Part shown: one piece after another, positions 1 to 64,000 of the stretch
Layout: each line of letters starts with the position of its first letter
Position numbering within the stretch: position 1 is the stretch's first letter
Source of the DNA: Pirellula sp.
GTDB lineage: Bacteria; Planctomycetota; Planctomycetia; Pirellulales; PNKZ01
Assembly: GCA_013822735.1 (NCBI GenBank)
Contig: PNKZ01000002.1
Coordinates: forward strand, 434,001 to 498,000
Reading direction: 5' to 3'
Length of the DNA: 64,000 nt
Translations under genes and position numbers: made by a program
Notes under the pieces: model-generated
What the model was told of the DNA's origin: nothing
The model's database searches: none
What the model saw: only the letters and a program-made list of their open reading frames with translations

Positions 1-687
1 AATTGGTTTGTCTCGCATACGCATCTCGATCACATCGCGTCGTTGCCGGCGTACGTCGCGCGGCGTCGTATGATGAAAATGGAGCCGCCGCGGATTTATC
101 TTCCGGAGCATGCGGTCGACACCGTCGACAAGATACTCAAGCTCTTTACGCGCCTCGATCGAGGCCGCATGCCCTGCGAACTGATCGGCGTAAAGCCGGG
201 AGATGAAATTGAACTCTCTCGCGAGCAAGTCGTCACAGTTTGGGAAACCAAGCACACGGTGCCGAGTGTCGGTTACGTCGTGTGGGAACGCCGCAAGAAG
301 CTCAAGCAAGAGTACACGGGCCTTTCCGGCGACCAGATTCGCGACCTGCGGCAAAGCGGCGTCGACGTCACCGAAGAGCGGCGTTTGCCGATCGTGGCTT
401 ACGTCGGCGATAGCGCTCCGGCGGGCTTAGACAACTGCCCGGCCGCTTTCGAAGCGCAGATTCTGATTACCGAAATCACGTTCGTGGCCCCCGGCCATCG
501 CAAAGAGAAAATTCACAAGTTCGGCCACATGCACTTGGACGATTTTCTTGCTCGGCGCGAACTCTTCAAGAACGAGCTGATCATCGCCGGGCACTTGAGC
601 ACGCGTTACAGCGTCAAGCAAGCGCGACATATCGTCGAACGTGCCGTGCCCGACATGCTCGGCGGTCGCCTGCATTTGTGGCTGTGA
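1..687 (+). CDS. MBL-fold metallo-hydrolase, RNase Z-like (5' truncated)
   Basis: The reading frame is open from base 1, so the gene begins upstream and 228 C-terminal residues are visible. The first codons encode HTHLDH (residues 6-11), the signature zinc site of metallo-beta-lactamase-fold hydrolases in the HxHxDH form typical of RNase Z/ElaC-like enzymes. Further likely ligands follow: TKHTVPSVGY supplies a His, YVGDSAP the bridging Asp, and AGHLSTRY the C-terminal His. An ATG at 70 is only internal, because starting there would remove the HxHxDH motif. Family members cleave tRNA 3' trailers or other phosphodiesters. This one is only RNase Z-like, so a tRNA substrate is inferred. hemW starts 7 bases after its stop. 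Confidence 0.8.
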   Translation, partial: NWFVSHTHLDHIASLPAYVARRRMMKMEPPRIYLPEHAVDTVDKILKLFTRLDRGRMPCELIGVKPGDEIELSREQVVTVWETKHTVPSVGYVVWERRKKLKQEYTGLSGDQIRDLRQSGVDVTEERRLPIVAYVGDSAPAGLDNCPAAFEAQILITEITFVAPGHRKEKIHKFGHMHLDDFLARRELFKNELIIAGHLSTRYSVKQARHIVERAVPDMLGGRLHLWL

Positions 688-694
688 ACCCGCG

Positions 695-1861
695 ATGACC
701 GGAGCTACGCTGCCATCCCGTCGCCCGCAGCAACCGACGGCCGCCTACGTACACGTACCGTTCTGCCGACATCGGTGCGGCTATTGCAACTTCACGCTGA
801 TCGCCGGCCGCGACGACCTCATCGCCGGCTATCTGGATGCGCTCGAACGTGAACTGTCGCTCCTTGAAACGCCGCGCGACGTGGAAACGATTTTCCTCGG
901 CGGCGGCACGCCGTCGCATTTGCCGCCGGCTTCGCTGCGACGGCTCCTGCGCATGGTCGAGCATTGGTTTCCACTCGCCGTCGGAGGCGAGTTTACGGTA
1001 GAGGCAAATCCGCTTGACCTGACGAATGAGCGGCTCGATGAATTCGAATCGTCGGCCGTTACGCGGCTTAGCCTCGGTGTGCAGTCGTTTCAAGCCGACA
1101 AACTGCAGTTGCTGGAGCGCGACCACTGCGGCGCAGACGTTCGGTCCGTGTTGCATGCCGTGGCGGCGCGCTCGCGTTGGAATACCTCGCTCGATCTAAT
1201 CTTTGGTGCTCCCGGCGAATCGCTCGAGGCCTGGAGCCGCGATCTGGACGAAGCCGTCTCGTTGCGGCCAAGCCACGTTTCTCTCTACGGGCTGACCTTC
1301 GAACGCGGCACTTCGTTTTGGTCGCGTCGGATGAAAGGCGAACTACGCTCACAAGAGGAAGAAGCGGAGCGAGCCATGTATATGGCGGCGATCGATCGCC
1401 TCAAGGCTGCGGGCTATGAGCATTACGAAACGTCGAACTTCGCGCTCCCCGGTTTTCGTTGTCGTCATAACGAGACGTATTGGGCGGCTCGTGAGTACTA
1501 CGGTGCAGGGCCGGGGGCGGCGCGATATCTCGACGGCGTGCGGTCGTCGAATCATCGCAGCACCACGACCTGGCTGGCTCGACTCAACGCAGGTCAATCG
1601 CCGATGGACGAATCCGAGTCGCTCGAACCCGAGGACATGGCCCGAGAAGCACTGGTGCTCGGGCTGCGACGGGTGCAAGACGGGGTTGACCGGCAGGCTT
1701 TCGTCGCGGAATTCGGCTACGATGTCGACGTCCTGGGGGGCGCAGAACTGCCGAAGCTCGTCGCTTCCGGTTTGCTGGAAAACGTCGATGATCGGTTACG
1801 TTTGACGCGCGAGGGATTGCTTTTAAGCGATTGGATTTGGTCGAAGTTTTTACGCTGCTAG
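695..1861 (+). CDS. hemW: HemW-like radical SAM haem chaperone
   Basis: This 388-residue protein has the radical SAM cluster motif CRHRCGYC (CxxxCxxC) near residue 25, followed by LGGGTPS, the glycine-rich SAM-binding segment, and EANP. The length and the NF after the third Cys fit HemW (formerly YggW) rather than the oxygen-independent coproporphyrinogen oxidase HemN, whose motif is CxxxCxxCxC. HemW binds haem and delivers it to respiratory proteins. The start is the ATG at 695, 7 bases after the upstream stop; the open frame extends to 641 inside the previous gene. The C-terminus carries the family's winged-helix-like region (residues ~300-388). It is probably co-transcribed with the MBL hydrolase. 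Confidence 0.88.
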   Translation: MTGATLPSRRPQQPTAAYVHVPFCRHRCGYCNFTLIAGRDDLIAGYLDALERELSLLETPRDVETIFLGGGTPSHLPPASLRRLLRMVEHWFPLAVGGEFTVEANPLDLTNERLDEFESSAVTRLSLGVQSFQADKLQLLERDHCGADVRSVLHAVAARSRWNTSLDLIFGAPGESLEAWSRDLDEAVSLRPSHVSLYGLTFERGTSFWSRRMKGELRSQEEEAERAMYMAAIDRLKAAGYEHYETSNFALPGFRCRHNETYWAAREYYGAGPGAARYLDGVRSSNHRSTTTWLARLNAGQSPMDESESLEPEDMAREALVLGLRRVQDGVDRQAFVAEFGYDVDVLGGAELPKLVASGLLENVDDRLRLTREGLLLSDWIWSKFLRC

Positions 1862-1878
1862 CCTGAGTGAGGCACACC

Positions 1879-3924
1879 ATGCGAATGATTGTGGTATCGC
1901 TGATGGCGCTTGTCATCGCGTCGAATTCGGCTGATGGAGCGGAAGTAGTCACGCGCGAGTGCGATCTATTGGTGGTTGGCGGCGGCGAGTCGGGCGTTGC
2001 GGCGGCCGTACAAGCCGCGCGATTGGGCGTGCCTCGCATCGTGTTGGTAAACGATTGCCATTGGCTCGGCGGACAGTTCACAGCCGAGGGACTCGGCGCC
2101 GTCGACGAGTGGACTAAGTATCGCGATGGTCGCGCACCCTTTCCCCGGAGCGGCTTATTCCTCGAAATCATGCAAATGATTGAGGATGACATGCAGCGGA
2201 AGTACGGCACGCCGCGCCCCGGCAATTGCTTCTGTGCCTGGACGACCTGCGAGCCTCGCGATACCGAGTTGCTTTTCCGCAAGTTGGTCGAACCGTATCT
2301 CCGCAAGAATGGCGGACCTTTGGAAATCGTTGAACGGATGGAGCCGACGCAAGTCGTATTGGAACGACGTGCCGTCGCATGCGTGGAGTTCGTCGAAGTT
2401 GGAGGGGGTGAGACGGCAAGCAAGCTCCTAGTACGTGCGGGAATGACGATCGACGCGAGCGACTGGGGGGACGTAGTGCGGTTGTCCGGCGCAAAGTTCT
2501 ATTGTGGACCCGACTTGAAACAGCGCTTCGACGAGCCGAGCGCGCCGGAAAGCTTCGCCGAGGTCGGCCGGAACGAGATTAACCCCATCACTTACAACTT
2601 GGTGTTGCGCGAAAGTGCCAAGCCGATGATTGTGCCGAAGCCGAAGCATTACGACGAGCGTCGTTACTTCGCCGCCACTATCGCGACACGTGCCGAATTT
2701 CAGGGGCTCGGCTGGCCGGCCGCGGCGATGAAGCCGTTTGCCGCGGCATGGCGCGATACGAACTTGCCGAAGGGGCCGTACAGCGAATCGCCGACGGTTT
2801 ATCATCATCGTCGACTCGTCGATCGGCGGCATCTCTCGTTACCGGCCGGATCCGAACGGGTACTGGTCAATTGGCCGCTGCAGGACTACCCGACAGACCG
2901 ATATCCGCAACACGTGGTCGATGCTTTAGAGGAGGCCGAATCGGGGGCGTCGCAAATGAACTTGGCGGAGATGTCGCCGCGACTTCGGCGCATTGTGTTC
3001 GAGGATGCGAAGCTCCATGCGCTCGGGCTGCTGCACCATCTGCAGACGACGGTCGCCGAGCGCGACTTGGCCGCCGCCGGCGGGAAGCCGATCGTGACAT
3101 TTCGCGACCTGGAGCTCACGGATGAATTTGGCACGCCCGATCGATTGCCGCTCAAGCCGTACTTGCGCGAAGCGCTGCGGACCGAGTGTCTCACGATGTT
3201 GCGCGAGCAGAACGTGCGCGACACCGACGGCGTGCAATGTTGGGCGGCCAAGATGGCGACCGACGGCGTATTCGGCTTTCAGTTCAACATCGACTTCCAT
3301 CCGACACGGCGTATTTTCCTCAACGACGACCCTAAGAAAACTTGGACGCTGGTTCATACCAAGCACCGCAATTGGAGCACCGACACCGATCGATCGATGA
3401 TGCCGCTGGGTTCGCTGATTCCGCGCGAGATCGACGGCCTGATCGTCGCGGGCAAAAGCCTGGGCGTATCGAGTATCGTGCAATCTGCCGTGCGTCTACA
3501 CGGCCATGGGATGCTCGCCGGTCAGGCGGCGGGGACGTTGGCGTTCCAGGCTCGAGCGGGGAAATTCAAACCGCGCGAGCTAGCACAAGATCCCGAGCTC
3601 GTTCAACAGGTGCAGCTCGCGCTGCTTAAACCGATGGACGTCGTTACAAAGCGTTCGCCGCCGGGCGTCATACTTTGGCCTTATCAAGACGTGACACCTC
3701 GCGACCCTTGGTTCGTTGCCGCAAATGTGACGGCCGTTCGCGGAATCTATCGCACCGACGACGGCGTACCGGATTTTTCTCCGAAGCGGCCCGTCACAGA
3801 TGTCGAGGTGCAAGGCGCGACGGCGAAAGCAAACGTGAAACTGACGACGCGACCGCAAACGCGCGGCGAACTCGTGCTTGCGCTTTTCGCCGCTCTCGGT
3901 GACGCCGAAGCCTCGGCAAAGTAG
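1879..3924 (+). CDS. Secreted FAD-dependent oxidoreductase (FAD_oxidored type)
   Basis: The product has 681 residues. A signal peptide (residues 1-21, ending SADGA) is followed by a Rossmann dinucleotide-binding motif, LLVVGGGESGVAAAVQAA, at ~30-47. The region around WLGGQFTAEGLG matches the planctomycete-rich 'FAD dependent oxidoreductase' family. The C-terminal third holds a second FAD-contact segment (DGLIVAGKSLGVSS, then GHGMLAGQAAGTLA). The substrate is unknown; relatives often sit near sulfatases and sugar catabolic genes. The frame is open from a GTG at 1867, but the ATG at 1879 puts the signal peptide at the N-terminus and was chosen. It lies 17 bases after hemW. A cofactor-binding secreted enzyme would need TAT export or periplasmic FAD loading, and no twin Arg is visible. 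Confidence 0.8.
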   Translation: MRMIVVSLMALVIASNSADGAEVVTRECDLLVVGGGESGVAAAVQAARLGVPRIVLVNDCHWLGGQFTAEGLGAVDEWTKYRDGRAPFPRSGLFLEIMQMIEDDMQRKYGTPRPGNCFCAWTTCEPRDTELLFRKLVEPYLRKNGGPLEIVERMEPTQVVLERRAVACVEFVEVGGGETASKLLVRAGMTIDASDWGDVVRLSGAKFYCGPDLKQRFDEPSAPESFAEVGRNEINPITYNLVLRESAKPMIVPKPKHYDERRYFAATIATRAEFQGLGWPAAAMKPFAAAWRDTNLPKGPYSESPTVYHHRRLVDRRHLSLPAGSERVLVNWPLQDYPTDRYPQHVVDALEEAESGASQMNLAEMSPRLRRIVFEDAKLHALGLLHHLQTTVAERDLAAAGGKPIVTFRDLELTDEFGTPDRLPLKPYLREALRTECLTMLREQNVRDTDGVQCWAAKMATDGVFGFQFNIDFHPTRRIFLNDDPKKTWTLVHTKHRNWSTDTDRSMMPLGSLIPREIDGLIVAGKSLGVSSIVQSAVRLHGHGMLAGQAAGTLAFQARAGKFKPRELAQDPELVQQVQLALLKPMDVVTKRSPPGVILWPYQDVTPRDPWFVAANVTAVRGIYRTDDGVPDFSPKRPVTDVEVQGATAKANVKLTTRPQTRGELVLALFAALGDAEASAK

Positions 3925-3928
3925 GACG

Positions 3929-4795
3929 TTATGTCGTCGCTTGCTCGCGGCAGGCGGTGAGCGTGTTCTTGAGCAACATCGTGATCGTCAGGGGGCCGAC
4001 GCCGCCCGGGACCGGCGTGATGTGGCTCGCGACCTCGGCTACGGCGGCGAAATCTACGTCGCCGCAGAGCCCTTGCGCCGTGCGGTTAATCCCGACGTCG
4101 ACGACGACGGCCCCAGGTCGAACCATATCGGCGGTGATGAAGCGCGGTCGACCGATGGCGGCCACGAGGATGTCGGCCGTCCGCGTGACGGCGGCAAGGT
4201 CGCGCGTGCGGCTATGGCAAACGGTCACCGTCGCATCGGCGCCGGCCCCTTTTTGCACGAGCATATTCGCCAGCGGCTTGCCGACGATGTCGCTTCGGCC
4301 GACGACAACCACATGCTTGCCGGCCGTATCAATGCCGTTGCGCAACAAGAGTTGCTGAACGCCGTGCGGAGTGCAAGGAAGGAAACGCGGCCGTCCTTGC
4401 ACCAGCAAGCCGACGTTCTCCGGGTGAAAACAATCGACGTCTTTCGCCGGATTCACGGCGTTCAGAATCCGTGTTTCGGTTATTTGTTTCGGCAGGGGCA
4501 GCTGCACGAGAATGCCGTGCACTCCGGCGTCGCGATTGAGCTTTCGAACCAACTCAAGAAGCTCCGCTTCCGTGGTTTCGGGCGACAACTCGTGATGTCG
4601 ACTTTCCATGCCGACCCGCTCGCACGCTTGTCGCTTGTTGCGGACGTACACTTCGCTGGCCGGATCGGCTCCGACTAGCACGGTCGCGAGGCAGGGAACG
4701 GTCGTATTGTTTTCGATGAATTCCGCGACCTCGACGGCGATCTCCCCTTGAATCGTGCGCGCGAGCGATTTTCCATCCAGCAGTTGTGCGGTCAC
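3929..4795 (-). CDS. folD: Bifunctional methylenetetrahydrofolate dehydrogenase/cyclohydrolase FolD
   Basis: This 288-residue protein has the usual FolD length. It interconverts 5,10-methylene-, methenyl- and 10-formyl-tetrahydrofolate in the cytosol using NADP. Visible signatures are YVRNKRQAC (the catalytic Lys region, ~50-58), GILVQLPLP (~98-106), VVVVGRSDIVGKPLA in the nucleotide-binding domain, and the C-terminal PGGVGPLT. The start is GTG at 4795. Its GTGA overlaps the TGA stop of the upstream DUF4159 gene by 4 bases, so translation is probably coupled. The stop lies 4 bases from the stop of the convergent FAD oxidoreductase. Confidence 0.95.
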   Translation of the reverse strand: MTAQLLDGKSLARTIQGEIAVEVAEFIENNTTVPCLATVLVGADPASEVYVRNKRQACERVGMESRHHELSPETTEAELLELVRKLNRDAGVHGILVQLPLPKQITETRILNAVNPAKDVDCFHPENVGLLVQGRPRFLPCTPHGVQQLLLRNGIDTAGKHVVVVGRSDIVGKPLANMLVQKGAGADATVTVCHSRTRDLAAVTRTADILVAAIGRPRFITADMVRPGAVVVDVGINRTAQGLCGDVDFAAVAEVASHITPVPGGVGPLTITMLLKNTLTACREQATT

Positions 4796-7134
4796 AAGTT
4801 TCCTCGTAGCGAAAACAGAATCACATTGATGCCGATTCGTGCGGCGTCGTCTCGATTATATCCGGCGCATTCCAGCGAGTTGTGGCGTTCGAGCGCGCAG
4901 CTCAAATCATACTTGGAGAAGATGACGCCGTAGCGGTTGCCGAGCTGCACGCCTTCAAGTTCCGGCGAAGTGCGAATGACGTCGAATCGTAGCGGCCCGG
5001 CGCCGTTGCCGCGGCGCGGATCACGGAGCGTTACTTGTCCGAGTGCGAAGCCGCCGAATTTCTCGCCGAACATTTCGCTGCTCGCGGGAATAGGACGTAG
5101 CGGCGCGTCGCTGAAGATCTGTCCCATTTCACGGCGGAACGACGCCGCAAACTCCTCGCTGCTGCAAATGGCGTCGGCAAAGATCAGGCCGCCGCGTTCG
5201 ACGAATAGTCGCAATTGCTTCCGTTCCGCATCCGAGAAGCTGAAGCTGGATCGCCCGTGCATGAATACCAGGTGATGGTCAAAGACCTCGTCTTGCAACG
5301 GCGACAACTCGCGCTTCTCCGTACTTACACGCAGGCCGGTGTCGAGCGACAGTTGCTTGAGCAAGTTCACGAGCGCCGTCGGGGCGATGTTCGAGCCGCC
5401 GCCGTGCTTGAGTTCCGCAATATAGAGCTTGGCCCGTTCGACGGCGTCCGGCTTGCCGCTGTCCGCGAGAATATGCGGAATCTCGAGCTTGTACTTCACT
5501 TCACGATTCGTGGCGTAGGCCAGAACGTTGATACCGATCGAACGGACGGCACGAATTTCCGCTTCCACCGCTTCCGGGTAGCGCTGCTTGCGACCCAAAC
5601 GATCGAGTTCCCAATAGCAACCGAGGTTTTGCGGACAGTAGATCACGCTCGTGCGGCAGCCGACGTCGAGCCCTTCCAGCGGTCGCATGTGCTTCGGATC
5701 AACCGGTTCCTCGGCATTCCAAACGGAATGCTCCAGCGGCAGTGGACGAAGTTGATAGAGCAACGTGCCTCGCTCATCGCGATCGGGAAACATCCGCGCG
5801 AGCATGGCGCGGAACCCGGCGTCAAATTCGTTTCCGCCGCAACAATTTTCGGCAAAGATGAAGCCCCCGAGATCGAGATACTGCCTAAGAATCTTGAGCT
5901 CCGCATCACTCCAGGCGGGAGCTTTGCTGCCGGAAATGTAGAGCACCGGCGCTTGGTTCAAATCGTCGACCGTCGCAAGCTTCGACCGCATTACTTGCCA
6001 CGTGAGTTCGCGCTGCCACTTCTTTTCGCAATAGCGCGTCAGATTGGCGAGATCGTGGCGGTGATTGTCCCACGACGGTTGCGGGTCAAACTCGAGCTTG
6101 GCGGCCAAGACCGGTCGCCGCCCCTTCGCGAGAAACAAGAGTGCGAAGCAGGTGCCGACAATCGGCGTCTGCTCGCCCGAACCGGCCCCGATCCAGGCGC
6201 CGCCGCCGAGTTGCGCTTGGCGGCGCACGAGGGCTTCCGCCCCTTCGCGATACCAATCGTGGTTGCCGATCAGTCGACTGTTCGTAAGTCGCCCGACACG
6301 CTCGAGGCCGTAGAGGTAGTAAAGAATGTGGCCGGCGTCGCCGGGATTCTGATAGACGCTGAAATTTCGGCCGAGCCAGCCCATGGCTCGGGCAATGGCA
6401 TTGTCGGTCGTATGTTCGACGCAACACTCCACCGTTTCGCCGGAAACCTTGGCGTCCCCCTCGGCCAGCTTTTCGCGCGCCATGAGCAACGCCGAAATGC
6501 CGGCGCAGGTCATGCTGCCGCTGCCGGGCTGGCCGGTGAAATAGCCCCACGAACCATCGGCGTTTTGCGAACGTTCCCAGTAGTCGCGCGCCAGTCGCCA
6601 CGTCGCTTCGCTGGTCGTCACTCCCGCCCGCTCCGCCTCGTGTAATGCGAGGAGCACGAACTGAGCGTTGGAGTTGTCGGCGATCCGCGACGGATTCTCG
6701 TAGGCCCAGCTGCCGCCGCTCCGATCGTCGCGATGTTGCCGGCTTTCCAGCAGTTTCACGTTACGGACGATAAGCGCTAGGTCTTTTTGCGGCTCGGCCG
6801 CCGCGAGAACCATCGTTTGTAGAGAAACTACATAGTTGAGCTTTGGGTCGAGCGTGCGCAGGTAAGCCAAGGCCTTTTGAATGACCGGGTCCCCAACTTC
6901 GACGCCCGCCGTAAGGAGCGATAACGTACAGAGGGCCGTCGTGCCGCCGGGATAGTTGAGGTAATCTTCCCAAGAACCGTCGGGCTTCTGTTGACGCTCG
7001 AGGAACCCGACAGCGTCGTCGATGGAACGGCGCACTTGCTCGGCCGTGACTTCGGCTTGTGCGGAGCTTGGCAATACGAGGCCGAGCCACAATGCCGCGC
7101 CGACGGCTGCCGCGACCAAGCGCATATTCGCCAA
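4792..7134 (-). CDS. Secreted prenyltransferase-repeat plus tandem DUF4159 protein
   Basis: The product has 780 residues. A signal peptide (1-27, ending SSAQA) leads into alpha/alpha-barrel repeats of the squalene-cyclase/prenyltransferase type, seen as QKPDGSWED near 50 and NADGSWGYF near 190. Two related DUF4159-like halves follow. The first (~385-575) contains APVLYISG and LGGFIFAENCCGG. The second (~600-780) contains HHLVFMHG and RGGLIFADAICSS and ends GINVILFSLRGNL. DUF4159 proteins are common in planctomycetes close to MoxR ATPases, and a MoxR gene is divergent here. No enzymatic function is established. The duplication of the DUF4159 unit is inferred from the repeated order of motifs. 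Confidence 0.75.
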   Translation of the reverse strand: MANMRLVAAAVGAALWLGLVLPSSAQAEVTAEQVRRSIDDAVGFLERQQKPDGSWEDYLNYPGGTTALCTLSLLTAGVEVGDPVIQKALAYLRTLDPKLNYVVSLQTMVLAAAEPQKDLALIVRNVKLLESRQHRDDRSGGSWAYENPSRIADNSNAQFVLLALHEAERAGVTTSEATWRLARDYWERSQNADGSWGYFTGQPGSGSMTCAGISALLMAREKLAEGDAKVSGETVECCVEHTTDNAIARAMGWLGRNFSVYQNPGDAGHILYYLYGLERVGRLTNSRLIGNHDWYREGAEALVRRQAQLGGGAWIGAGSGEQTPIVGTCFALLFLAKGRRPVLAAKLEFDPQPSWDNHRHDLANLTRYCEKKWQRELTWQVMRSKLATVDDLNQAPVLYISGSKAPAWSDAELKILRQYLDLGGFIFAENCCGGNEFDAGFRAMLARMFPDRDERGTLLYQLRPLPLEHSVWNAEEPVDPKHMRPLEGLDVGCRTSVIYCPQNLGCYWELDRLGRKQRYPEAVEAEIRAVRSIGINVLAYATNREVKYKLEIPHILADSGKPDAVERAKLYIAELKHGGGSNIAPTALVNLLKQLSLDTGLRVSTEKRELSPLQDEVFDHHLVFMHGRSSFSFSDAERKQLRLFVERGGLIFADAICSSEEFAASFRREMGQIFSDAPLRPIPASSEMFGEKFGGFALGQVTLRDPRRGNGAGPLRFDVIRTSPELEGVQLGNRYGVIFSKYDLSCALERHNSLECAGYNRDDAARIGINVILFSLRGNL

Positions 7135-7320
7135 ACCTCCAGATCCGTTTTCGGTGGACTCTGACTATCGTAGGGCGTGATCCCTAAAGTCACAACGCCC
7201 CACACCCCGGGCGATTGCCCGCAACCTAGCGCTGCCGATAAGATGAAGGCTTGGCGGCTTGGGCCGCGCCCTAGGTCTATTCGTCGAAGCTTACGCAACT
7301 CTCCCCCTTGCCGCTCGTAC

Positions 7321-8337
7321 ATGACTACGCAACCCCGCAGCCTGCGCGACGTACTGCAAGAGTTCGCTCAGACCCGTAAGCAGATGCAGGACGAGTTGCA
7401 GAAGGTCATCATCGGCCAGAATGAAGTGGTCGAGCAACTCTTTGCGGCCATCTTCACACGGGGCCACTGCTTGCTCGAGGGGGTGCCGGGGCTTGCGAAG
7501 ACCCTGATGGTCGCCACGCTGGCGAAGATTCTCGACGTGAATTTTAAGCGCATTCAGTTTACACCCGACTTGATGCCCTCGGACATCACCGGGACGAACG
7601 TGCTGGAAGAAGACGACAAGGGGCATCGCGACTTCCGGTTTATGGAAGGCCCGATCTTTACCAATATTCTGCTGGCTGACGAAATCAACCGCACGCCCCC
7701 GAAGACGCAAGCGGCATTGCTGCAGGCCATGCAGGAGCGAGAAGTTTCCGTTGGGCAGACGACTTATGTGCTCCCGGATCCGTTCTTTACGATCGCGACG
7801 CAGAACCCGATCGAGCAGGAAGGAACCTACCCCCTTCCGGAAGCCCAGCTGGATCGGTTCATGTTCAATATCAAGGTGAACTACCCGACGCGCGACGAAG
7901 AAGAGAAGATTCTGGCCGCGACGACGCGGGGCGAACGGCCCGAGGTGCGGAAAGTGCTTTCCGGTCGAGCGATCTTGCATCTGCAGAAGTTGGTGAGTTC
8001 CGTCGCCGTGAGCGAGTATGTGATCAAGTACGCCGCGACGCTGGTGCGCGCCACGCGCCCGAAAGATGAATCGGCGCCGGCGTTCGTGCGCGAGCTGGTC
8101 GATTGGGGGGCCGGGCCTCGGGCTGGGCAGTTCCTGATTCACGGCGGTAAGGCCTTGGCGGCGATGGACGCGCGTTTTTCCGTCTCTATCGAAGATATCC
8201 AGAAAGTGGCGGTGCCCGTCCTGCGGCATCGCATCGCGACAAACTTCCAGGCCCAAGCGGAAGGGACATCGACGGAAGACGTCGTCAAACGCTTGTTGCG
8301 CGAAGTGCCGATGCCCGCGATTCCTAAGTATGAATGA
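7321..8337 (+). CDS. MoxR-family AAA+ ATPase
   Basis: This 338-residue AAA+ ATPase carries Walker A GVPGLAKT (~58-65), Walker B ILLADEINRTPPK and sensor 1 region IATQNPIEQEGTYPLPEAQ, which together are diagnostic of MoxR. MoxR proteins act as chaperone-like ATPases that activate or assemble partner proteins, usually with von Willebrand (DUF58) partners encoded nearby. No DUF58 gene follows in this window. The frame is open from 7177, but the ATG at 7321 gives the normal N-terminus (MTTQPRSLRDVLQEF) and was chosen. The 186-base divergent gap to the DUF4159 gene should hold both promoters. The nearest downstream gene is the bufferin-type precursor, 104 bases on. Confidence 0.9.
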   Translation: MTTQPRSLRDVLQEFAQTRKQMQDELQKVIIGQNEVVEQLFAAIFTRGHCLLEGVPGLAKTLMVATLAKILDVNFKRIQFTPDLMPSDITGTNVLEEDDKGHRDFRFMEGPIFTNILLADEINRTPPKTQAALLQAMQEREVSVGQTTYVLPDPFFTIATQNPIEQEGTYPLPEAQLDRFMFNIKVNYPTRDEEEKILAATTRGERPEVRKVLSGRAILHLQKLVSSVAVSEYVIKYAATLVRATRPKDESAPAFVRELVDWGAGPRAGQFLIHGGKALAAMDARFSVSIEDIQKVAVPVLRHRIATNFQAQAEGTSTEDVVKRLLREVPMPAIPKYE

Positions 8338-8441
8338 CGTCCAGGGAGCCGGCTCGCCACCGCTGCTGGTTCGACTACAATAAGCGCTCGCCGTAGTTGC
8401 GGCCGCTCCCCACACGCCCCGGTTGTTAAAAGGAAGCCTTC

Positions 8442-8915
8442 GTGAACGCACCTGAAGTGAATCGTCGCAAATTCAACGAATTGCTCGCCGGCGCATTCGG
8501 CGGCTTGGTAGTGGGCGCGAGCCTTGGCTGCACCGGCGAGGCCGGCAAAGGGGGTTCTGCGGGAGCATCGGCTGCGGGTGGCTCGGCGGCTGCAAAAGGC
8601 GAAACGGCCTCGGCAGGCGAAAAGCATGCTTGCCGCGGCTTGAACGAGTGCAAGGGGCTCGGAACCGGCGGCTCAAACGCATGTGCCGGGCAGGGGATGT
8701 GCGCCAACGTAAAGGCCCACTCCTGTGCGACGCAGAACGATTGCAAGAATCTCGGCGGTTGCGGTGCCAAGGCCGGCGCCAACGACTGCAAAGGTCAAGG
8801 CGGCTGCTCGGTGCCGATGCATGAGGGGGCTTGGGAAACGGCCCGAAAGCATTTTGAAGAGCGGATGAAGAAGGCCGGCAAGACCGTCGGCCCGGCGCCG
8901 GCGAAGGCAAGCTAA
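8442..8915 (+). CDS. Cys-rich exported precursor of a bufferin-type (MNIO-modified) peptide
   Basis: The gene encodes 157 residues from a GTG start with AGGAAG about 7 bases upstream. The N-terminus has a twin-arginine signal (NRRKF, 7-11) followed by a Gly/Ala/Leu-rich hydrophobic stretch and Cys30, which could be a lipid-attachment residue although the lipobox (SLGC) is poor. After a Gly/Ala/Ser linker comes a core with nine Cys at 64, 70, 81, 87, 95, 101, 107, 116 and 122. These form five CX5C units (CRGLNEC, CAGQGMC, CATQNDC, CKNLGGC, CKGQGGC). A basic tail rich in Lys and Ala ends the protein. Immediate neighbours are DUF692 and DUF2063 genes, which is the standard arrangement of bufferin biosynthesis, where Cys are converted to thiooxazole-type metal ligands. 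A metal-sequestering role is inferred. Confidence 0.82.
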
Positions 8916-8973
8916 GGGCGGTGCCGCGCCGGTTGTTCGAGTCGACGGCGAGTGTCTAGTCCGAGGTTTTCCT

Positions 8974-9900
8974 ATGTTCGAAAATCTAGGACTTGGCGTC
9001 GGACTGCGAGCAGCGCACTTCGGCTATCTGCAGGAGCATTGGCCGGCAGTCGATTGGTTCGAGATTATCTCGGAAAACTTCATCGATTCCGGCGGTCGTC
9101 CGCGTTACGTGCTCGAGCAACTTGCCGAGCGCTATCCGATTGTCATGCACGGCGTGTCGCTCTCAATCGGCGGCACCGACCCGCTCGACTTGGATTACTT
9201 GGCGAAGGTTCGCAATCTTGCGTGCGCGACACGGGCCCGATGGGTGTCGGACCACGTCTGTTGGACGGGCGTCGCCGGTCGCAATACTCATGACTTGCTC
9301 CCCTTGCCGTTCAACGAAGAGTCGCTGCGCCGTACGGCCGAGCGCATTCGCACGGTACAAGACTTTTTAGAGCGGCCGCTGACGTTGGAGAACCCAAGCA
9401 GCTACGTGACGTTTCAGTCGTCGACGATGAGCGAATGGGAGTTCTTGTCGCGACTCGTCGATGAGTCGGGCTGCAAGCTTCTGCTCGACGTCAACAATGT
9501 ATACGTGTCGAGTGTGAACCACGATTTTGATGCGCTGGAGTATATTCGCCGCATCCCGCACCAAGCGGTAGTGCAGTTCCACTTGGCCGGGCATACACGA
9601 GCGGTGAGGCATTTGGTGGATACGCATGACGGGCCGGTGATCGACCCTGTGTGGGAACTCTATCGCGAGGCCCACCGTCTCACCGGCGGTGCCGCCACGC
9701 TCTTGGAATGGGATGCTCGCATCCCGGAATTCTCGGTCGTACACGCCGAGGTGCTCAAGGCCCGCGAAGTGCTGACGACGGGATTGCCGCCCCGCGTGCC
9801 GGTCGCGCCTTCACCGAACTCAGCGCCTCATGCCGACTTTGGTGACGATGAGGCGATGGTTCCGCATCCGTTGCACCATCTCACGGCCGAGGTGCTATAG
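8974..9900 (+). CDS. DUF692 multinuclear non-haem iron oxidative enzyme (MbnB/BufB-like)
   Basis: This 308-residue TIM barrel belongs to the DUF692/MNIO family (MbnB in methanobactin, BufB in bufferin synthesis). These enzymes use two or three iron atoms and O2 to modify Cys of a precursor peptide. Conserved acidic, His and Asn positions are present: H59 in [11 protein letters not shown]94 in SDH, E139 in LENPSSY, D172 in DVNN, H183, H203 and H207 in FHLAGH, H218, and E245 in LEWD. It starts at the ATG at 8974, 58 bases after the precursor, and ends 2 bases before the DUF2063 gene, so the three genes form an operon. The extra ~40 C-terminal residues, rich in Pro and His, are not part of the core fold. 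Confidence 0.93.
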
Positions 9901-9902
9901 AG

Positions 9903-10817
9903 ATGCCTGAGTCGGTACCTAAGAACGCTTTGTCTTCGCCGTCGCTCGACGCCTTACAGCGTTGGTTCCAAGCCGCCACGACGCATCCCGGAGGCATCAC
10001 TGCGGGTGCCCAATCCGCTCCGGCTGTTGACGCGATTCCGGCGACGACTGTTGACGAGATCGTTTGCCGGTCGTCGCGACAATCTGCGGAGGAACGCGTC
10101 GCGGTCTATGCCCAGGCGTATTGGGCTCGATTGCTCGAATGTTTACGCGAGGAGTTTCCCGTCCTTCGCGCCACGGTCGGCGAAGAGGCCTTTGATGGGT
10201 TGGCCGTCGGCTATCTCATTGCCCATCCTTCAACGAGCTATACGCTCGGCCGGCTTAGCGAGACGTTCCCGGAGTATCTGCGGTCGACAATCGCGGCTGA
10301 TTCCGGCGTCGATCCGTTCTCCGAACTCGTGGTCGACTTGGCCCGGTTGGAACGAGCCGCCAACGATGTGTTCGATGCATCGGGAGGTGAAACGCTCGGG
10401 TTTCTCACCGTGCAGCAGTTGGATCGCGTAGCCCCTGAGCAGCGAGGTGCGTTAAATCTCGCGCTGTTGCCTACTGTCCGGCTGTTGTCGTTTCACACGA
10501 ACGTGAACGACTTCTTCACCGCCATGCGTACTTCTGCCGAATCGGCGCCGACGCCGGAAATTTGTCGTACGTTCGTCGCTCTGACGCGACGTGACTACAT
10601 CGTTCGCAGGCTCTCGCTCACCGAGATGCAGTACGAGCTGCTGACGGCCATCGCAACCGGGCAGTCGTTGAGCGACGCGTTGCGTATCGTTTGCGAACGG
10701 CAAACGAGTTCGCAAATAGAGACGATAGCCGCCGCTGAACCGGTCGATTCCGAAACGTTGCGGACCTGGTTCGCCGACTGGGCACGAGTGGGCATTTTCG
10801 CGGCTTTAGAACCGTAA
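9903..10817 (+). CDS. DUF2063 MNIO partner protein (BufC/HvfC-like)
   Basis: The product has 304 residues. Its N-terminal half (~14-140) carries the DUF2063 signature, with LQRWFQAATTHP, then ERVAVYAQAYWARLLECL and EEFPVLRATVGEEAFDGLA. DUF2063 proteins bind the precursor peptide and present it to the DUF692 enzyme. The C-terminal half is weakly conserved and contains a winged-helix-like segment (LTEMQYELLTAIATGQSLSDALRIV). It starts 2 bases after the DUF692 stop and is clearly co-transcribed. No DoxX-like or cytochrome gene, often present in such clusters, follows; the next gene is an isomerase-like protein after a 127-base gap. Confidence 0.88.
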   Translation: MPESVPKNALSSPSLDALQRWFQAATTHPGGITAGAQSAPAVDAIPATTVDEIVCRSSRQSAEERVAVYAQAYWARLLECLREEFPVLRATVGEEAFDGLAVGYLIAHPSTSYTLGRLSETFPEYLRSTIAADSGVDPFSELVVDLARLERAANDVFDASGGETLGFLTVQQLDRVAPEQRGALNLALLPTVRLLSFHTNVNDFFTAMRTSAESAPTPEICRTFVALTRRDYIVRRLSLTEMQYELLTAIATGQSLSDALRIVCERQTSSQIETIAAAEPVDSETLRTWFADWARVGIFAALEP

Positions 10818-10944
10818 TTCGAGGTGGTCGGGCGGCTGGTTTTCGCGGCGTCGGCAGACGATAATGTGCGGCACGTGCGACCACGACCCTTGGTCGCCGA
10901 TTTTCATCGTTGCACATTTCGTCGTTCGACCCATCAGGTTCATT

Positions 10945-11910
10945 ATGCCGGCCTTGCCTCGACGTGATCTTCTCATGCACTCCGCCGGAATTCTGGGGGG
11001 GGCCGCATTGGCCGCCGTTGTCGGAACGTCGACCAGCACGGCTGCCGTTCCGGATTCCGTGCGACCGGCCGACGAGCCGTTTGGATACTGTCTCAACACC
11101 AGCACCATCCGCGAGAAAAAGCTCGGCATCGTCGCGGAGTTGGAGATTGCGTCGCGCGTCGGCTATCACGCCGTCGAGCCGTGGATGCGGCAGTTGGCGG
11201 AGTATGTGCAGGCGGGCGGTTCGCTCAAAGATCTCGGCAAGCGCATTCGCGACCTCGGACTAACGATCGAAAGCGCCATCGGCTTTGCGGCATGGATCGT
11301 CGACGACGACGCGGCCCGCGCGAAAGGTTTGGAAGAAGCCAAGCGCGATATGGCGGTCTTGGCGGAGATCGGCGGCAAGCGCTTAGCCGCACCGCCCGTG
11401 GGTGCGCAGAAGATCACGGGAATGGATCTGTTCGTCATCGCCGAGCGATATCGCAAGCTTCTGGAACTCGGCGACGAGATGGGCGTGGTACCGGAAGTGG
11501 AGGTCTGGGGGCATTCGCAAACGCTCGGTCGCTTGGGAGAAGCGGTGTTCGTCGCCGTAGAAAGCGGTCACCCGAAAGCGTGCCTACTGCCCGACGTGTA
11601 TCACATCTTCAAAGGAGGGAGCGATTTCACCGGACTGAAGCTCCTGAGCGGTTCGGCGATTCACGTATTCCACGTGAACGACTATCCGGCCGAACCGGCG
11701 CGCGTCGAACAGACGGACGCGCATCGCGTGTACCCCGGCGACGGCGTTGCCCCGCTTACACAAATCTTCCGCGACTTGCACGCCTCGGGTTTCAACGGCT
11801 ACCTCTCGCTTGAACTATTTAATCGCGACTATTGGCAGCAAGACCCGGAACTGGTTGCGAAGACCGGTTTGGAAAAGACGCGCGCCGCAGTCCGTAAGGC
11901 GTTCGCCTAA
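10945..11910 (+). CDS. TAT-exported sugar phosphate isomerase/epimerase-like TIM barrel
   Basis: This 321-residue protein starts with a twin-arginine signal (MPALPRRDLLMHSAG, then a hydrophobic Gly/Ala stretch) followed by an AP-endonuclease-2/xylose-isomerase-like TIM barrel. Family features include GYHAVEPWM near the first strands, VPEVEVWGHSQTLGR, LPDVYHIFKGG and HVFHVNDYPAEP, with Glu, His and Asp at expected metal-binding positions. Such proteins isomerise or epimerise sugars or inosose; the substrate here is unknown. The open frame begins at 10864, but the ATG at 10945 puts the TAT signal at the terminus. It may be transcribed with the MNIO cluster or from the 127-base gap. Confidence 0.8.
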   Translation: MPALPRRDLLMHSAGILGGAALAAVVGTSTSTAAVPDSVRPADEPFGYCLNTSTIREKKLGIVAELEIASRVGYHAVEPWMRQLAEYVQAGGSLKDLGKRIRDLGLTIESAIGFAAWIVDDDAARAKGLEEAKRDMAVLAEIGGKRLAAPPVGAQKITGMDLFVIAERYRKLLELGDEMGVVPEVEVWGHSQTLGRLGEAVFVAVESGHPKACLLPDVYHIFKGGSDFTGLKLLSGSAIHVFHVNDYPAEPARVEQTDAHRVYPGDGVAPLTQIFRDLHASGFNGYLSLELFNRDYWQQDPELVAKTGLEKTRAAVRKAFA

Positions 11911-11951
11911 GTGCCGATTCTCATCCGTTGCCGGCAGGACGCGACCGCACG

Positions 11952-13802
11952 ATGACCGCCGATTTTTCGACTCTCGCCGGTCTCCTTTGCCGCTTGCATG
12001 AAGCATTGGCGGCCCTCGAACCTGCCGCGGCATCGATCGGTGCGCCGCCTGCCGCAGACGCCGAATGGCGGCAGTTGCTCACACACAAGCTTGCCCCGCA
12101 AACGCGCGGCGACGTTCCGTTGATTGTGGCGGTCGTCGGCGGTACGAATATCGGCAAATCTGCGGTCTTCAATCAGTTGGCCGGCGACAACGCGAGCGCC
12201 GTGAGCCCCTTGGCCGCCGGTACCAAACACCCTGTCTGTCTTGCGCCCCCCGGCGCGGCCGAAGAGTTGTTGCTGCGCTCGCTCTTTCCAGGCTTTGTGC
12301 TCCGAGCTTGGGGTCAAGCCGACGACGCGCTGGGCGCCGCCGAGGAACATTGCTTATTCTGGCGAACGTGCGCCGCGCTGCCGCCGAAACTGTTGCTGCT
12401 CGATACGCCCGACGTGGATTCCGACGCCCAGGTAAATTGGCATCGGGCCGACATCGTGCGGCAAGCGTCCGACGTGTTGTTGGCCGTCGTCACGCAGCAA
12501 AAATACAATGACGCGGCAGTGAAGAAATTCTTTCGGCACGCGGCGGCGGCCGACAAGGCGATTGTTCTAGTGTTCAATCAGGTCGACCTCGCGCTCGATC
12601 GCGACGTTTGGCCGCAGTGGCTCGACGTATTCTGCCGGGAAACCGGCGCGCATCCGGTGTTTGCGTGCGTCGTGCCGTACGATCGTGCCGGCGCGGTGTC
12701 GCGGGGGCTTAAGTTCTATTCGATCGGCGTCGACGGTCGACATTTCGTCGAGTCGCCCGTCGACCTGCGCAGCGAACTTTCGGAGCTTCGTTACGATGAA
12801 CTCAAGACGCGCTCTTTGCGCGGCGCGTTACGGCAGGTCGTCGAAGGCGACGACGGAGTAGAATCGTACTTTAGCGATATCCGAGAGGCGGCGCGGCGTT
12901 TCGGCGAAGCGCGGCAGGCGATCGTCGATGCGCATCGCGTCACCACGGCTTGGCCGGGCCTGCCGGCAAGCGTCCTCGTTGCCGAGATTCAGCGTTGGTG
13001 GGATGAGCGGCGCGGCGTTTGGTCGAAGCAGATTCACGGCGTCTATCGCTCGGTAGGGCAGGCGGTTATGAAGCCGCTTAGTCGCTTGTGGAATGGAGCC
13101 GACGGGTCGTCCGACCCCTTAGAGGAGTTCCGCCGCCGCGAACGAGCGGTCATCATCGAGGGAGTCTCACGACTGCTCGACGAACTCGATCGGTTGGCGG
13201 AAGTCGGCAACGAGATTTTGCGCCCTCGTTTGAAAGCGTTACTGGGCGGCAGAGCTCGCGCGGAAACGCTTCGACGCATCGAAGCGGCCTACGAAAAACT
13301 GCCGCCGGTCGACGAGCAGTTCCGTGGTCACATCGAGGTCGAACTGGAAAAGCTGCAACGCGAATATCCTCGCGCCGCCTCGACGCTACGTTCGCTCGAC
13401 ACGGCCGCGGCATTCGCCCGACCGGCCGTCACGGTGTCGCTGGCGCTGACCGGCATCTTCCTACCGGCCGGCGACGTGCTCGGACAGACGCTTGTGCATG
13501 TCGCGGGCCAGACCGCTGGAGAGATCGCGACGGCGGTTGTCGTCACCGGAGGCGGCGAAGCGGCGGTCGGAGCGGCGGGCTCGGGGCTAAAGCATGCGGC
13601 GGGGCAACTTTTTCGTCGCCTACAGGCCGAACACGCTCGACGCCGCGCCGAGCAACTTACGGCGATCTTCGAGCGCGAGCTGCTCGGGTCGTTGCTCGAC
13701 GAGTTGGCCCGAGGCGCGGCCCTCACGGAATCCGCCTCGTTTCGCGAAGCGACGGAAACGACGAATGTTTTGCGTCGTCTTGCGGCCGCCGACCACCGCT
13801 AA
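11952..13802 (+). CDS. Dynamin-like/YcjX-type GTPase with membrane segment
   Basis: The product has 616 residues. The GTPase domain shows G1 GGTNIGKS at 63-70, G3 DTPD at 151-154 and G4 NQVD at 209-212. A long, mostly helical central part (~290-490) resembles the stalk of bacterial dynamin-like proteins. A small-residue-rich hydrophobic stretch at ~495-550 (VSLALTGIFLPAGDV onward) could insert into membranes, and the C-terminus is helical and charged. The role is unknown; membrane remodelling or a stress response is only an analogy. The ATG at 11952 is preferred to the first in-frame ATG at 11928 because it gives a compact N-terminus. It follows the isomerase by 41 bases. Confidence 0.7.
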   Translation: MTADFSTLAGLLCRLHEALAALEPAAASIGAPPAADAEWRQLLTHKLAPQTRGDVPLIVAVVGGTNIGKSAVFNQLAGDNASAVSPLAAGTKHPVCLAPPGAAEELLLRSLFPGFVLRAWGQADDALGAAEEHCLFWRTCAALPPKLLLLDTPDVDSDAQVNWHRADIVRQASDVLLAVVTQQKYNDAAVKKFFRHAAAADKAIVLVFNQVDLALDRDVWPQWLDVFCRETGAHPVFACVVPYDRAGAVSRGLKFYSIGVDGRHFVESPVDLRSELSELRYDELKTRSLRGALRQVVEGDDGVESYFSDIREAARRFGEARQAIVDAHRVTTAWPGLPASVLVAEIQRWWDERRGVWSKQIHGVYRSVGQAVMKPLSRLWNGADGSSDPLEEFRRRERAVIIEGVSRLLDELDRLAEVGNEILRPRLKALLGGRARAETLRRIEAAYEKLPPVDEQFRGHIEVELEKLQREYPRAASTLRSLDTAAAFARPAVTVSLALTGIFLPAGDVLGQTLVHVAGQTAGEIATAVVVTGGGEAAVGAAGSGLKHAAGQLFRRLQAEHARRRAEQLTAIFERELLGSLLDELARGAALTESASFREATETTNVLRRLAAADHR

Positions 13803-13811
13803 TCATTCTCG

Positions 13812-14597
13812 CTATTTCGGCGGCACGCCGAGCGATTTGCCGCCGTCGATGGCTACGCTCGTGCCGGTGACCATCACCGCCGCATCGCTCGCCAAATAGC
13901 AGATCGCCTCGGCAACCTCGTCCGGCGTGATCATGCGACGATACGCCTTGGCCAACGGGCTCGCGTCGATCATCTGATCAGCGAGCGCCGCGGGATCAAT
14001 GGCCTTCTTTAGATCGGCATTCATCATGCCGGTATCGCCCACAGGCCCCGGGCACACGGAGTTCACGCGGATCTTGTCGCGAGCATGACACAGGGCCAAG
14101 CTGCGCGTCAGGGCAATCAGCGCCCCTTTGCTGGTCGAATAAACCGGATCGTGTGCACGGGGCAGCAGACCGGCATTACTCGACACGTTAATAATGCTGC
14201 CGCCGCCGCATGCGCGCATCGGCCCAATGGCGTATTTTGCCGTGAGAAACGCGGCCTTGAAATTCGTGTCGAGGCAGCGGTCCCACTCCTCTTCCGTAAC
14301 GTCAGGAATCTGTTTCACAAGGCCGATGCCGGCGTTGTTGACGAGGATGTCGAGTCGATCGTTCGCCGCGACCGCCGTTTCGATCAGCTTGCGGACGTCG
14401 GCATCGCTGCGCACGTCGCAGACCAGCGCCGTGATGCCGAGCTTCGCAAACCGCTGATTGTTCTCTTCGCGCGATTGGATATCGCCCGCGAAGACGCGAG
14501 CACCGCCCAGCGCGAGGCGCACGGCCGTGGCGCGGCCGATGCCGTCGGCACCGCCGGTTACAACGGCCGTTCGCCCTTCAAAAGGAAGTTCGTTCAT
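13812..14597 (-). CDS. Short-chain dehydrogenase/reductase (SDR)
   Basis: This classical 261-residue SDR has the cofactor motif TGGADGIG (14-21), NNAG (~87-90), the catalytic Ser in INVSSN and the YSTSK active-site pair. The C-terminal DGGKSLG is also typical. An NAD(P)-dependent oxidoreductase of a small alcohol or ketone is expected, and the exact substrate cannot be read from sequence. Its ATG overlaps the stop of sppA by 4 bases (14594-14597), so the two are translationally coupled on the minus strand. Its stop is 9 bases from that of the convergent GTPase gene. Confidence 0.88.
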   Translation of the reverse strand: MNELPFEGRTAVVTGGADGIGRATAVRLALGGARVFAGDIQSREENNQRFAKLGITALVCDVRSDADVRKLIETAVAANDRLDILVNNAGIGLVKQIPDVTEEEWDRCLDTNFKAAFLTAKYAIGPMRACGGGSIINVSSNAGLLPRAHDPVYSTSKGALIALTRSLALCHARDKIRVNSVCPGPVGDTGMMNADLKKAIDPAALADQMIDASPLAKAYRRMITPDEVAEAICYLASDAAVMVTGTSVAIDGGKSLGVPPK

Positions 14598-15631
14598 TCG
14601 GTAGGCAATGCAAAGAGGTAGTAAGCGCGAGGCGTGGTCAGATCGAACAGCGTCGACAAGTCGGACTTCTGCATCGCGGCGGAAGCGCCCATTAACACAT
14701 CGAAAGCGGTTGACGGTTGGTGGTACCGCACCACCTTGGCCGAATCCTTATTAAGCGAGGCCAGCTCCAGCGCTCGACCGATCGCATCTTCGATAAATCC
14801 TTCCTTGTCGACGAGGCCGAGCTTCATGGCTTGTGCGGTCGTGAATACTTGACCTGTCGTCGCTTGCTTCAGTTGCTCCGGCGTAATCTTCGGCCGGCCG
14901 CTCTTCACAATGCCCTTAAACCGATCGAAGCTCTCGGTGACCAATCCTTCGAGTACCGCTTTCTCTTCGGGCGTCATCCGCTTGGTCGGGCTCCCGACCC
15001 CCTTGAGCGGCGCGCTCTTGATGGTGTCGTCTTCAATCTCCAATTTTTCCATCAGTCCGGCCACGCTGTAGTGCGGGATCAGCACGCCGATCGAGCCGGT
15101 CCAGGTCGTAGGTTCGGCGAAGATTACGTTCTCTTGCTTGCCGCAAGCCATCGCCGAGTAGTAGCCGCCGCTGGCCGCCAATGAGCCCATGCTCACGACG
15201 AGCGGCAGCTTCCGATCGTCGACGAGCTTGCGCAGATGATGATAGATGAAGTCGCTGCCGGTGACCGTTCCGCCGGGCGAGTCGATGCGCACGACCACGG
15301 CCTTCACCTCGTCGTCGGCCCGCACTTTGTCAATCTGCTTCTTCACGGCCTTGCCGTCCATGATCGTGCCGTCGATTTCGATGATCGCAACTTTCTGCGT
15401 GGCGGTCTTCGACAACGAATGGTAGCGCTCTTCCAGCTTGTTGTCGGGATCGCCCGACAGCGAGCTCGGCATGAACACGGCCGTGACCATAACCATCAGG
15501 AAGAAAGCAAATGCCAGCCACTGAAACATGGAGAAGAGGCGTGATAGCACGCTGCGGGGCTGTTGCATCGGCACGGCGATATACACGGGCTGGCCGGGGC
15601 CGGGAGGTACATAGTTGGAATACGACGACAT
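14594..15631 (-). CDS. sppA: Signal peptide peptidase SppA, short (bacillus-type) form
   Basis: This 345-residue Ser/Lys membrane protease degrades leftover signal peptides. The N-terminus is cytosolic and Pro-rich, with one membrane anchor at ~38-58 (LFSMFQWLAFAFFLMVMVTA). The S49 peptidase fold follows: VVVRIDSPGGTVTGSD, then SLAASGGYY with the nucleophile Ser in the ASGGY context, TGSIGVL, and the general-base Lys expected within KSAPLKG. The frame is open back to 15829, but the ATG at 15631 has AAGGA 8-9 bases upstream and starts just before the anchor. Length and single catalytic unit match the short SppA form, not the 600-residue E. coli form. Confidence 0.9.
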   Translation of the reverse strand: MSSYSNYVPPGPGQPVYIAVPMQQPRSVLSRLFSMFQWLAFAFFLMVMVTAVFMPSSLSGDPDNKLEERYHSLSKTATQKVAIIEIDGTIMDGKAVKKQIDKVRADDEVKAVVVRIDSPGGTVTGSDFIYHHLRKLVDDRKLPLVVSMGSLAASGGYYSAMACGKQENVIFAEPTTWTGSIGVLIPHYSVAGLMEKLEIEDDTIKSAPLKGVGSPTKRMTPEEKAVLEGLVTESFDRFKGIVKSGRPKITPEQLKQATTGQVFTTAQAMKLGLVDKEGFIEDAIGRALELASLNKDSAKVVRYHQPSTAFDVLMGASAAMQKSDLSTLFDLTTPRAYYLFALPTE

Positions 15632-15932
15632 TTCCAAATCCTTACGTGAGGGAGAGCCTGCGAACGAACGGACCACGTGAAACGCGCCCGCCGTGCGGCA
15701 TTCGGCCGATTCTATCGGGCGGGCCGGCACAGGTCCAACGGGCCGCCGGCCGGCTTCGCCGCGACGGGTGCGCGTGGGGTTGCCGCCAAGGCCCCCACGG
15801 CGGTAAGCTACGCCGTCGCTGGGCCGCACGCACGCTGGAATTGCCGGCGGCCCAGCGACCGATTTGCCTCGCGCCTCGGGCGGCTGCGCAAATCGGGTTC
15901 GCCATGTCCGAGTTCGTACTAGGGAGAGTACC
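15632..15932. other. Divergent intergenic region with inverted repeats
   Basis: These 301 bases separate sppA (minus) from the isomerase-like gene (plus). No credible gene is present. It contains a perfect 12-base inverted repeat (15816-15827 with 15847-15858, arm tcgctgggccgc) and a 7-base one at 15861-15867 with 15888-15894 (gatttgc), both just upstream of the plus gene. AGGGAGAG at 15921-15928 is a ribosome-binding site for the GTG at 15933. Divergent promoters are expected here, but no convincing -35/-10 pair was seen. Confidence 0.5.
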
Positions 15933-16688
15933 GTGTTCGTCGCAGCCTCTACGGATTGTTTTCAACAGCTTTCTTTCGACGCGGCCCTCAAGAAGATCTT
16001 CGATCTGGAATATACCCGGGTCGAGATCGTATTGCGTGAGAGCGGCAATCAATTGAAGCCGTCGCAAGTGGCCGCCGATCTGGAAAGCGCCGTCGTCGCT
16101 TGCCGCGATACGCATCGGTTGACGCCGGTTGCGTACTTCTTCGACGCCGATCCGGAAGTCGCCGACTACTACAAGCAATTCACCGCGATCTGCAAGTTGG
16201 CAAAGGCGACGAAAGTCGTCGTCGTGGCGGTGCGAGCCGGCGAGTTGGGTACGCCGTTCAACGCCGAAATCGAGCGGCTCCGCGATCTCGTAAAGATCGC
16301 AACGGTCGAAGGAGTGCTCGTCGGCCTGAAGACCGAAGCCGATCGTATGACGCAAGATCCCGACACCGCAAAGGTACTTTGCGACAACGTAAAGGGGCTC
16401 TGCCTCACGCTCGACCCGAGCCACTACCATCATGGCCCGATGTATGGCGCGAAGTACGATCACTTGTTTCCTTACGTTTGCCATACGCAACTGCGCGACT
16501 CGAATAAGAAGCACTTTCAGGTGAAAGTCGGCCAAGGGGAAATCGAATACGGCCGGATCATTTCGCATCTGCAAAAGTTCAAGTATCAGCGCGCGTTCTG
16601 CGTGAACATCGCCGACATGGAAGATCCGGAAATCGACCACCTCGGCGAAATGCGGAAGATGCGGTTGCTGTTGGACAGCCTGCTTTAA
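15933..16688 (+). CDS. Cytosolic sugar phosphate isomerase/epimerase-like TIM barrel
   Basis: The product has 251 residues and no signal peptide. The fold and motifs (EYTRVEIVL, CLTLDPSHYHHGP, FPYVCHTQLRDS, and a conserved QG/EIEYG segment) match the AP-endonuclease-2/sugar-isomerase TIM-barrel superfamily, and the Glu, Asp and His positions suggest a divalent metal site. The GTG at 15933 is preferred over the first in-frame ATG at 15864 because AGGGAGAG lies 5 bases upstream and the protein then begins at the first beta strand (VFVAAST). It stands alone between divergent sppA and the convergent signalling operon. The substrate is unknown. Confidence 0.78.
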   Translation: MFVAASTDCFQQLSFDAALKKIFDLEYTRVEIVLRESGNQLKPSQVAADLESAVVACRDTHRLTPVAYFFDADPEVADYYKQFTAICKLAKATKVVVVAVRAGELGTPFNAEIERLRDLVKIATVEGVLVGLKTEADRMTQDPDTAKVLCDNVKGLCLTLDPSHYHHGPMYGAKYDHLFPYVCHTQLRDSNKKHFQVKVGQGEIEYGRIISHLQKFKYQRAFCVNIADMEDPEIDHLGEMRKMRLLLDSLL

Positions 16689-16706
16689 GCAAATTCGCCG
16701 AAGCGG

Positions 16707-17381
16707 CTAACCCAAGAACGGCACGATCGCCAAGATCACGGCCACGACCCAGGCCGCCACGCGCCCGTTGCGCCCGGTCGATGCGACGTCGCAACGCAGT
16801 GCTACGTGGGTGATTGCCACGAGCCATATCGCCGTCAAGAACCAACGGGTCAGCTGATCGCTCCGCGCACGGCCGAGCACCTTCTGCGCTTCGGCCTGCC
16901 ATTTGTTTTGCAGCTTCGAATCGAAACGCAACTGCGTGTGCAAAAAGAGCGATTCGCCGTCGCCGGTTTTTACGTGTTCCTCCCATTGCTCGCTGATCAC
17001 TTGGTCGATGAGCTTAGCGTCGATCACGGTCGGCGGCTCACCGGGAGCCTCGGTTTGAAACGTTCCCAGGTATTCGGCAATCTTCGTACGCACGGCCGCT
17101 TCCGTGGCTTGATCGAGTGCCGTGCGCGACGACTCGGGCCCCACGAGCACTTTCGTTTCAAAAGTTCCGCCGTAGAGTCCGGCGGGGCGATCGATCCAAG
17201 CAGGACGAGGCGTCGTCGTCACAGCGGTGGGCGTCGTGGGCGCAAGTGTGACACTTGCGCCGTCCCGAACTGCCGCAGGCTTCGTCGGTTTGGAATCCAT
17301 CGCCGGTGCGCGACCGCTCTGAATTGTTAGCGCGAGAGCGAATAGGCAAGTCGCCGCGCAAATGGTCTGGGTGGTTTTCAT
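16707..17381 (-). CDS. Hypothetical membrane-anchored protein of the kinase operon
   Basis: This 224-residue protein is not recognised. It has a signal peptide (1-27, ending APAMD) and a Thr/Pro/Ala-rich linker (~30-62). A soluble helical domain follows (~65-165, including RPAGLYGGTFETKVLV). Two hydrophobic segments lie at the C-terminus (LTRWFLTAIWLVAITHVAL and VAAWVVAVILAIVPFLG). The soluble part would therefore lie outside the cytosol. It is the last gene of the minus-strand operon, 19 bases after the kinase stop, which suggests it works with the kinase's membrane domain. Its short gap and shared orientation are the only functional evidence. Confidence 0.65.
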   Translation of the reverse strand: MKTTQTICAATCLFALALTIQSGRAPAMDSKPTKPAAVRDGASVTLAPTTPTAVTTTPRPAWIDRPAGLYGGTFETKVLVGPESSRTALDQATEAAVRTKIAEYLGTFQTEAPGEPPTVIDAKLIDQVISEQWEEHVKTGDGESLFLHTQLRFDSKLQNKWQAEAQKVLGRARSDQLTRWFLTAIWLVAITHVALRCDVASTGRNGRVAAWVVAVILAIVPFLG

Positions 17382-17400
17382 TGGAGGCGGCTCCCGAGTT

Positions 17401-19833
17401 TTAGTCTCGCGTTCGCATTCGGATGCGTTGCGACTTGGAAAGAATCGGAAACGCCAGCGGCACGATGACCGCAGTGCTCACGGCCACGAGAACGCCCCAG
17501 CATTGCGGAAACGGGAAGAACATGTGAATGATAAAGCCCCAGAAGAGCGCCACGAATCCGTCGGCGAGATTCCAACGCGTCTTCCGTTGCGGCCACGTCG
17601 AGCCCCACCAATCGAGCACGCAAAATACGAGGCCGAAGTAGCCCATGAATGCGACAATCGTCGGCCGGCCGGCAATGTAGCACTCGGGCCAACGTTCGAA
17701 GCCGACCCCTTCCAACGGGCTTTCGATCGGCAACGTCAACTTCAAGAAATTGACGATGAGCCAAGAAGCTGCTCCCGCCGTGACGCCCATGAGCAACGAT
17801 ATGCCCCGTCGCGTGAGAGGCTCGGGATTTTTCGGATAGATGCACTTGAGCACGACGACCCAAAGCGCGGAGGCGACAAAAGTGGACGCCGCGGCCCAAA
17901 GATATTGCGACATCTCCAAAGGGGACGAGCGAAACAGAAGCAATAGCCGCGTCAAAATGATCGACGCCGCGAAAACGATCAACAAGCCGCCGGTAATGTC
18001 GATCAGGCGCGTACGCAAAGGGGGGCCGCGTGCCGTGGGTTCGGCCGACGCGAGCTGCGTCACCTCCAACTGCTCGCGGGCCGCCGGAGCCGCACTCGGA
18101 TCATGATGTTCGTGCCCGCGCTTGGCCAGCCACCAAACGAGACCGAAGGAAATGCCGATGACGAAGAGTAGTGAGATCCCTAGCACTGGAGCTCGCACGG
18201 TGCCAACTTCCGCCGGCACCGGCACTGGTTCGCGCGCAACGACGAAGTTGGCGTCGGGGGTGATCTGCACGGCGGATGATTCGGCGCCGCTCCCTCGAAC
18301 AATCGTCAACTCGTCCCGAATCGGATAAGCAACTTTGGCGGCTTCGGGCGGTTTCTGGCTAACAACGCCGAACAACCCGAATCCGGCCAACATAAGAACC
18401 AGACCGACGACCAGCCATTGTCCGCCGCTCGAGCTTCTAGCGACTGCGTCTCCCGAAAGTGCCGCAAGCGCCTGGCGACGGCGATAGACCCAGCTAGCGA
18501 TCCAGGTGGAGAAGGCGGCCGCGACCAGCATCGGCGTGATCTGCATGAACCACGGCGCGTGCGACCCGAGCCGCAGCGCGTAGAGCGTAATCGTGCCCAT
18601 GGCAATCAGCGGCACGGCGGCCAAGAAGTACGACGGCGGCGATTTCGGCTCGCGCAAACGAGAGGAAAACTCTCGCCGACGTCCTGACCCACCGTTTTCC
18701 GCGGATTGCCGCTGCCGGCCGCTTCGCGAGATCAATACGAGCGGCACGACGAAAAATGCAATCGTCGTGACGAGGAACATCGCAAAGCCGATCGAAGGTT
18801 CGGAGTGCGCGCGCGATTCGGAACCGGCCGTGAATAGGTAGAGAAAGATGAAGCTGCCGACGATCGGCAAAGTCCATAAAACGGCTTGCGATGGAGCCGT
18901 CGCGTCGTTCGTCGCCGGTTTGATGTCGGACGTTGTTCGATAGACCGCTTCCGGTTTGCGAACGGCCATCTTCGGCTGCGGCCCAAGCGGCGCGGGGACC
19001 CCAATCGATTGCAAAAACTCTTCGACGGTCTTCGGCCGCCGCTCCGGGTCTTTCTCCAAGGCTCGAGCGATCGCCGCACGGTAGCCGGCCGGCGCGGCCG
19101 AGAGGTCCGGTTCGGCGGTGAGATGCTTCATCAGGATCTCGCCGACGCTTTCGCCGTCGAACGGCACCCGGCCGGTCAAAAGCTCATAGAGCAGGATGCC
19201 GAGCGCGTAGACGTCGATCTGCTTGCCGTAGCGACCGTTGGAAATCTCCGGCGCCATGTAGTGCACGGTGCCGACGCTTTCGGTCTGCCCGCTCCGCCGG
19301 CTCACGGAGATAAACTTCGAGAGCCCGTAGTCGCCGATCTTTACGACGCCGTTTTCCAGGAAGATATTCGCCGGCTTCAGGTCACGGTGCACGATGCCGT
19401 TATCGTGCAAATAGGCCACGGCCGCGGCAATGCCTTCGAGCGTACGAATCGCCTCCGCCTCGGGCAATCCCTGCGGATGCCGATCGATGATTTCGACCAA
19501 CCGATCGCCGGAGACATACTCCATGACGATCCAATAATTGTCTTCGGCGTCGGTGCGAACGTCGTACAGCCCGACCAAGTTCGGATGCTTGAGGTTCAGG
19601 CATTGCGTGACGCCGCGCAGCTCCACTTCGAGATTGCGGCGCACGACCTTGAGCGCCACTTCTTTGCCGGCGTCGCTCAAGGCGTAATAAACTTCGCCGA
19701 AGCCCCCTTGGCCGAGGCCCCGTTTGATCGTGTAGCCCGGCAGCGGCTGCGATCCGGCGGCGTAGGTAAACGCCGGGGCGCGCGTTCGTTCCGGGGGAGC
19801 GGCGCGCGGTTTGTCGGGCAGCGAGGCGGACAT
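17401..19833 (-). CDS. Ser/Thr protein kinase with C-terminal polytopic membrane domain
   Basis: The product has 810 residues. The Hanks-type kinase domain spans ~34-300, with the Gly-rich loop GQGGFG (41-46), the ATP-binding Lys62 in ALKVV, catalytic HRDLKPAN (149-156), the metal site DYG (168-170) in place of the usual DFG, and GTVHYMAPE in the activation segment. After a linker, about eleven or twelve hydrophobic segments fill residues ~320-805, interrupted by charged loops, so the kinase domain is cytosolic and the rest is embedded. No known sensor domain is visible. The start at 19833 (MSASLPDK) is supported by GAGAG 8 bases upstream; an ATG at 19848 is the alternative. It follows the FHA-like gene by 34 bases. 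Confidence 0.85.
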   Translation of the reverse strand: MSASLPDKPRAAPPERTRAPAFTYAAGSQPLPGYTIKRGLGQGGFGEVYYALSDAGKEVALKVVRRNLEVELRGVTQCLNLKHPNLVGLYDVRTDAEDNYWIVMEYVSGDRLVEIIDRHPQGLPEAEAIRTLEGIAAAVAYLHDNGIVHRDLKPANIFLENGVVKIGDYGLSKFISVSRRSGQTESVGTVHYMAPEISNGRYGKQIDVYALGILLYELLTGRVPFDGESVGEILMKHLTAEPDLSAAPAGYRAAIARALEKDPERRPKTVEEFLQSIGVPAPLGPQPKMAVRKPEAVYRTTSDIKPATNDATAPSQAVLWTLPIVGSFIFLYLFTAGSESRAHSEPSIGFAMFLVTTIAFFVVPLVLISRSGRQRQSAENGGSGRRREFSSRLREPKSPPSYFLAAVPLIAMGTITLYALRLGSHAPWFMQITPMLVAAAFSTWIASWVYRRRQALAALSGDAVARSSSGGQWLVVGLVLMLAGFGLFGVVSQKPPEAAKVAYPIRDELTIVRGSGAESSAVQITPDANFVVAREPVPVPAEVGTVRAPVLGISLLFVIGISFGLVWWLAKRGHEHHDPSAAPAAREQLEVTQLASAEPTARGPPLRTRLIDITGGLLIVFAASIILTRLLLLFRSSPLEMSQYLWAAASTFVASALWVVVLKCIYPKNPEPLTRRGISLLMGVTAGAASWLIVNFLKLTLPIESPLEGVGFERWPECYIAGRPTIVAFMGYFGLVFCVLDWWGSTWPQRKTRWNLADGFVALFWGFIIHMFFPFPQCWGVLVAVSTAVIVPLAFPILSKSQRIRMRTRD

Positions 19834-19867
19834 TACGTGTTCTCTCATGGTCGCACGACCGTCGAGC

Positions 19868-20590
19868 TTAAGACGCCAGAGGTTCAAGGTGGAGCGAAAA
19901 GTCGTCGGCGCGAATCCGTGCCGTGCGATCGATCGACGTCGTATCGGTGTTGCGCGCGCCGTCGACATCATACGAACCGGCGGTGCGAAACACCAAACGA
20001 CCGTCGCTGCGGCGATGGATTACCAACGTGCGCGGCAAACGCGGAATACACACATGCACATCTTCCGCCGGGCCGATGAGGCATGAGTCGGCCAGGAGCA
20101 AGATGCCGTCGGCGTGCGGCTGCAGACGGTGCTTGCTTTCGACAACGATCCGACCGGTGAGGCTGCAGACGTTCGGCAGGTCGAAACGCATTTGCAAGCC
20201 TCGGCCGGGCCGATCGCCAAGTTCGAAACGGGTGCCGTTGCCGAGCCGTCGCGGCTGCGTCGCCGAGCCGGCTCCGCCGAGCACCGAACGCAACGGGCGA
20301 AGCAGGTAGTGCTCGCCGTGGCGTTCGACGAGGGCATGCCGTCGCGAGATGTCGGCCATCACCGGAATGTCGATCAAGCCGTGGACTTCATCTTCGGGCC
20401 GGACGGTATTGGCTGCGATTCGTCCCAGCGTCGTCGGCTGCCCGATGGCGACGCTGGGGCGTTCGCAAACCAAATAGCCGCCGACGCCGTCGATCCACAG
20501 CATGAACCGGCCAACGGCATGGGTCACGGCAAGCGACATAGCGGCAACATCACCGGGGTAGTGCTTCGTTACAAAACTGGCCGACGCCAT
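19868..20590 (-). CDS. FHA-like phosphothreonine-recognition protein
   Basis: This 240-residue protein probably has an FHA fold at ~45-145. VAIGQPTTLGRIAAN resembles the first strands, VMADISRRHALVERHGEHY contains the conserved SRRH phosphothreonine-contact motif, and NGTRFELGD fits the later strands (N-G conserved). The C-terminal ~90 residues form a second beta-rich region that could be another diverged FHA-like unit. FHA domains bind phosphothreonine peptides, so the adjacent kinase is the natural partner. It starts 2 bases after the coiled-coil gene stop and ends 34 bases before the kinase start. Absence of a signal peptide or membrane segment indicates cytosolic location. Confidence 0.75.
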   Translation of the reverse strand: MASASFVTKHYPGDVAAMSLAVTHAVGRFMLWIDGVGGYLVCERPSVAIGQPTTLGRIAANTVRPEDEVHGLIDIPVMADISRRHALVERHGEHYLLRPLRSVLGGAGSATQPRRLGNGTRFELGDRPGRGLQMRFDLPNVCSLTGRIVVESKHRLQPHADGILLLADSCLIGPAEDVHVCIPRLPRTLVIHRRSDGRLVFRTAGSYDVDGARNTDTTSIDRTARIRADDFSLHLEPLAS

Positions 20591-20592
20591 CC

Positions 20593-21393
20593 TTACTTAC
20601 TCTGGGCGACTTTCACCGTCGACGACTTGTCGTCGCCGAAGTACTTCGTAACCTGTTCGACGATGTCGGCGCCGCCGGCGTCGTCGAGTTGGATCTCATC
20701 GACAGGCAAACCTTCCACCGCCACAAGCTTCTCCGAGACGTCGAGCCGCGACTTCAGGTCGTCGATCAGTTGCCGCGTACGGCTCAGGCGACCATCGTCG
20801 AGGCACAGACTGCTCGTCGTCCGCGCGGCTTCCACCATCTTGAGGCGGGAATCGAGTTGTTCGATTTCCACTTCGAGCTGTCGCTTCGCCGCGAGCATGC
20901 CCGTCATTTTATCACGAGCGGCGGTCAAGCTACGTTCGCGGGCCGTATGCATTTTCCGCAAGTTCTCCAGGGTCTCGTCGGCGACCTTGCGGCGCTCGAA
21001 ACGTCTGGCCAGGTCAGCCTTTACGCTGTCGACGTTGTAGCTCTTTCCTGCATATTGGAACGTTTTCTTACCGCTAGCCACATCGTCTTTCAGCCGCACA
21101 ATATCCCCGGCATCCTTCTCCCTGCGCTCCTCCTGAGTGGCGATCTCTTGCGAAACTTTCGCTAGCGCCGCCTCTTCTTGGGCGATCGCGACCATGTTTT
21201 TGTGCACCTCGGGAATGAGATCGTTGAGCATCGTACGAGCTCGCCGGATCTCAAACTCCACCGGCACCGAATCCTGAATGGCGCCGGTTACTTCGGTGAC
21301 CGAGGTCTTCACGTAGCTCCACGCATTCCACCCGAAGACGCCGATCGTCAATGCTCCCGCCGCCAACACGCTGCCAACTAGCTTGAACGCCAT
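20593..21393 (-). CDS. Single-pass membrane coiled-coil protein
   Basis: The product has 266 residues. One N-terminal hydrophobic segment (5-25, LVGSVLAAGALTIGVFGWNAW) is followed by a largely helical, charged region with heptad-like Leu/Ala/Val spacing (~45-215), consistent with coiled coils. A short acidic tail (IQLDDAGGADIVEQV) ends the chain. No family is recognised with confidence; the arrangement is loosely PspA-like, but no PspA motif is seen. It is the first gene of the minus-strand operon that continues with the FHA-like protein and the kinase, so it may be an anchor or a kinase substrate. The promoter must lie in the repeat-rich gap above 21393. Confidence 0.65.
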   Translation of the reverse strand: MAFKLVGSVLAAGALTIGVFGWNAWSYVKTSVTEVTGAIQDSVPVEFEIRRARTMLNDLIPEVHKNMVAIAQEEAALAKVSQEIATQEERREKDAGDIVRLKDDVASGKKTFQYAGKSYNVDSVKADLARRFERRKVADETLENLRKMHTARERSLTAARDKMTGMLAAKRQLEVEIEQLDSRLKMVEAARTTSSLCLDDGRLSRTRQLIDDLKSRLDVSEKLVAVEGLPVDEIQLDDAGGADIVEQVTKYFGDDKSSTVKVAQSK

Positions 21394-21543
21394 AATTCCA
21401 CCTCGCCCCGCATCAATGAATAGCCCCCGCCGAGCACCACGCGCGGCTATGAGGTAGTTCGCCGGGTCTGGGAAAGTCTTGGGAGAATTCTTGAAGAATT
21501 CTGAAAGCGCTTCGTCGAGCCGTCAGGCGGACGTGTCTGTCGA

Positions 21544-21571
21544 CTGTAGGGAACGCCCTTGGCGGCGTTCC
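21544..21571. repeat. Solo copy of 28-bp TIR-like repeat
   Basis: This copy differs at 3 of 28 positions from the left end of the MITE-like element at 33166. It contains its own internal palindrome (ggaacgccc ... ggcgttcc). No second end is found nearby, so it is a remnant or an independent hairpin repeat. Confidence 0.65.
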
Positions 21572-21597
21572 GTAATGCGTTTTGTATTTAGCGTCTA

Positions 21598-21655
21598 TTT
21601 CGCCCCCGGTCGGCGACCGGGGGCCGCCCGCCGTCGCCGACGGCGGGCTAAATAA
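21598..21655. repeat. Double-hairpin repeat (copy 1)
   Basis: Two adjacent GC-rich hairpins lie at 21602-21624 (gcccccggtc arm, near-perfect palindrome) and 21626-21648 (gcccgccgtc arm). They are flanked by ttt on the left and aaataa on the right. Nearly the same sequence occurs in the opposite orientation at 58649-58705. The compact pair resembles REP/BIME-type elements. Confidence 0.8.
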
Positions 21656-21668
21656 CGCTGCTCAAATC

Positions 21669-21824
21669 GACGTAAGTTCCGAAACGGAAATTCGACTTAC
21701 GTCAATTCTCACTTTCGCCCTGCGCAGATAACTCGAGTTATCTGCGCACCCCTTGTGGGTTTTGAGGTTGTGCGCAGATAGATGGAGTTATCTGCGCAGG
21801 GCGTAGATGACCGTCGACGTAAGT
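21669..21824. repeat. Cluster of nested palindromes
   Basis: gacgtaagt occurs at 21669, inverted at 21695 and again direct at 21816. Inside lies a perfect 19-base inverted repeat, 21716-21734 and 21785-21803 (cgccctgcgcagataactc). Within this, gagttatctgcgca (21735-21748) creates a further 28-base palindrome with 21721-21734. The set could extrude as a cruciform or fold as RNA. Confidence 0.8.
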
Positions 21825-21866
21825 GGAGAATGCATGCGAGAGGTTAGAGCTAGAAGCTGGACCAAT

Positions 21867-22071
21867 GTAGTAGGCACACTCCGTGTGCCGTCGGGCGCAG
21901 AATCACATCGCCTTGAGCTACTTGCCCCCTACGACGACTCCGGTCGCTCACGCTCCCGGCTCGCCTGTTCCTTTACTTATCTCCCTAATCCCCTTCTCAT
22001 CCCCCCTATCTCCCTTTCTGGAAGAACGTCGAAAGAGTCTCTGCGGACGGCACACGGCGTGTGCCTGCTAC
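21867..22071. repeat. Inverted pair of 26-bp repeats
   Basis: The left arm is 21867-21892 and the right arm 22046-22071. They match in 24 of 26 positions when one is reversed. Each arm is itself a palindrome (ggcacac ... gtgtgcc). The 153 bases between carry no gene. It may be a small non-autonomous element. Confidence 0.65.
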
Positions 22072-22157
22072 TTTCAAATTGCCAAAGATCACCCTGCACG
22101 GTAGCGAAACCGGCGGGCGATCTCCAGGCGATTTTTGGCCGGCCTGGGGCTTCGTAG

Positions 22158-23192
22158 CTACTTGGCTTTGTGCCGCGGGCGGTCCATCAGCAGGATGCCG
22201 GCGACCATCAGGCCGACGCCGCCGAAGAGGGCCGTTGTCGAGGGCTCGTGGAAGTAGAGCACTCCGGCAATTGCCGCCATGGCCGTTTGCGAGGCGTTTA
22301 CCACGTTCACATACGCCACCGGGATCAACTGTAGCGCTCGGGTTAGTAAAAAAAATCCGCCGGCGTTGAACATGCCGGCCCAAAGCATGGTGTGGAGATC
22401 GTCAGGCGCCGTCGCCAACACGCCGTTGAGCCCAATTCGGCCCAGCGTGATGCTTCCCAAGCTGATGATGCCGGAGATGCTGATGATCAGCAGCACGACT
22501 GACGAGTTCACCACGCCGGTAACGTTGCGACGAATGACCACCCCCAACACCGCGTAGGCAAAGCCGGAGAAGCAAGTGATGCCGAGGGCTACGGCAAGGG
22601 TGACGGCATCGGGGCGGGGCAGTGCGTCGGACGGTTTGGCGTGTTCCGTATGCAGCCCGAGTAGCGCGATCGAAATGCACAGCAGGCCCATCGCCGCGGC
22701 GGAGCGAACGCTGATGGCTTCGCCGAGATAGAATCGCCCCAGCAGCGAACCGCCGACGATGATGGTGCTGAACGTGAGCGGCACGGCGGCGGCCAGCCCG
22801 ACGACGCTCAAACCGTATTGAAACGCCGCGTTGCCGCCGATGTGTGCGAGCAAGCCGGTGAGCACCAGCGTGACGACCGTCCGCGTGCCGGGAAAGTTGG
22901 GGAGCCCGAGCCTGCGGCGATTCGCGACGATACCGCCGGCGATCAAGAGCGTCGGCACCGCCTTCAGGGTCGACACCCAATAGATGTCGCACTTCGAGGC
23001 GGCCCGGAGGCACATATTGGTAAGCGTGTAGAGGACTGCGGAAACGAGGGCCAGCAGAGTGCCGGTGAGCACGGCTTTCGCATGACCGGCCAGAGCGGCT
23101 TTGTGATCCGCGGCCGCTTGGTCGGCTTCTTCCGCCTCGTTTTCTTTTGTGGCGGCGAGCGACGTGGCGATTTCCTCTTGGTCGGCGCTCAT
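22158..23192 (-). CDS. DMT-superfamily (EamA-type) transporter
   Basis: This 344-residue integral membrane protein has an N-terminal charged cytosolic tail (1-38) and about ten hydrophobic helices forming two EamA-like halves. The first starts VLTGTLLALVSAVLYTLTN; the second starts VTLAVALGITCFSGFAYAV. The pattern is that of the drug/metabolite transporter superfamily, in which members export amino acids, metabolites or drugs; the cargo is unknown. Its ATG overlaps the stop of the M29 peptidase gene by 4 bases (23189-23192), so the two are co-translated. A peptidase partner would be consistent with amino-acid export, but this is inference. Confidence 0.85.
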   Translation of the reverse strand: MSADQEEIATSLAATKENEAEEADQAAADHKAALAGHAKAVLTGTLLALVSAVLYTLTNMCLRAASKCDIYWVSTLKAVPTLLIAGGIVANRRRLGLPNFPGTRTVVTLVLTGLLAHIGGNAAFQYGLSVVGLAAAVPLTFSTIIVGGSLLGRFYLGEAISVRSAAAMGLLCISIALLGLHTEHAKPSDALPRPDAVTLAVALGITCFSGFAYAVLGVVIRRNVTGVVNSSVVLLIISISGIISLGSITLGRIGLNGVLATAPDDLHTMLWAGMFNAGGFFLLTRALQLIPVAYVNVVNASQTAMAAIAGVLYFHEPSTTALFGGVGLMVAGILLMDRPRHKAK

Positions 23193-24328
23193 GTCGCGGC
23201 CGCTTCAGGCCTTGGCCAAGCGGGGTCGAGGAATCGACCGTTTTCGCTGATCAATTGGCCGTCGACGAAGATCTGCCCGCCGTGGCGCAGGTCGCAAACC
23301 ATATCCCAATGTAGGCCTGATTCGTTCTTACCGCCGGTTTCCGGATACGACGAACCGACCGCGGCGTGGAACGTGCCGCCGATCTTCTCGTCGAACAACG
23401 TGTTCTTCGTATACCGCTCGACGGAGTAGTTCGTGCCGATCGCGATTTCGCCGAGCACGCGGGCGCCCGGGTCTTGGTCGAGCATGGCGATGAGGAAGTC
23501 TTCCCCCTTCGAGGCGGTTGCATCGACGACCTTGCCGCCGCGAAACGTGAGGCGAATGCCGTCGCATTCGCGTCCGCCGTGCACGGCCGGGAAGCTGTAG
23601 CAAATGGTTCCTTCCACGGCATCTTCGATCGGGCCGGTGAACACTTCGCCGTCGGGAAAGTTTTCATGGCCGTCGCAGTTGATCCAGCGGCGGCCTGCGA
23701 CGGCGAGCTTAATATCGGTCCCCTGCGGCGTAACGAAGCGAATCTCCTTTTTACCTTGCAGGTAATCGGTGAGCCGTTGTTGTCGCTCGCTGACGCGCCG
23801 CCACGCGGCCGCCGGGTCGTCGTAATGCAACAGACCGGCGCGGAACACAAAATCTTCGTATTGGGCCAGCGACATTTCGGCGTCTTGAGCCGCGGCGTGG
23901 CAGGGAAACTGCGTGCCGCACCAGCGCAAAGATTTGTCGGCCGCACGTTGGAAAAACTTCACCATCATCGGCCGCCGCGCTTGCCCGACCAATCCTTGCC
24001 GTGCGGCGGGGATTTGCGTCAACGATTTTGTGTTGTCCTGCCCCCACAAGCTGATCGAAACGTCGATCGCATCGACCGTGGCCAGCTCAATCGGGTTGAC
24101 GTACAGCAGTTGCTCGTCGGACCCTTCGATGAGTTTGGTTTCTTGGCACTCGTCGAGCGTGACCATGAGAAACGGATTGCCGCCGGCGCGGATCACGGCA
24201 CGGTAGATCGCCGCCAACAGCGGTCGGCCGACCACGGGCCCCATCACGCGCACGAGGTCACCTTTGCGAACCCCGGTGGAGTAGTTCACAAGCACATCGG
24301 CAAGGCGATCGAGGCGTGGATCGGGCAT
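23189..24328 (-). CDS. M29-family (thermophilic-type) aminopeptidase
   Basis: The product has 379 residues. It matches the AmpS/AmpT/PepS M29 metallo-aminopeptidases: conserved Glu residues lie in the FTGPIEDAVEGTI region and in LGEIAIGTN, followed by the metal-binding HWDMV (H-x-D) and a final D-GQLISENGRF segment. These cytosolic enzymes release N-terminal amino acids using two metal ions. The frame remains open to 24490 through a tandem repeat, but the ATG at 24328 (MPDPRLDRLADVLVNYS) matches the family N-terminus and was chosen. It is co-transcribed with the DMT transporter. Confidence 0.88.
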   Translation of the reverse strand: MPDPRLDRLADVLVNYSTGVRKGDLVRVMGPVVGRPLLAAIYRAVIRAGGNPFLMVTLDECQETKLIEGSDEQLLYVNPIELATVDAIDVSISLWGQDNTKSLTQIPAARQGLVGQARRPMMVKFFQRAADKSLRWCGTQFPCHAAAQDAEMSLAQYEDFVFRAGLLHYDDPAAAWRRVSERQQRLTDYLQGKKEIRFVTPQGTDIKLAVAGRRWINCDGHENFPDGEVFTGPIEDAVEGTICYSFPAVHGGRECDGIRLTFRGGKVVDATASKGEDFLIAMLDQDPGARVLGEIAIGTNYSVERYTKNTLFDEKIGGTFHAAVGSSYPETGGKNESGLHWDMVCDLRHGGQIFVDGQLISENGRFLDPAWPRPEAAAT

Positions 24329-24361
24329 GGGGGAGAAAAGAGTGGCGAGTGGTGGGTGGCG

Positions 24362-24431
24362 GGTGATGAGAGGCGGGTGATGAGAGGCAGGTGATGAGAG
24401 GCAGGTGATGAGAGGCAGGTGATGAGAGGCA
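24362..24431. repeat. Tandem 14-bp repeat, five copies
   Basis: Five uninterrupted copies of ggtgatgagaggca occur (the first ends in g), just upstream of the aminopeptidase start. The sides carry related agtggcgagtgg and ccactcgccact sequences in inverted orientation (24341-24360 and 24470-24492). The unit length is not a multiple of three, which supports it being non-coding. Copy number is likely to vary between strains. Confidence 0.85.
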
Positions 24432-24620
24432 GGCGGCAAAGAATCGGCGAACGGCGTTACTCCAGGCTCTCGCCACTCGCCACTCGTCACTCAGCACTTT
24501 TCCCGGCAAATTCGTTACATCCGTCGCACTAGCTCCATTTGACCGGTGTGCTCTTTCGACCTAGGCTTGATCGGTAGACTTTAACGCACCACCTCCAGAA
24601 AGCGGAAGGGCCTTACGACC

Positions 24621-24800
24621 ATGGCCGCTCTAAAACGATTTCTCGCCGATACCGACGGCACTACCGCCGTTGAATATTCGGTTATGTTGGCAATGATCCT
24701 GCTTGCGATGTTGGCGACGATCGCCGCTTTCGGCGGTCAAACGGGTACGATGTGGGGCAACACGAACACCAAGCTCAACGCAGCCGGGTTCGGTTCGTAG
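24621..24800 (+). CDS. Flp/type IVb pilin subunit
   Basis: This small protein has 59 residues. The N-terminal segment MAALKRFLADTDGTTAVEYS is followed by a hydrophobic helix (VMLAMILLAMLATIAAF, 21-37). The G-TTAVEYS motif, with Glu five residues after the Gly, is the prepilin-peptidase (TadV) processing site of Flp pilins, with cleavage expected after Gly13. The mature subunit would polymerise into a Tad pilus. GGAAGG about 10 bases upstream of the ATG fits a ribosome-binding site. No other tad gene is in the window, so it is a solitary pilin gene. A strong terminator follows directly (24833-24860). Confidence 0.88.
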   Translation: MAALKRFLADTDGTTAVEYSVMLAMILLAMLATIAAFGGQTGTMWGNTNTKLNAAGFGS

Positions 24801-24832
24801 TTGCCGCGACGGCAAGCAATCTGAATTCACGC

Positions 24833-24860
24833 AAGGCCCGAGCTTCATCGCTCGGGCCTT
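24833..24860. terminator. Bidirectional intrinsic terminator
   Basis: A perfect 11-bp stem (aaggcccgagc at 24833-24843, gctcgggcctt at 24850-24860) with a 6-base loop is followed by tgtcgttt. It lies between the pilin gene and the convergent Nudix gene and can serve both. Confidence 0.85.
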
Positions 24861-24867
24861 GTCGTTT

Positions 24868-25398
24868 CTAGGTACGTCGGATCGATGCGCGACGTCGATC
24901 GTAAAGCAGCAACGCGGCGATCGTCTTGGCGTCTTCGATCTCGCCGCGCTCGATCATCGCCATGGCGTCGTCGAGCCGCACGATGTAGTTTTGGATCTCT
25001 TCATTCGCTTCGCGCTGCGCGGGGCCTGGCTGAAGGTCGCCGGCTACGAACACGTAAATGCGTTCGTTCAGAATGCCGGGCGACATGAGCAACTCGGTGA
25101 GCGGCTCCAGGCGACCGGCTATGTAACCGGTTTCCTCTTCTAATTCGCGACGGGCCGTCGCAGCCGGCGGCTCCCCCACTTCGAGTGTGCCGGCCGGAAC
25201 TTCGATGAGTTCGCGCTCGACGGCTACGCGATAGTTACGAATCAGACAGACGTGCTCGGCGTCGACGACGGCCACGATCGCCACGGCCCCCGGATGCAGT
25301 ATGACCTGCCGCGAAAACTCCCGACCATCGTCGGTTTGGCGACGACGGCGGACCACGCGAAAGCGGTCGGCTAGGTGTAACAGCTCGTCGTCGTTCAT
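24868..25398 (-). CDS. Nudix hydrolase, ADP-ribose pyrophosphatase-like
   Basis: This 176-residue protein contains a complete Nudix box, GTLEVGEPPAATARREL followed by EEETGY (Gx5Ex7REUxEExGU), preceded by IEVPAG. The upstream strand VAVVDAEHVCLIRNYRVAV and the loop MSPGILNERIYVF are typical of ADP-sugar pyrophosphatases, which split ADP-ribose to AMP and sugar phosphate. The ATG at 25398 is preferred to a GTG at 25422; neither has a clear ribosome-binding site. It is convergent with the pilin gene and divergent from the M50 protease gene (115-base gap). The exact substrate is inferred from resemblance only. Confidence 0.9.
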   Translation of the reverse strand: MNDDELLHLADRFRVVRRRRQTDDGREFSRQVILHPGAVAIVAVVDAEHVCLIRNYRVAVERELIEVPAGTLEVGEPPAATARRELEEETGYIAGRLEPLTELLMSPGILNERIYVFVAGDLQPGPAQREANEEIQNYIVRLDDAMAMIERGEIEDAKTIAALLLYDRRRASIRRT

Positions 25399-25512
25399 GT
25401 TCGCGACAAAGAAATTGATCACTGCGGAAATCGGTGTTAGGATACAAGCCGCGCAATACTTCTTCTAGCCCGACTCATTCGCCGCGGCGTCTCCTCACGT
25501 CGTGTTTGAGCC

Positions 25513-26529
25513 ATGCGAAACGTGCTGAGTTGGAATGTTTCCCTCGGATGCTGGGCCGACGTCCAGGTGCGTCTCCACGTCGCATTTCTGGTGCTGGCCG
25601 CGGCAGTGCTCCACCTTTGCACGGGCACGGCCGGCGATCGCGACGCCGGACCGGCATTGCTGGGATTAACCGTGCTGTTCGCAAGTGTGTTGGCCCACGA
25701 ATTGGGTCACTGCATGGCCATTTGGCGCTGCGGCGGCCGCGTCGATCAGGTAGTGCTTGGTCCCTGGGGCGGCCTCACGTATCTTTGCCCTTCGCGCGAT
25801 CGGCAAACGGAACTGATCGTGGCCGCCGCCGGCCCGGCGATGAACTTGGCGCTTTCGGCGGCTGCCGTCGTGACCCTGGCCGCGATGCAGCAACCGGTAG
25901 CAACGATCTTCCACCCGTTCGCGTTACCCAAGGTCGGCGACGGTTTCTCCTTCGCTCAAGGTCTGGCGCTCATCGCGTGGATCAACGGTTTGATCGTGCT
26001 GGTGAACCTGCTTCCGGCTTACCCGCTCGACGGCGCCCGGGCGTTGCGGGCCGTGTTGCGACCGGCTTACGGTTTTCGCACGGCGGTCGTCGTCACATGG
26101 CGATCGGGTTTAGTCACTGCGGCCGCGCTGATTGTTGCCGCTTGGTTCTTGCGCCACGAATTCGCCATGGCCTCGCTGGCCTGCACGATCTTAGGAATCT
26201 TTCTCTACTTCAGCAGTTGGGAAGAAGGCGAACGGCTACACGGCGGCACGGCCATGGAAGACGCCGGGTACGAACAACGTTACGACGACGCGGAAGATGA
26301 CGACGACGACGAACCCCGACGCCCGACGATTGGACCGCTGCGGCGCTGGATCGTGGAACGTCGCGAGCAGCGACTTGCCCGGCAACTCGAAATGGAACGG
26401 GAAGAGGAATCCCGCGTGGATGCCGTCTTGGTACGGCTCCATACGTTGGGCTCCGATGCTCTAAGCGCCGAAGACCACGCCCTGCTCAAACGTGTGAGCG
26501 CCCGCTATCGCCAGCGTCAGCAAGGGTAG
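25513..26529 (+). CDS. M50 site-2-type membrane metalloprotease
   Basis: The product has 338 residues. The zinc-binding HELGH lies in the second hydrophobic segment (residues ~63-67, ASVLAHELGHC), and the third ligand Asp lies in the conserved NLLPAYPLDGAR (~160-171). Around five or six hydrophobic segments extend to ~235, followed by an acidic loop (YDDAEDDDDDE, ~255-266) and a basic, helical cytosolic C-terminal tail. Enzymes of this type cleave membrane-bound substrates such as anti-sigma factors. No PDZ or CBS domain is visible. The gene is single between the Nudix and HD-GYP genes, so its substrate cannot be guessed from context. Confidence 0.87.
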   Translation: MRNVLSWNVSLGCWADVQVRLHVAFLVLAAAVLHLCTGTAGDRDAGPALLGLTVLFASVLAHELGHCMAIWRCGGRVDQVVLGPWGGLTYLCPSRDRQTELIVAAAGPAMNLALSAAAVVTLAAMQQPVATIFHPFALPKVGDGFSFAQGLALIAWINGLIVLVNLLPAYPLDGARALRAVLRPAYGFRTAVVVTWRSGLVTAAALIVAAWFLRHEFAMASLACTILGIFLYFSSWEEGERLHGGTAMEDAGYEQRYDDAEDDDDDEPRRPTIGPLRRWIVERREQRLARQLEMEREEESRVDAVLVRLHTLGSDALSAEDHALLKRVSARYRQRQQG

Positions 26530-26734
26530 GGGGCGGCTCCCACCCGCGCTGCTGGTCGATCTGCAACCATGCCCGTCGCCGGCGTGGTTCGATTGTGCGG
26601 GCCGTTCGGTCTTTGCCGTCCCAAAATCCCTCTTCCGATCGGTCGCATAGGGTGAAATAGCTCCAATTGCTCAGAGCCGGATATGACCTAGAGTTTTTCT
26701 ATGGCATCCGTCTCGCCCCGCCATTGGAACTTCT

Positions 26735-28330
26735 ATGATTGCGCCCGCAACGATTCCGGTTGTAGACACGATTGTCGCCGACGCTGAAAAGCTCCGCCGC
26801 GATACCGCTGCGGCGGTCAAGGACGCGGAAGCGCTGCGCGAAGAGCTGTCGCACCGGCTGTTCGCCGTGTTCGACGTCTACGATCTGACGAACAAGCGTT
26901 TTCTCGCCGGCCGCACGAATCGCGCCGCCGAGGAACTCGAACATCATGCGGCGTCGCTTGAGCGCATTGCCGCCATGCAAAAGCCGGAAGTGATCGAGCG
27001 CAACGGGAAGTCGTTGCTGTTGGCATTACCGCTGGGCGTACATGGCCAGTCGACGTGGATCGGCTTGGGCGCAGCTGAGGGAATTGAAGAACATATTCTC
27101 TTGTCTCTGGCGGAGTTGTTCGTCGAGACGAATGATTCGCGTCGCCGCGCCGCGGAATTGCACGACGAATCGCGTCGACTTTCGGAGCACATCGCTTCGA
27201 CATTTGAAGAAATCACGCTCATCTATCGATTGACGCAGAATTTGTCGATCGCCCACGGCTCGCAAGAGCTTGGTGTTCAAGCGCTGAAGTGGCTCTCGGA
27301 CGTCGTCCCCGCCGAAGGCATGGCTATCTGGTACGACGGCGCCCGCGGCAGCGAACTGGTCCCGAATGACGAAAAGCGCGAGACGAACTACGTCACGTTC
27401 GGCGAATCGCCGCTCTCGCAAGAAGAGTTTGGCGATCTGATCGATTCGCTCCGCACCTTGCATGAAATCGACGGCATGCGTCCGCTCGTGCTCAATCGCG
27501 GTACGCCTTGCGCCGCACGCTCGGTCTTCCCGCAGGTGGCAGGGCTGGTGCTCGTGCCGCTCCGTGAAGGGGACCGACTCTTCGGCTGGCTGGCGGCGTT
27601 TAATCCGCGCGACGATCGCGAATTCGGCAGCAGCGAGGCGAACCTGCTCGCCTCGGTCGGCACGATTCTCGGTATTCACAGCGGCAATATCGACCTCTAC
27701 AAGCAACAAGCCGAGCTCTTCGGCGGCGTCGTGCGCGCGATGAGTTCCGCGATCGACGCCAAAGACCCGTACACGCGCGGCCATAGCGAACGCGTGGCGC
27801 GGGTCGCCGTGCGAATTGCGGAAGAATTGAATTGCGACGAGAACACGCTTCGCACGCTCTACCTCGGCGGACTGCTGCACGACGTCGGCAAGATCGGCGT
27901 CAACGACGACGTGCTCCGCAAGCCGGGCAAGCTCACCGACGCCGAATACGAACACATCAAGACCCACGTCGAGATCGGCTACCGCATTCTGCGCGGCCTC
28001 AAGAAGATGGGGCACTTGCTGCCGATCGTCTTGCATCACCACGAATCTTGGGACGGCTCCGGCTATCCGTTTGGCCTGAGCGGCACCAACATTCCGTTCC
28101 TCGCGCGCATCGTGGCCGTGGCCGACGCGTATGACGCGATGGCCAGCGACCGTCCGTATCGCCAAGGAATGCCGGACGAGAAGCTCGACTCAATCTTCCG
28201 CGCGGGCGGCGGCAAGCAATGGGATCCGGAAGTCGTGGCGGCGTTCTTCCGCGCTCGCGACGACATCCGCGCCATCTCGCAACGTAATCCCGAGCCGGTC
28301 GAATGTGTTTCCCTGGAATGGACGCATTGA
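26735..28330 (+). CDS. HD-GYP domain protein with GAF-like sensor (cyclic dinucleotide phosphodiesterase)
   Basis: This protein has 531 residues. A helical N-terminus (~10-45) is followed by a GAF-like domain around 170-325 (INSIAHGS-type region, VPAEGMAIWYDGARGS, LVLVPLREGDRLFGWLAAFNP). The HD-GYP domain (~335-510) has HSERV, the metal-binding HDVGK (382-386), HHHESWDGSGYP with GYP at 443-445, and DAYDAMASDRPYR. HD-GYP proteins hydrolyse cyclic di-GMP to GMP; here the GAF unit would sense an unknown ligand or protein. Activity is probable because the metal residues are intact. No GGDEF or EAL gene is in the window. The 205-base upstream gap should contain its promoter. Confidence 0.85.
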   Translation: MIAPATIPVVDTIVADAEKLRRDTAAAVKDAEALREELSHRLFAVFDVYDLTNKRFLAGRTNRAAEELEHHAASLERIAAMQKPEVIERNGKSLLLALPLGVHGQSTWIGLGAAEGIEEHILLSLAELFVETNDSRRRAAELHDESRRLSEHIASTFEEITLIYRLTQNLSIAHGSQELGVQALKWLSDVVPAEGMAIWYDGARGSELVPNDEKRETNYVTFGESPLSQEEFGDLIDSLRTLHEIDGMRPLVLNRGTPCAARSVFPQVAGLVLVPLREGDRLFGWLAAFNPRDDREFGSSEANLLASVGTILGIHSGNIDLYKQQAELFGGVVRAMSSAIDAKDPYTRGHSERVARVAVRIAEELNCDENTLRTLYLGGLLHDVGKIGVNDDVLRKPGKLTDAEYEHIKTHVEIGYRILRGLKKMGHLLPIVLHHHESWDGSGYPFGLSGTNIPFLARIVAVADAYDAMASDRPYRQGMPDEKLDSIFRAGGGKQWDPEVVAAFFRARDDIRAISQRNPEPVECVSLEWTH

Positions 28331-28372
28331 TATAACCGGGGGCGTCGTCGCATAACTGTTTGTCGCCCTTGC

Positions 28373-28876
28373 GTGATCGATCTGTTCATGGCCCGCGAAG
28401 AATCGGATCGCGAAGACTTATTGCGCGAGGCGGTTGCGCTGGTCGAACGCGTGGAGTTACGCGTCGCCGGCGAGACGGAAACCGTCACGGCCGGGTATCG
28501 TCGCAACGGCGCTCTGAGCCTCTTCTTCGGCCCCGATCCGGTCTGGCAATTCAACGCCGCCGGCGAACTGCGGCGCGGCTATCTCGCCGGTAAGTTGCTC
28601 AAGGCCGAAGGCCGTCGGCTTGTCGAGATGACGCGCGAGCGTACTGTCGAGTCGACTCAACTTGTGAGCCGACCGCTCGCCGCCGAAGTGCAGCAGGCAG
28701 TGCTCCAAGAAGCCTCGCGACGCATTGGAGAGTTGCACGCTGCGCTAGATGCCGGCCAGTATGATGTGGTCGGCCAAGTGCCCGCGGAAGAAGACGTAAC
28801 GGCCCGCGTTTTGGCGAGCCTGGCGACATTGAGTGCCGGCCTTGCGGTCGCCGCGTCGCCGCGCGTCGGCGCGTAA
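28373..28876 (+). CDS. Hypothetical protein, planctomycete-type
   Basis: The product has 167 residues from a GTG start at 28373 (an internal ATG at 28388 is an alternative). It has no signal peptide or membrane segment. The N-terminal half is beta-rich (VERVELRVAGETETVTAGYR, LSLFFGPDPVWQFNAAGELRRGY), and the C-terminal half helical with Ala and Glu (LAAEVQQAVLQEASRR). No known domain is recognised. It follows the HD-GYP gene by 42 bases on the same strand, so it may be co-transcribed. A terminator lies 9 bases downstream. Confidence 0.6.
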   Translation: MIDLFMAREESDREDLLREAVALVERVELRVAGETETVTAGYRRNGALSLFFGPDPVWQFNAAGELRRGYLAGKLLKAEGRRLVEMTRERTVESTQLVSRPLAAEVQQAVLQEASRRIGELHAALDAGQYDVVGQVPAEEDVTARVLASLATLSAGLAVAASPRVGA

Positions 28877-28885
28877 ACGAAAAAA

Positions 28886-28911
28886 GCCCGCGAGAAGCGA
28901 ATCTCGCGGGC
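28886..28911 (-). terminator. Intrinsic terminator of the alpha-CTD-like gene
   Basis: A 9-bp perfect stem (gcccgcgag at 28886-28894, ctcgcgggc at 28903-28911) with an 8-base loop is followed on the minus strand by six T (28880-28885 on plus are A). It lies 41 bases after the stop of the minus-strand gene. It may also stop the convergent plus-strand gene, though less well. Confidence 0.88.
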
Positions 28912-28952
28912 CTTGGAATGTCGGACGGTCGTGGCGACGGACGGACCTGTGC

Positions 28953-29219
28953 TTAGGCGGCGCCGCGACGTTGCTTGCGGAAGAAGCCGATACCTTCCAG
29001 CGACTTGTAGACTTCTTCGAGCGTCTTTTCGCCGAAGTTGGAAATGCTCAGCAGGTCTTCGCGCGTGCTGTTGAGCAAGTCGCGAACGGTGAAGATTCCC
29101 TTTTCTTCCAAGCAATTGGTAGTGCGCACCGTGAGGCCGATTTCGGCCGTGCTCATCTCCAGCTTTTCTTGCATGCCGCGAGCGGCTTCTTCGGCGGCGC
29201 GGAGTCGAATACGAGTCAT
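28953..29219 (-). CDS. Free-standing RNA polymerase alpha C-terminal domain-like protein
   Basis: This 88-residue protein consists almost only of an alpha-CTD fold. TVRTTNCLEEKG (31-41), then TVRDLL, DLLSISNFGEKTLEEV and SLEGIGF match the C-terminal domain of RNA polymerase alpha. Positions known in E. coli to contact UP-element DNA are kept: Arg32 (R265), Asn35 (N268), Cys36 (C269), Gly63 (G296), Lys65 (K298), and Thr66 replaces S299. No alpha N-terminal domain precedes it, so it is separate from rpoA. A helical charged head (1-22) and a basic tail (RKQRRGAA) complete it. It probably binds DNA or transcription factors as a modulator, but this is inference. Confidence 0.85.
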   Translation of the reverse strand: MTRIRLRAAEEAARGMQEKLEMSTAEIGLTVRTTNCLEEKGIFTVRDLLNSTREDLLSISNFGEKTLEEVYKSLEGIGFFRKQRRGAA

Positions 29220-29398
29220 CTGTAGTTACCCTCCCTGGTAATGTCGGACGAAATGTCGGGTCGAGCCGTCGCGTTGCGAGTCCCTTGCTCGACGACTCGG
29301 GCGAGTATATCAAACGCGCTCGAATTGTCGCACGTTTTTCCCGCAGAACGGGTCGGTTTAGCACTGCCGGCGATGCCGGCATTCTCCGCGCGCAATTC

Positions 29399-30964
29399 TC
29401 ATTCAAGCGACTTCAGCACGCTTTGGGCCTTCTCCTCAAACAACCGCTGCCACTCGGGAGCGAGCAGGCAATCGCAATCTTCCTGGGCATATCCGGAGTT
29501 GCGACGTTGCTCGGCCGTGGGAGCGTAGTAGATGTAGCCGTTCGTATACCCGGCGACGAACGTGAGGTCGCGCGTCGCGCGCTGTTTGATATTGAGGCCG
29601 ATCTGCGCCGTGAGTTCGCCGGGGAACGTCACAATTCGGAAATCACCGATGCGCAAGCCCGCGATTTCGACGTCGAGCGGCCCGCCGCCGGCCGCGACGG
29701 TTTGTGCCCGATGCTTTTTCAGCAGCGCCAGGTTGGTCTGCAAGCGCGTGAGTTGTTCCATCGTCTGGATATTTCGGCGGTAGGCCTCGATGTTCGCACG
29801 ATTCACGGCATCGAGTTTGACGAGATCGTCGCGGCCGAGCTCCTTCTCGCGGAGGTATAAATGCGAATAGTACGAAGGGAAATTGCCGGCGAGCTTGTAT
29901 TGAACCCAAAGCGGCGCGAAGGTTTCAAAGTTGAGACTGGTTCCTTTCAGCGAGCCCAGCAGCTTCGCTTGCTCCGCCTCGATCGCACGCATCCGATTTT
30001 CGAAATCAGTTTCGCGCGGCAAGGCGAGGTGCTCGCTGACGGCTCGCAGTTCCGCAGCGTCGGTCGTCTTGATGGTCTTCAAGGTCCGCAGAACGCTTAG
30101 GCCCAATAAGTTGCCGAGCGGTTCGGCGTCGTGCGGTTGATGGACGTCTTTATAGCGAACCGGGTTCACGTCGCCGGCGCAACCTTGCAAGAAGAAAGCC
30201 ATGACGCCGTCGCCAACCGTTTCTTCAATCGCCTTCGAAGCGAAGCCGGGAAAGTCGGCCGTGTTGCCGCCGCTCGGAACTCCCATGATCGGGTGACACG
30301 CGAAGTTGTAGACGACCGCCAACGTGCGCCCGTCCAGGCGATCGAAGCGAATGACGCCGATCTCCGGATCGACGGGACCGGTCCCGGCGACGTCGTCGTT
30401 CTTCGGCAAGGCGTAGGCGTGCCGCACATCGGCCTCACTGCCGTCTTTGAGCCGCAGCCGCCGGTTTTCCGAGACGCGTTCTTCTTTCCCAACGCCGACC
30501 CCGACGCGCACCGCCACCATCGATTGCCAAGCCGCTTTCACGGCTTCAACCGTGCGCTGCTCGACGTCCGCCGCGATGACGCCGTGGCAATGGCTGGCGT
30601 TCACCAGAACGTGCTCCGGCTTGAGCGGAAGCTCTTGGGCGAGTTGTGAGCGAACGTCGACGAGAAAGCTGCTTTTGATCCGCCCGATCTCGCCGATGGC
30701 CACCGCATCGACCGTAACAATAACGACGGCGGCCGAATCGGATTTCAGCACGAGTGCTCTTACATACAGCGTGTCATTGACCGGTCCGGCTTCACGGTCG
30801 GTGATGTCCGACTTGGCGATGCCCGCCCAGAGTCCTTCGCTGCGGGCTTCGTCGGGCATCGCAATACCGATGCCGCCAAGGACCATGGCTGTAACGATGC
30901 GTACTAGGCCGGACACCGTTCGAAGTCGAGGTGAACGCGCGGAGCGAGCCGGAAAGGTCGGCAT
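29399..30964 (-). CDS. Secreted neutral/alkaline ceramidase-like hydrolase
   Basis: The product has 521 residues. A basic N-terminus and hydrophobic stretch (20-42) act as a signal. The N-terminal zinc-hydrolase domain shows GIAKSDITD at the mature start, VNASHCHG (His-Cys-His-Gly, metal ligands) and FACHPIMG, followed by FLQGCAGDVNP. This arrangement matches neutral ceramidase and its planctomycete relatives. The C-terminal immunoglobulin-like domain of true ceramidases is not evident, and the end (residues ~440-521) is short. Amide hydrolysis of a ceramide-like substrate is possible; a different lipid or amide is equally likely. The ATG at 30964 has TAGGTGG upstream. Confidence 0.8.
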   Translation of the reverse strand: MPTFPARSARSPRLRTVSGLVRIVTAMVLGGIGIAMPDEARSEGLWAGIAKSDITDREAGPVNDTLYVRALVLKSDSAAVVIVTVDAVAIGEIGRIKSSFLVDVRSQLAQELPLKPEHVLVNASHCHGVIAADVEQRTVEAVKAAWQSMVAVRVGVGVGKEERVSENRRLRLKDGSEADVRHAYALPKNDDVAGTGPVDPEIGVIRFDRLDGRTLAVVYNFACHPIMGVPSGGNTADFPGFASKAIEETVGDGVMAFFLQGCAGDVNPVRYKDVHQPHDAEPLGNLLGLSVLRTLKTIKTTDAAELRAVSEHLALPRETDFENRMRAIEAEQAKLLGSLKGTSLNFETFAPLWVQYKLAGNFPSYYSHLYLREKELGRDDLVKLDAVNRANIEAYRRNIQTMEQLTRLQTNLALLKKHRAQTVAAGGGPLDVEIAGLRIGDFRIVTFPGELTAQIGLNIKQRATRDLTFVAGYTNGYIYYAPTAEQRRNSGYAQEDCDCLLAPEWQRLFEEKAQSVLKSLE

Positions 30965-31064
30965 GGGCCACCTACGGAGATGCGAGGGAATGAAGCGACG
31001 GCAGGAGGAGCGGCAGCGAATATCCTAACCGGAACACGTGCGGCAAGCGCTAGTGCGACCCGGT

Positions 31065-32111
31065 CTAATAGGCTCCGTCGCGCGCCTCGAAATGCGTCGG
31101 CTTATCGAGGCTGCGGCCGCCGGCGAGAATCCAATCGGCGACCCAGCTCATTACCTCGGCAATCGGCACCTTCGGATAACCGAAATAGCGATGCGCCCAT
31201 TGGCCGTTGCTCAAGAGCGCATCCAAAGATTCGGCCCCCGTGCACGTCAACGTCGACTTAAAACGATCGGCGAAATACTCGGCCACGCGCCGCACCGAGA
31301 GCGTTTCCGGACCGGCCAGATTATAAACGAGCGCTTCCGGCGAACAGAGCTCGTGGAACGAACGGAGCACGGCCGCGTTGGCGTCTCCTTGCCAAAGGGC
31401 ATTGAAGCAGCCCATGCCGAGATCGATCGGCTCGCCCGCATGGACGCGCCGCGCAACGTCGGCTAGCACGCCGTAGCGCAATTCGCAGGCATAGTTGAGC
31501 CGCACGATCGCCGTCGGCGTGCTCGTGGCTTTGGCGAAGTACTCGTACATCCGCTCGCGTCCGAGCGTGCTCATTGCATATTCGCCCACCGGGTTCACCG
31601 GGTCGCTCTCGCGCGAGCCGCCGAGCCGTACGTCGCTCAGGCCGTAGACGTTACCGGTCGAGAAGGCGACGATCCGACTGCCGGCGTAGCGTCGGCAGAT
31701 GAGCGTCGGCACGTAGACGTTCATTCCCCAGGTAAGCGCCTTGTTGTCGCTCGAGCCGAACTTCAAGGCCGACATCGCCACGACATTCGCCGCATCGGGT
31801 AGTTTGGCCACCTGTTCCGGCTCCAGCAGATCGCAGCGAAGCGTCTCCACGCCCCAGGCTTGCAACTGCTTCTCCCCGCGGGCATCGGTGAAGCGCGACA
31901 CGCCGATCACGCGCCGCTTCACGCCGGCTTCTTCCGACGCTCGCACCGCCATGCGCGCGAGCGTCGGCCCCATCTTGCCGCCGACGCCCAAGAGAATGAT
32001 ATCTCCCGGCAATTTGCCGAGCGCTTCAACCACTTCCGTCGTCGGGCGACTCAGCAACTCATCCAGTTGCTCGTCGTTGGAAATTGTTCCCGGCAGCGTC
32101 GAAGTGTTCAT
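31065..32111 (-). CDS. NAD-dependent epimerase/dehydratase-like protein
   Basis: This 348-residue extended-SDR protein has a glycine-rich start (GDIILLGVGGKMGPTLA, ~36-52) and YAMSTLGRERM in place of a standard YxxxK active site, so the usual Lys is shifted or lost. STGNVYG is the catalytic Ser/Thr region, and NLAGPETLSVR is typical of sugar epimerases. The substrate is unknown and activity is uncertain because of the divergent YxxxK. It starts 3 bases after the stop of the upstream conserved hypothetical gene, so they are in one operon. Confidence 0.78.
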   Translation of the reverse strand: MNTSTLPGTISNDEQLDELLSRPTTEVVEALGKLPGDIILLGVGGKMGPTLARMAVRASEEAGVKRRVIGVSRFTDARGEKQLQAWGVETLRCDLLEPEQVAKLPDAANVVAMSALKFGSSDNKALTWGMNVYVPTLICRRYAGSRIVAFSTGNVYGLSDVRLGGSRESDPVNPVGEYAMSTLGRERMYEYFAKATSTPTAIVRLNYACELRYGVLADVARRVHAGEPIDLGMGCFNALWQGDANAAVLRSFHELCSPEALVYNLAGPETLSVRRVAEYFADRFKSTLTCTGAESLDALLSNGQWAHRYFGYPKVPIAEVMSWVADWILAGGRSLDKPTHFEARDGAY

Positions 32112-32114
32112 CAG

Positions 32115-32927
32115 CTAGATCGGCGCAGCCGCCAATTGTTGGAGTGCTCCGAGCGCGGCGACGACGTCGTCGGCCGACACTTCGGACCATTCCTTCATCT
32201 TATGATGCAGGATCGCCAATTTGAACGACTCAAAGGCCTCGCGCAGGTCGCCGGGAAGTTCGGCCAACCCTGCAAACGGACGGATCGGGTTCGTCGATTC
32301 GAACGGCGCTTCCAGGTCGACGCCGGCCGCGACTTCGTCACCTTGCGGCGAGCCGGCTTCTTCATCGCCGAAGTCCGGGCCTTCATGCAGCGGGCCCGTC
32401 TCCGCATCGGCGTCGAACTCGCGCGGGTTGCGGATCTCCGCGACGCTGGAGCCTTCCGTGGCCGGGCCGGCGTCTTCGTCGAGATCGGCCGCCACGACTT
32501 GCTCTGCCAGCGGTTCTTCCCCGGCCGGGCTGCCGAGCGTTTCCCAACGCTTCGACCGCATGTCGTTGATCGACCAATCGTTTTGCACGGCCCCTTCGAG
32601 CCAGAGCTCGGCGTCGTTCCATTCCAGGGCGGCGAGGAAGTGGCTCCAGTAGAGCCCCTTAAAGGTCGCCTGCTGCCCCTGGAAGCGAACGTACGTGCGA
32701 CGGAGACGTCCGACGTGCTGCGGCGTCACCTGCCCGACGAGCCGCGACCACGCTTCGTCGGCGTACTCGTGCGGGGCCGCTCCGGCCGCGATGAGGGCTT
32801 CACGCCACTCGGCGATGATTCTTCCCTTCTCCCAGTTCGTCTGACTGACCAAGAGCCCCCAGCGGCCCAAGAAAGGCTCGGAGGCCGTGTTCAAAACGCT
32901 CGTATCCGACGACGCCATCGATTCCAT
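32115..32927 (-). CDS. Conserved hypothetical protein
   Basis: The product has 270 residues. The N-terminal ~115 residues form a compact, probably helical unit with Trp-rich motifs (LLVSQTNWEKGRIIAEW, RLVGQVTPQHVGRLRR, GLYWSHFLAALEWNDAELW) that look like a DNA- or RNA-binding helical domain. The middle (~125-215) is acidic and low in complexity; the C-terminus (~225-270) is helical. No known family can be named with confidence. The ATG at 32927 has AAGGAA upstream; an ATG at 32918 is also possible. It leads an operon with the epimerase-like gene. Confidence 0.65.
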   Translation of the reverse strand: MESMASSDTSVLNTASEPFLGRWGLLVSQTNWEKGRIIAEWREALIAAGAAPHEYADEAWSRLVGQVTPQHVGRLRRTYVRFQGQQATFKGLYWSHFLAALEWNDAELWLEGAVQNDWSINDMRSKRWETLGSPAGEEPLAEQVVAADLDEDAGPATEGSSVAEIRNPREFDADAETGPLHEGPDFGDEEAGSPQGDEVAAGVDLEAPFESTNPIRPFAGLAELPGDLREAFESFKLAILHHKMKEWSEVSADDVVAALGALQQLAAAPI

Positions 32928-33379
32928 GCGCAAGTGGTTCCTTCGCTCGTTTCCTACGGCCCGCCCGGCGGAGCTCCTGCTCGCCGTTGCTGCCAAATCG
33001 AAGAGCCGATTCTACGAACCGCGCCGCGCGCCCCCAAGCGTGGGAAAGTGCTCCGGCGCGACAAGGTTTGCCAATCTGCTTGGCGCGGCGATGAAAGCGG
33101 CCCGACCGTCGCCAAAATTCCCGCGGCGCGTTGGGGAAAAGTTGTTAGGTCGCTCCGCTAAACGCCTGTAGGGAACGCCCTCCGTGGCGTTCCGTGCGCA
33201 GGCGAATGACCAAGTTCCAAGCACCAAATTCCAAACAAGGACCAATAACGGAAATTCCAAAGTGCGTCGCAGCGCGATTTGGTCATTCGGTCCTTAATGT
33301 TTGTTTGGAATTTGGCGCTTGGTCGTTGGAATTTGTGCCCGCGGGACGGAACACCACAGAGGGCGTTCTCTGCAGTGCA
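32928..33379. other. Gene-free region with a MITE-like element
   Basis: Upstream of the hypothetical gene (minus) and downstream of the CDGSH gene (minus). 33166-33375 is the element described separately. 32928-33165 contains no credible coding frame; promoter signals for the hypothetical gene should lie here, but no clear -35/-10 pair was seen. Confidence 0.55.
33166..33375. mobile_element. MITE-like element A (~210 bp)
   Basis: Terminal inverted repeats of 28 bases (33166-33193 and 33348-33375) match at 24 of 28 positions. Internal inverted arms are also present, built from caagcaccaaattccaaac near the left and its complement near the right. No coding capacity is seen. No clear target-site duplication was recognised. 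The right end is next to the stop of the CDGSH gene (33380). Confidence 0.7.
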
Positions 33380-33607
33380 CTATTCGGCGGGTTTCGGTGC
33401 CGTCTCTTCGGCGACAAAACCGCAGCGATGGTGGCTGCCGTCGCAAAACGGCCGGTTTGCCGAATGCCCGCACCGGCACAACGCCACGAGCGGCTTTTCC
33501 GTCGGCAGCGTGAAGGCATTTCCTTCGTGATCGACAAGCTTCACGCCGGCCGCAAGCTCGAACACGAGCGGACCGCTTTTGCGGGTTCGAATGACGAAGT
33601 CGGCCAT
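33380..33607 (-). CDS. CDGSH iron-sulfur domain protein
   Basis: This 75-residue protein carries the complete CDGSH-type 2Fe-2S site, CRCGHSANRPFCDGSH (44-59), with ligands C44, C46, C55 and H59. Short single-CDGSH proteins like this are common in bacteria and bind a redox-active, pH-labile cluster; their cellular role is unsettled. The N-terminal part (DFVIRTRKSGPLVFELAAG) is a beta-strand pair. The ATG at 33607 has AGGAA 9 bases upstream; the frame stays open to 33754 only because it crosses the adjacent repeat. The gene sits alone between two related MITE-like elements. Confidence 0.88.
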   Translation of the reverse strand: MADFVIRTRKSGPLVFELAAGVKLVDHEGNAFTLPTEKPLVALCRCGHSANRPFCDGSHHRCGFVAEETAPKPAE

Positions 33608-33631
33608 CGGGAGATTCCTGAGACAGCATCG

Positions 33632-33839
33632 GTAGGGAACGCCCTCAGCGGCGTTCTGCGAGCCGGGGAATGACCAAATTCCAAGCATCAAATTCCAAAC
33701 AAGCACCAATGACGGAAATCCGAATGTGCGCCGCAGCGCGTTTCGGTCATTCAACCCTTGTTATTTGTTTGGAGTTTGGTGCTTGGTCATTGGAACTTGC
33801 GCCGTCAGGCGGAACGCCACGGAGGGCGTTCCCTACAGG
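33632..33839. mobile_element. MITE-like element B (~208 bp)
   Basis: The right end (33811-33838, reversed) is identical to the left end of element A over 28 bases; the left end (from 33632) is more diverged. The interior shares the ccaagca-caaattccaaac arms and a gcgccgcagcgcgttt core with element A. No coding capacity. It lies 24 bases upstream of the CDGSH start and 18 bases after the amidohydrolase gene. Confidence 0.7.
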
Positions 33840-33857
33840 CGAAGAAACATTCGCAAC

Positions 33858-34853
33858 CTACGAGAAGAACACCCGCTCCGCCGTTTTGCCGAGGATCTGT
33901 TTGCGATCTTCGTCATTGAGGAAGTCGGCGCGCTTCAGGATCAGGTCGATCGAGTCACGATAGTTGTGGCCGTTCTGCACCTGGAACGGGCAGTCGCTGG
34001 CCCACATCAGGCGTTGCGGGCCGAACGTCTCGTGCAGCAGCCGGATCATCGGCAGCAGGTCCATATAGGGCGACATCTTTTTGCCGAGCGCGTAATAGGC
34101 CGACACTTTGACGAACGTATTCTTGTGCCGTGCCAACCGGCAAAGTTGGGCGAGTTCGCCGTCGGCGATCTTGCCGTCGATGCCGATACGGGCAAAGTGA
34201 TCGATGACGACCGGCGTATCGGGATATTTTTCGCAGAGCTTGTCGACGGTCGGCAGCGCCTCGGGGTTGATCAGCAGGCACATCTTCAGATTGCTTTCGG
34301 CGCCGGTGCGCCACATCGACGCCATGCCCTTGCCGTCAAAGTACTTGTCGGCCGGCTCTTTGCCGGGAGCCAAACGAAAACCGCGGACGCCCTTCTTGGC
34401 GAGGTCGCGCATCGCGTCGGCCACTTTCGCCTTCTCATGATCGACGATCGCCACGCCCGAGAACACACCGGGGTGTTTGGCGATGCTATCGAGCATGTAG
34501 GAGTTGTCGAACTTGTAGAAGCTCATCTGAATGAGCACTATGCGATCGACGCCGCAGGGCCGGGCATGCGCAAACAACTCGTCCGGCGTAAACGACGACG
34601 GCTGCATGTCGGCCGGCTTGTAACCCGAGGCGAGCGGATATTTCTTGACGTCGGGCGTCCACACGTGGACGTGCGCGTCAATGTAGCCGCCGGGTGCGGG
34701 CTTGGCTTCCTCCGGCTTTGCCGCAGGTTGCTGACCCAGGAGCGCCGATTCGCCGAGAACCGACGCCGCTCCGAGGCCCAAGAGCGCGGAACCGGAGCGG
34801 GTTAGCATCTCGCGACGTGAGTAGTTCAATTTAACCAGCGCTCGTTGAGTCAT
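33858..34853 (-). CDS. TAT-exported amidohydrolase-2 family metal-dependent hydrolase
   Basis: The product has 331 residues. A twin-arginine signal (YSRREMLTRSG, then a hydrophobic stretch to ~40) is followed by a TIM-barrel amidohydrolase with the metal motif DAHVHVW (59-65), VVIDHFARIG with a further His, and WASDCPF carrying the conserved Asp near the C-terminus. The amidohydrolase-2 family includes decarboxylases and lactonases for aromatic or sugar acids; the substrate is unknown. The ATG at 34853 lies 123 bases from the Gfo/Idh/MocA gene stop. It shares orientation with the upstream Gfo/Idh/MocA and sulfatase genes. Confidence 0.85.
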   Translation of the reverse strand: MTQRALVKLNYSRREMLTRSGSALLGLGAASVLGESALLGQQPAAKPEEAKPAPGGYIDAHVHVWTPDVKKYPLASGYKPADMQPSSFTPDELFAHARPCGVDRIVLIQMSFYKFDNSYMLDSIAKHPGVFSGVAIVDHEKAKVADAMRDLAKKGVRGFRLAPGKEPADKYFDGKGMASMWRTGAESNLKMCLLINPEALPTVDKLCEKYPDTPVVIDHFARIGIDGKIADGELAQLCRLARHKNTFVKVSAYYALGKKMSPYMDLLPMIRLLHETFGPQRLMWASDCPFQVQNGHNYRDSIDLILKRADFLNDEDRKQILGKTAERVFFS

Positions 34854-34976
34854 CTAAATATGCAGCCGGGCTTAGCCGCCGCGTCCACGCGGTGGAGGAG
34901 TCAATCGGCGACGCCGCGTCCCGTCGCTTGCGCTTCGGGGCTAGTATTCCATGGTAACCGAGGCACCGAAGCTTCG

Positions 34977-36338
34977 TTACACAAACTTCGTAACGCCGGG
35001 CACGGCAACTGCCGGCGTCGGCAACGGCCCCCATTCAAACGCGGCCGGCGAAAGATTTTCTTGGCTATTCATCGCTTGTTCCCAAGTGATCTTCTTTGCC
35101 GTGTAACTTGCCATCCGGCCGATGATGCCCAACATCGTGCTGCGGGCCATGTATTCGGTGTTGTTGATGATGTTGCCCGATCGCAGGCCGGCGAACAGTT
35201 CGTCATGCTCCGTTTGGTGCATGGTGTTCTTCTGGCCCCGGTAACGCCAAAGCGTTTCGCCTTTGCGATCGGTGATGGTCGGCCGCTCGACGAGGCAGTT
35301 GGCCTTGGAGCCCATCACATAGGTGCTCACGTCGCCGCTCACCCCTTCGATTTGGCAGCAATTGAAGAAGACCCGAACGCCGCCGGCATATTCATAAACG
35401 ACCGAGTGGTGGTCGAAAATGTTGCCGCGCTCCGGGGCAATGCGCGAGGCCAAGCCGCCGAGCGACATGCAGGAGATGGGGGCTTCGTCCTTCATGGCCC
35501 AGCCGGCCTTGTCGACGCTGTGCACGGCCTGCTCGACGATGCCGTCGCCCGAAAGCCAGGTGTAGTAGTACCAATTGCGGAGTTGGAATTCCATGTCGCT
35601 CCAACTCGACTCACGCTTCAGCATCGGCCACTTCGGCAAGCCGGGCGTGTTGTATTGAGCGTGGATCGCGCAGATGTCGCCGATTGCGCCGTCTTGAATC
35701 TGTTGCATCGCGGCCCGAGCGCCGAAATCGTAGCGCCAGCACAGGCCCGACACCACGGCGAGGTTCTTCTTCTTCGCTTCTTCTCCGGCCGCCAAGATGC
35801 GGTGGACGCCCAGGGCATCGACGGCGACCGGCTTTTCGACGAACGTGTGGAGGCCCGCCTTGACGGCGTATTCCATGTGCTCGGGGCGGAATTGCGGCGG
35901 CGTGGCCAAGAGCACGACGTCGATGTCGGAGTCGCAGACCTTCTTGAAATTGTCGAAGCCGGAGAACTGGCGCTCGACCGGCACGTCGACCCGATCCGCT
36001 TCTTTTGTCTTTTTCAAGTTGGCGAGACTCGACGTGATGGCGTCGGGGAACACGTCGCCCAGTGCGACGAGCCGCACGTTCGGGTCGGCTTTCAAGGCTT
36101 GCGCGGCCGCGCCTGTGCCACGTCCGCCGCAGCCGACGAGCCCGACCTTCAAAATGTCGCTCCCCGCCGCATGGGCACTTCGCGCGACGGCCAGCGATCC
36201 CGCAACGGCTCCCGCGGCGACGAGGCTCGACGTCTTGAGAAAGTCGCGTCGCGAAGGCGCCGCGTTGTTCTCAATGGCGTCGCTGTCGGTCGACAATGCA
36301 TCGGCAGCCGAAATCGGGAAACGCTCGGGAGTGCTCAT
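34977..36338 (-). CDS. TAT-exported Gfo/Idh/MocA family oxidoreductase
   Basis: This 453-residue protein has a twin-arginine signal (PSRRDFLKTSS at ~28-38, then GAVAGSLAVARSAHA). The NAD(P)-binding Rossmann domain starts at LKVGLVGCGGRGTG (~64), and the catalytic EKPVAVD lies in the region ~155. The C-terminal alpha/beta domain ends in WGPLPTPAVAVPGVTKF. These proteins oxidise or epimerise sugars and are greatly expanded in planctomycetes, usually in the periplasm. Together with the sulfatase it suggests processing of sulfated polysaccharide sugars, which is inference. It follows the sulfatase by a 180-base gap. Confidence 0.9.
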   Translation of the reverse strand: MSTPERFPISAADALSTDSDAIENNAAPSRRDFLKTSSLVAAGAVAGSLAVARSAHAAGSDILKVGLVGCGGRGTGAAAQALKADPNVRLVALGDVFPDAITSSLANLKKTKEADRVDVPVERQFSGFDNFKKVCDSDIDVVLLATPPQFRPEHMEYAVKAGLHTFVEKPVAVDALGVHRILAAGEEAKKKNLAVVSGLCWRYDFGARAAMQQIQDGAIGDICAIHAQYNTPGLPKWPMLKRESSWSDMEFQLRNWYYYTWLSGDGIVEQAVHSVDKAGWAMKDEAPISCMSLGGLASRIAPERGNIFDHHSVVYEYAGGVRVFFNCCQIEGVSGDVSTYVMGSKANCLVERPTITDRKGETLWRYRGQKNTMHQTEHDELFAGLRSGNIINNTEYMARSTMLGIIGRMASYTAKKITWEQAMNSQENLSPAAFEWGPLPTPAVAVPGVTKFV

Positions 36339-36518
36339 CGCAAACCTTTCTGAAATAGGGAGCGCTCAGGGTTCGACTTCGAACGGGAGCGCCGGCGGTA
36401 GGAGATTGTAGGCGGGAGCCGATGCCGTTCGCGACTCGATTCGGAGGCGAAAAGCGGTGGCGGTAGGTGGATGCACATTCTCCAGGATAACTGCGGGGTT
36501 GTCAAAAGCCCCCGGCAA

Positions 36519-38006
36519 TTAGCGGATTTTCGCGTCCGGAAGCACTTGCTTCACCCCTTCGTCGAGCGGCATCCTGTCGTGCGTCAGCCCGGCGGCCTGC
36601 ATCAGGGCCGCGAGCTCCGATTGGAGCTCGGCGACGACGGACGCGGAGCTCGGGTCCTTGATCAGGTTCTTCGATTCGCCGGGGTCGGCCTGCAGATCGT
36701 AGAGTTCGGCGAGGTGGCGATCGGAGCCCCCGTCGCCGTGCGGGTAGTGGATGTACTTCCAACGTTCGGTGCGCACGCCGCGGACGTTCGGCGTGTACGG
36801 GAATTGCTTCTCGTAGTTGTATTCGTAGAACCATGCTTTGCGCCACGCGGGGTCGTCGCCCGTGCGCACGAGCGTGACCCAGGAGCGGCCGTCGGCCTGC
36901 GGCAGGCTCGGCATGCCGGTAAGCTCCAGCAGGCTCGGCGCCATATCGAGCGTGAGGACCTGACGCGTTTCGACCTTCGGCTTGTCCACGGGCGTAAGTC
37001 CGGGATAGCGGACGATCAGCGGAATGCGGATGCTCGCTTCGTGCATCGTGCGCTTGTCGACCATGCCGTGTTCGCCGGCCAAGAGTCCGTTGTCTCCCAT
37101 GAAGACGAATACCGTGTTGTCGAGTTGACCGGCTTGCTGGAGTTGAGCAACCAACCGCCCGACCGAATCGTCGACGGATTGCAAGGTGCCCCAGTAGGCC
37201 CGTTGCATGGCGGCGAAATCTTTCACGGCCGCCGGGCTGTCGTCGGGGAACTTCTTGCGCCACTCAAACAGCGGGCCGTAGATGCCGTGCCACGTGTAGA
37301 GCCGGTCTTTGATCCAGGTCGGCTTATCGTCGAGCGCGAAGGCCGACGCGGGATACTCGATCTTCACCTCGTCGAACGTGTGCTCATACTTCGGTTCGGG
37401 CGTGTAGAAGCTATGTGGCGCCTTCTGGCCGAGCATCAACAGGAACGGCTTCGCTCGGTCGCGCTTGAGCCAGTCAATCGCCAGATCGGTAACGACGGTC
37501 GTGTAGTAGCCCGGCACGACGCGGCGCTCGCCGTCGACGTTGAACTCCGTGTCGAAATACTTCCCCTGCCCTTTGTGCGTCGCGAAGTAATCGAAACCGG
37601 GGCGCTTTTCGTCGTTGTCTTCCCCCATGTGCCATTTGCCGATGTACGCCGTTTCGTAGCCGCCGGCTTGCATCAGCTTGGGAAACGTCGGCAGCGCGGC
37701 CGGCAACTCCGTGAAGTTGTCGCGCACGCCGTGCTTGTGGGCATAGAGTCCGCTGAGGATCGACGCGCGGCTCGGCGAGCAGAGCGACGTCGTGCAGAAC
37801 GTATTGGCGAAGCGAACTCCTTCGGCCGCGAGCCGATCGATGTTCGGCGTCTTCAGGTAGGGATGCCCGGAGCAGCCGAGCGTGTCCCATCGCAAGTCGT
37901 CGCAGAGGACGAACACGACGTTGGGATGCTCCGCGGCTTTCGCAGCGTCTAAGGAAGCGGCCAACAGAAACGTGCCCGCGAGCAGGGCCGAGCATACGGT
38001 ACGCAT
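36519..38006 (-). CDS. Secreted Cys-type sulfatase
   Basis: The product has 495 residues. A signal peptide (1-25, ending DAAKA) precedes the alkaline-phosphatase-like sulfatase fold. Metal-binding DD (36-37, in [10 protein letters not shown]) and the formylglycine motif CSPSR at 76-80 are intact, followed by a Gly-Leu-Tyr continuation typical of the family. KAPHSFYTP and [13 protein letters not shown] (D-N-G region) complete the metal site. It hydrolyses sulfate esters, most likely of polysaccharides, after maturation of Cys76 by an FGE-type enzyme not seen in the window. The substrate class cannot be set from sequence. Confidence 0.93.
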
Positions 38007-38139
38007 AAGAAAACTTCCGCGAAGAATCGCAATGGGGAGGCGCGCCGACTAAACTGGTCGGCAGGCGTCGCATCATTGTCATGACGCCGATCGCACCATT
38101 CAAGTGCCCTCGCTCGAGAGGCTTTCGGAGCACATATTT

Positions 38140-39057
38140 ATGGCCGCTGAACTTTCCCCAGACGCAAACGCCGCCCGCACGCTCCCGCGCCGGCGGTTAC
38201 TACAATCGGCGCTTGCCGGTGCGGCAGGACTCGCGGCGATGAGTTCGCGCTCCGTCGCGGCGGCTGACGAGCACGAATACCAGATCAAGAACGGCCGAAT
38301 CCGCCAATCGATCGTCCCCTGGTGTTTCAAGCCGCTGACGGTTGCGCAACTGGTCGAGATCGCGAAGGCCCAAGGCTACGAATCGATCGAGCTTGTGCCG
38401 GCTAAGGAATGGTCGTTTATCAAAGAGCAAGGACTCAAGACGGCGATCGGCAGCAGCCACGGCTTTGCCCGCGGCTTCGCCCAGCCTGAGCAAACGGCCG
38501 AGTGCGTCAAGATTCTCAAAGAACAACTCGATCTGGCCGCGGCGCACGACGTGCCGAGCATCATCACGTTCTCCGGCTTCCGCAAAGGGCTCACCACGGA
38601 AGACGCCGTGAAGAATATGGTCGCCGGACTGAAGCAGATTGTCGGCTATGCGGAAGAGAAAAAAGTCACACTCTGCCTGGAGATGCTCAATTCGCGCGTG
38701 GCCGTCGAGATGAAGGGGCATCCCGACTACTTCTGCGACGACATGGATCTGACGATCGACATCATCAAGCAAGTCGGCTCGCCGCGCCTGAAGGTGCTCT
38801 TCGATATCTACCACGTGCAGATCATGCAAGGCGACGTGATTGCGCGAATCAAGCAATACCACGAATACGTCGGCCATTACCATACGGCCGGCAACCCGGG
38901 CCGGAACGAGATCGGCGATACCCAAGAGATCAACTACCCGGGCATCATGCGGGCCATCGTCGAAACGAAGTACGGCGGCTTCGTCGGCCAGGAATTCATC
39001 CCGCTCCGCAACGCACGGCAGTCGCTCGCCGAAGCGGCACGGCTATGCGACGTGTAG
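38140..39057 (+). CDS. TAT-exported hydroxypyruvate-isomerase-like TIM barrel
   Basis: This 305-residue protein starts with a twin-arginine signal (LPRRRLLQSALAGAAG, ~16-31) and continues as a xylose-isomerase-like TIM barrel. Motifs include VPWCFKPLTVAQLVEIAK, VTLCLEMLNSRV with the metal-ligand Glu, LFDIYHVQIMQGD (Asp and His) and GHYHTAGNPGRNE. These are the hallmarks of hydroxypyruvate isomerase-like proteins, although export suggests another sugar-acid substrate. The ATG at 38140 is preferred to the GTG at 38104 because the latter adds an unconserved head. It is divergent from the sulfatase (133-base gap). Confidence 0.85.
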   Translation: MAAELSPDANAARTLPRRRLLQSALAGAAGLAAMSSRSVAAADEHEYQIKNGRIRQSIVPWCFKPLTVAQLVEIAKAQGYESIELVPAKEWSFIKEQGLKTAIGSSHGFARGFAQPEQTAECVKILKEQLDLAAAHDVPSIITFSGFRKGLTTEDAVKNMVAGLKQIVGYAEEKKVTLCLEMLNSRVAVEMKGHPDYFCDDMDLTIDIIKQVGSPRLKVLFDIYHVQIMQGDVIARIKQYHEYVGHYHTAGNPGRNEIGDTQEINYPGIMRAIVETKYGGFVGQEFIPLRNARQSLAEAARLCDV

Positions 39058-39107
39058 TCGCCCGCGATAATCTTGAGAGTCCGTTCGTCCCCTGAGGAGT
39101 CGACATC

Positions 39108-39494
39108 ATGAAGCGAAGTTATTTGGTTCGGATCGCACTCGCGGCACTCGTAGTTCTCGGATTGTCGTCCACGGCCGACGCCGTGGAGTGGGTGGCGCGC
39201 AGCAATATTAGCGTGGCGGAAGATTCGAACCTCGTCACCAATCTACCGAACAACGGCTTTGTGCCGATTTATTCGAAGGTCACGGTCGGCGCCGAAGCTC
39301 AATTGTTGATCGACGTCGTCTATCTCAAGCCTCTCGACGTCGAGTGGCAATACCGCCGCTACGATGAAAATACCTACGAACCTAAGGCGGCGGAGTTTAA
39401 AGAGCTGGGCTTTCAGCTCGTCTCGCACCAGATTTATCAGTTCAACGATGTGACTTGGCACAACGCGATTTGGCATAAGCCGAAAGCGAAGTAG
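39108..39494 (+). CDS. Small secreted hypothetical protein
   Basis: The product has 128 residues. A signal peptide (1-25, ending TADAVE) is followed by a soluble beta-rich domain with several aromatic residues (YLKPLDVEWQYRRYDE, FQLVSHQIYQFNDVTWH). No family is recognised. A ribosome-binding site (tgaggag at 39093-39099) precedes the ATG. It follows the isomerase by 50 bases and may share its transcript. A hairpin terminator lies just downstream. Confidence 0.6.
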   Translation: MKRSYLVRIALAALVVLGLSSTADAVEWVARSNISVAEDSNLVTNLPNNGFVPIYSKVTVGAEAQLLIDVVYLKPLDVEWQYRRYDENTYEPKAAEFKELGFQLVSHQIYQFNDVTWHNAIWHKPKAK

Positions 39495-39502
39495 CCGAAC
39501 GC

Positions 39503-39536
39503 ACGACGCCCGGCGATTGCGATCGCGGGGCGTCGT
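39503..39536. terminator. Bidirectional hairpin terminator
   Basis: A 9-bp stem (acgacgccc at 39503-39511, gggcgtcgt at 39528-39536), extended outward by gaac/gttc with a two-base bulge, is followed by gttcgttt. It sits between convergent genes (small secreted protein on plus, giant cytochrome fusion on minus). The T-run is weak. Confidence 0.6.
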
Positions 39537-39574
39537 GTTCGTTTACCTGTTGCGGACGATTTCTCCGCGAATCG

Positions 39575-42500
39575 CTACTTCCGCAGCGTATTCGCTCTCC
39601 GCGAATTACCCGGGGCGGCCGCATCCGCATTGGCGCTTGTCGCCGTCGGGCTGCCGGTGCCTGCCGGATGGGCCAGCGGCGCCGCCAAGTCTGCCGGTCG
39701 CTTGCCGCCGGTTTGCAGGTAAGCAAACAAGTCGGCGACGTCTTGCAGCTGCAGCGAATTGAACAAGCCTTCAGGCATCGCCGATTTCTTCGTCGGCGCC
39801 GTGCTCTCGACGTCCTTCGACGCCAACACGGTCTTCTCGCCGTTCGCCTGCAGCACGACGATCGAATCGCCGCCGGCCGGAGCCACGATGCCGGAAAGCG
39901 TCTTACCGTCGACGGTCGTCACGAGTTTCCCCGCGTACTGATCGGAAACGACCTGCGACGGAAACAGCACCGATTCCAAGATTTCCTTGCGCGTGAAACG
40001 TTGGGCGACCGTCGAAAGGTCGGGGCCGATTGCCTCGCCCTTACTGCCGTGACGGTGGCACTTCACGCAGTTGGCTTTTTCAAACACGACGGCACCGCGC
40101 GCCGCGTCACCCTTCGTGCTCGATTCCCCCAAGTATGCGTGGAGTTCATCCAACGTGTAGCGCGACGTCGTTTCCACCTTCGGCGGCGTTGCCGGCGGCA
40201 TTTGCGGGTAGGTCGTGGCGAACCATTGTTGATACGAGCCGAGTTTTTGTGCGAACGGCGCCGCGGCGGTAGCCAAAGTCTGCCCGCTCCACTTGTCCAA
40301 CAACGGCAGCGATACTCCCGCCGCTTCTTCGCCGATGCGTGCGGCGCAGATGATCGCTTGGCGCAGGGCTTCCGGAGCGTCCGGCTTGCGATCGACCTTC
40401 GTCAGTTGCAGCATCACTTCTTGCGCGGCCATGCCGTCGACGATCGCCAGCGATCGCAACAGCAACGGATAGTTGTCGCCGTCGGCTTGTTGGGCCAGAC
40501 CCATCGCGATTTCCGTACGTCGTTCCGGCTGTTTCTCGAAGGCTTCGCGCAGGTAGGTCATGGCCTGAGCGTTCTTGCTTTCTCCCATCACGGCGATGAT
40601 CGCCGTCTGCAAGGCCCGAGCTTCCTGTGACTTGTTCTCCGGGAGACGCTTGTCGAGCTCGATGAGCATCGGAACAACCTCGTCGTCGACCTTCTCCAAG
40701 CCCGCCAACACTGCATAAGCGTTTGCCGGTTGGATCACGCCATACGAAAGAACGACTAAGCGTTCCCGGGGCGTCAGGTTTGCACAGAAGTCTTTGCAGA
40801 CGTTGTTGAAATAACCCTTGAGGCTGTAGCCCCCTTCAAACTTGCGGGCCTGTTCGTAGAAGCCGAGCACGACGAGCTTTTGCTCGGGCGTCCAGCCGCT
40901 GGTGATAAAGCGGGCATAAAGCGCGGCCTGAATCTTTTCGAGTTGCGGGGCGTCGCTCTTCAGAAACTCGACAATCCGCGGCACGATGCTCGGTTCGTTC
41001 AAATAACCGAGCAAGCGCAGCAGTTCGCGATTCATGCGAATCTCGCCGGCGGGATATTCGTCGGCGAGTTGCTTGCGAAATTGCGGCAACTCATCGCCGG
41101 TGATGCCGGATTTTTCCAGCGTAATTTCAAACACGCGCAACAGGTCGAGGAAGTCGGCGTCGCTGAGTTGTCCCTTGAGCATTCGGCTGCCGCGGGCCAA
41201 CACGGCCAAGGCCGTGTCACGGTCGGGAGTCGTACGCATCAGGCTGATCGACCCGAGCACGAACACGCGGTTCTCGCGGGCTTCGAGCACGAGCCGCTTC
41301 CAGCGATCGACGGGAATCTGCTCGAGCGCCAAGCGCGCCGAGAAAGCGACCGCGCGATCAGTATCGGCCAAGAGCGGCAAGAGCGGCTCGGGAGGCGGCA
41401 AGAATGCGCCACGGACGAGCGATTCGCAGGCCTGGCGGCGCACGCTCGCGTCGGGGTCGCGCAAGGCGAGCACGAGCGCACCGCCGCCGGTTGGTTCGGC
41501 GTGGATGCCCAATAGGTAAGTGGCCTTCTTGCGCACGAGCGGTTGCTCGTCGCGCGTGAGCTTGATGAGGTACGGCACCGTGGGGAACGGTCCGTAGAGT
41601 TGCAGGAGATCGAGTGCCCGGACGCGATCTTCGGCTTTGTTCGTCGGGTTCGCGGCAACTGCTTGCAGCTGCGTATCCCAAACTCCCTTCACCGTTTCTT
41701 GAAGCATTGCCACATTTTGGCGGGCCCAGGCCGATTGCAATTGCGGCTGACGGACGGCCAGCGCAACGCCGGTGAGTTTCGGTTGCGGCGGTTGCGTGCC
41801 GGTGTACACCACGCGATAGACGCCCCCTTCGGTAGCCCGACCGCCGGTGGTGAAGTAGAGCCAGCCGTCGGGGCCGACCGCGATATCGGTCACGGCCAAC
41901 GGGCGGCCGCGCACAAAGACTTCGCCGTCGCTCGTGTAACCGGAGCCCGACGTGCGAGGCTTGAACGCGATGATTTCCCCTTGCGACCAATCGCAGGCGA
42001 ATAGCGCGTTTTGGTAGACCTGCGGATACTTGTTGTGGTTGTAAAATTCGATGCCGGTCGGCGAGCCGCGACCTGCCGTAGCGGCCGGCGGGACCGTGTC
42101 GGCGTGGTAGTCGGGCCAGGTCGACCAACCGCTGCGCCAGCCATGTTCGCTGCCGGCGTACACGTGTTCGAGTCGCGTCGGGCGATACCACGGGAGCCCT
42201 TCGTCCCATTCCATATCGCTGTCGAACGTGAAGAGTTCCCCTTCACGATTGAACGCGAGGTCGTAGGCGTTGCGAAAGCCGCCGGAGTAGAGCTGAATGA
42301 TGTTTCCTTCGGAGTCGAGCCGAATGACCGTGCCGCCCGGCGCCTTCACGCCGACGGCATGTCCGCCCGGATCTTCGTACTTCGGCGTGATCAGATCCCC
42401 TTCGTAGTAGTTGCGATACGGATTGCCCCGCTCGGCGACGCCCTTGGCCTGCGCATGGTTGCCGATCATCAGGTAGATGAGCCCGTCGGGACCGAGCGCC

Positions 42501-43648
42501 AAGCCGTGCGGGCCGTGCTCGCCGAACTTGCCGTCGAACTTCACGAGCGCCTTGATGTTCTCTCCCTTGCCGTCTTGGTTCTCGTCGGCAATGCGATAGA
42601 GCGCGCCCCCTTCAGGGCCGACGCCGATGGCGTAGACCATGCCGTTCAAAGCGAGCAACCCTTGGCAGCTGGTGACTTCGGTGCAGTACTCGGTGACCTT
42701 GTCCGGCACGGCGTCTTTGTTCGAATCGACGATCAGCAAGATCGGACCTTGCTCGCGCGCGGCGATGATCTCGCCCCACTCGTTAAACGTCATCGCAAGC
42801 AGCGAGCCTGTCGCCGCCGGCGGTACGACCCGCTCGATGCGGAAGTCTTTCGTGACGGTGAAACGGCGCGTCGAGGAGCCGTCGTCGGCAGTCACCAGGT
42901 CGAGCCACGGCTTGGCCACGCCTAGTTCACCGAAGCTCTTGGCCTTGAGCCATTTTGAGTCGTCTCCCTTGTTCTTCTCCCAGCCTTGCGCTTCGACGGT
43001 CGTGGTGAGCCACGTTTCATCGGTGCTGTAGCCGACTTCCGCGCCACCCTTGCGCTTGACGATCACGCGCGCCGTGAGGCCGGCCGTCGTGCCGTCGTTG
43101 TTCTCCGCCTTTACCGCGATAAGATTCTTCCCTTCGATCAAAAACGGCATGATGTCGAAGGACTGCATCTTGCGCCAGTCTTTCCCTTCTCCCACGTGGC
43201 GACCGTTCACGTACACTTCGTACGTGTCGTCGCAGGTGATTTGCAGGAACGCGAGCTCGGGCAGCGAACTCGAGAACCATTTGCGGAAGAAGACGGAACC
43301 TTTCGGCACCGGGCCTTCGGCTTGCGTCGGCGACCAGATCCATTGCGCTTCGCCGAGCGAAGCGTCGGCGGGGGACGTCGTATCGGCCGGCGCCGTGGTT
43401 TTGATTTCTTCCTCGGCTGCGACGAGTTGAATGTCGGCCGGCGAACGGGAGGACTTTTCATCGAGCGGTTCTTCGAACGACGCGCGTACCGCACGGGCAT
43501 CGTCGCTTGCCGGAGCGGCGGCGCGAATCGGCGCCGCCGGCGGGTCGAACGCCCACGTCGGCAACGCCGGCGCAAGCGCTGCGCCGAGTGCGAGCAACGA
43601 GGCGAGATAAGAGCGGCGCGAAACCGCGAAGCGGAAGGCAGAGTGCAT
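39575..43648 (-). CDS. Giant secreted PVC-type dehydrogenase: beta-propeller, HEAT repeats, cytochrome c
   Basis: The product has 1357 residues. A signal peptide (RRSYLASLLALGAALA, ~10-30) is followed by a beta-sandwich galactose-binding-like domain (~100-220; VFFRKWFSSSLPELAFLQI, DDTYEVYVNGRHVGEG). Next is a six-bladed-type propeller resembling PQQ-sugar dehydrogenases (~270-650; LALGPDGLIYLMIGNH, TFDSDMEWDEG), then HEAT-like repeats (~700-1130). The single cytochrome c domain has CVKCH at 1194-1198 and a distal Met candidate near SAMPEG. This planctomycete-typical class is thought to oxidise sugars or polysaccharide products in the periplasm; the electron acceptor is unknown. The ATG at 43648 sits just before the signal; the open frame reaches 43786. 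Confidence 0.88.
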   Translation of the reverse strand: MHSAFRFAVSRRSYLASLLALGAALAPALPTWAFDPPAAPIRAAAPASDDARAVRASFEEPLDEKSSRSPADIQLVAAEEEIKTTAPADTTSPADASLGEAQWIWSPTQAEGPVPKGSVFFRKWFSSSLPELAFLQITCDDTYEVYVNGRHVGEGKDWRKMQSFDIMPFLIEGKNLIAVKAENNDGTTAGLTARVIVKRKGGAEVGYSTDETWLTTTVEAQGWEKNKGDDSKWLKAKSFGELGVAKPWLDLVTADDGSSTRRFTVTKDFRIERVVPPAATGSLLAMTFNEWGEIIAAREQGPILLIVDSNKDAVPDKVTEYCTEVTSCQGLLALNGMVYAIGVGPEGGALYRIADENQDGKGENIKALVKFDGKFGEHGPHGLALGPDGLIYLMIGNHAQAKGVAERGNPYRNYYEGDLITPKYEDPGGHAVGVKAPGGTVIRLDSEGNIIQLYSGGFRNAYDLAFNREGELFTFDSDMEWDEGLPWYRPTRLEHVYAGSEHGWRSGWSTWPDYHADTVPPAATAGRGSPTGIEFYNHNKYPQVYQNALFACDWSQGEIIAFKPRTSGSGYTSDGEVFVRGRPLAVTDIAVGPDGWLYFTTGGRATEGGVYRVVYTGTQPPQPKLTGVALAVRQPQLQSAWARQNVAMLQETVKGVWDTQLQAVAANPTNKAEDRVRALDLLQLYGPFPTVPYLIKLTRDEQPLVRKKATYLLGIHAEPTGGGALVLALRDPDASVRRQACESLVRGAFLPPPEPLLPLLADTDRAVAFSARLALEQIPVDRWKRLVLEARENRVFVLGSISLMRTTPDRDTALAVLARGSRMLKGQLSDADFLDLLRVFEITLEKSGITGDELPQFRKQLADEYPAGEIRMNRELLRLLGYLNEPSIVPRIVEFLKSDAPQLEKIQAALYARFITSGWTPEQKLVVLGFYEQARKFEGGYSLKGYFNNVCKDFCANLTPRERLVVLSYGVIQPANAYAVLAGLEKVDDEVVPMLIELDKRLPENKSQEARALQTAIIAVMGESKNAQAMTYLREAFEKQPERRTEIAMGLAQQADGDNYPLLLRSLAIVDGMAAQEVMLQLTKVDRKPDAPEALRQAIICAARIGEEAAGVSLPLLDKWSGQTLATAAAPFAQKLGSYQQWFATTYPQMPPATPPKVETTSRYTLDELHAYLGESSTKGDAARGAVVFEKANCVKCHRHGSKGEAIGPDLSTVAQRFTRKEILESVLFPSQVVSDQYAGKLVTTVDGKTLSGIVAPAGGDSIVVLQANGEKTVLASKDVESTAPTKKSAMPEGLFNSLQLQDVADLFAYLQTGGKRPADLAAPLAHPAGTGSPTATSANADAAAPGNSRRANTLRK

Positions 43649-43850
43649 AGTAATTCCTGCGACGCACACCGGAGGAGCGGGGAGGGCGGTCGAACAAAGC
43701 GGGCGGGAGAATACCACCGATGAGGAAAACGGGGCAACACGAGTGTGAGCCGTCGCCTTGACCCACCCCACCCGCCGGCTTAGCATTCCGGTGCCGCTTG
43801 CCGGCAGGGGGCATTTCTCGAACTTTCCCGCCTAGAAAAGGTGCTCACGG

Positions 43851-45821
43851 ATGGCACGTCGACTCGTTTTCGCACTCCTACTGCCGGCGTTGCTGCCGGC
43901 ATGGTCCGGTTGTTCGGCTGAGAAGAATGACGGAGCAAGTCCTACTTCCGCCGCCGTGGCGCCGTCTGCTTCAACACCGTCCGGCACCTCGGCGAGCGCC
44001 TCGGCTCCGGCGGCTCCCGAAGAGCCCGAGCTCCCGCCGTTCGTAAAGCCCGCACTCGCGGATATCGAGGCCAAGGCAAATTGGCAACCGATGCCGGTGC
44101 TCGACGCGCTCAAGCTCCTCGAAGAGCAATTGAAGAAAGAGCCAAAGCTTGCGACCGTCAAAGAAGCGCTCGCGCTCAAGAACGACTCCGACGAAAATAA
44201 TCGCAAAATCCTCAGTGCCTTGGGTCGGCTGCCGACCTCGCCGGCCGATGTAAACTGGGACGCCACGATCTCGCGGCATTTGCTCGGCGACATCAAGAGC
44301 ACGAACGCCGTCTTGCAGAGTTCGGTGGAAGAGGGAGATCTCTACGCGCTCACCGGCTTCGGCCTGTTTACGTTCGACTGGGATCTCAACGCGTTTGCCG
44401 ATAAGGGAGTCGTGAAGTCCTGGGAGTCGTCGGCCGACCACCTGATGGATAAGGTCGTCATCCGCGACGACCTCACCTGGTCGGACGGCAAGCCCATCAC
44501 GGCGCACGACATCGTCTTCTCCTATGAAACGATCATGAACCCGAAAGTGCCGGTGCCTGCCGTGCGCTCGGGCACCGATAAGATTCGGGCGGTCGTCGCT
44601 TACGACGATCACACGCTTGTTTACTTCCACAAGGAAGCGTTGGCCTCGAACGTTTGGAATCTCAATTTTCCCGTGATTCCGAAGCATATCTACGAGAAGT
44701 CGTTGCCGGAGGATCTCACGCTGGCGAAGAGTCCTTACCATCAGCAACAAGACGAGAACCCCGTGACCGGCGGGCCTTATACGATTTCGCGCCGCGTGCG
44801 CGGACAGGAAATCGTGGTCGAACGCCGCGAGAGCTACTACATGTACAAGGGGAAGCAGGTCCGCGATAAGCCGTACTTCAAAACGATTCGGCTCACGGTC
44901 GTGCAAGACCCCAACGTGGCTCTGCTCGCGCTGAAGAAGGGGGACCTCGACGAACTGCAGATCATGCCGGAGCAGTGGACCACGCAGACCACCGACGACG
45001 ATTTCTATCGCCGTAATACGAAAGCCCGCGGGGTGGAGTGGCTCTATTTTTATTTTGGCTACAACATGCAGACGCCGTTTTTCAGCGACGTGCGCGTGCG
45101 AAAGGCGATGTCGTATGCGATGGATCATGACGAAATGCTGAACAAGCTTTCGTACGGGCTTTATGAACCGTCGAACGGCATCTTTCACCACACGGCCTGG
45201 ATGTATCCCAAAGATGCCGCACCCGCCTACAAGCAAGACTTGGACAAGGCGGAAGAACTGCTCGACGAAGCAGGCTGGACCGATTCCGACGGCGACGGCA
45301 TCCGCGACAAGGAGATCAACGGCAAGCGGGTGAAGTTTGAATTTACGATGCTCTGCGCGCCGATTCCGCTGCGCATTGCCACCTGCACCTTGATGAAGGA
45401 GTGCCTCGAAAGAATCGGAGTGCTTTGCAACGTTCGGCCGGTGGAACGAACGGTGTTGCAGCAACGACTGCTCGATCACGAATACGAAGCGTCGTTCGGC
45501 GGCTGGGGGACCGGCGCCGATCCGAGCACGCTCAAGAACATTTTCAAGACCGGCGAGCAGCGCAACTTCGGGTTCTACGCCAATCCCGAAGTAGACCGAT
45601 TGCTCGAGGAAGGGGAGAAGGAATTCGATCGTTCGAAGCAAGCGGAGATCTATGGGAAAATGCACAAGATCATCTACGACGATCAGCCGTACACGTTCCT
45701 CTACGTGCAAAGTTCGTTCTACGCGTTCAACAAGGAATTGCGGGGATTCCGCTTCAGCCCGCGCGGACCGTTTCACTACAGTCCCGGCTTTAGCGGAATG
45801 TGGCGAGCCGCCGCCCAGTAA
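43851..45821 (+). CDS. Peptide/oligopeptide ABC transporter substrate-binding lipoprotein
   Basis: This 656-residue protein carries a lipoprotein-like leader (hydrophobic to Trp-Ser-Gly, Cys21) and a low-complexity Ser/Ala/Pro linker (~25-65). The SBP_bac_5 fold follows: YALTGFGLFTFDW and DDLTWSDGKPITAHDIVFS, which is a family hallmark, then GPYTISRRVRGQEIVVERRE, ARGVEWLYFYFGYNM and the C-terminal EKEFDRSKQAEIYGKMHKI. It would capture peptides or related solutes outside the inner membrane. The extra ~100 N-terminal residues before the fold are unusual. It is followed by two permease genes, spaced 22 and 24 bases. Confidence 0.92.
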   Translation: MARRLVFALLLPALLPAWSGCSAEKNDGASPTSAAVAPSASTPSGTSASASAPAAPEEPELPPFVKPALADIEAKANWQPMPVLDALKLLEEQLKKEPKLATVKEALALKNDSDENNRKILSALGRLPTSPADVNWDATISRHLLGDIKSTNAVLQSSVEEGDLYALTGFGLFTFDWDLNAFADKGVVKSWESSADHLMDKVVIRDDLTWSDGKPITAHDIVFSYETIMNPKVPVPAVRSGTDKIRAVVAYDDHTLVYFHKEALASNVWNLNFPVIPKHIYEKSLPEDLTLAKSPYHQQQDENPVTGGPYTISRRVRGQEIVVERRESYYMYKGKQVRDKPYFKTIRLTVVQDPNVALLALKKGDLDELQIMPEQWTTQTTDDDFYRRNTKARGVEWLYFYFGYNMQTPFFSDVRVRKAMSYAMDHDEMLNKLSYGLYEPSNGIFHHTAWMYPKDAAPAYKQDLDKAEELLDEAGWTDSDGDGIRDKEINGKRVKFEFTMLCAPIPLRIATCTLMKECLERIGVLCNVRPVERTVLQQRLLDHEYEASFGGWGTGADPSTLKNIFKTGEQRNFGFYANPEVDRLLEEGEKEFDRSKQAEIYGKMHKIIYDDQPYTFLYVQSSFYAFNKELRGFRFSPRGPFHYSPGFSGMWRAAAQ

Positions 45822-45843
45822 GGCCTGAGACTTTCCGCCGCGC

Positions 45844-46821
45844 ATGGCAAATTACATTTTCCGCCGCTTGATGTTGGCGTGTCTCACGCTGCTTTGCGTG
45901 ACCGTGTTGGTCTTCGGGCTCATGCGCGCCATGCCGGGCTCGCCGCTGACGCTCAATTTGGAAGACACGAGCCGGCAACTGCGTAAAGAAGATATCGAGC
46001 AGCTGAAGGAACAGTACGGGCTGAATAAGCCTTGGTACGTGGCCTACGTTCATTGGCTCGGCGATCTGGCGACGGGCGATCTCGGAGACTCTTTCTTGAC
46101 GAACAAGGACGTAACGCTCGTGATCGGCGAACGGATCGGGCCGACGCTTCTGCTCTCGCTCACGTCGATGTTGCTGACTTACGTGCTCTCCATGCCGATG
46201 GGGCTCTATTCCTCCGTACGGCACGGCAAGTACGACGAACGTACGCTCAGCACGATTCTCTACATGCTCTATTCGTTGCCGTCGTTCGTCACGGCGCTGT
46301 TGCTGCAGTCGTATCTGAGTTATCGGCTCGGCTGGTTTCCGCTGAAGGGAATGTACGACAGCCTGCTCTTTCCGCAGATGTCGATTCCGGAAAAGGTTAT
46401 GCACGTTGCCTGGCACTGCGTACTGCCGGTGTTTTGCTACACGTACGCAAGTTGGGCCTACTACAGCCGGTTTATTCGGGCCAATATGGCCGAAGCATTG
46501 CAGCAAGACTATGTGCGCACGGCACGTGCCAAAGGCGTGGGGCCGTTGCGGGTCGTCATGCGTCACGCTTTTCGCAATACGATGATTCCGATGGCCACGT
46601 TGATCGGCCTCTCATTTCCGGCCCTCCTGAGCGGCTCGGTGATTCTCGAACGCATTTTCACCTGGCCCGGCATGGGGCAATTGTTCTTCGAGTCGATTCT
46701 CAATCAAGACTACAACGTCATCATGGGGCTCACGCTCGTCTTTAGCATCATGACGCTGCTCGGCACGCTCTTGGCCGACATCATGTACGCGATCGTCGAC
46801 CCGCGTATTTCCTATCATTAA
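45844..46821 (+). CDS. Peptide ABC transporter permease, DppB/OppB-type
   Basis: The product has 325 residues. Six hydrophobic helices are seen, the first at ~8-30 (RLMLACLTLLCVTVLVFGLM) and a last around 290-312. The cytosolic EAA-type loop that contacts the ATPase is YVRTARAKGVGPLRVV (residues ~219-234), with the invariant Gly. The sequence resembles the first permease of peptide importers. It starts at the ATG at 45844, 22 bases after the binding protein, and the second permease follows by 24 bases. Confidence 0.93.
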   Translation: MANYIFRRLMLACLTLLCVTVLVFGLMRAMPGSPLTLNLEDTSRQLRKEDIEQLKEQYGLNKPWYVAYVHWLGDLATGDLGDSFLTNKDVTLVIGERIGPTLLLSLTSMLLTYVLSMPMGLYSSVRHGKYDERTLSTILYMLYSLPSFVTALLLQSYLSYRLGWFPLKGMYDSLLFPQMSIPEKVMHVAWHCVLPVFCYTYASWAYYSRFIRANMAEALQQDYVRTARAKGVGPLRVVMRHAFRNTMIPMATLIGLSFPALLSGSVILERIFTWPGMGQLFFESILNQDYNVIMGLTLVFSIMTLLGTLLADIMYAIVDPRISYH

Positions 46822-46845
46822 TCGCACCTTCGAGCCGCGCATTCC

Positions 46846-47973
46846 GTGATCGATCCCGCATTGCAACCGACGCTCGCTCCCGCCGAACCGACGGCCGAAG
46901 AATCCGCGTCGGCCCACGTTTCTCGCGGGTTTTGGGGCGAGGCCTGGGTCCGGTTTCGCAAGGCCAAGCTCTCGATGCTCGCGCTCCTATTTGTCGCCGG
47001 GCTCACGCTCATCGCCCTGCTCGCTCCGGCGATTGCGGGTACCAAGCCGATTGTCTGCCGCTATAAGGGCGCGATCTACTTTCCTTGCCTCGGCTACTTC
47101 GTGCGGAGTTGGGAAAACCCGGTCTTTGTAAACGACAAGTTCCGGCTCGTTTATCCCGAGAATCTCAAGAAGAAAGATCCCGAGAGTTGGGCCGTTTGGC
47201 CGCTCGTGTATCAGGACCCTTACCGGCGCGTGCGGGCCGACGAATGGCCGGGCCAGCCCGAGAACCTCACGGGCGACAAAGGGGTGCCGAGTCGCGTGAA
47301 TCTGTTCGGCACCGATCAACGCGGCGTCGACGTCTTTGCCCAAATGGTGCACGGCACCACGATCGCACTGCTGGTCGGCTTCGTGTCGATGAGCATTGCG
47401 TCGGTAATCGGAGTGACGTTCGGCGCGCTGGCCGGCTATCTGGGCGGTTGGGTCGATACGCTGCTGAGCCGGCTGATCGAGGTTGTGCAATGCATCCCGA
47501 CGCTCATTCTGATCCTCGCCGCCATGGCGCTGCTCGAAAAGCCCAACATCTGGCACATGATGGTGATCATCGGCCTCACCGGATGGACGAGCATCGCGCG
47601 CTTGGCCCGCGCCGAGTTCTTGAAACTCAAGCAGGCCGATTTTGTCGTCGCCGCGGAAGCGCTGGGCGCAGGCCGAATGCGGATCATGTTTCGGCACATC
47701 CTACCGAACGCGTTGGCTCCGGTGCTCGTGCCGGTGACCTTCGGCATTGCGTCGGCCATTTTGATTGAAACGTCGCTGAGCTTTCTCGGCTTCGGATCGC
47801 CGCCGCCGAATCCGAGTTGGGGCGCCGTGCTGGATTCGGGCCGCAACAATTTGGCGATGTGGTGGCTCGTGGTGTTTCCCGGCGGGGCCATTTTCTTAGC
47901 CGTGCTGGCCTACAATCTCATCGGCGAAGGGCTGCAAGAAGCGACGGATCCGCGCCTTCGCGGCGGGCGATAA
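46846..47973 (+). CDS. Peptide ABC transporter permease, DppC/OppC-type with large periplasmic insert
   Basis: The product has 375 residues and begins at GTG (46846). After the first hydrophobic helix (~44-64) comes a soluble insert (~75-150) with LFGTDQRGVDVFAQMVHG, characteristic of the YejE/OppC permease type. Five more helices follow. The EAA-loop VAAEALGAGRMRIMFRHILP (~266-285) includes the conserved Gly and the ATPase-contact residues. No ATPase gene follows in the window; the next gene, 147 bases on, is a GNAT acetyltransferase, so the transporter must borrow or share ATPases encoded elsewhere. Confidence 0.92.
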   Translation: MIDPALQPTLAPAEPTAEESASAHVSRGFWGEAWVRFRKAKLSMLALLFVAGLTLIALLAPAIAGTKPIVCRYKGAIYFPCLGYFVRSWENPVFVNDKFRLVYPENLKKKDPESWAVWPLVYQDPYRRVRADEWPGQPENLTGDKGVPSRVNLFGTDQRGVDVFAQMVHGTTIALLVGFVSMSIASVIGVTFGALAGYLGGWVDTLLSRLIEVVQCIPTLILILAAMALLEKPNIWHMMVIIGLTGWTSIARLARAEFLKLKQADFVVAAEALGAGRMRIMFRHILPNALAPVLVPVTFGIASAILIETSLSFLGFGSPPPNPSWGAVLDSGRNNLAMWWLVVFPGGAIFLAVLAYNLIGEGLQEATDPRLRGGR

Positions 47974-48120
47974 ATTGCACGCATTGTAGCGGTGCGGCGC
48001 GGTCCCCTTGCGTTTTCGTTGCGGCAGTCTCTAATCTAAAGCCGTTCGGCGGATTCCCCTGCGGTCCGGCCGTAATGAACGCTTTTTCGCCGTCGCACCT
48101 CGAGCCCCGCTGCCCGGTTG

Positions 48121-48762
48121 ATGTCCGCTAACCACGTGCTTTCGTTCCGCTTCGCCGAGCTTGCCGATGCCAAGGCTTTGGCTCGGATCGAGTCGGAAAG
48201 CTGGCCGGAACCTCTGGCCGCGTCGGAGGAACAATGGCACGAGCGGCTTCTGTTATTTCCGCAAGGGCAGCTCGTGGCCGTGTTCGACGGCGAGCCCGCC
48301 GCCGTGGCTTCCGCGCAGCGGATCACCGAGTCGTTTCTGCACGCCGGGCCGGTCACCTACGATCGGATTACCGCCGGCGGAACGTTTCGCGGATCACACG
48401 ATGATGCGGGCGAGATCTATCAGCTGGTCGCAGTCGGAGCGGGCGCGGCCTTGCGCGGCTTCGGCATCGGCCGACGGCTGATCGATCGGCAAATCGAATA
48501 TGCCCGTAGCCTGCCCGGCGTGCGGCGGATCGTCGGCATCACGCGGCCGGCCCGTTACTATCGCCATCCGGAAATGGCTATCGACGCTTACGTTGCATTG
48601 CGTAACAAAACCGGCCGCCGCTTCGACCCGGTGCTGGAGTTTCATCTCGGCTCCGGGGCGAGCCTGATCTCGACGCACGATGCGTTCCGTCCCGACGATT
48701 CGGAATCGCGCGGCTACGGCGTGTTGATCGAGTACCCTGCGCACAACGGCAAACAGGCTTAG
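48121..48762 (+). CDS. GNAT-family N-acetyltransferase
   Basis: The product has 213 residues and a GNAT fold. Strands with LVAVFDGEPAAVASAQ (~55-70) are followed by the acetyl-CoA-binding segment LVAVGAGAALRGFGIGRRLID (~102-122, the Q/RxxGxG/A pattern as RGFGIG). It transfers acetyl from acetyl-CoA to an unknown amine. The start is the ATG at 48121; the frame also opens at a TTG three bases earlier. Its TAG stop shares four bases (48759-48762) with the TAA stop of the convergent MnmE-like gene. Confidence 0.8.
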   Translation: MSANHVLSFRFAELADAKALARIESESWPEPLAASEEQWHERLLLFPQGQLVAVFDGEPAAVASAQRITESFLHAGPVTYDRITAGGTFRGSHDDAGEIYQLVAVGAGAALRGFGIGRRLIDRQIEYARSLPGVRRIVGITRPARYYRHPEMAIDAYVALRNKTGRRFDPVLEFHLGSGASLISTHDAFRPDDSESRGYGVLIEYPAHNGKQA

Positions 48763-49949
48763 AGCTGCCCTAACGCCTTCACGGCTTGGTCGGCGTCCCC
48801 TTTCCGGATCGCGTCGCCGGAGTCGCCGAGCAGCCTGACCTGACGTAGCGTAAACGGCACGGCCGCACTCGCCGGGATGGTGACTGGGACGAGCCGCCGC
48901 ACGACAGCGTGCATAAGTTGCTCCCGTCCCATGCCCGTGAGAGCGCTTACGGGTAGTCCGTCCGGTCGTGGTTGCGCGGTCGCGTCGCATTTTTCACACG
49001 GCGGGCGATCCGCCTTGTTGAAGACGACGATGGCCTGCGGGTGGGCGTTAAGTAGCGCAACCTCGGCCGTCGTCCAAGCCGCCGACCGGTCGAATACGAG
49101 CACAATCAGATCGGCCTCGCGTTTGCGTGCCGCGGCTGCTTGAATGCCGGACGCTTCCAACGCATCCGTCGATTCGCGCACGCCTGCGGTGTCGGAGAGT
49201 TCCACGGCGACACCGTCAAAGACGGCATGCGATGTCACGACGTCGCGCGTCGTGCCGGGTTGGTCGAAGACGAGCGCGCGATCGTGACCGACCAACGCGT
49301 TCAGTAGGCTGCTTTTTCCGACATTCGGCGGTCCGGCCAGCACGACGCGATAGGGCTCCGTAAGGCGTAGCCCGACGGTTGAGTGCGCAAGAAGTACATC
49401 GATGCGGCGCATGGCGGCCTCCATCGCGCCGTTGGCGAGCAACAGTCGGAGTTGGTCAACTTCTCGGCGCAAAGCGCCGGAGTATTGGTCGAGCAGGATC
49501 GACGCGGCCCGACTCGTGGAAGCTTTCGTTAATGCTTCCGCGGCTTCGACGACGATTGCGTCGCCTTCCAGCGAGCGCAGTAGTTCCATTGCCGACACGA
49601 TGCGGCAACCGGCCGACGCCAGCGATTCGCACACTGCCGACGTTGCTGCGGTTCCTCCGTGGCAATGAATCTCGACGTCGTCCGCGGCCCGGCGACAGAC
49701 GACAAGCTCCTCCCCTGCTCCGTTAGTCGTGCCCCGCCCTTCGGCGATCCAACGACCAAACACGATGCGTCCTGTTTCAAACTCGGCGAGCTTGCGGCCC
49801 GATGCGGCTTGGAAGTACTGTTCGCAGGCGGCAGTCGCACCCGAACCGACGACGCGTACCACCGCGACTGCGCCGCGTGCGGCAGGCGTGAGCACGGCGG
49901 CGATCGGCGAATGGCTCAGCGGAGCGTCCACAAACGCATCGGTCTCCAC
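48759..49949 (-). CDS. MnmE-like tRNA-modification GTPase lacking the C-terminal Cys motif
   Basis: The product has 396 residues, about 50 fewer than typical MnmE. The N-terminal tetrahydrofolate-binding domain (~15-125) begins SPIAAVLTPAARGAVAVVR, with EIHCHGG conserved. The helical domain follows, and the GTPase inserted in it has G1 GPPNVGKSS, G2 DQPGTTRD, G3 DTAG and G4 NKAD. The protein ends AVKALGQL, where standard MnmE continues for about 20 residues with LLDxIF and a final CxGK; that Cys is required for tRNA wobble-uridine modification in E. coli. The GTPase part is intact. It is adjacent to and 6 bases downstream of coaX. The name mnmE is withheld because activity is in doubt. Confidence 0.85.
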   Translation of the reverse strand: METDAFVDAPLSHSPIAAVLTPAARGAVAVVRVVGSGATAACEQYFQAASGRKLAEFETGRIVFGRWIAEGRGTTNGAGEELVVCRRAADDVEIHCHGGTAATSAVCESLASAGCRIVSAMELLRSLEGDAIVVEAAEALTKASTSRAASILLDQYSGALRREVDQLRLLLANGAMEAAMRRIDVLLAHSTVGLRLTEPYRVVLAGPPNVGKSSLLNALVGHDRALVFDQPGTTRDVVTSHAVFDGVAVELSDTAGVRESTDALEASGIQAAAARKREADLIVLVFDRSAAWTTAEVALLNAHPQAIVVFNKADRPPCEKCDATAQPRPDGLPVSALTGMGREQLMHAVVRRLVPVTIPASAAVPFTLRQVRLLGDSGDAIRKGDADQAVKALGQL

Positions 49950-49955
49950 AGAAAG

Positions 49956-50756
49956 TTACTTCGCCGCGGCCGCGGCCAGCGCAACGCCCGCGAGCACCAG
50001 ATGCGGTTCGTAACGGGCATGGCCGGGCAAGAGCTTGGCTACGCTCGGTGCGGCGCCGCCGGTGAGCATAATGAGCGGATCGCCGCCGATTTGAGCCGTA
50101 TACAACTCGATCAGTTGCTTGATGCCCCCGACCGCGCCCCAATAGAGCCCGCTGGTCATGGCCGCGAGCGTGGCGTCGCCGACGGCGGGCGGCGGTTCGG
50201 AAAGGCTTTGCATGTCGATGAGCGGCAACAAGTCCGTGAACTGATGCATCGCTCGAGCCGACATGCCGATGCCCGGCAGAATGGCTCCGCCGAGGAAGTC
50301 CCCGGCATTCGACACCAAGTTCACGGTAATTGCGGTGCCGACATGCACCACGACGGCCCCCTGCCCCACCGCGCGCAACTTATTTGCCGCGAGGGCTCCG
50401 AGCAAGCGATCGACGCCGACCATGTCGGGTCGGGGTAATTGAATCGTCAGCGGTAGGTCTTGCGACGTGACGAGCGTAATCCGGCTCGCGCCGCGCTCCC
50501 GCAATTGATCGACAAACAGCGAAGTCGTTTGGCGCTGGACGCTGGCGATCCACCAGACGAACTCACCGGCAGGCTGATTTCCGCAGAGACGATCAAGTTC
50601 GTCCCACGCACCTGCCGCCGGGTCGATCGTTGCGGAATCGGTCGGCTGCGGCAACTCTGCCGCTTCCGCCGCCGGAGGCGCGTTGAACCGGCCGCATTTC
50701 ACGCGGCTGTTGCCGATGTCGACGGCGATCAACGGGAACACGCCGGGAGCGTTCAT
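49956..50756 (-). CDS. coaX: Type III pantothenate kinase-like protein (CoaX family)
   Basis: This 266-residue ASKHA-fold protein has an N-terminal VDIGNSRVKCG (12-22), GVDRLLGALAAN (~108-119) and GGAAPSV near the C-terminus, all CoaX signatures. CoaX phosphorylates pantothenate as the first step to CoA, independently of feedback by CoA. The central motif usually written DxGTAxTxD reads HVGTAITVN here, so the Asp believed to be the catalytic base is His, and the second Asp is Asn. This casts doubt on activity, or the enzyme has shifted function. Its start overlaps the obg stop by 4 bases. Confidence 0.8.
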   Translation of the reverse strand: MNAPGVFPLIAVDIGNSRVKCGRFNAPPAAEAAELPQPTDSATIDPAAGAWDELDRLCGNQPAGEFVWWIASVQRQTTSLFVDQLRERGASRITLVTSQDLPLTIQLPRPDMVGVDRLLGALAANKLRAVGQGAVVVHVGTAITVNLVSNAGDFLGGAILPGIGMSARAMHQFTDLLPLIDMQSLSEPPPAVGDATLAAMTSGLYWGAVGGIKQLIELYTAQIGGDPLIMLTGGAAPSVAKLLPGHARYEPHLVLAGVALAAAAAK

Positions 50757-51862
50757 GGCGTGGGAATTGCCGCTTCGTCGCTCGGTGCTGCAACCGGTTC
50801 CGGAGCGGGTGCCGCAACGACGGCGGCCTTGGCAGCCTGGCGCGCGGCCCGCTCTTCCGCTTCCTCGCGTGCTTGTCGTTGCTCGTCGAGTTTGTCGGTA
50901 ACGATTTGTAGTAGCTTGTTGAGCCCTTCGCCCGTCACGGCCGAGATCGGCGTGATGATATTGCCGGCCGCTTCGCGCAGCTTCTCAAACACTTCATCGG
51001 CGCCCGGCAACTCGCATTTACTCATCACGACGATTTCCGGCCGCTCGCCAAGTTCGGCGGAGTAGAGCTTGAGCTCTTGGCGAATGTTGCGGTAGTTGGA
51101 GATCGGGTCGCTGGCATCGGCCGGAAACGGTTCGACGAGATGTACGAGCAATCCGGCCCGTTCGACATGCCGCAGGAATTCATGGCCGAGGCCGACGCCT
51201 TCGTGCGCGCCTTCGATGAGCCCTGGAATATCGGCCATGACGAACTGACGTTCTTGGCCGACGCTCACAATGCCGAGGTTCGGGAACTTGGTCGTAAACG
51301 GATAGTCGGCAATTTCCGGCCGGGCCCGCGAGAGCCGGCTGAGGAGCGTGCTCTTTCCGGCGTTGGGCAAGCCGATCAAGCCGACGTCGGCAATGACCTT
51401 GAGCTCGAACTTGAGTTCGCGAATCTCGGCGTCTTCGCCGGGGGTGAATTGACGCGGGGCGCGATTCGTCGACGACTTGAAGCGCGCGTTGCCTTTGCCC
51501 CCTTTGCCCCCCTTGGCGGCCACGAGCGTGTCGCCCGGCTTCGCGAGGTCCTTGAGCACGAATCCGCGCGAGTCGTAGACGATGGTCCCCGGCGGAACGA
51601 GCAACGTTACATCTTGGCCGTTGCGTCCATGGCAGTCGGCTCCGCGACCAGGTTCGCCTGCCGTAGCCGTCCAGTTGCGCTTATGCGCCAATAGCGCGAG
51701 ACTGTCGACTCCAGGCTGCGCAATGACGATCACGCTGCCGCCGTCGCCGCCGTCGCCGCCGTCGGGCCCGCCGCGAGGAATGAACTTCTCGCGACGAAAG
51801 CTCACAGCTCCGTTGCCGCCTTTGCCGGAGTGAACGCTGATGGTGACGCGATCGACGAACAT
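50753..51862 (-). CDS. obg: Ribosome-assembly GTPase Obg/CgtA
   Basis: The product has 369 residues. The Gly-rich Obg domain (1-160) includes VHSGKGGNGAVSFRREKF and GGPDGGDGGDGGSV, the typical six-stranded glycine helices. The GTPase follows with GLPNAGKST (G1), FTTKFPNLG (G2 region) and DIPGLIEGA (G3), then SKCELP as a diverged G4. The C-terminal tail (~335-369) is Ala/Glu/Pro-rich with no OCT domain. Obg binds the 50S subunit and couples ribosome maturation to (p)ppGpp and growth. It starts 233 bases after the rpmA stop, with a terminator in between; its last 4 bases overlap the coaX ATG. Confidence 0.95.
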   Translation of the reverse strand: MFVDRVTISVHSGKGGNGAVSFRREKFIPRGGPDGGDGGDGGSVIVIAQPGVDSLALLAHKRNWTATAGEPGRGADCHGRNGQDVTLLVPPGTIVYDSRGFVLKDLAKPGDTLVAAKGGKGGKGNARFKSSTNRAPRQFTPGEDAEIRELKFELKVIADVGLIGLPNAGKSTLLSRLSRARPEIADYPFTTKFPNLGIVSVGQERQFVMADIPGLIEGAHEGVGLGHEFLRHVERAGLLVHLVEPFPADASDPISNYRNIRQELKLYSAELGERPEIVVMSKCELPGADEVFEKLREAAGNIITPISAVTGEGLNKLLQIVTDKLDEQRQAREEAEERAARQAAKAAVVAAPAPEPVAAPSDEAAIPTP

Positions 51863-51967
51863 GAGAACACCTTGCTGAGCGAGCGCTGGGCAAACACTCG
51901 CATGCTTGGCAACGGGGCGCTATCGAGAAAAGCTACAGACCTTGAAATGAACGCTCATAAATAAACA

Positions 51968-52016
51968 TAGCCGCGACTCGGCGGGGAGCAACAAGCGCTC
52001 CCTCGCGACGCGGCTA
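51968..52016 (-). terminator. Hairpin terminator downstream of rpmA
   Basis: Outer 8-bp stem tagccgcg (51968-51975) pairs with cgcggcta (52009-52016), and an inner gggagc/gctccc stem lies inside. On the minus strand it is followed by tgtttatttatg. It sits between rpmA and obg, so rpmA may be transcribed apart from obg. A second stem (52045-52053 with 52074-52082, cgccgagcg) lies closer to the rpmA stop. Confidence 0.6.
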
Positions 52017-52095
52017 CTAAAACAAGCAAAACGGCCGATCATGGCGCCGAGCGAGAGTTCTTAAGGAACAACACGCTCGGCGACTCGCCCCGTAC

Positions 52096-52356
52096 TTAGA
52101 CGGCGGCGGCGACCGGAGTGACGACGTTGATCCGGCGTCCGCCGCGATCGAATTCGACGACGCCTTCAATCAACGCAAAGAGCGTGTAATCCGTCCCTTG
52201 CCCGACGCCCTTGCCGGCGTGGAACTTCGTTCCTACCTGACGCACCAGGATGTTGCCGGGGAACACCTTCTGTCCGCCGAAGCGCTTAACGCCGCGCCGC
52301 TGCGGATTCGAGTCACGACCGTTGCTGCTGGAACCTTGGCCCTTTTTATGTGCCAT
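52096..52356 (-). CDS. rpmA: 50S ribosomal protein L27
   Basis: The product has 86 residues, the normal L27 length. The start [16 protein letters not shown] is the conserved L27 N-terminus that reaches the peptidyl-transferase centre, followed by [19 protein letters not shown] and [15 protein letters not shown]. No N-terminal extension requiring cleavage is present. rplU (L21), which usually precedes rpmA, is not found in the 284 bases upstream or elsewhere in the window. Confidence 0.97.
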
Positions 52357-52640
52357 GACGAAAGTCTCCCGTGTCGGTCCGCCGGCATTGGTGGCGGAAC
52401 ATGGTGTAGTGCGCTGGTTGGTTTGATCGGTTTCTTGCGAAAGCGGCGTCTGATTGCAGCTTTATCGGCCTTTAGTGGCCCGCTGCATCGCCGAAGTCGG
52501 TCCGTTAACTGCGCAACTCTTGGGGAGTCGCACTTGCGCGGCGATTCTGAAAGTACTTCAAAAACCGCACGGCCGACCGATCACGGCGTTCCCGCCGCTC
52601 CGGCAGGATGTCCCCGCCTTGCGGCCGGGAATCCTATTTT

Positions 52641-53816
52641 CTAGCGGTACGACCAGGAGTAGTCAACCTCGCCGGGAATCCCGAACCGAATTTCGTCTTC
52701 GTGTTCGTGGCGGGTGTCGCTGGGGCGCCAAAAGTTGAGCGTGAGCACCTGGAATTCGTACTTCCGCCCGGTGCCGAGCGGCGTTCCCGCTTGGTACCCC
52801 CCTTCGGGATCCGTATAGCGGAACGCGTTCGTCAGCCCATACACGGTGATGGAGAACCGGTCGGTGCGGGGATCGACCCCTTCCCAGGTGACGACGCCCC
52901 AAATCGTCCGGTCGACTTCCGGCGTGGAGACCGGAATTTCGCCGGTCATCTCGCCGGTGGTCAGGAGCTTGCGGTTCTTGTCTTCGCGCTGTTGGATCGC
53001 CGCGACCGCTTCGGGAATCACTTTCTCGACATAGGTCTTATTCACGTCGAAGCTGTGCAACTCGAAGCGCGGAATGAAGAGGAACGGCTTGGTGACCGGT
53101 ACCGCCTTCACCTTGCTCTCTTGAGCTTCGTCGTACTCCACGCGCTTCACCGGTCCGTTGCGGACGTTGTAGACCATGTACCAAATCTGGCGCGGCTTAC
53201 CGTCGGCACCAGGAATCTGAATAAACCGAATCGGTTTGAAGGCGAACTCCAAGCCCCACACGTCGTGCATGAAGCGAATGGCGCGAGCCGGCTTGCGGTT
53301 CGGCACTGCCGGACGTTCGCCGTAAGTCGGCAGCGCCGCCAGCACTTCAGTCAGATCGTGAACGCTCTGCAAATCGTCGACGGTCACCGGGCTCGGGATC
53401 TTCGTCAAAACGCCGGGGGCCAAAATGCGGTAGCCGCCCGAAGGTGGCGGGCCCTGCTCCGGAACAATCGGGAAACCGCTCTCGCCGGCGTTCTCTACCG
53501 CGGGGGCCGGTGTGTCGTTGCCGGGCACGGCGGGCATCGCCGGAGTTGCCGTCGGGGCCGAAGGTGCAAAAGGGTTCGCCGCAGGCGCGCTTGCCGGAGG
53601 TGTGGCAGGCATGGCAGGACTGGCCGCGGGCGTTGAAGGTGCAAACGGATTCGCACCGGCCGCCGGCGCCGACGGCGCTGCCGCAGCCGGCGGCGTCGCA
53701 CTCGGCGCAGGTGTGGCCGGGGCCGAAGGGGCAAACGGATTCTGAGCCCAAACTTGCTCGGCGGCGGCAGTCAGGAGCAAGCCGGACAAACAGACAATGG
53801 CGACGCGAGCCCGCAT
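52641..53816 (-). CDS. Secreted hypothetical protein with NPFAPS repeats
   Basis: The product has 391 residues. A signal peptide (1-24, ending QVWAQ) is followed by a low-complexity Ala/Pro linker (~25-115) with four NPFAPS-type repeats (NPFAPSAP, NPFAPSTP, NPFAPSAP). A compact C-terminal domain (~130-391) contains aromatic strands such as RAIRFMHDVWGLEFAFK and PFLFIPRFELHSFDV. No known family is recognised. It is probably anchored or complexed in the periplasm by its Pro-rich linker. It is upstream of rpmA on the same strand but separated by 284 bases. Confidence 0.65.
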   Translation of the reverse strand: MRARVAIVCLSGLLLTAAAEQVWAQNPFAPSAPATPAPSATPPAAAAPSAPAAGANPFAPSTPAASPAMPATPPASAPAANPFAPSAPTATPAMPAVPGNDTPAPAVENAGESGFPIVPEQGPPPSGGYRILAPGVLTKIPSPVTVDDLQSVHDLTEVLAALPTYGERPAVPNRKPARAIRFMHDVWGLEFAFKPIRFIQIPGADGKPRQIWYMVYNVRNGPVKRVEYDEAQESKVKAVPVTKPFLFIPRFELHSFDVNKTYVEKVIPEAVAAIQQREDKNRKLLTTGEMTGEIPVSTPEVDRTIWGVVTWEGVDPRTDRFSITVYGLTNAFRYTDPEGGYQAGTPLGTGRKYEFQVLTLNFWRPSDTRHEHEDEIRFGIPGEVDYSWSYR

Positions 53817-54002
53817 GGTTCATCTCGTGGCGGCAAAACGGGGCGAGAAACACACCTACGTTAGTCTAATTATGCCTGAAAGCGAGAGCCAACAAATTTC
53901 CGCCAATCGCTTCCTCCGAGCTATTTCGCCGGAATTGCCGCATGAACCCGGCGTCAACCGTCGCCATCCCTACGATCGCGCCGACCGACCTCCGGATGCG
54001 CG

Positions 54003-54806
54003 TCAGCCTGGCAACAGCCGCCAAGTCAATTCGCCGGGTCGGCAGGCGTCGGAGTGCAGGACGTCGGCCAAGGTCTGGTCCGTCGCATAGTCGACGGCGG
54101 GGATCGTGTGGCACCGCACGGCCAGGGAAAGCTCGTCTCCCAGAAACGGCCACGGTCCGACGCGGATCAAGTCCGTTCCCGCGCCGTCGTTGCCTGCCGG
54201 CGACCACGTGAGCTCCACGAAGTCTTCATGACCCACGCGTTCTGCTTGTCGCCGCTCGGCGCAGCAGAGCCACAGGCTCGCCAAGTCGAAGAAGCGCACG
54301 CCTTGCCATGCGAGCAGGCTCTGCCGCGCGCCGGCTTCCGCGCTGCCGTAGCGTGCGGTGAGCTCGCGCTTCCAATCCTGCTCCAGGTCCGCTTGCTCTT
54401 CCAGAAACTCTTCCGCCAGGTGACGCCAAGTCGCGTCGTGCCGCTTCTCGTCGTGCGAGTGGCCGCAGAGCGTGGCAAAGTGCCGGCTCACGGCATACCC
54501 GGCCAGCGGCCCGTCGTTGTGGGCTACTGCGATCGAGCGCCGCCAAATGGCCAGCGACTCGTCGAGCGGCATCTCCATGAAGTCGCGCGGCTTGCCGTCG
54601 TGCACGGTCGGCCGCAGCTCCCAGGCGATCCAGCCGTCGTCGTGATGATACACGGCGGCGATGAACTCCTCGCGCGCCTCGGGCAGCGGCGCCACGGCGT
54701 CGCTCCAGGCCCGCGCCATCTCCATCGCAATGCGCGCATGCTCCACTTGCGACACCAAGGCCCAGCCCGGCCGGCCGTCGTCGAGAGTTACGTCACGTCG
54801 GATCAT
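54003..54806 (-). CDS. DUF3891-family protein
   Basis: The product has 267 residues with no signal peptide or membrane helix. The family has a helical, HD-like arrangement of conserved His and Asp: VSQVEHARIAMEMAR near the start, AVYHHDDGWIAWE with adjacent His/Asp, and HFATLCGHSHDEKR. These look metal-binding, but no activity is established for DUF3891. The start at 54806 is the first ATG. It is a monocistronic minus-strand gene between two secreted hypotheticals. Confidence 0.75.
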   Translation of the reverse strand: MIRRDVTLDDGRPGWALVSQVEHARIAMEMARAWSDAVAPLPEAREEFIAAVYHHDDGWIAWELRPTVHDGKPRDFMEMPLDESLAIWRRSIAVAHNDGPLAGYAVSRHFATLCGHSHDEKRHDATWRHLAEEFLEEQADLEQDWKRELTARYGSAEAGARQSLLAWQGVRFFDLASLWLCCAERRQAERVGHEDFVELTWSPAGNDGAGTDLIRVGPWPFLGDELSLAVRCHTIPAVDYATDQTLADVLHSDACRPGELTWRLLPG

Positions 54807-54865
54807 GGCTGCGGTGCGCGGGGTGGAAGGTTTCGGCCCGCCAATATCGTACCCTAGCTCCGCGG

Positions 54866-56245
54866 CTAGCGTACCACCGGGGCCAGCGTCGGCTGCGAGG
54901 CCGTGGCTGCAGGCTCCAAGAATCGCAGCGTCGCGATAATCGCCTGATCCGCGTCTCCCATCGCCGGCAGCAGTTCCTTCTCGCAGGTAAACGCGAGCAC
55001 CACCTGCCGCCCTTCGGCGTTTTGCACTAAGTAGTAAATCCAGGTGATATCGAGCTCTTCCACTTGCCCGATCGCCTCGGCGCGAAACACTACGTGGCCG
55101 TTCGTGTTGGCCGACTCGCTCACGCGGACAAACTGTCCGAAGTTTTTATCGAGCGAACGCCGCACGTCGGCTTGAAATTGCGAGAGCGTCGGATGTTTCG
55201 ACGGGTCCGAAAGGGCCACGGCGGTCACGTTGCATTGCGCCACGAGTTCGCCGCGCTCGACCATTCGCAGGGAGAGCACCCCGTCGCGGTCGCTCATCAC
55301 GTGCCAGCGGCGATCATGCTCGAAGCCGAACCGTCCGCCGAGCGACTCATAGCCGATGAGCAGCGCCCCGGGCACGCCGATCGTTTCCAACGCCGCCGGA
55401 TCAATCTCGGCCAGTTCCGTCGGCTCGTTGCAGGGCGCGAGCAGCATCTGCACGCGGGCCTGCATTTCGAGCCCCGGCTCCACATGGCCGATCGACCGCT
55501 TCTCTTTCAGGAGCAGCGCCACCCAAGTGATGCGGCGCGCCTTCACGTCGAACTTGTAGCGGGCCGCGAGTTCAAATTCCGTCGCCACGCCGCCGATGGC
55601 GCCGTTCACGGTTCCCTTCAGCTCGATGCGAGCCGCACCGTCGAGCACTTCGGCCAGCGTGCTTTGCACGTCGCTCGAGGCCACGGCGTCGAGGTTCAGC
55701 AGTCCGCAAAGCAGCGCATCGTCGTGCTTCCAACTGTCGCCGACCGCTACTTTTTTCCCCGGCAGCAACGCTTCGACGAGTAAGCTATTCGCGGGAATCT
55801 GGATCAGTTCGAGTTCGTCGGCCGAGAGGCGGCCGATGGGCGAGAGCATTTCCGGCGCCCCCTCCCCTGCCCTGGCCAGCACAATGTTGCGATCGGTCCG
55901 GAGCGACGAGCTCGACGGCTTTTGGTTCACGGAAACGTCCGCCTCGGCCTTGCGATAAACGCGCACCGACGCCCGCTCCCCTTCGATGCTCAACTGCTTC
56001 TCTTCATACGCGAAGCGTGCGGCGACCGTGGTCGGCAGCGTTTTCACGTCGTCTTTGTTTTTGAATTTCAGCACGCCGCCGACTTCGAGCACGGCATCGA
56101 CCTTGGCGACATCGCCCGGCTCGACGCCGCTGGTAAGATCGATTTCCGACGGCGCAGCCGCCAGCGCCGATAGTGGCGATACGCAAACGGCCGCGCCAAG
56201 CAACCAAGCGCGGCGCGTGATCTTCCAACTCTGAAAACCTTGCAT
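54866..56245 (-). CDS. Secreted hypothetical protein
   Basis: The product has 459 residues. It opens with ITRRAWLLGAAVC, a basic N-terminus and hydrophobic stretch that could be a TAT or Sec signal (cleavage near ALAAA, ~30). The body is beta-rich without a recognised family, with Ser/Arg-rich and charged segments such as ELAARYKFDVKARRITW and a C-terminal part (~355-459) with FRAEAIGQVEELDITWIYY. The ATG at 56245 is preferred to one at 56308 because the first 21 residues of the longer version are highly basic and precede the signal. The function is unknown. Confidence 0.62.
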   Translation of the reverse strand: MQGFQSWKITRRAWLLGAAVCVSPLSALAAAPSEIDLTSGVEPGDVAKVDAVLEVGGVLKFKNKDDVKTLPTTVAARFAYEEKQLSIEGERASVRVYRKAEADVSVNQKPSSSSLRTDRNIVLARAGEGAPEMLSPIGRLSADELELIQIPANSLLVEALLPGKKVAVGDSWKHDDALLCGLLNLDAVASSDVQSTLAEVLDGAARIELKGTVNGAIGGVATEFELAARYKFDVKARRITWVALLLKEKRSIGHVEPGLEMQARVQMLLAPCNEPTELAEIDPAALETIGVPGALLIGYESLGGRFGFEHDRRWHVMSDRDGVLSLRMVERGELVAQCNVTAVALSDPSKHPTLSQFQADVRRSLDKNFGQFVRVSESANTNGHVVFRAEAIGQVEELDITWIYYLVQNAEGRQVVLAFTCEKELLPAMGDADQAIIATLRFLEPAATASQPTLAPVVR

Positions 56246-56864
56246 CGACGATTCCCTTCGCCCAAAGTCGGGCCTTGCCCGTGGTTTCCGGCTGCGTATC
56301 CGTCGCAATCGGCCTACGGCGTTTTTCGACCTTTTCCGTCGACGCGGTTCACCCGTTTAGGCGAATTGGCCGGCAGCGAACTTCGGCCGGCGGTTTGGGG
56401 GCTTCCGGTCGAGGCTGTCGACCGACTTTGCCCAAATGTCCCAATCTGGAAGTGCACACTCCGAGGGGGCTGTGAAATTGTTCACGGCCGTTTTTGCTTA
56501 CCTTCACGAAAACTTGAATAAATTCGCCTCTCGCCGCGAACATTTAGGTGAACGCTGGACACTTTATTGCGTAGGACGGGTAGCAAATGCGACGCATGCG
56601 AGAGGCGGTGAAACGAAGCGGATGGTTGCGGCATCTAATTGCCGACGCCCAAGTAGACCCGCGAGTTTCTGAATCTTTCCGCAGGCGTCAAAGAGTGCAG
56701 ACAGTTCTGGAGGGTATGGTTTAGATTACCTGCGAAATCTTGGAATCGGTTGCCGGCAGCGGCCAATCGGTCGTCGAAGAGATCGCGATTGGACACGAGC
56801 TTTGCGAGGGCGGTGGGAGCCGCAGGGAACACCTCCGAAGCTATGGGAAGGGGTCGGTTCTCTT
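56246..56864. other. Long intergenic region upstream of the sigma-factor gene
   Basis: These 619 bases lie between two divergent genes. No protein-coding frame with credible features was seen. The part from ~56480 to 56600 is AT-richer than the surroundings, and the stretch directly before the sigma factor contains ggaagggg (56846-56853), its likely ribosome-binding site. Promoters should lie here, but no confident -35/-10 pair was found. Confidence 0.5.
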
Positions 56865-58544
56865 ATGAATAACAGCTACGTCAATCCGGGACTGCGACAA
56901 CTGCGCGATCAGCAGGTGCGGTTCGCTCCCCGCGATAAGAAACTTCAACAAGCGGCTCGAGCGGAAAAACTGCTCGCCGAACTCGTTCCCGGCAAGTCGT
57001 ACAACTACGTCGACCTGTGCCAACGCATTACCGACTTCAAGCCGGAACAATATCCCGATCTGCGGATCACGGCCGAAGAAGCGCGCCATGACCTGCGCCT
57101 ATTCGTCGAAGACGTCTCGGCCGCGGCCGACGTCCCTGCCGACGATGCCGGCGAGCGCGTGCTCACCATCGAAGAACTGGCCGAAATGTTCAACGTTTCG
57201 ACCAAGACCATCCAACGTTGGCGCGAGCAAGGGCTCGTCAGCCGGCGCTTCGTGTTCGACGGCCGGAAGCGCGTCGGGTTCTTGCAGAGTTCGATCGATC
57301 GCTTCGTGCAAACCAACGAAGATCGCATCGCCCGCGGCAGCCGGTTTAGCCAGCTCAGCGACGCGGAGCGCGAACTCATTATCTACCGTGCCCGACGGTT
57401 GGCGAAGTACGGCGCCGGACCGGCTGAAGTTGCTCGCCGCTTGGCGATCAAGACCGGCCGCAGCCCGGAAACCATTCGCTACACGCTCAAGGGCTTCGAA
57501 GAAGAACATCCCGATCTGGCGATCTTCCCCGATAACGGCGGTCCGCTTTCGGAAGAAGATAAGCAAGGGATCTACCAGCACTATCGTCGCGGCGAGTCGG
57601 TCGACGCCCTTTGCAAGCGGTATCACCGCACGAAGACCAGCGTCTATCGCATCATCAACGAAGTGCGCGCGGAGCGAATCCGTCTGCTGCCGCTCGATTT
57701 GATCGACAACCCGCTGTTTGCCAAGCCGTATGCGGAAAAGCAGATTCTCGGACCTCCGCCGGTGGTGGAAACCACCGGCCGCAAGGCCCGGGCTCCGGCC
57801 GGATTGCCCCCGTATTTGGCAGCTTTGTACGAAGAACCGCTCCTCACACGCGAGCAAGAGCAGTACTTGTTCCGGAAGTTCAACTTCCTGAAATACAAGG
57901 CGGCGAAGCTGCGCGAAACGCTCGAGCCGCAAAAGGCCCGCAGCGGCGTGATGGACGAAATCGAACGGATTTACGGCGAGATCGTGACGCTGAAGAACAA
58001 GATCATCCGCGCGAACTTGCGGTTGGTCGTGTCGATCGCCAAGCGTCACGTCGGGCCGCATGAAAACTTCTTCGACTTGGTGAGCGACGGCAATATGTCG
58101 CTGATCCGAGCCGTGGAAAAGTTCGACTACGCCCGGGGCAATAAGTTCAGCACGTATGCCACGTGGGCCGTGATGAAGAACTTTGCCCGCACGATTCCCG
58201 ACGAGATCAAACGCCGCGATCGGTTCAAAACGAGCGTGGAAGAAATGTTCTCGTCGGCGCAAGACAAGCGCACGGATCAATACGAACTGGAACAAGCGCA
58301 GAACACGCGTGAGACCCAGATCGGCAAGATCCTGGAAAACCTCGACGAACGCGAGCAGACGATCATCATCCGCCGCTTCGGCTTGGACCACGGCCGGGAA
58401 CCGCTCACCTTGAAAGAGGTCGGCGAGGAACTCGGCGTGACCAAGGAACGGGTTCGTCAAATCGAAGCCCGCGCTTTGGCCAAGCTGAAACGGGCCGCGG
58501 AAGAAGAGCACATCGAGCTGCCGGATCTCGGCGAAAAAGGCTAA
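56865..58544 (+). CDS. RpoD-like sigma factor with long HTH-rich N-terminal extension
   Basis: The product has 559 residues. The C-terminal half (~325-545) is a sigma-70 core: region 1.2-2 with LTREQEQYLFRKFNFLK, ANLRLVVSIAKRHVG, DLVSDGNMSLIRAVEKFDY and NKFSTYATWAVMKNFAR; region 4 with LTLKEVGEELGVTKERVRQI. Region 3 is reduced. The N-terminal ~300 residues carry a MerR/excisionase-like HTH (101-150) and two further helix-turn-helix-like segments (about 180-210 and 228-270). This architecture is not found in the usual RpoD. The ATG at 56865 has GGAAGGGG upstream; the open frame begins at 56802. A terminator follows at 58554. It may direct a lineage-specific regulon. Confidence 0.85.
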   Translation: MNNSYVNPGLRQLRDQQVRFAPRDKKLQQAARAEKLLAELVPGKSYNYVDLCQRITDFKPEQYPDLRITAEEARHDLRLFVEDVSAAADVPADDAGERVLTIEELAEMFNVSTKTIQRWREQGLVSRRFVFDGRKRVGFLQSSIDRFVQTNEDRIARGSRFSQLSDAERELIIYRARRLAKYGAGPAEVARRLAIKTGRSPETIRYTLKGFEEEHPDLAIFPDNGGPLSEEDKQGIYQHYRRGESVDALCKRYHRTKTSVYRIINEVRAERIRLLPLDLIDNPLFAKPYAEKQILGPPPVVETTGRKARAPAGLPPYLAALYEEPLLTREQEQYLFRKFNFLKYKAAKLRETLEPQKARSGVMDEIERIYGEIVTLKNKIIRANLRLVVSIAKRHVGPHENFFDLVSDGNMSLIRAVEKFDYARGNKFSTYATWAVMKNFARTIPDEIKRRDRFKTSVEEMFSSAQDKRTDQYELEQAQNTRETQIGKILENLDEREQTIIIRRFGLDHGREPLTLKEVGEELGVTKERVRQIEARALAKLKRAAEEEHIELPDLGEKG

Positions 58545-58553
58545 GCATCGACG

Positions 58554-58589
58554 AGAGACTGGAGACGCGAGTTTCCAGTCTCTTTTTTT
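58554..58589 (+). terminator. Strong intrinsic terminator
   Basis: Stem agagactgga (58554-58563) with tccagtctct (58574-58583) is perfect over 10 bp, with a 10-base loop and a run of T (58583-58589). It ends the sigma-factor transcript, 10 bases after the stop. Confidence 0.9.
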
Positions 58590-58648
58590 GTCGTGCCATC
58601 GCGAACTACGGTGCGGTTTTGCCCGTAGTTCTAGTTCGTCCCCCGTCC

Positions 58649-58705
58649 TTATTTAGCCCGCCGTCTGCGACGGCGGGCGCCCCCGGTCGCCGACCGGGGG
58701 CGAAA
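58649..58705. repeat. Double-hairpin repeat (copy 2)
   Basis: It is the reverse complement of the repeat at 21598-21655 apart from one substitution and one missing base. The two hairpins are gcccgccgtc and gcccccggtc arms. It lies between the sigma-factor terminator and the small gene at 58753. Confidence 0.85.
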
Positions 58706-58752
58706 TGGTGTTTGTTTGGCGCTCGTCGCTCGTACTTTCCACGGATGATTAC

Positions 58753-58965
58753 ATGCTGCGCGACGAAGACATCCGGATCGATATCGGCCGCAGCTCCGCC
58801 GGCAACTTTATGCGGATGGTGCACGTACCGAGCGGCATCGAACGCATGCACCCCGGCCCCTTGCGCGACGTGAATCAGCAGGCTCTGCGCTCGCGTTGGA
58901 AATACGAGATCGAAGTCGAACTGCTCATCAGCCGCCGCAAACGGGCGTTGTCGCCGGCAACGTAG
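58753..58965 (+). CDS. Small hypothetical protein
   Basis: The product has 70 residues. It is compact, charged and beta/alpha mixed (LRDEDIRIDIGRSSAGNF, MVHVPSGIERMHPGP, RWKYEIEVELLISRRKR). No family is recognised, but the regular distribution of conserved-looking residues and a start just after a repeat suggest a real gene. The stop codon TAG (58963-58965) falls inside a palindromic repeat. Codon usage is unremarkable. Confidence 0.5.
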   Translation: MLRDEDIRIDIGRSSAGNFMRMVHVPSGIERMHPGPLRDVNQQALRSRWKYEIEVELLISRRKRALSPAT

Positions 58966-59045
58966 GGTGGGTCGAGCAAAGCGAGGCCCACGCTGTGCTT
59001 GAGCGTCGATTCCGCGTGGGCCTCACTTCGTTCGACCCACCCTAC
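58962..59045. repeat. 84-bp imperfect palindrome
   Basis: Left arm 58962-58993 and right arm 59014-59045 match in 29 of 32 positions. The arms begin gtagggtgggtcga. Such gtagggtgggtcg palindromes occur widely in environmental bacteria. The small gene's stop codon lies inside the left arm. Confidence 0.8.
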
Positions 59046-59104
59046 GGCGTGCGTTAGAATCCGTCGCGGCGTGATTACGTTCGACGAATTCTCCGAGCAA
59101 CGGC

Positions 59105-59638
59105 ATGTTTTCCGATCCGGCAGTGCTGCTCTTAGTCGTGCAGGTGATCGGCGTGGCGACCGTGATCTTCTTGGTGTCGCGGCATTGGGCGCGGCGGCGG
59201 GAACGACAGTCGGCCTGGATTGCCGAGCAGAAGCAATTGCAAGAGTTCGTCGATCACGTGCATCCGACGCTCGGCCCCTATCGCTCGCGCGGCGACGGTA
59301 CCTGGTCCTGTTTGCCGGCCGATCAGCAGCTCGGCGGGGCGTTTGTGCTTTGCGGCGACGGCGCGGAACCGAGCGACGCCCAGGTCCAACGGTGGCAAGA
59401 AATTCGCGAACGGTTGCCGGAACTTCTCGCGCAGATCCCGCCCCCGCCGGACGACGACGGATATGGCCATGCCTACGTACCTTTTGACCCTATCGAAGTG
59501 CGAGCGGATCACGTCGAAATTGCCCGTGATTTAAGCTTCGTCGTACTCGTAGGCCTACCAGCTGCGAACCATTACCGCTTGTCGCCCACCATCTCGGTCG
59601 ACGCCGGTTGGCGCGCTTCCGTCGAGTGGAGCATGTGA
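59105..59638 (+). CDS. Single-pass membrane hypothetical protein
   Basis: The product has 177 residues. One hydrophobic N-terminal segment (6-24, AVLLLVVQVIGVATVIFLV) is followed by basic residues (RHWARRRERQ) and a charged soluble part. The topology suggests a short outside head and a cytosolic tail. A Pro/Asp-rich patch (IPPPPDDDGYG) lies at ~110-120. No family is recognised. It follows the palindrome at 58962 by about 60 bases. Confidence 0.55.
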   Translation: MFSDPAVLLLVVQVIGVATVIFLVSRHWARRRERQSAWIAEQKQLQEFVDHVHPTLGPYRSRGDGTWSCLPADQQLGGAFVLCGDGAEPSDAQVQRWQEIRERLPELLAQIPPPPDDDGYGHAYVPFDPIEVRADHVEIARDLSFVVLVGLPAANHYRLSPTISVDAGWRASVEWSM

Positions 59639-59660
59639 CTTATTTTGTTGGTCCGAAAAG

Positions 59661-59870
59661 ATGAGCCGATCACCACTCACAAGGAGTCAGGAGGCACTGC
59701 GAGGCTGGGACGTTCGAGACATGTCGATCGAGCAGTTACGAGACTGGATCGCAGCATGCGAAAAGATGGAAGTTTGGGTCAAACCGGCGAAAGCCCGGCG
59801 AAGCTGGAAGCTTGGGTTTGTCGAGGCAACCGAAGAATTGGCGTCTCGTGAAGCTATTGACGAAGGATAA
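59661..59870 (+). CDS. Small hypothetical protein
   Basis: The product has 69 residues. The sequence is helical and charged (SQEALRGWDVRDMSIEQLRDW, KARRSWKLGFVEATEELASREA). No domain is known. It starts 22 bases after the membrane protein and may be co-transcribed. An ATG is present, but no strong ribosome-binding site was seen. Confidence 0.45.
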   Translation: MSRSPLTRSQEALRGWDVRDMSIEQLRDWIAACEKMEVWVKPAKARRSWKLGFVEATEELASREAIDEG

Positions 59871-60372
59871 GGACCTTTCGGCAACGAACGATTTTCGGCC
59901 GGAAAGCCTGCCGTCGTCTGATTCGCCAAGAGGCAGACGGCGACAAACCCCGCCGATCGCACGTGTGTCAATGAAAATCGTGGAGTTCCGCGTCAAGGGC
60001 TCTGGCACTGCCGGCCGGCACCGGCTAAGATGCTGGACTCTTTCGATGTCGCGGGGCTCCCCGAGATAGGGGATCGAACCCATTGGAGGTTGTGCGGCGG
60101 ATTGTGACTTTGGGCGGATCATCACGACGCATGCATGAAATGCATTGCGCTACGAATTGCCCAGTTTCTCTCTGTTGCGCCTTCAGCAGCGTTCGTCGGC
60201 TCTTTTTGCCTTCGCGATCATTTTTCGGCAAGTCGTCCGCGAACTTTCGTCGATGGGCACAAGTCGATTTATTGTCGGGCTTTAGAGCCGCCAAATTCTG
60301 CTATTGACCGTCTTGCGACATCGACGCGTTTTAGTATAGTTACTGGTTTTCGTGCTGGAAAAATATGCAAAG
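59871..60372. other. Intergenic region upstream of the tRNA operon
   Basis: These 502 bases carry no accepted gene. The final 60 bases hold the tRNA-operon promoter (60313-60340). Part of 60061-60085 resembles a tRNA T-arm on the minus strand but lacks a clear partner. Confidence 0.5.
60313..60340 (+). promoter_or_regulatory. Likely sigma-70-type promoter of the tRNA-tuf operon
   Basis: TTGCGA (60313-60318) and TATAGT (60335-60340) are spaced 16 bases and lie about 33 bases before the first tRNA. The match to the -10 consensus is good, that to -35 partial. Confidence 0.5.
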
Positions 60373-60445
60373 GCTGGCGTAGCTCAATTGGCAGAGCAGC
60401 GGTTTTGTAAACCGCAGGTTGCGGGTTCAACTCCCACCGCCAGCT
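60373..60445 (+). tRNA. tRNA-Thr(TGT)
   Basis: Acceptor stem GCTGGCG pairs with CGCCAGC (60438-60444). Anticodon loop tttgtaa gives TGT, and the D-loop aattggca and T-loop ttcaact are typical. One T-stem pair is mismatched. No CCA is encoded. It is the first of four closely spaced tRNAs. Confidence 0.93.
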
Positions 60446-60608
60446 CTTCCGTGATGTTTGCCGGTCGCTCGTGATATTGGCGGCGTGCGAAAGCGCCCGC
60501 CGTTTGTTTTTGGTTTTGTGATTTGCAGTCGGGTTTCAAGAGCCGTTGCGTTCGGGAGTGGTGCGAGAAGCAGGGCAGGTTGTCGGATCGTCGTGAACGC
60601 AACGTTGA

Positions 60609-60691
60609 GGAAGGTTACCCGAGTGGTCAAAGGGGCCAGACTGTAAATCTGGTGGCTTACGCCTTCACAGGTTCGAATCCTGTACCTTCCA
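60609..60691 (+). tRNA. tRNA-Tyr(GTA)
   Basis: Acceptor GGAAGGT pairs with ACCTTCC (60684-60690). Anticodon loop ctgtaaa yields GTA. A long variable arm (ggtggcttacgcc) is present, as in class II tRNA-Tyr. No CCA is encoded. Confidence 0.95.
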
Positions 60692-60848
60692 GTTGGAAAT
60701 GGGCCCGGTTGGTGTTGGGTCGGTTTGTGTCGGGCCAAAGTTTGAGATTCATGCGATGTCGGATTCGTTCGTCATCCCGTGGTCGTTGGAATTGTTGATT
60801 GCTGTGGGAAGGTTGTTCGGGAGTCGGTGATTGGCTTCGCAGGTGCTT

Positions 60849-60919
60849 GCGGGTGTAGCTCAATGGTAGAGCGGCTGCCTTCCAAGCAGCATGCGAGGGT
60901 TCGATTCCCTTCACCCGCT
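60849..60919 (+). tRNA. tRNA-Gly(TCC)
   Basis: Acceptor GCGGGTG pairs with CACCCGC (60912-60918). Anticodon loop cttccaa gives TCC. The D-loop and T-loop (ttcgatt) are canonical. No CCA is encoded. Confidence 0.95.
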
Positions 60920-61007
60920 TCCGTAGTTTGTCGGGTTGGTTTGTGCTGGGTTTGTTTGTGCTGGGTTGGTTTACGAGAGTGTTGGTTGGAGGATTGTCGG
61001 ACCGCCC

Positions 61008-61080
61008 GCTGCTGTAGCTCAGTTGGTAGAGTGCGTCCTTGGTAAGGACGAGGTCATGGGTTCGAATCCCATCAGCAGCT
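61008..61080 (+). tRNA. tRNA-Thr(GGT)
   Basis: Acceptor GCTGCTG pairs with CAGCAGC (61073-61079). Anticodon loop ttggtaa gives GGT. It directly precedes tuf (134-base gap), reproducing the thrU-tyrU-glyT-thrT-tufB order of E. coli. No CCA is encoded. Confidence 0.95.
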
Positions 61081-61214
61081 CTTGTCGGGCGTGCAGGTGG
61101 CTCGGTGGTTTGGTTGGGTTTGCTTGGTTGTCGTCGGTTTGCCGAGCCGGATATCAATCGCTGGTTTCAAGTCATTCACATCGTTGGACTTTGATTAATT
61201 TGTAGGGAGTTAGA

Positions 61215-62414
<1,200 letters not shown>

Positions 62415-62426
62415 ATGTTGCAATCA

Positions 62427-62502
62427 AGTTCGGGTTCAGGGTTCGAGGTTGAGGGCTCCGATTGCGGAACCCTGAACCGAGAACCCTGAACCTGCGAACT
62501 TT
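62427..62502. repeat. Inverted repeat between tuf and tRNA-Trp
   Basis: aagttcgggttcagggttc (62427-62445) pairs with gaaccctgaacctgcgaactt (62482-62502), except for a two-base insertion. It could act as an attenuating or terminating hairpin, though no T-run follows. It starts 12 bases after the tuf stop. Confidence 0.65.
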
Positions 62503-62507
62503 GCACA

Positions 62508-62580
62508 GGGGTGTAGCTCAATTGGCAGAGCAGCCGTCTCCAAAGCGGCAGGTTGGGGGTTCAACTCCCTCCGCCCCTGC
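62508..62580 (+). tRNA. tRNA-Trp(CCA)
   Basis: Acceptor AGGGGTG pairs with CGCCCCT (62573-62579) with one G-T. Anticodon loop ctccaaa gives CCA. It occupies the usual place between tuf and secE. No CCA tail is encoded. Confidence 0.95.
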
Positions 62581-62704
62581 TGGAACGAGCGGTCGTGTGT
62601 CGGGATGAGGTTCGTGATTTAGGCGGGATTACTGGAGAGCGTCGGGGTCGGCTTCGTTGCTTTGTGAACGAATGCGGATCCGGCGCGGCGTGAGGGAACG
62701 CTGT

Positions 62705-63136
62705 ATGTCCAAAGATGGCGATGTTGCCGCGACCACCGTGCGGCATTCGATGCTCAGCACCGAGCTTTACAAACGCAGCCAGGGGCGCATTACGCGCCAG
62801 GCGACGTTTGGGGCGATGGCGTTGGTGATCGCGATGGGCGTTTGGTCGTTTCACCGTTACTTCGCTGAGATCGAGCCGAACACCCGTTACGCGATTGACG
62901 CCGCGCTGCTGCTGGGCGGCTGGTGGCTGAGTTTTCGGTTGGTGAACATGCCGCGTTTCGCGGACTTCCTCATCTCCGTGGAAGCGGAAATGACGAAGGT
63001 CTCCTGGCCGACGCGCACCGACCTGGTGCATACGTCCAGCGTGGTGATGTTCGTGATCTTCGGTTTGGCGATCATCTTGTATGCCTACGACTTGGTGTGG
63101 CAGGTGCTGCTGCAGTTCTTGGGCGTGCTGGGTTAA
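62705..63136 (+). CDS. secE: Preprotein translocase subunit SecE
   Basis: The product has 143 residues, longer than single-helix SecE proteins. Two or three hydrophobic segments are seen: ~37-55 and 63-80, then the conserved core ~85-138. EAEMTKVSWPTRTDLVHTS is the invariant SecE motif, followed by the last helix (VVMFVIFGLAIILYAYDLV). The N-terminal ~35 residues are unconserved. The ATG at 62705 follows GAGGGA. It is the essential clamp of the SecYEG channel. It precedes nusG by 85 bases, which include a hairpin. Confidence 0.93.
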   Translation: MSKDGDVAATTVRHSMLSTELYKRSQGRITRQATFGAMALVIAMGVWSFHRYFAEIEPNTRYAIDAALLLGGWWLSFRLVNMPRFADFLISVEAEMTKVSWPTRTDLVHTSSVVMFVIFGLAIILYAYDLVWQVLLQFLGVLG

Positions 63137-63168
63137 TCGACTTGCGAAAGTCGGCGTAAGCATTTAGC

Positions 63169-63187
63169 CGCGGAGCTTGCCTCCGCG
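63169..63187. repeat. Hairpin in the secE-nusG gap
   Basis: cgcggag (63169-63175) and ctccgcg (63181-63187) form a 7-bp stem with a 5-base loop. There is no T-run, so it is not a terminator; it may be a spacer hairpin or repeat. Confidence 0.5.
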
Positions 63188-63221
63188 TGATGTTCGGGAA
63201 AGAAATAGGACGAATTGCGAA

Positions 63222-63971
63222 ATGGACGACATGCAGCAACCGGGCGACGAGCTACCGCAAGACGCACTCGCGTCCGGCGGGGAAGCTGTCGGCACGACCG
63301 ACGGGGCGGAAGCTCCCGCCGACGACGCGGATATTTCCGCGCCTGCCAATGCCGTGCCCGGCAAGCCGTCGAAAAGCACGCTCGAGTCGTGGATGGAAGC
63401 CGCCGCCGCCGCCGAAAAGAAGAAGCCGGTGCCGACGGGCGAACGCAAGTGGTACATCCTCAAGGTGCAGAGCAACCGCGAAGATTCGATTCGCGACGCC
63501 CTGCAACGCCGCATCCGCATTCAAGGGCTCGACGGCTTCTTCGGCGACATCGTCGTGCCGATCGAAAAGATCACGGAATTTAAGAACGGCAAGAAGCGGG
63601 TCGTGAAGCGCAAGCTCTATCCGGGCTACATCGTCGTCAATATGGAATTGAACGACGACACGTGGTTCCTGATTCGCGAAACCGGCGGCATCGGCGACTT
63701 CACGGGCTCCGGCGGCAAGCCGGTGCCGATGGCTGACGCCGAGCTGAAGAAGATCATTCAGAAGCCGGAAGATGCGGCGGAAGAACAGCCGAAGTTCACC
63801 TTCAAGCATAAGAAGGGTGACAAAGTCAAAATCACCGAAGGCATGTTCGAAAACTACGAAGGCGAAGTTGACGCCGTCGATATGTCGAACGGTCGCGTGA
63901 CGGTGATGATTAACATTTTTGGTCGCTCCGTTCCGGTGGAGTTGGAGCACGGTCAACTAGAAGAAGTTTAG
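63222..63971 (+). CDS. nusG: Transcription termination/antitermination protein NusG with N-terminal extension
   Basis: The product has 249 residues, compared with about 180 in E. coli. An acidic, Ala/Pro/Asp-rich extension (~1-68) precedes the NGN domain that starts RKWYILKVQSNREDSIRD. The NGN contains LYPGYIVVNMELND and the family ETGGIGDFTGSGGKPVPM. The KOW motif is HKKGDKVKITEGMFENYEGE, and the end is FGRSVPVELEHGQLEEV. NusG binds RNA polymerase and Rho or S10. The ATG at 63222 was chosen over earlier frames from 63177. The following genes (probably rplK) lie beyond the window. Confidence 0.95.
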   Translation: MDDMQQPGDELPQDALASGGEAVGTTDGAEAPADDADISAPANAVPGKPSKSTLESWMEAAAAAEKKKPVPTGERKWYILKVQSNREDSIRDALQRRIRIQGLDGFFGDIVVPIEKITEFKNGKKRVVKRKLYPGYIVVNMELNDDTWFLIRETGGIGDFTGSGGKPVPMADAELKKIIQKPEDAAEEQPKFTFKHKKGDKVKITEGMFENYEGEVDAVDMSNGRVTVMINIFGRSVPVELEHGQLEEV

Positions 63972-64000
63972 AAATCGGCGATCGTGCCGGCCGCTTACGC

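Follow-up and report, generated by a model that had tools for sequence, protein, structure and literature searches.

Operon structure

Three genes lie on the forward strand of the window, by which we mean the whole 64,000-nucleotide stretch of Pirellula sp. DNA that was analysed. The first (8442..8915) has a GTG start, stands 7 bases behind an AAGGA Shine-Dalgarno-like site (8430..8434, forward strand) and encodes a 157-residue precursor. The NCBIfam BufA2 model and family conservation point to a divergent BufA2-type protein with a nine-Cys core. The second (8974..9900, ATG start) encodes a 308-residue MNIO (DUF692), a bufferin maturase BufB according to PF05114 and NCBIfam MNIO_BufB. The third (9903..10817, ATG start) encodes a DUF2063 partner protein of 304 residues, PME type 1 and BufC/HvfC-like, recognised from PF09836 and an AF2 model. 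There are 58 bases between the precursor and MNIO genes and 2 bases between the MNIO and DUF2063 genes. The order is that of bufABC: precursor, BufB-type MNIO, DUF2063 partner. A first-pass annotation of this DNA had described a three-gene cluster with a Cys-rich precursor of this length, and its coordinates and gaps agree with the ORFs.

The precursor and the MNIO are both single-copy, and a search of the source genome found no second copy of either. Purifying selection acts on the precursor: its dN/dS to three copies from the same genus is 0.10, 0.11 and 0.23. The adjoining genes in the window encode a MoxR-type AAA ATPase, a DUF4159 protein, a TIM-barrel protein and a GTPase. No copper gene or regulator was recognised among the flanking genes examined, and this counts against a bufferin explanation. 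Directly after the operon (10864-11910, forward strand) comes a Xylose isomerase-like TIM barrel protein, which likewise bears a Tat-like signal (PRRDLLMHSAGILGGAALAA). It is probably unrelated to the operon. We argue that the cluster is most likely bufferin-type (BufA2/Buf2, a 'Cys-Lys' captophorin) and a member of a known family.

The precursor is a divergent BufA2

The precursor contains ten Cys (residues 30, 64, 70, 81, 87, 95, 101, 107, 116 and 122). The last nine make five CX5C pairs, two of which share one Cys, just as had been read from the sequence before. Five such pairs were reached in only 87 of 200,000 shuffles of the core. These nine Cys in C-x5-C spacing are the presumed MNIO targets, and they lie in a core peptide that runs from HAC to SVP (8625..8819, forward strand). 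The spread of the gene, its purifying selection and the conservation of these Cys tell more than the shuffles: eight of the nine are invariant across 43 aligned family members and the ninth (C70) is kept in at least 90%. Behind the core is a predicted C-terminal helix (residues 128-144, 8823..8873, forward strand) with conserved residues W131, R135, F138 and E139. It is found in the 9- and 11-Cys Tat-type precursors, but not in the 12-Cys precursors. The AF2 model has a mean pLDDT of 53.7 with an unstructured core; the helix is a block at about 80-86.

No Pfam family matches the precursor. Its only NCBIfam match is BufA2 (NF050166) at 19.2 bits (E 0.001), which is under the cut-off of 60 and counts against the assignment. 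An HMM search against bufferin families was among the checks that the first-pass annotation had proposed. The relatives make the case stronger. All 19 aligned relatives match NF050166 (best E 1.2e-7), and the plasmid clusters with the nearest MNIOs have clear BufA2 precursors of 88-102 bits, such as VKCFGVNGCKGQNDC..NACKGQGEC. No plasmid relatives of the window precursor itself were found. Beside the MNIO of other planctomycete classes stands a 12-Cys precursor with four C-x5-C-x5-C triplets, and two such planctomycete relatives pass the BufA2 cut-off at 67.3 and 62.0 bits. The scores are graded: 67.3 bits for a 12-Cys Sec form, 57.5 for a 12-Cys Tat form (RRDF), 48.5 for an 11-Cys Tat form (RRDF) and 19.2 for the 9-Cys Tat form of the window.

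The C-x5-C-x5-C arrays of Buf2 proteins hold 6 or 12 conserved Cys, and the window precursor has nine. However, its nine Cys map onto the 12-Cys array with three positions lost, and 11-Cys intermediates exist. Since the alignment maps nine onto twelve, the five CX5C units would be a worn four-triplet Buf2 array with a C-terminal helix added. We read the graded series in the order 12 -> 11 -> 9, which the sequences suggest. By core homology the precursor is a divergent BufA2 (Buf2), apparently a derived variant in Cys number and not a new architecture. It had been proposed that the product class may be new in its repeat number, and the alignment and graded scores speak against that claim. They also rule out a new unrelated family, and a DUF2282 Buf1 is ruled out because neither the precursor nor anything else in the genome matches DUF2282.

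Buf2/BufA2 (BUF_6/12Cys, NF050166) with BufB2-BufC2 is the closest known system. It shares with the window the C-x-G-[LIV]-N-x-C-K units in C-x5-C(-x5-C) spacing, the bufABC order, a BufB-family MNIO and the DUF2063 partner. The window differs in its nine core Cys (12 minus three), the conserved helix, the Tat-type signal, the lack of a linked DoxX and an Ala next to the MNIO catalytic Asp. Only part of the core Cys precede Lys or Arg, which counts against the bufferin explanation.

Signal peptide and export route

The first 29 residues (8442..8528, forward strand) form a predicted Tat-type signal peptide with RR at residues 8-9 (bases 8463-8468). The RR is invariant across the 43 aligned family members, and the stretch RR-F-L-AA-GG is strongly conserved as a whole. 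A Tat-type class defined by the rule RR-x-[FLV] has 117 members. F stands at +3 in 112 of them, N, S, D or T precedes the RR in 116 and Leu is at +6 in 109. Among the precursors with 8-9 Cys, 111 of 116 were classed as RR-type by script. The five exceptions are L083_51, which has RREF on inspection, one Ferritin-like fusion without a signal and three triplet-type arrays that were counted short. Of the 15 precursors with at least 12 Cys, 11 lack an RR-x-[FLV] signal, and most have short Lys n-regions and a lipobox Cys. The first-pass annotation had proposed a TAT- rather than a Sec-type export signal. This holds up well, since RR-x-F is near-universal in the 9-Cys precursors whereas the 12-Cys homologues mostly have Lys-type Sec or lipoprotein signals.

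The h-region has a mean hydrophobicity of 1.63 in the RR class versus 2.09 in the Sec-type homologues (Mann-Whitney p = 2e-7, for related sequences that are not independent), and it is richer in Gly in the RR class. Some relatives match the TIGR01409, TIGR02811 or Rieske Tat signal models. Two observations count against Tat. The curated Tat signal models have no match to the window protein, and its motif, RRKFNELL, is without the classical Leu at +4, the family having Leu at +6 instead. Still, the sequence features of a Tat substrate are found here: an invariant RR, a hydrophobic +3 residue, a weakly hydrophobic h-region and a TatC encoded in the source genome. Buf2 has a Sec signal peptide, and in the window precursor its place is taken by the RR-x-F signal of low hydrophobicity.

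One can also suppose that transport goes by Sec and that RR-x-F-x-x-L is kept because the partner protein (RRE) reads it as a leader. According to PMC13419390, citing Junger 2026, the MNIO-partner complex uses the Sec signal of bufferins and HvfA as its leader. The replacement of the +4 Leu of the Tat motif by polar residues and the strong conservation of the whole stretch would fit this as well. However, homologous 12-Cys precursors beside related MNIO/DUF2063 pairs mostly do without RR. So do the Ferritin-like fusion precursors (L225, L168), though their MNIOs sit in the Tat-type clade, and the low hydrophobicity and high Gly content of the h-region fit Tat. We consider Sec transport unlikely for these reasons. 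A leader role and a Tat role of the RR stretch are in any case compatible and not exclusive. Export of the window bufferin by Tat is strongly indicated by its sequence, and a putative Tat-type signal with RR-x-F is present in virtually all 9-Cys precursors of the Planctomycetota and Verrucomicrobiota, mostly with a lipobox Cys.

Cys30 (8529..8531, forward strand) stands apart from the core. It is at the end of the h-region in the lipobox SLGC, and ASLGC (26-30) fits only the permissive lipobox rule, with Ser at -3. The same-genus precursor copies have a Cys at this position too. Since 81 of 111 RR-type relatives with 8-9 Cys have [GAS]C behind the h-region, most RR-type precursors would be Tat lipoproteins. 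The window precursor is probably one as well, with SLGC as a weak lipobox and Cys30 as the probable lipidation Cys outside the core. About 16% of Buf2 are predicted lipoproteins (PMC12452194). The lipidated RiPPs DybA and NedA (PMC12636315) share a lipoprotein-type signal and cytoplasmic modification before export, but they carry ordinary lipoprotein (signal peptidase II) signals whereas the window family has a twin-arginine n-region.

Maturase and partner protein

The MNIO matches PF05114 at 356 bits and exceeds the MNIO_BufB cut-off of 310 bits with a score of 349.7. With this score and an intact active site it has what defines a BufB maturase. The nearest solved sequence is 3BWW, a Histophilus MNIO close to HvfB. 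The iron-site residues N174/N175 (DVNN), D216 and H218 (DTH), the catalytic D247, and H59, H94, E139, H203 and E245 hardly vary among 83 Tat-type enzymes, 11 Sec-type planctomycete enzymes and four BufB2 enzymes. What the DVNN, DTH and catalytic Asp residues do is known from work on HvfB and FonB (PMC12668002, PMC13419390). In the window MNIO the first selectivity Arg is retained (R12) and the second is gone (A13), a pattern described for Cys-Lys and DUF2282 enzymes (PMC12668002).

The residue after the catalytic Asp is Asp in Cys-Lys MNIOs and Phe in Lys-Cys MNIOs (PMC12668002). 3BWW has Phe there, three of the four plasmid BufB2 enzymes have Asp, and 75 of 79 Tat-type enzymes have Ala, which counts against the bufferin explanation. 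The near-fixed Ala, set against the Asp of BufB2, might mean that the MNIO makes something other than 5-thiooxazole, suited to another metal. We find this improbable. Swaps at this residue in FonB still gave 5-thiooxazole and changed substrate tolerance alone (PMC12668002), and the window MNIO passes the BufB cut-off.

Another close known system is the Cys-Lys group of the captophorins, or thiooxazole metallophores (PMC12668002). These share with the window an MNIO with a PME1 partner, a precursor with Cys-Lys motifs (NDCK, NACKG-like) and the same state of the two selectivity Arg. The window differs in that just part of its Cys precede Lys/Arg and its selectivity residue is Ala, not Asp. Buf_EGKCG/oxazolins (HvfA, fontiphorin) and DUF2282 Buf1 have the MNIO-DUF2063 pair and an exported Cys-rich precursor in common with it, but the window is without the EGKCG motif and without DUF2282, and those systems have Sec signals.

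On the MNIO tree, a quick one with several long branches, the enzymes beside all 9- and 11-Cys Tat-type precursors fall in one clade of 89 rows that is starred as supported (97). Over the tree the Sec/Tat label needs to change at least four times, and a few 12-Cys lineages carry RR on their own.

The DUF2063 protein matches PF09836 at 74.1 bits and misses the HvfC equivalog cut-off (45.5 versus 142). A sequence search of the PDB returned nothing for it, so a fold search was made with its AF2 model (pLDDT 92.5). Below an E-value of 0.001 the fold matches only TglHI entries (E 5e-5, 12% identity) and NGO1945 (3DEE, E 7e-4). As modelled, the DUF2063 protein has a known MNIO partner fold, that of PME type 1.

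Distribution and gene neighbourhoods

Some MNIO is encoded in 84 of 294 planctomycete genomes. In a set of 57 genomes the precursor gene is present in 22, the source genome included. When a BufB-grade MNIO is taken as one of over 340 bits, 21 of the 57 have both it and the precursor, one has the precursor alone (G021), one the MNIO alone (G006, 75% complete) and 34 have neither (Fisher p = 2e-13). A precursor family never linked to DUF692 would have spoken against the bufferin-type link that had been proposed, and the two are found together in 21 of the 23 genomes that have either. The order precursor-MNIO-DUF2063 recurs in most loci. A cultured relative, Blastopirellula marina DSM 3645 (L120), carries this cluster as well.

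Two locus surveys differ in how they are to be read. The 80 precursor loci drawn from genome contigs are mostly from Planctomycetota with a few from Verrucomicrobiota, and their RR share is biased because similarity to the Tat type was how they were chosen. The MNIO-anchored survey is fairer, although restricted to high-scoring MNIOs. It has a family precursor alongside 49 of 60 loci, about 30 of them of RR type.

One could instead see in the precursor a metallothionein-like lipoprotein, secreted and Cys-rich, whose plain thiols bind metal while the MNIO modifies few or none of its Cys. Some genomes do have extra precursor copies away from any MNIO, and one has precursors and no MNIO. The core also differs from the tested MNIO substrates, and FonBC left NACKG and HNDCK motifs unprocessed (PMC12668002). 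However, co-occurrence of the precursor with a BufB-grade MNIO is near-perfect and the gene order is fixed. FonBC, for its part, acts on a different class of substrates, and in Caulobacter Buf2 the mass loss per Cys is that of a bufferin (PMC12452194). We give the plain-thiol explanation little credence and keep to a modified peptide.

Several loci have unusual arrangements. The genome with orphan precursors, G021, is 96% complete and has two copies (L052, L032), one of them DoxX-fused, and no MNIO was found in it. G034 has a second precursor copy (G034:C103:9700-9990, L044) followed by an MNIO fragment that matches positions 2-98 only and has an in-frame TGA. This is either a decaying duplicate cluster or an assembly error. 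Tandem precursor genes, each with its own RR signal, stand before one MNIO at L116, L049, L056 and L104. No conserved neighbour genes were found beyond the three, except a thioredoxin-like gene (Thioredoxin_7, weak YHS) that recurs near the precursors of several Gimesia-type loci (L069, L073, L080, L087, L123 and others).

DoxX is a frequent but not universal partner of bufferins. The nearest one on the contig is about 187 kb from the operon, in keeping with the earlier remark that no DoxX is linked. Yet DoxX is present in the family as fusions in three relatives, where a DoxX domain (61-72 bits), the RR stretch and the bufferin core make single ORFs (L032:9917-11137 and L033:9843-10955 on the reverse strand, L109:1695-2816 on the forward strand). 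Because the RR stretch comes after the DoxX membrane domain, these sequences suggest Sec/Tat dual targeting. Another fusion type joins a Ferritin-like domain (PF12902) to a bufferin-like Cys core in proteins of 672 and 775 residues without an evident signal, just before the MNIO (L225:1466-3481 and L168:603-2930, both forward). L168 is a Pseudoalteromonas megaplasmid. Its MNIO groups inside the planctomycete clade on a long branch, a placement that suggests transfer.

Proposed function

Bufferins, oxazolins and fontiphorin are copper-binding peptides with Cys-derived 5-thiooxazoles (-4 Da, 305 nm; PMC12452194, PMC12668002), and by homology we expect the same MNIO chemistry here. The precursor would be made in the cytoplasm. 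The DUF2063 partner would bind its N-terminal region and present the Cys-rich core to the MNIO, and the multi-iron centre of the MNIO would oxidise several of these nine Cys, with 5-thiooxazoles as the most likely outcome (about -4 Da each). Once finished, the peptide would reach the periplasm via Tat and not Sec, given the low-hydrophobicity RR-x-F signal. There a lipid on the Cys that follows the signal would probably anchor it, in the window protein and in most relatives, and it would buffer excess copper or another soft metal. We infer each of these parts, that is the Cys chemistry, partner binding, Tat transport, lipidation and copper function. We think it quite likely overall that this is a bufABC-type RiPP operon for a Cys-modified, Tat-exported, copper-buffering peptide. 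A Pseudomonas plasmid BufA2 cluster adjoins a copper-resistance multicopper oxidase gene, which may be an indirect pointer to copper. Against this, copper protection is doubted, or not established, for a related Microbulbifer product (PMC12538549).

The Tat signal could have a second role. Tat accepts folded, finished proteins. By our own reasoning this is why a Tat signal could solve the problem of timing, since how premature Sec export is avoided before bufferin modification is an open question (PMC12452194). The signal may double as the RiPP leader: the partner would hold it during Cys modification, and Tat would export the bufferin once it is modified, perhaps with metal already bound, which would put maturation before export. 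We offer this as a tentative proposal that is somewhat more apt to be wrong than right.

Implications

What is new here is the putative Tat-type, mostly lipobox-bearing bufferin lineage, which stands up to the wider survey; the system is otherwise known in kind. The open-licence PMC papers yielded no report of a Tat-exported bufferin, of Tat with a RiPP or of MNIO with Planctomycetes, though the supplementary tables of MNIO surveys could already list such precursors. If our reading is true, copper-buffering-type RiPPs would extend through the Planctomycetota and Verrucomicrobiota, for which the same papers gave no earlier description. The planctomycete/verrucomicrobial clade would be one of Tat-exported RiPPs, a class without a report in that literature, and the DoxX-RR-bufferin fusions would be membrane proteins targeted by both Sec and Tat. 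The swap from Sec to Tat with core, enzyme and partner kept would be a natural experiment on the premature-export question, and the 12-Cys Sec forms versus the 9- and 11-Cys Tat forms would be the set to compare.
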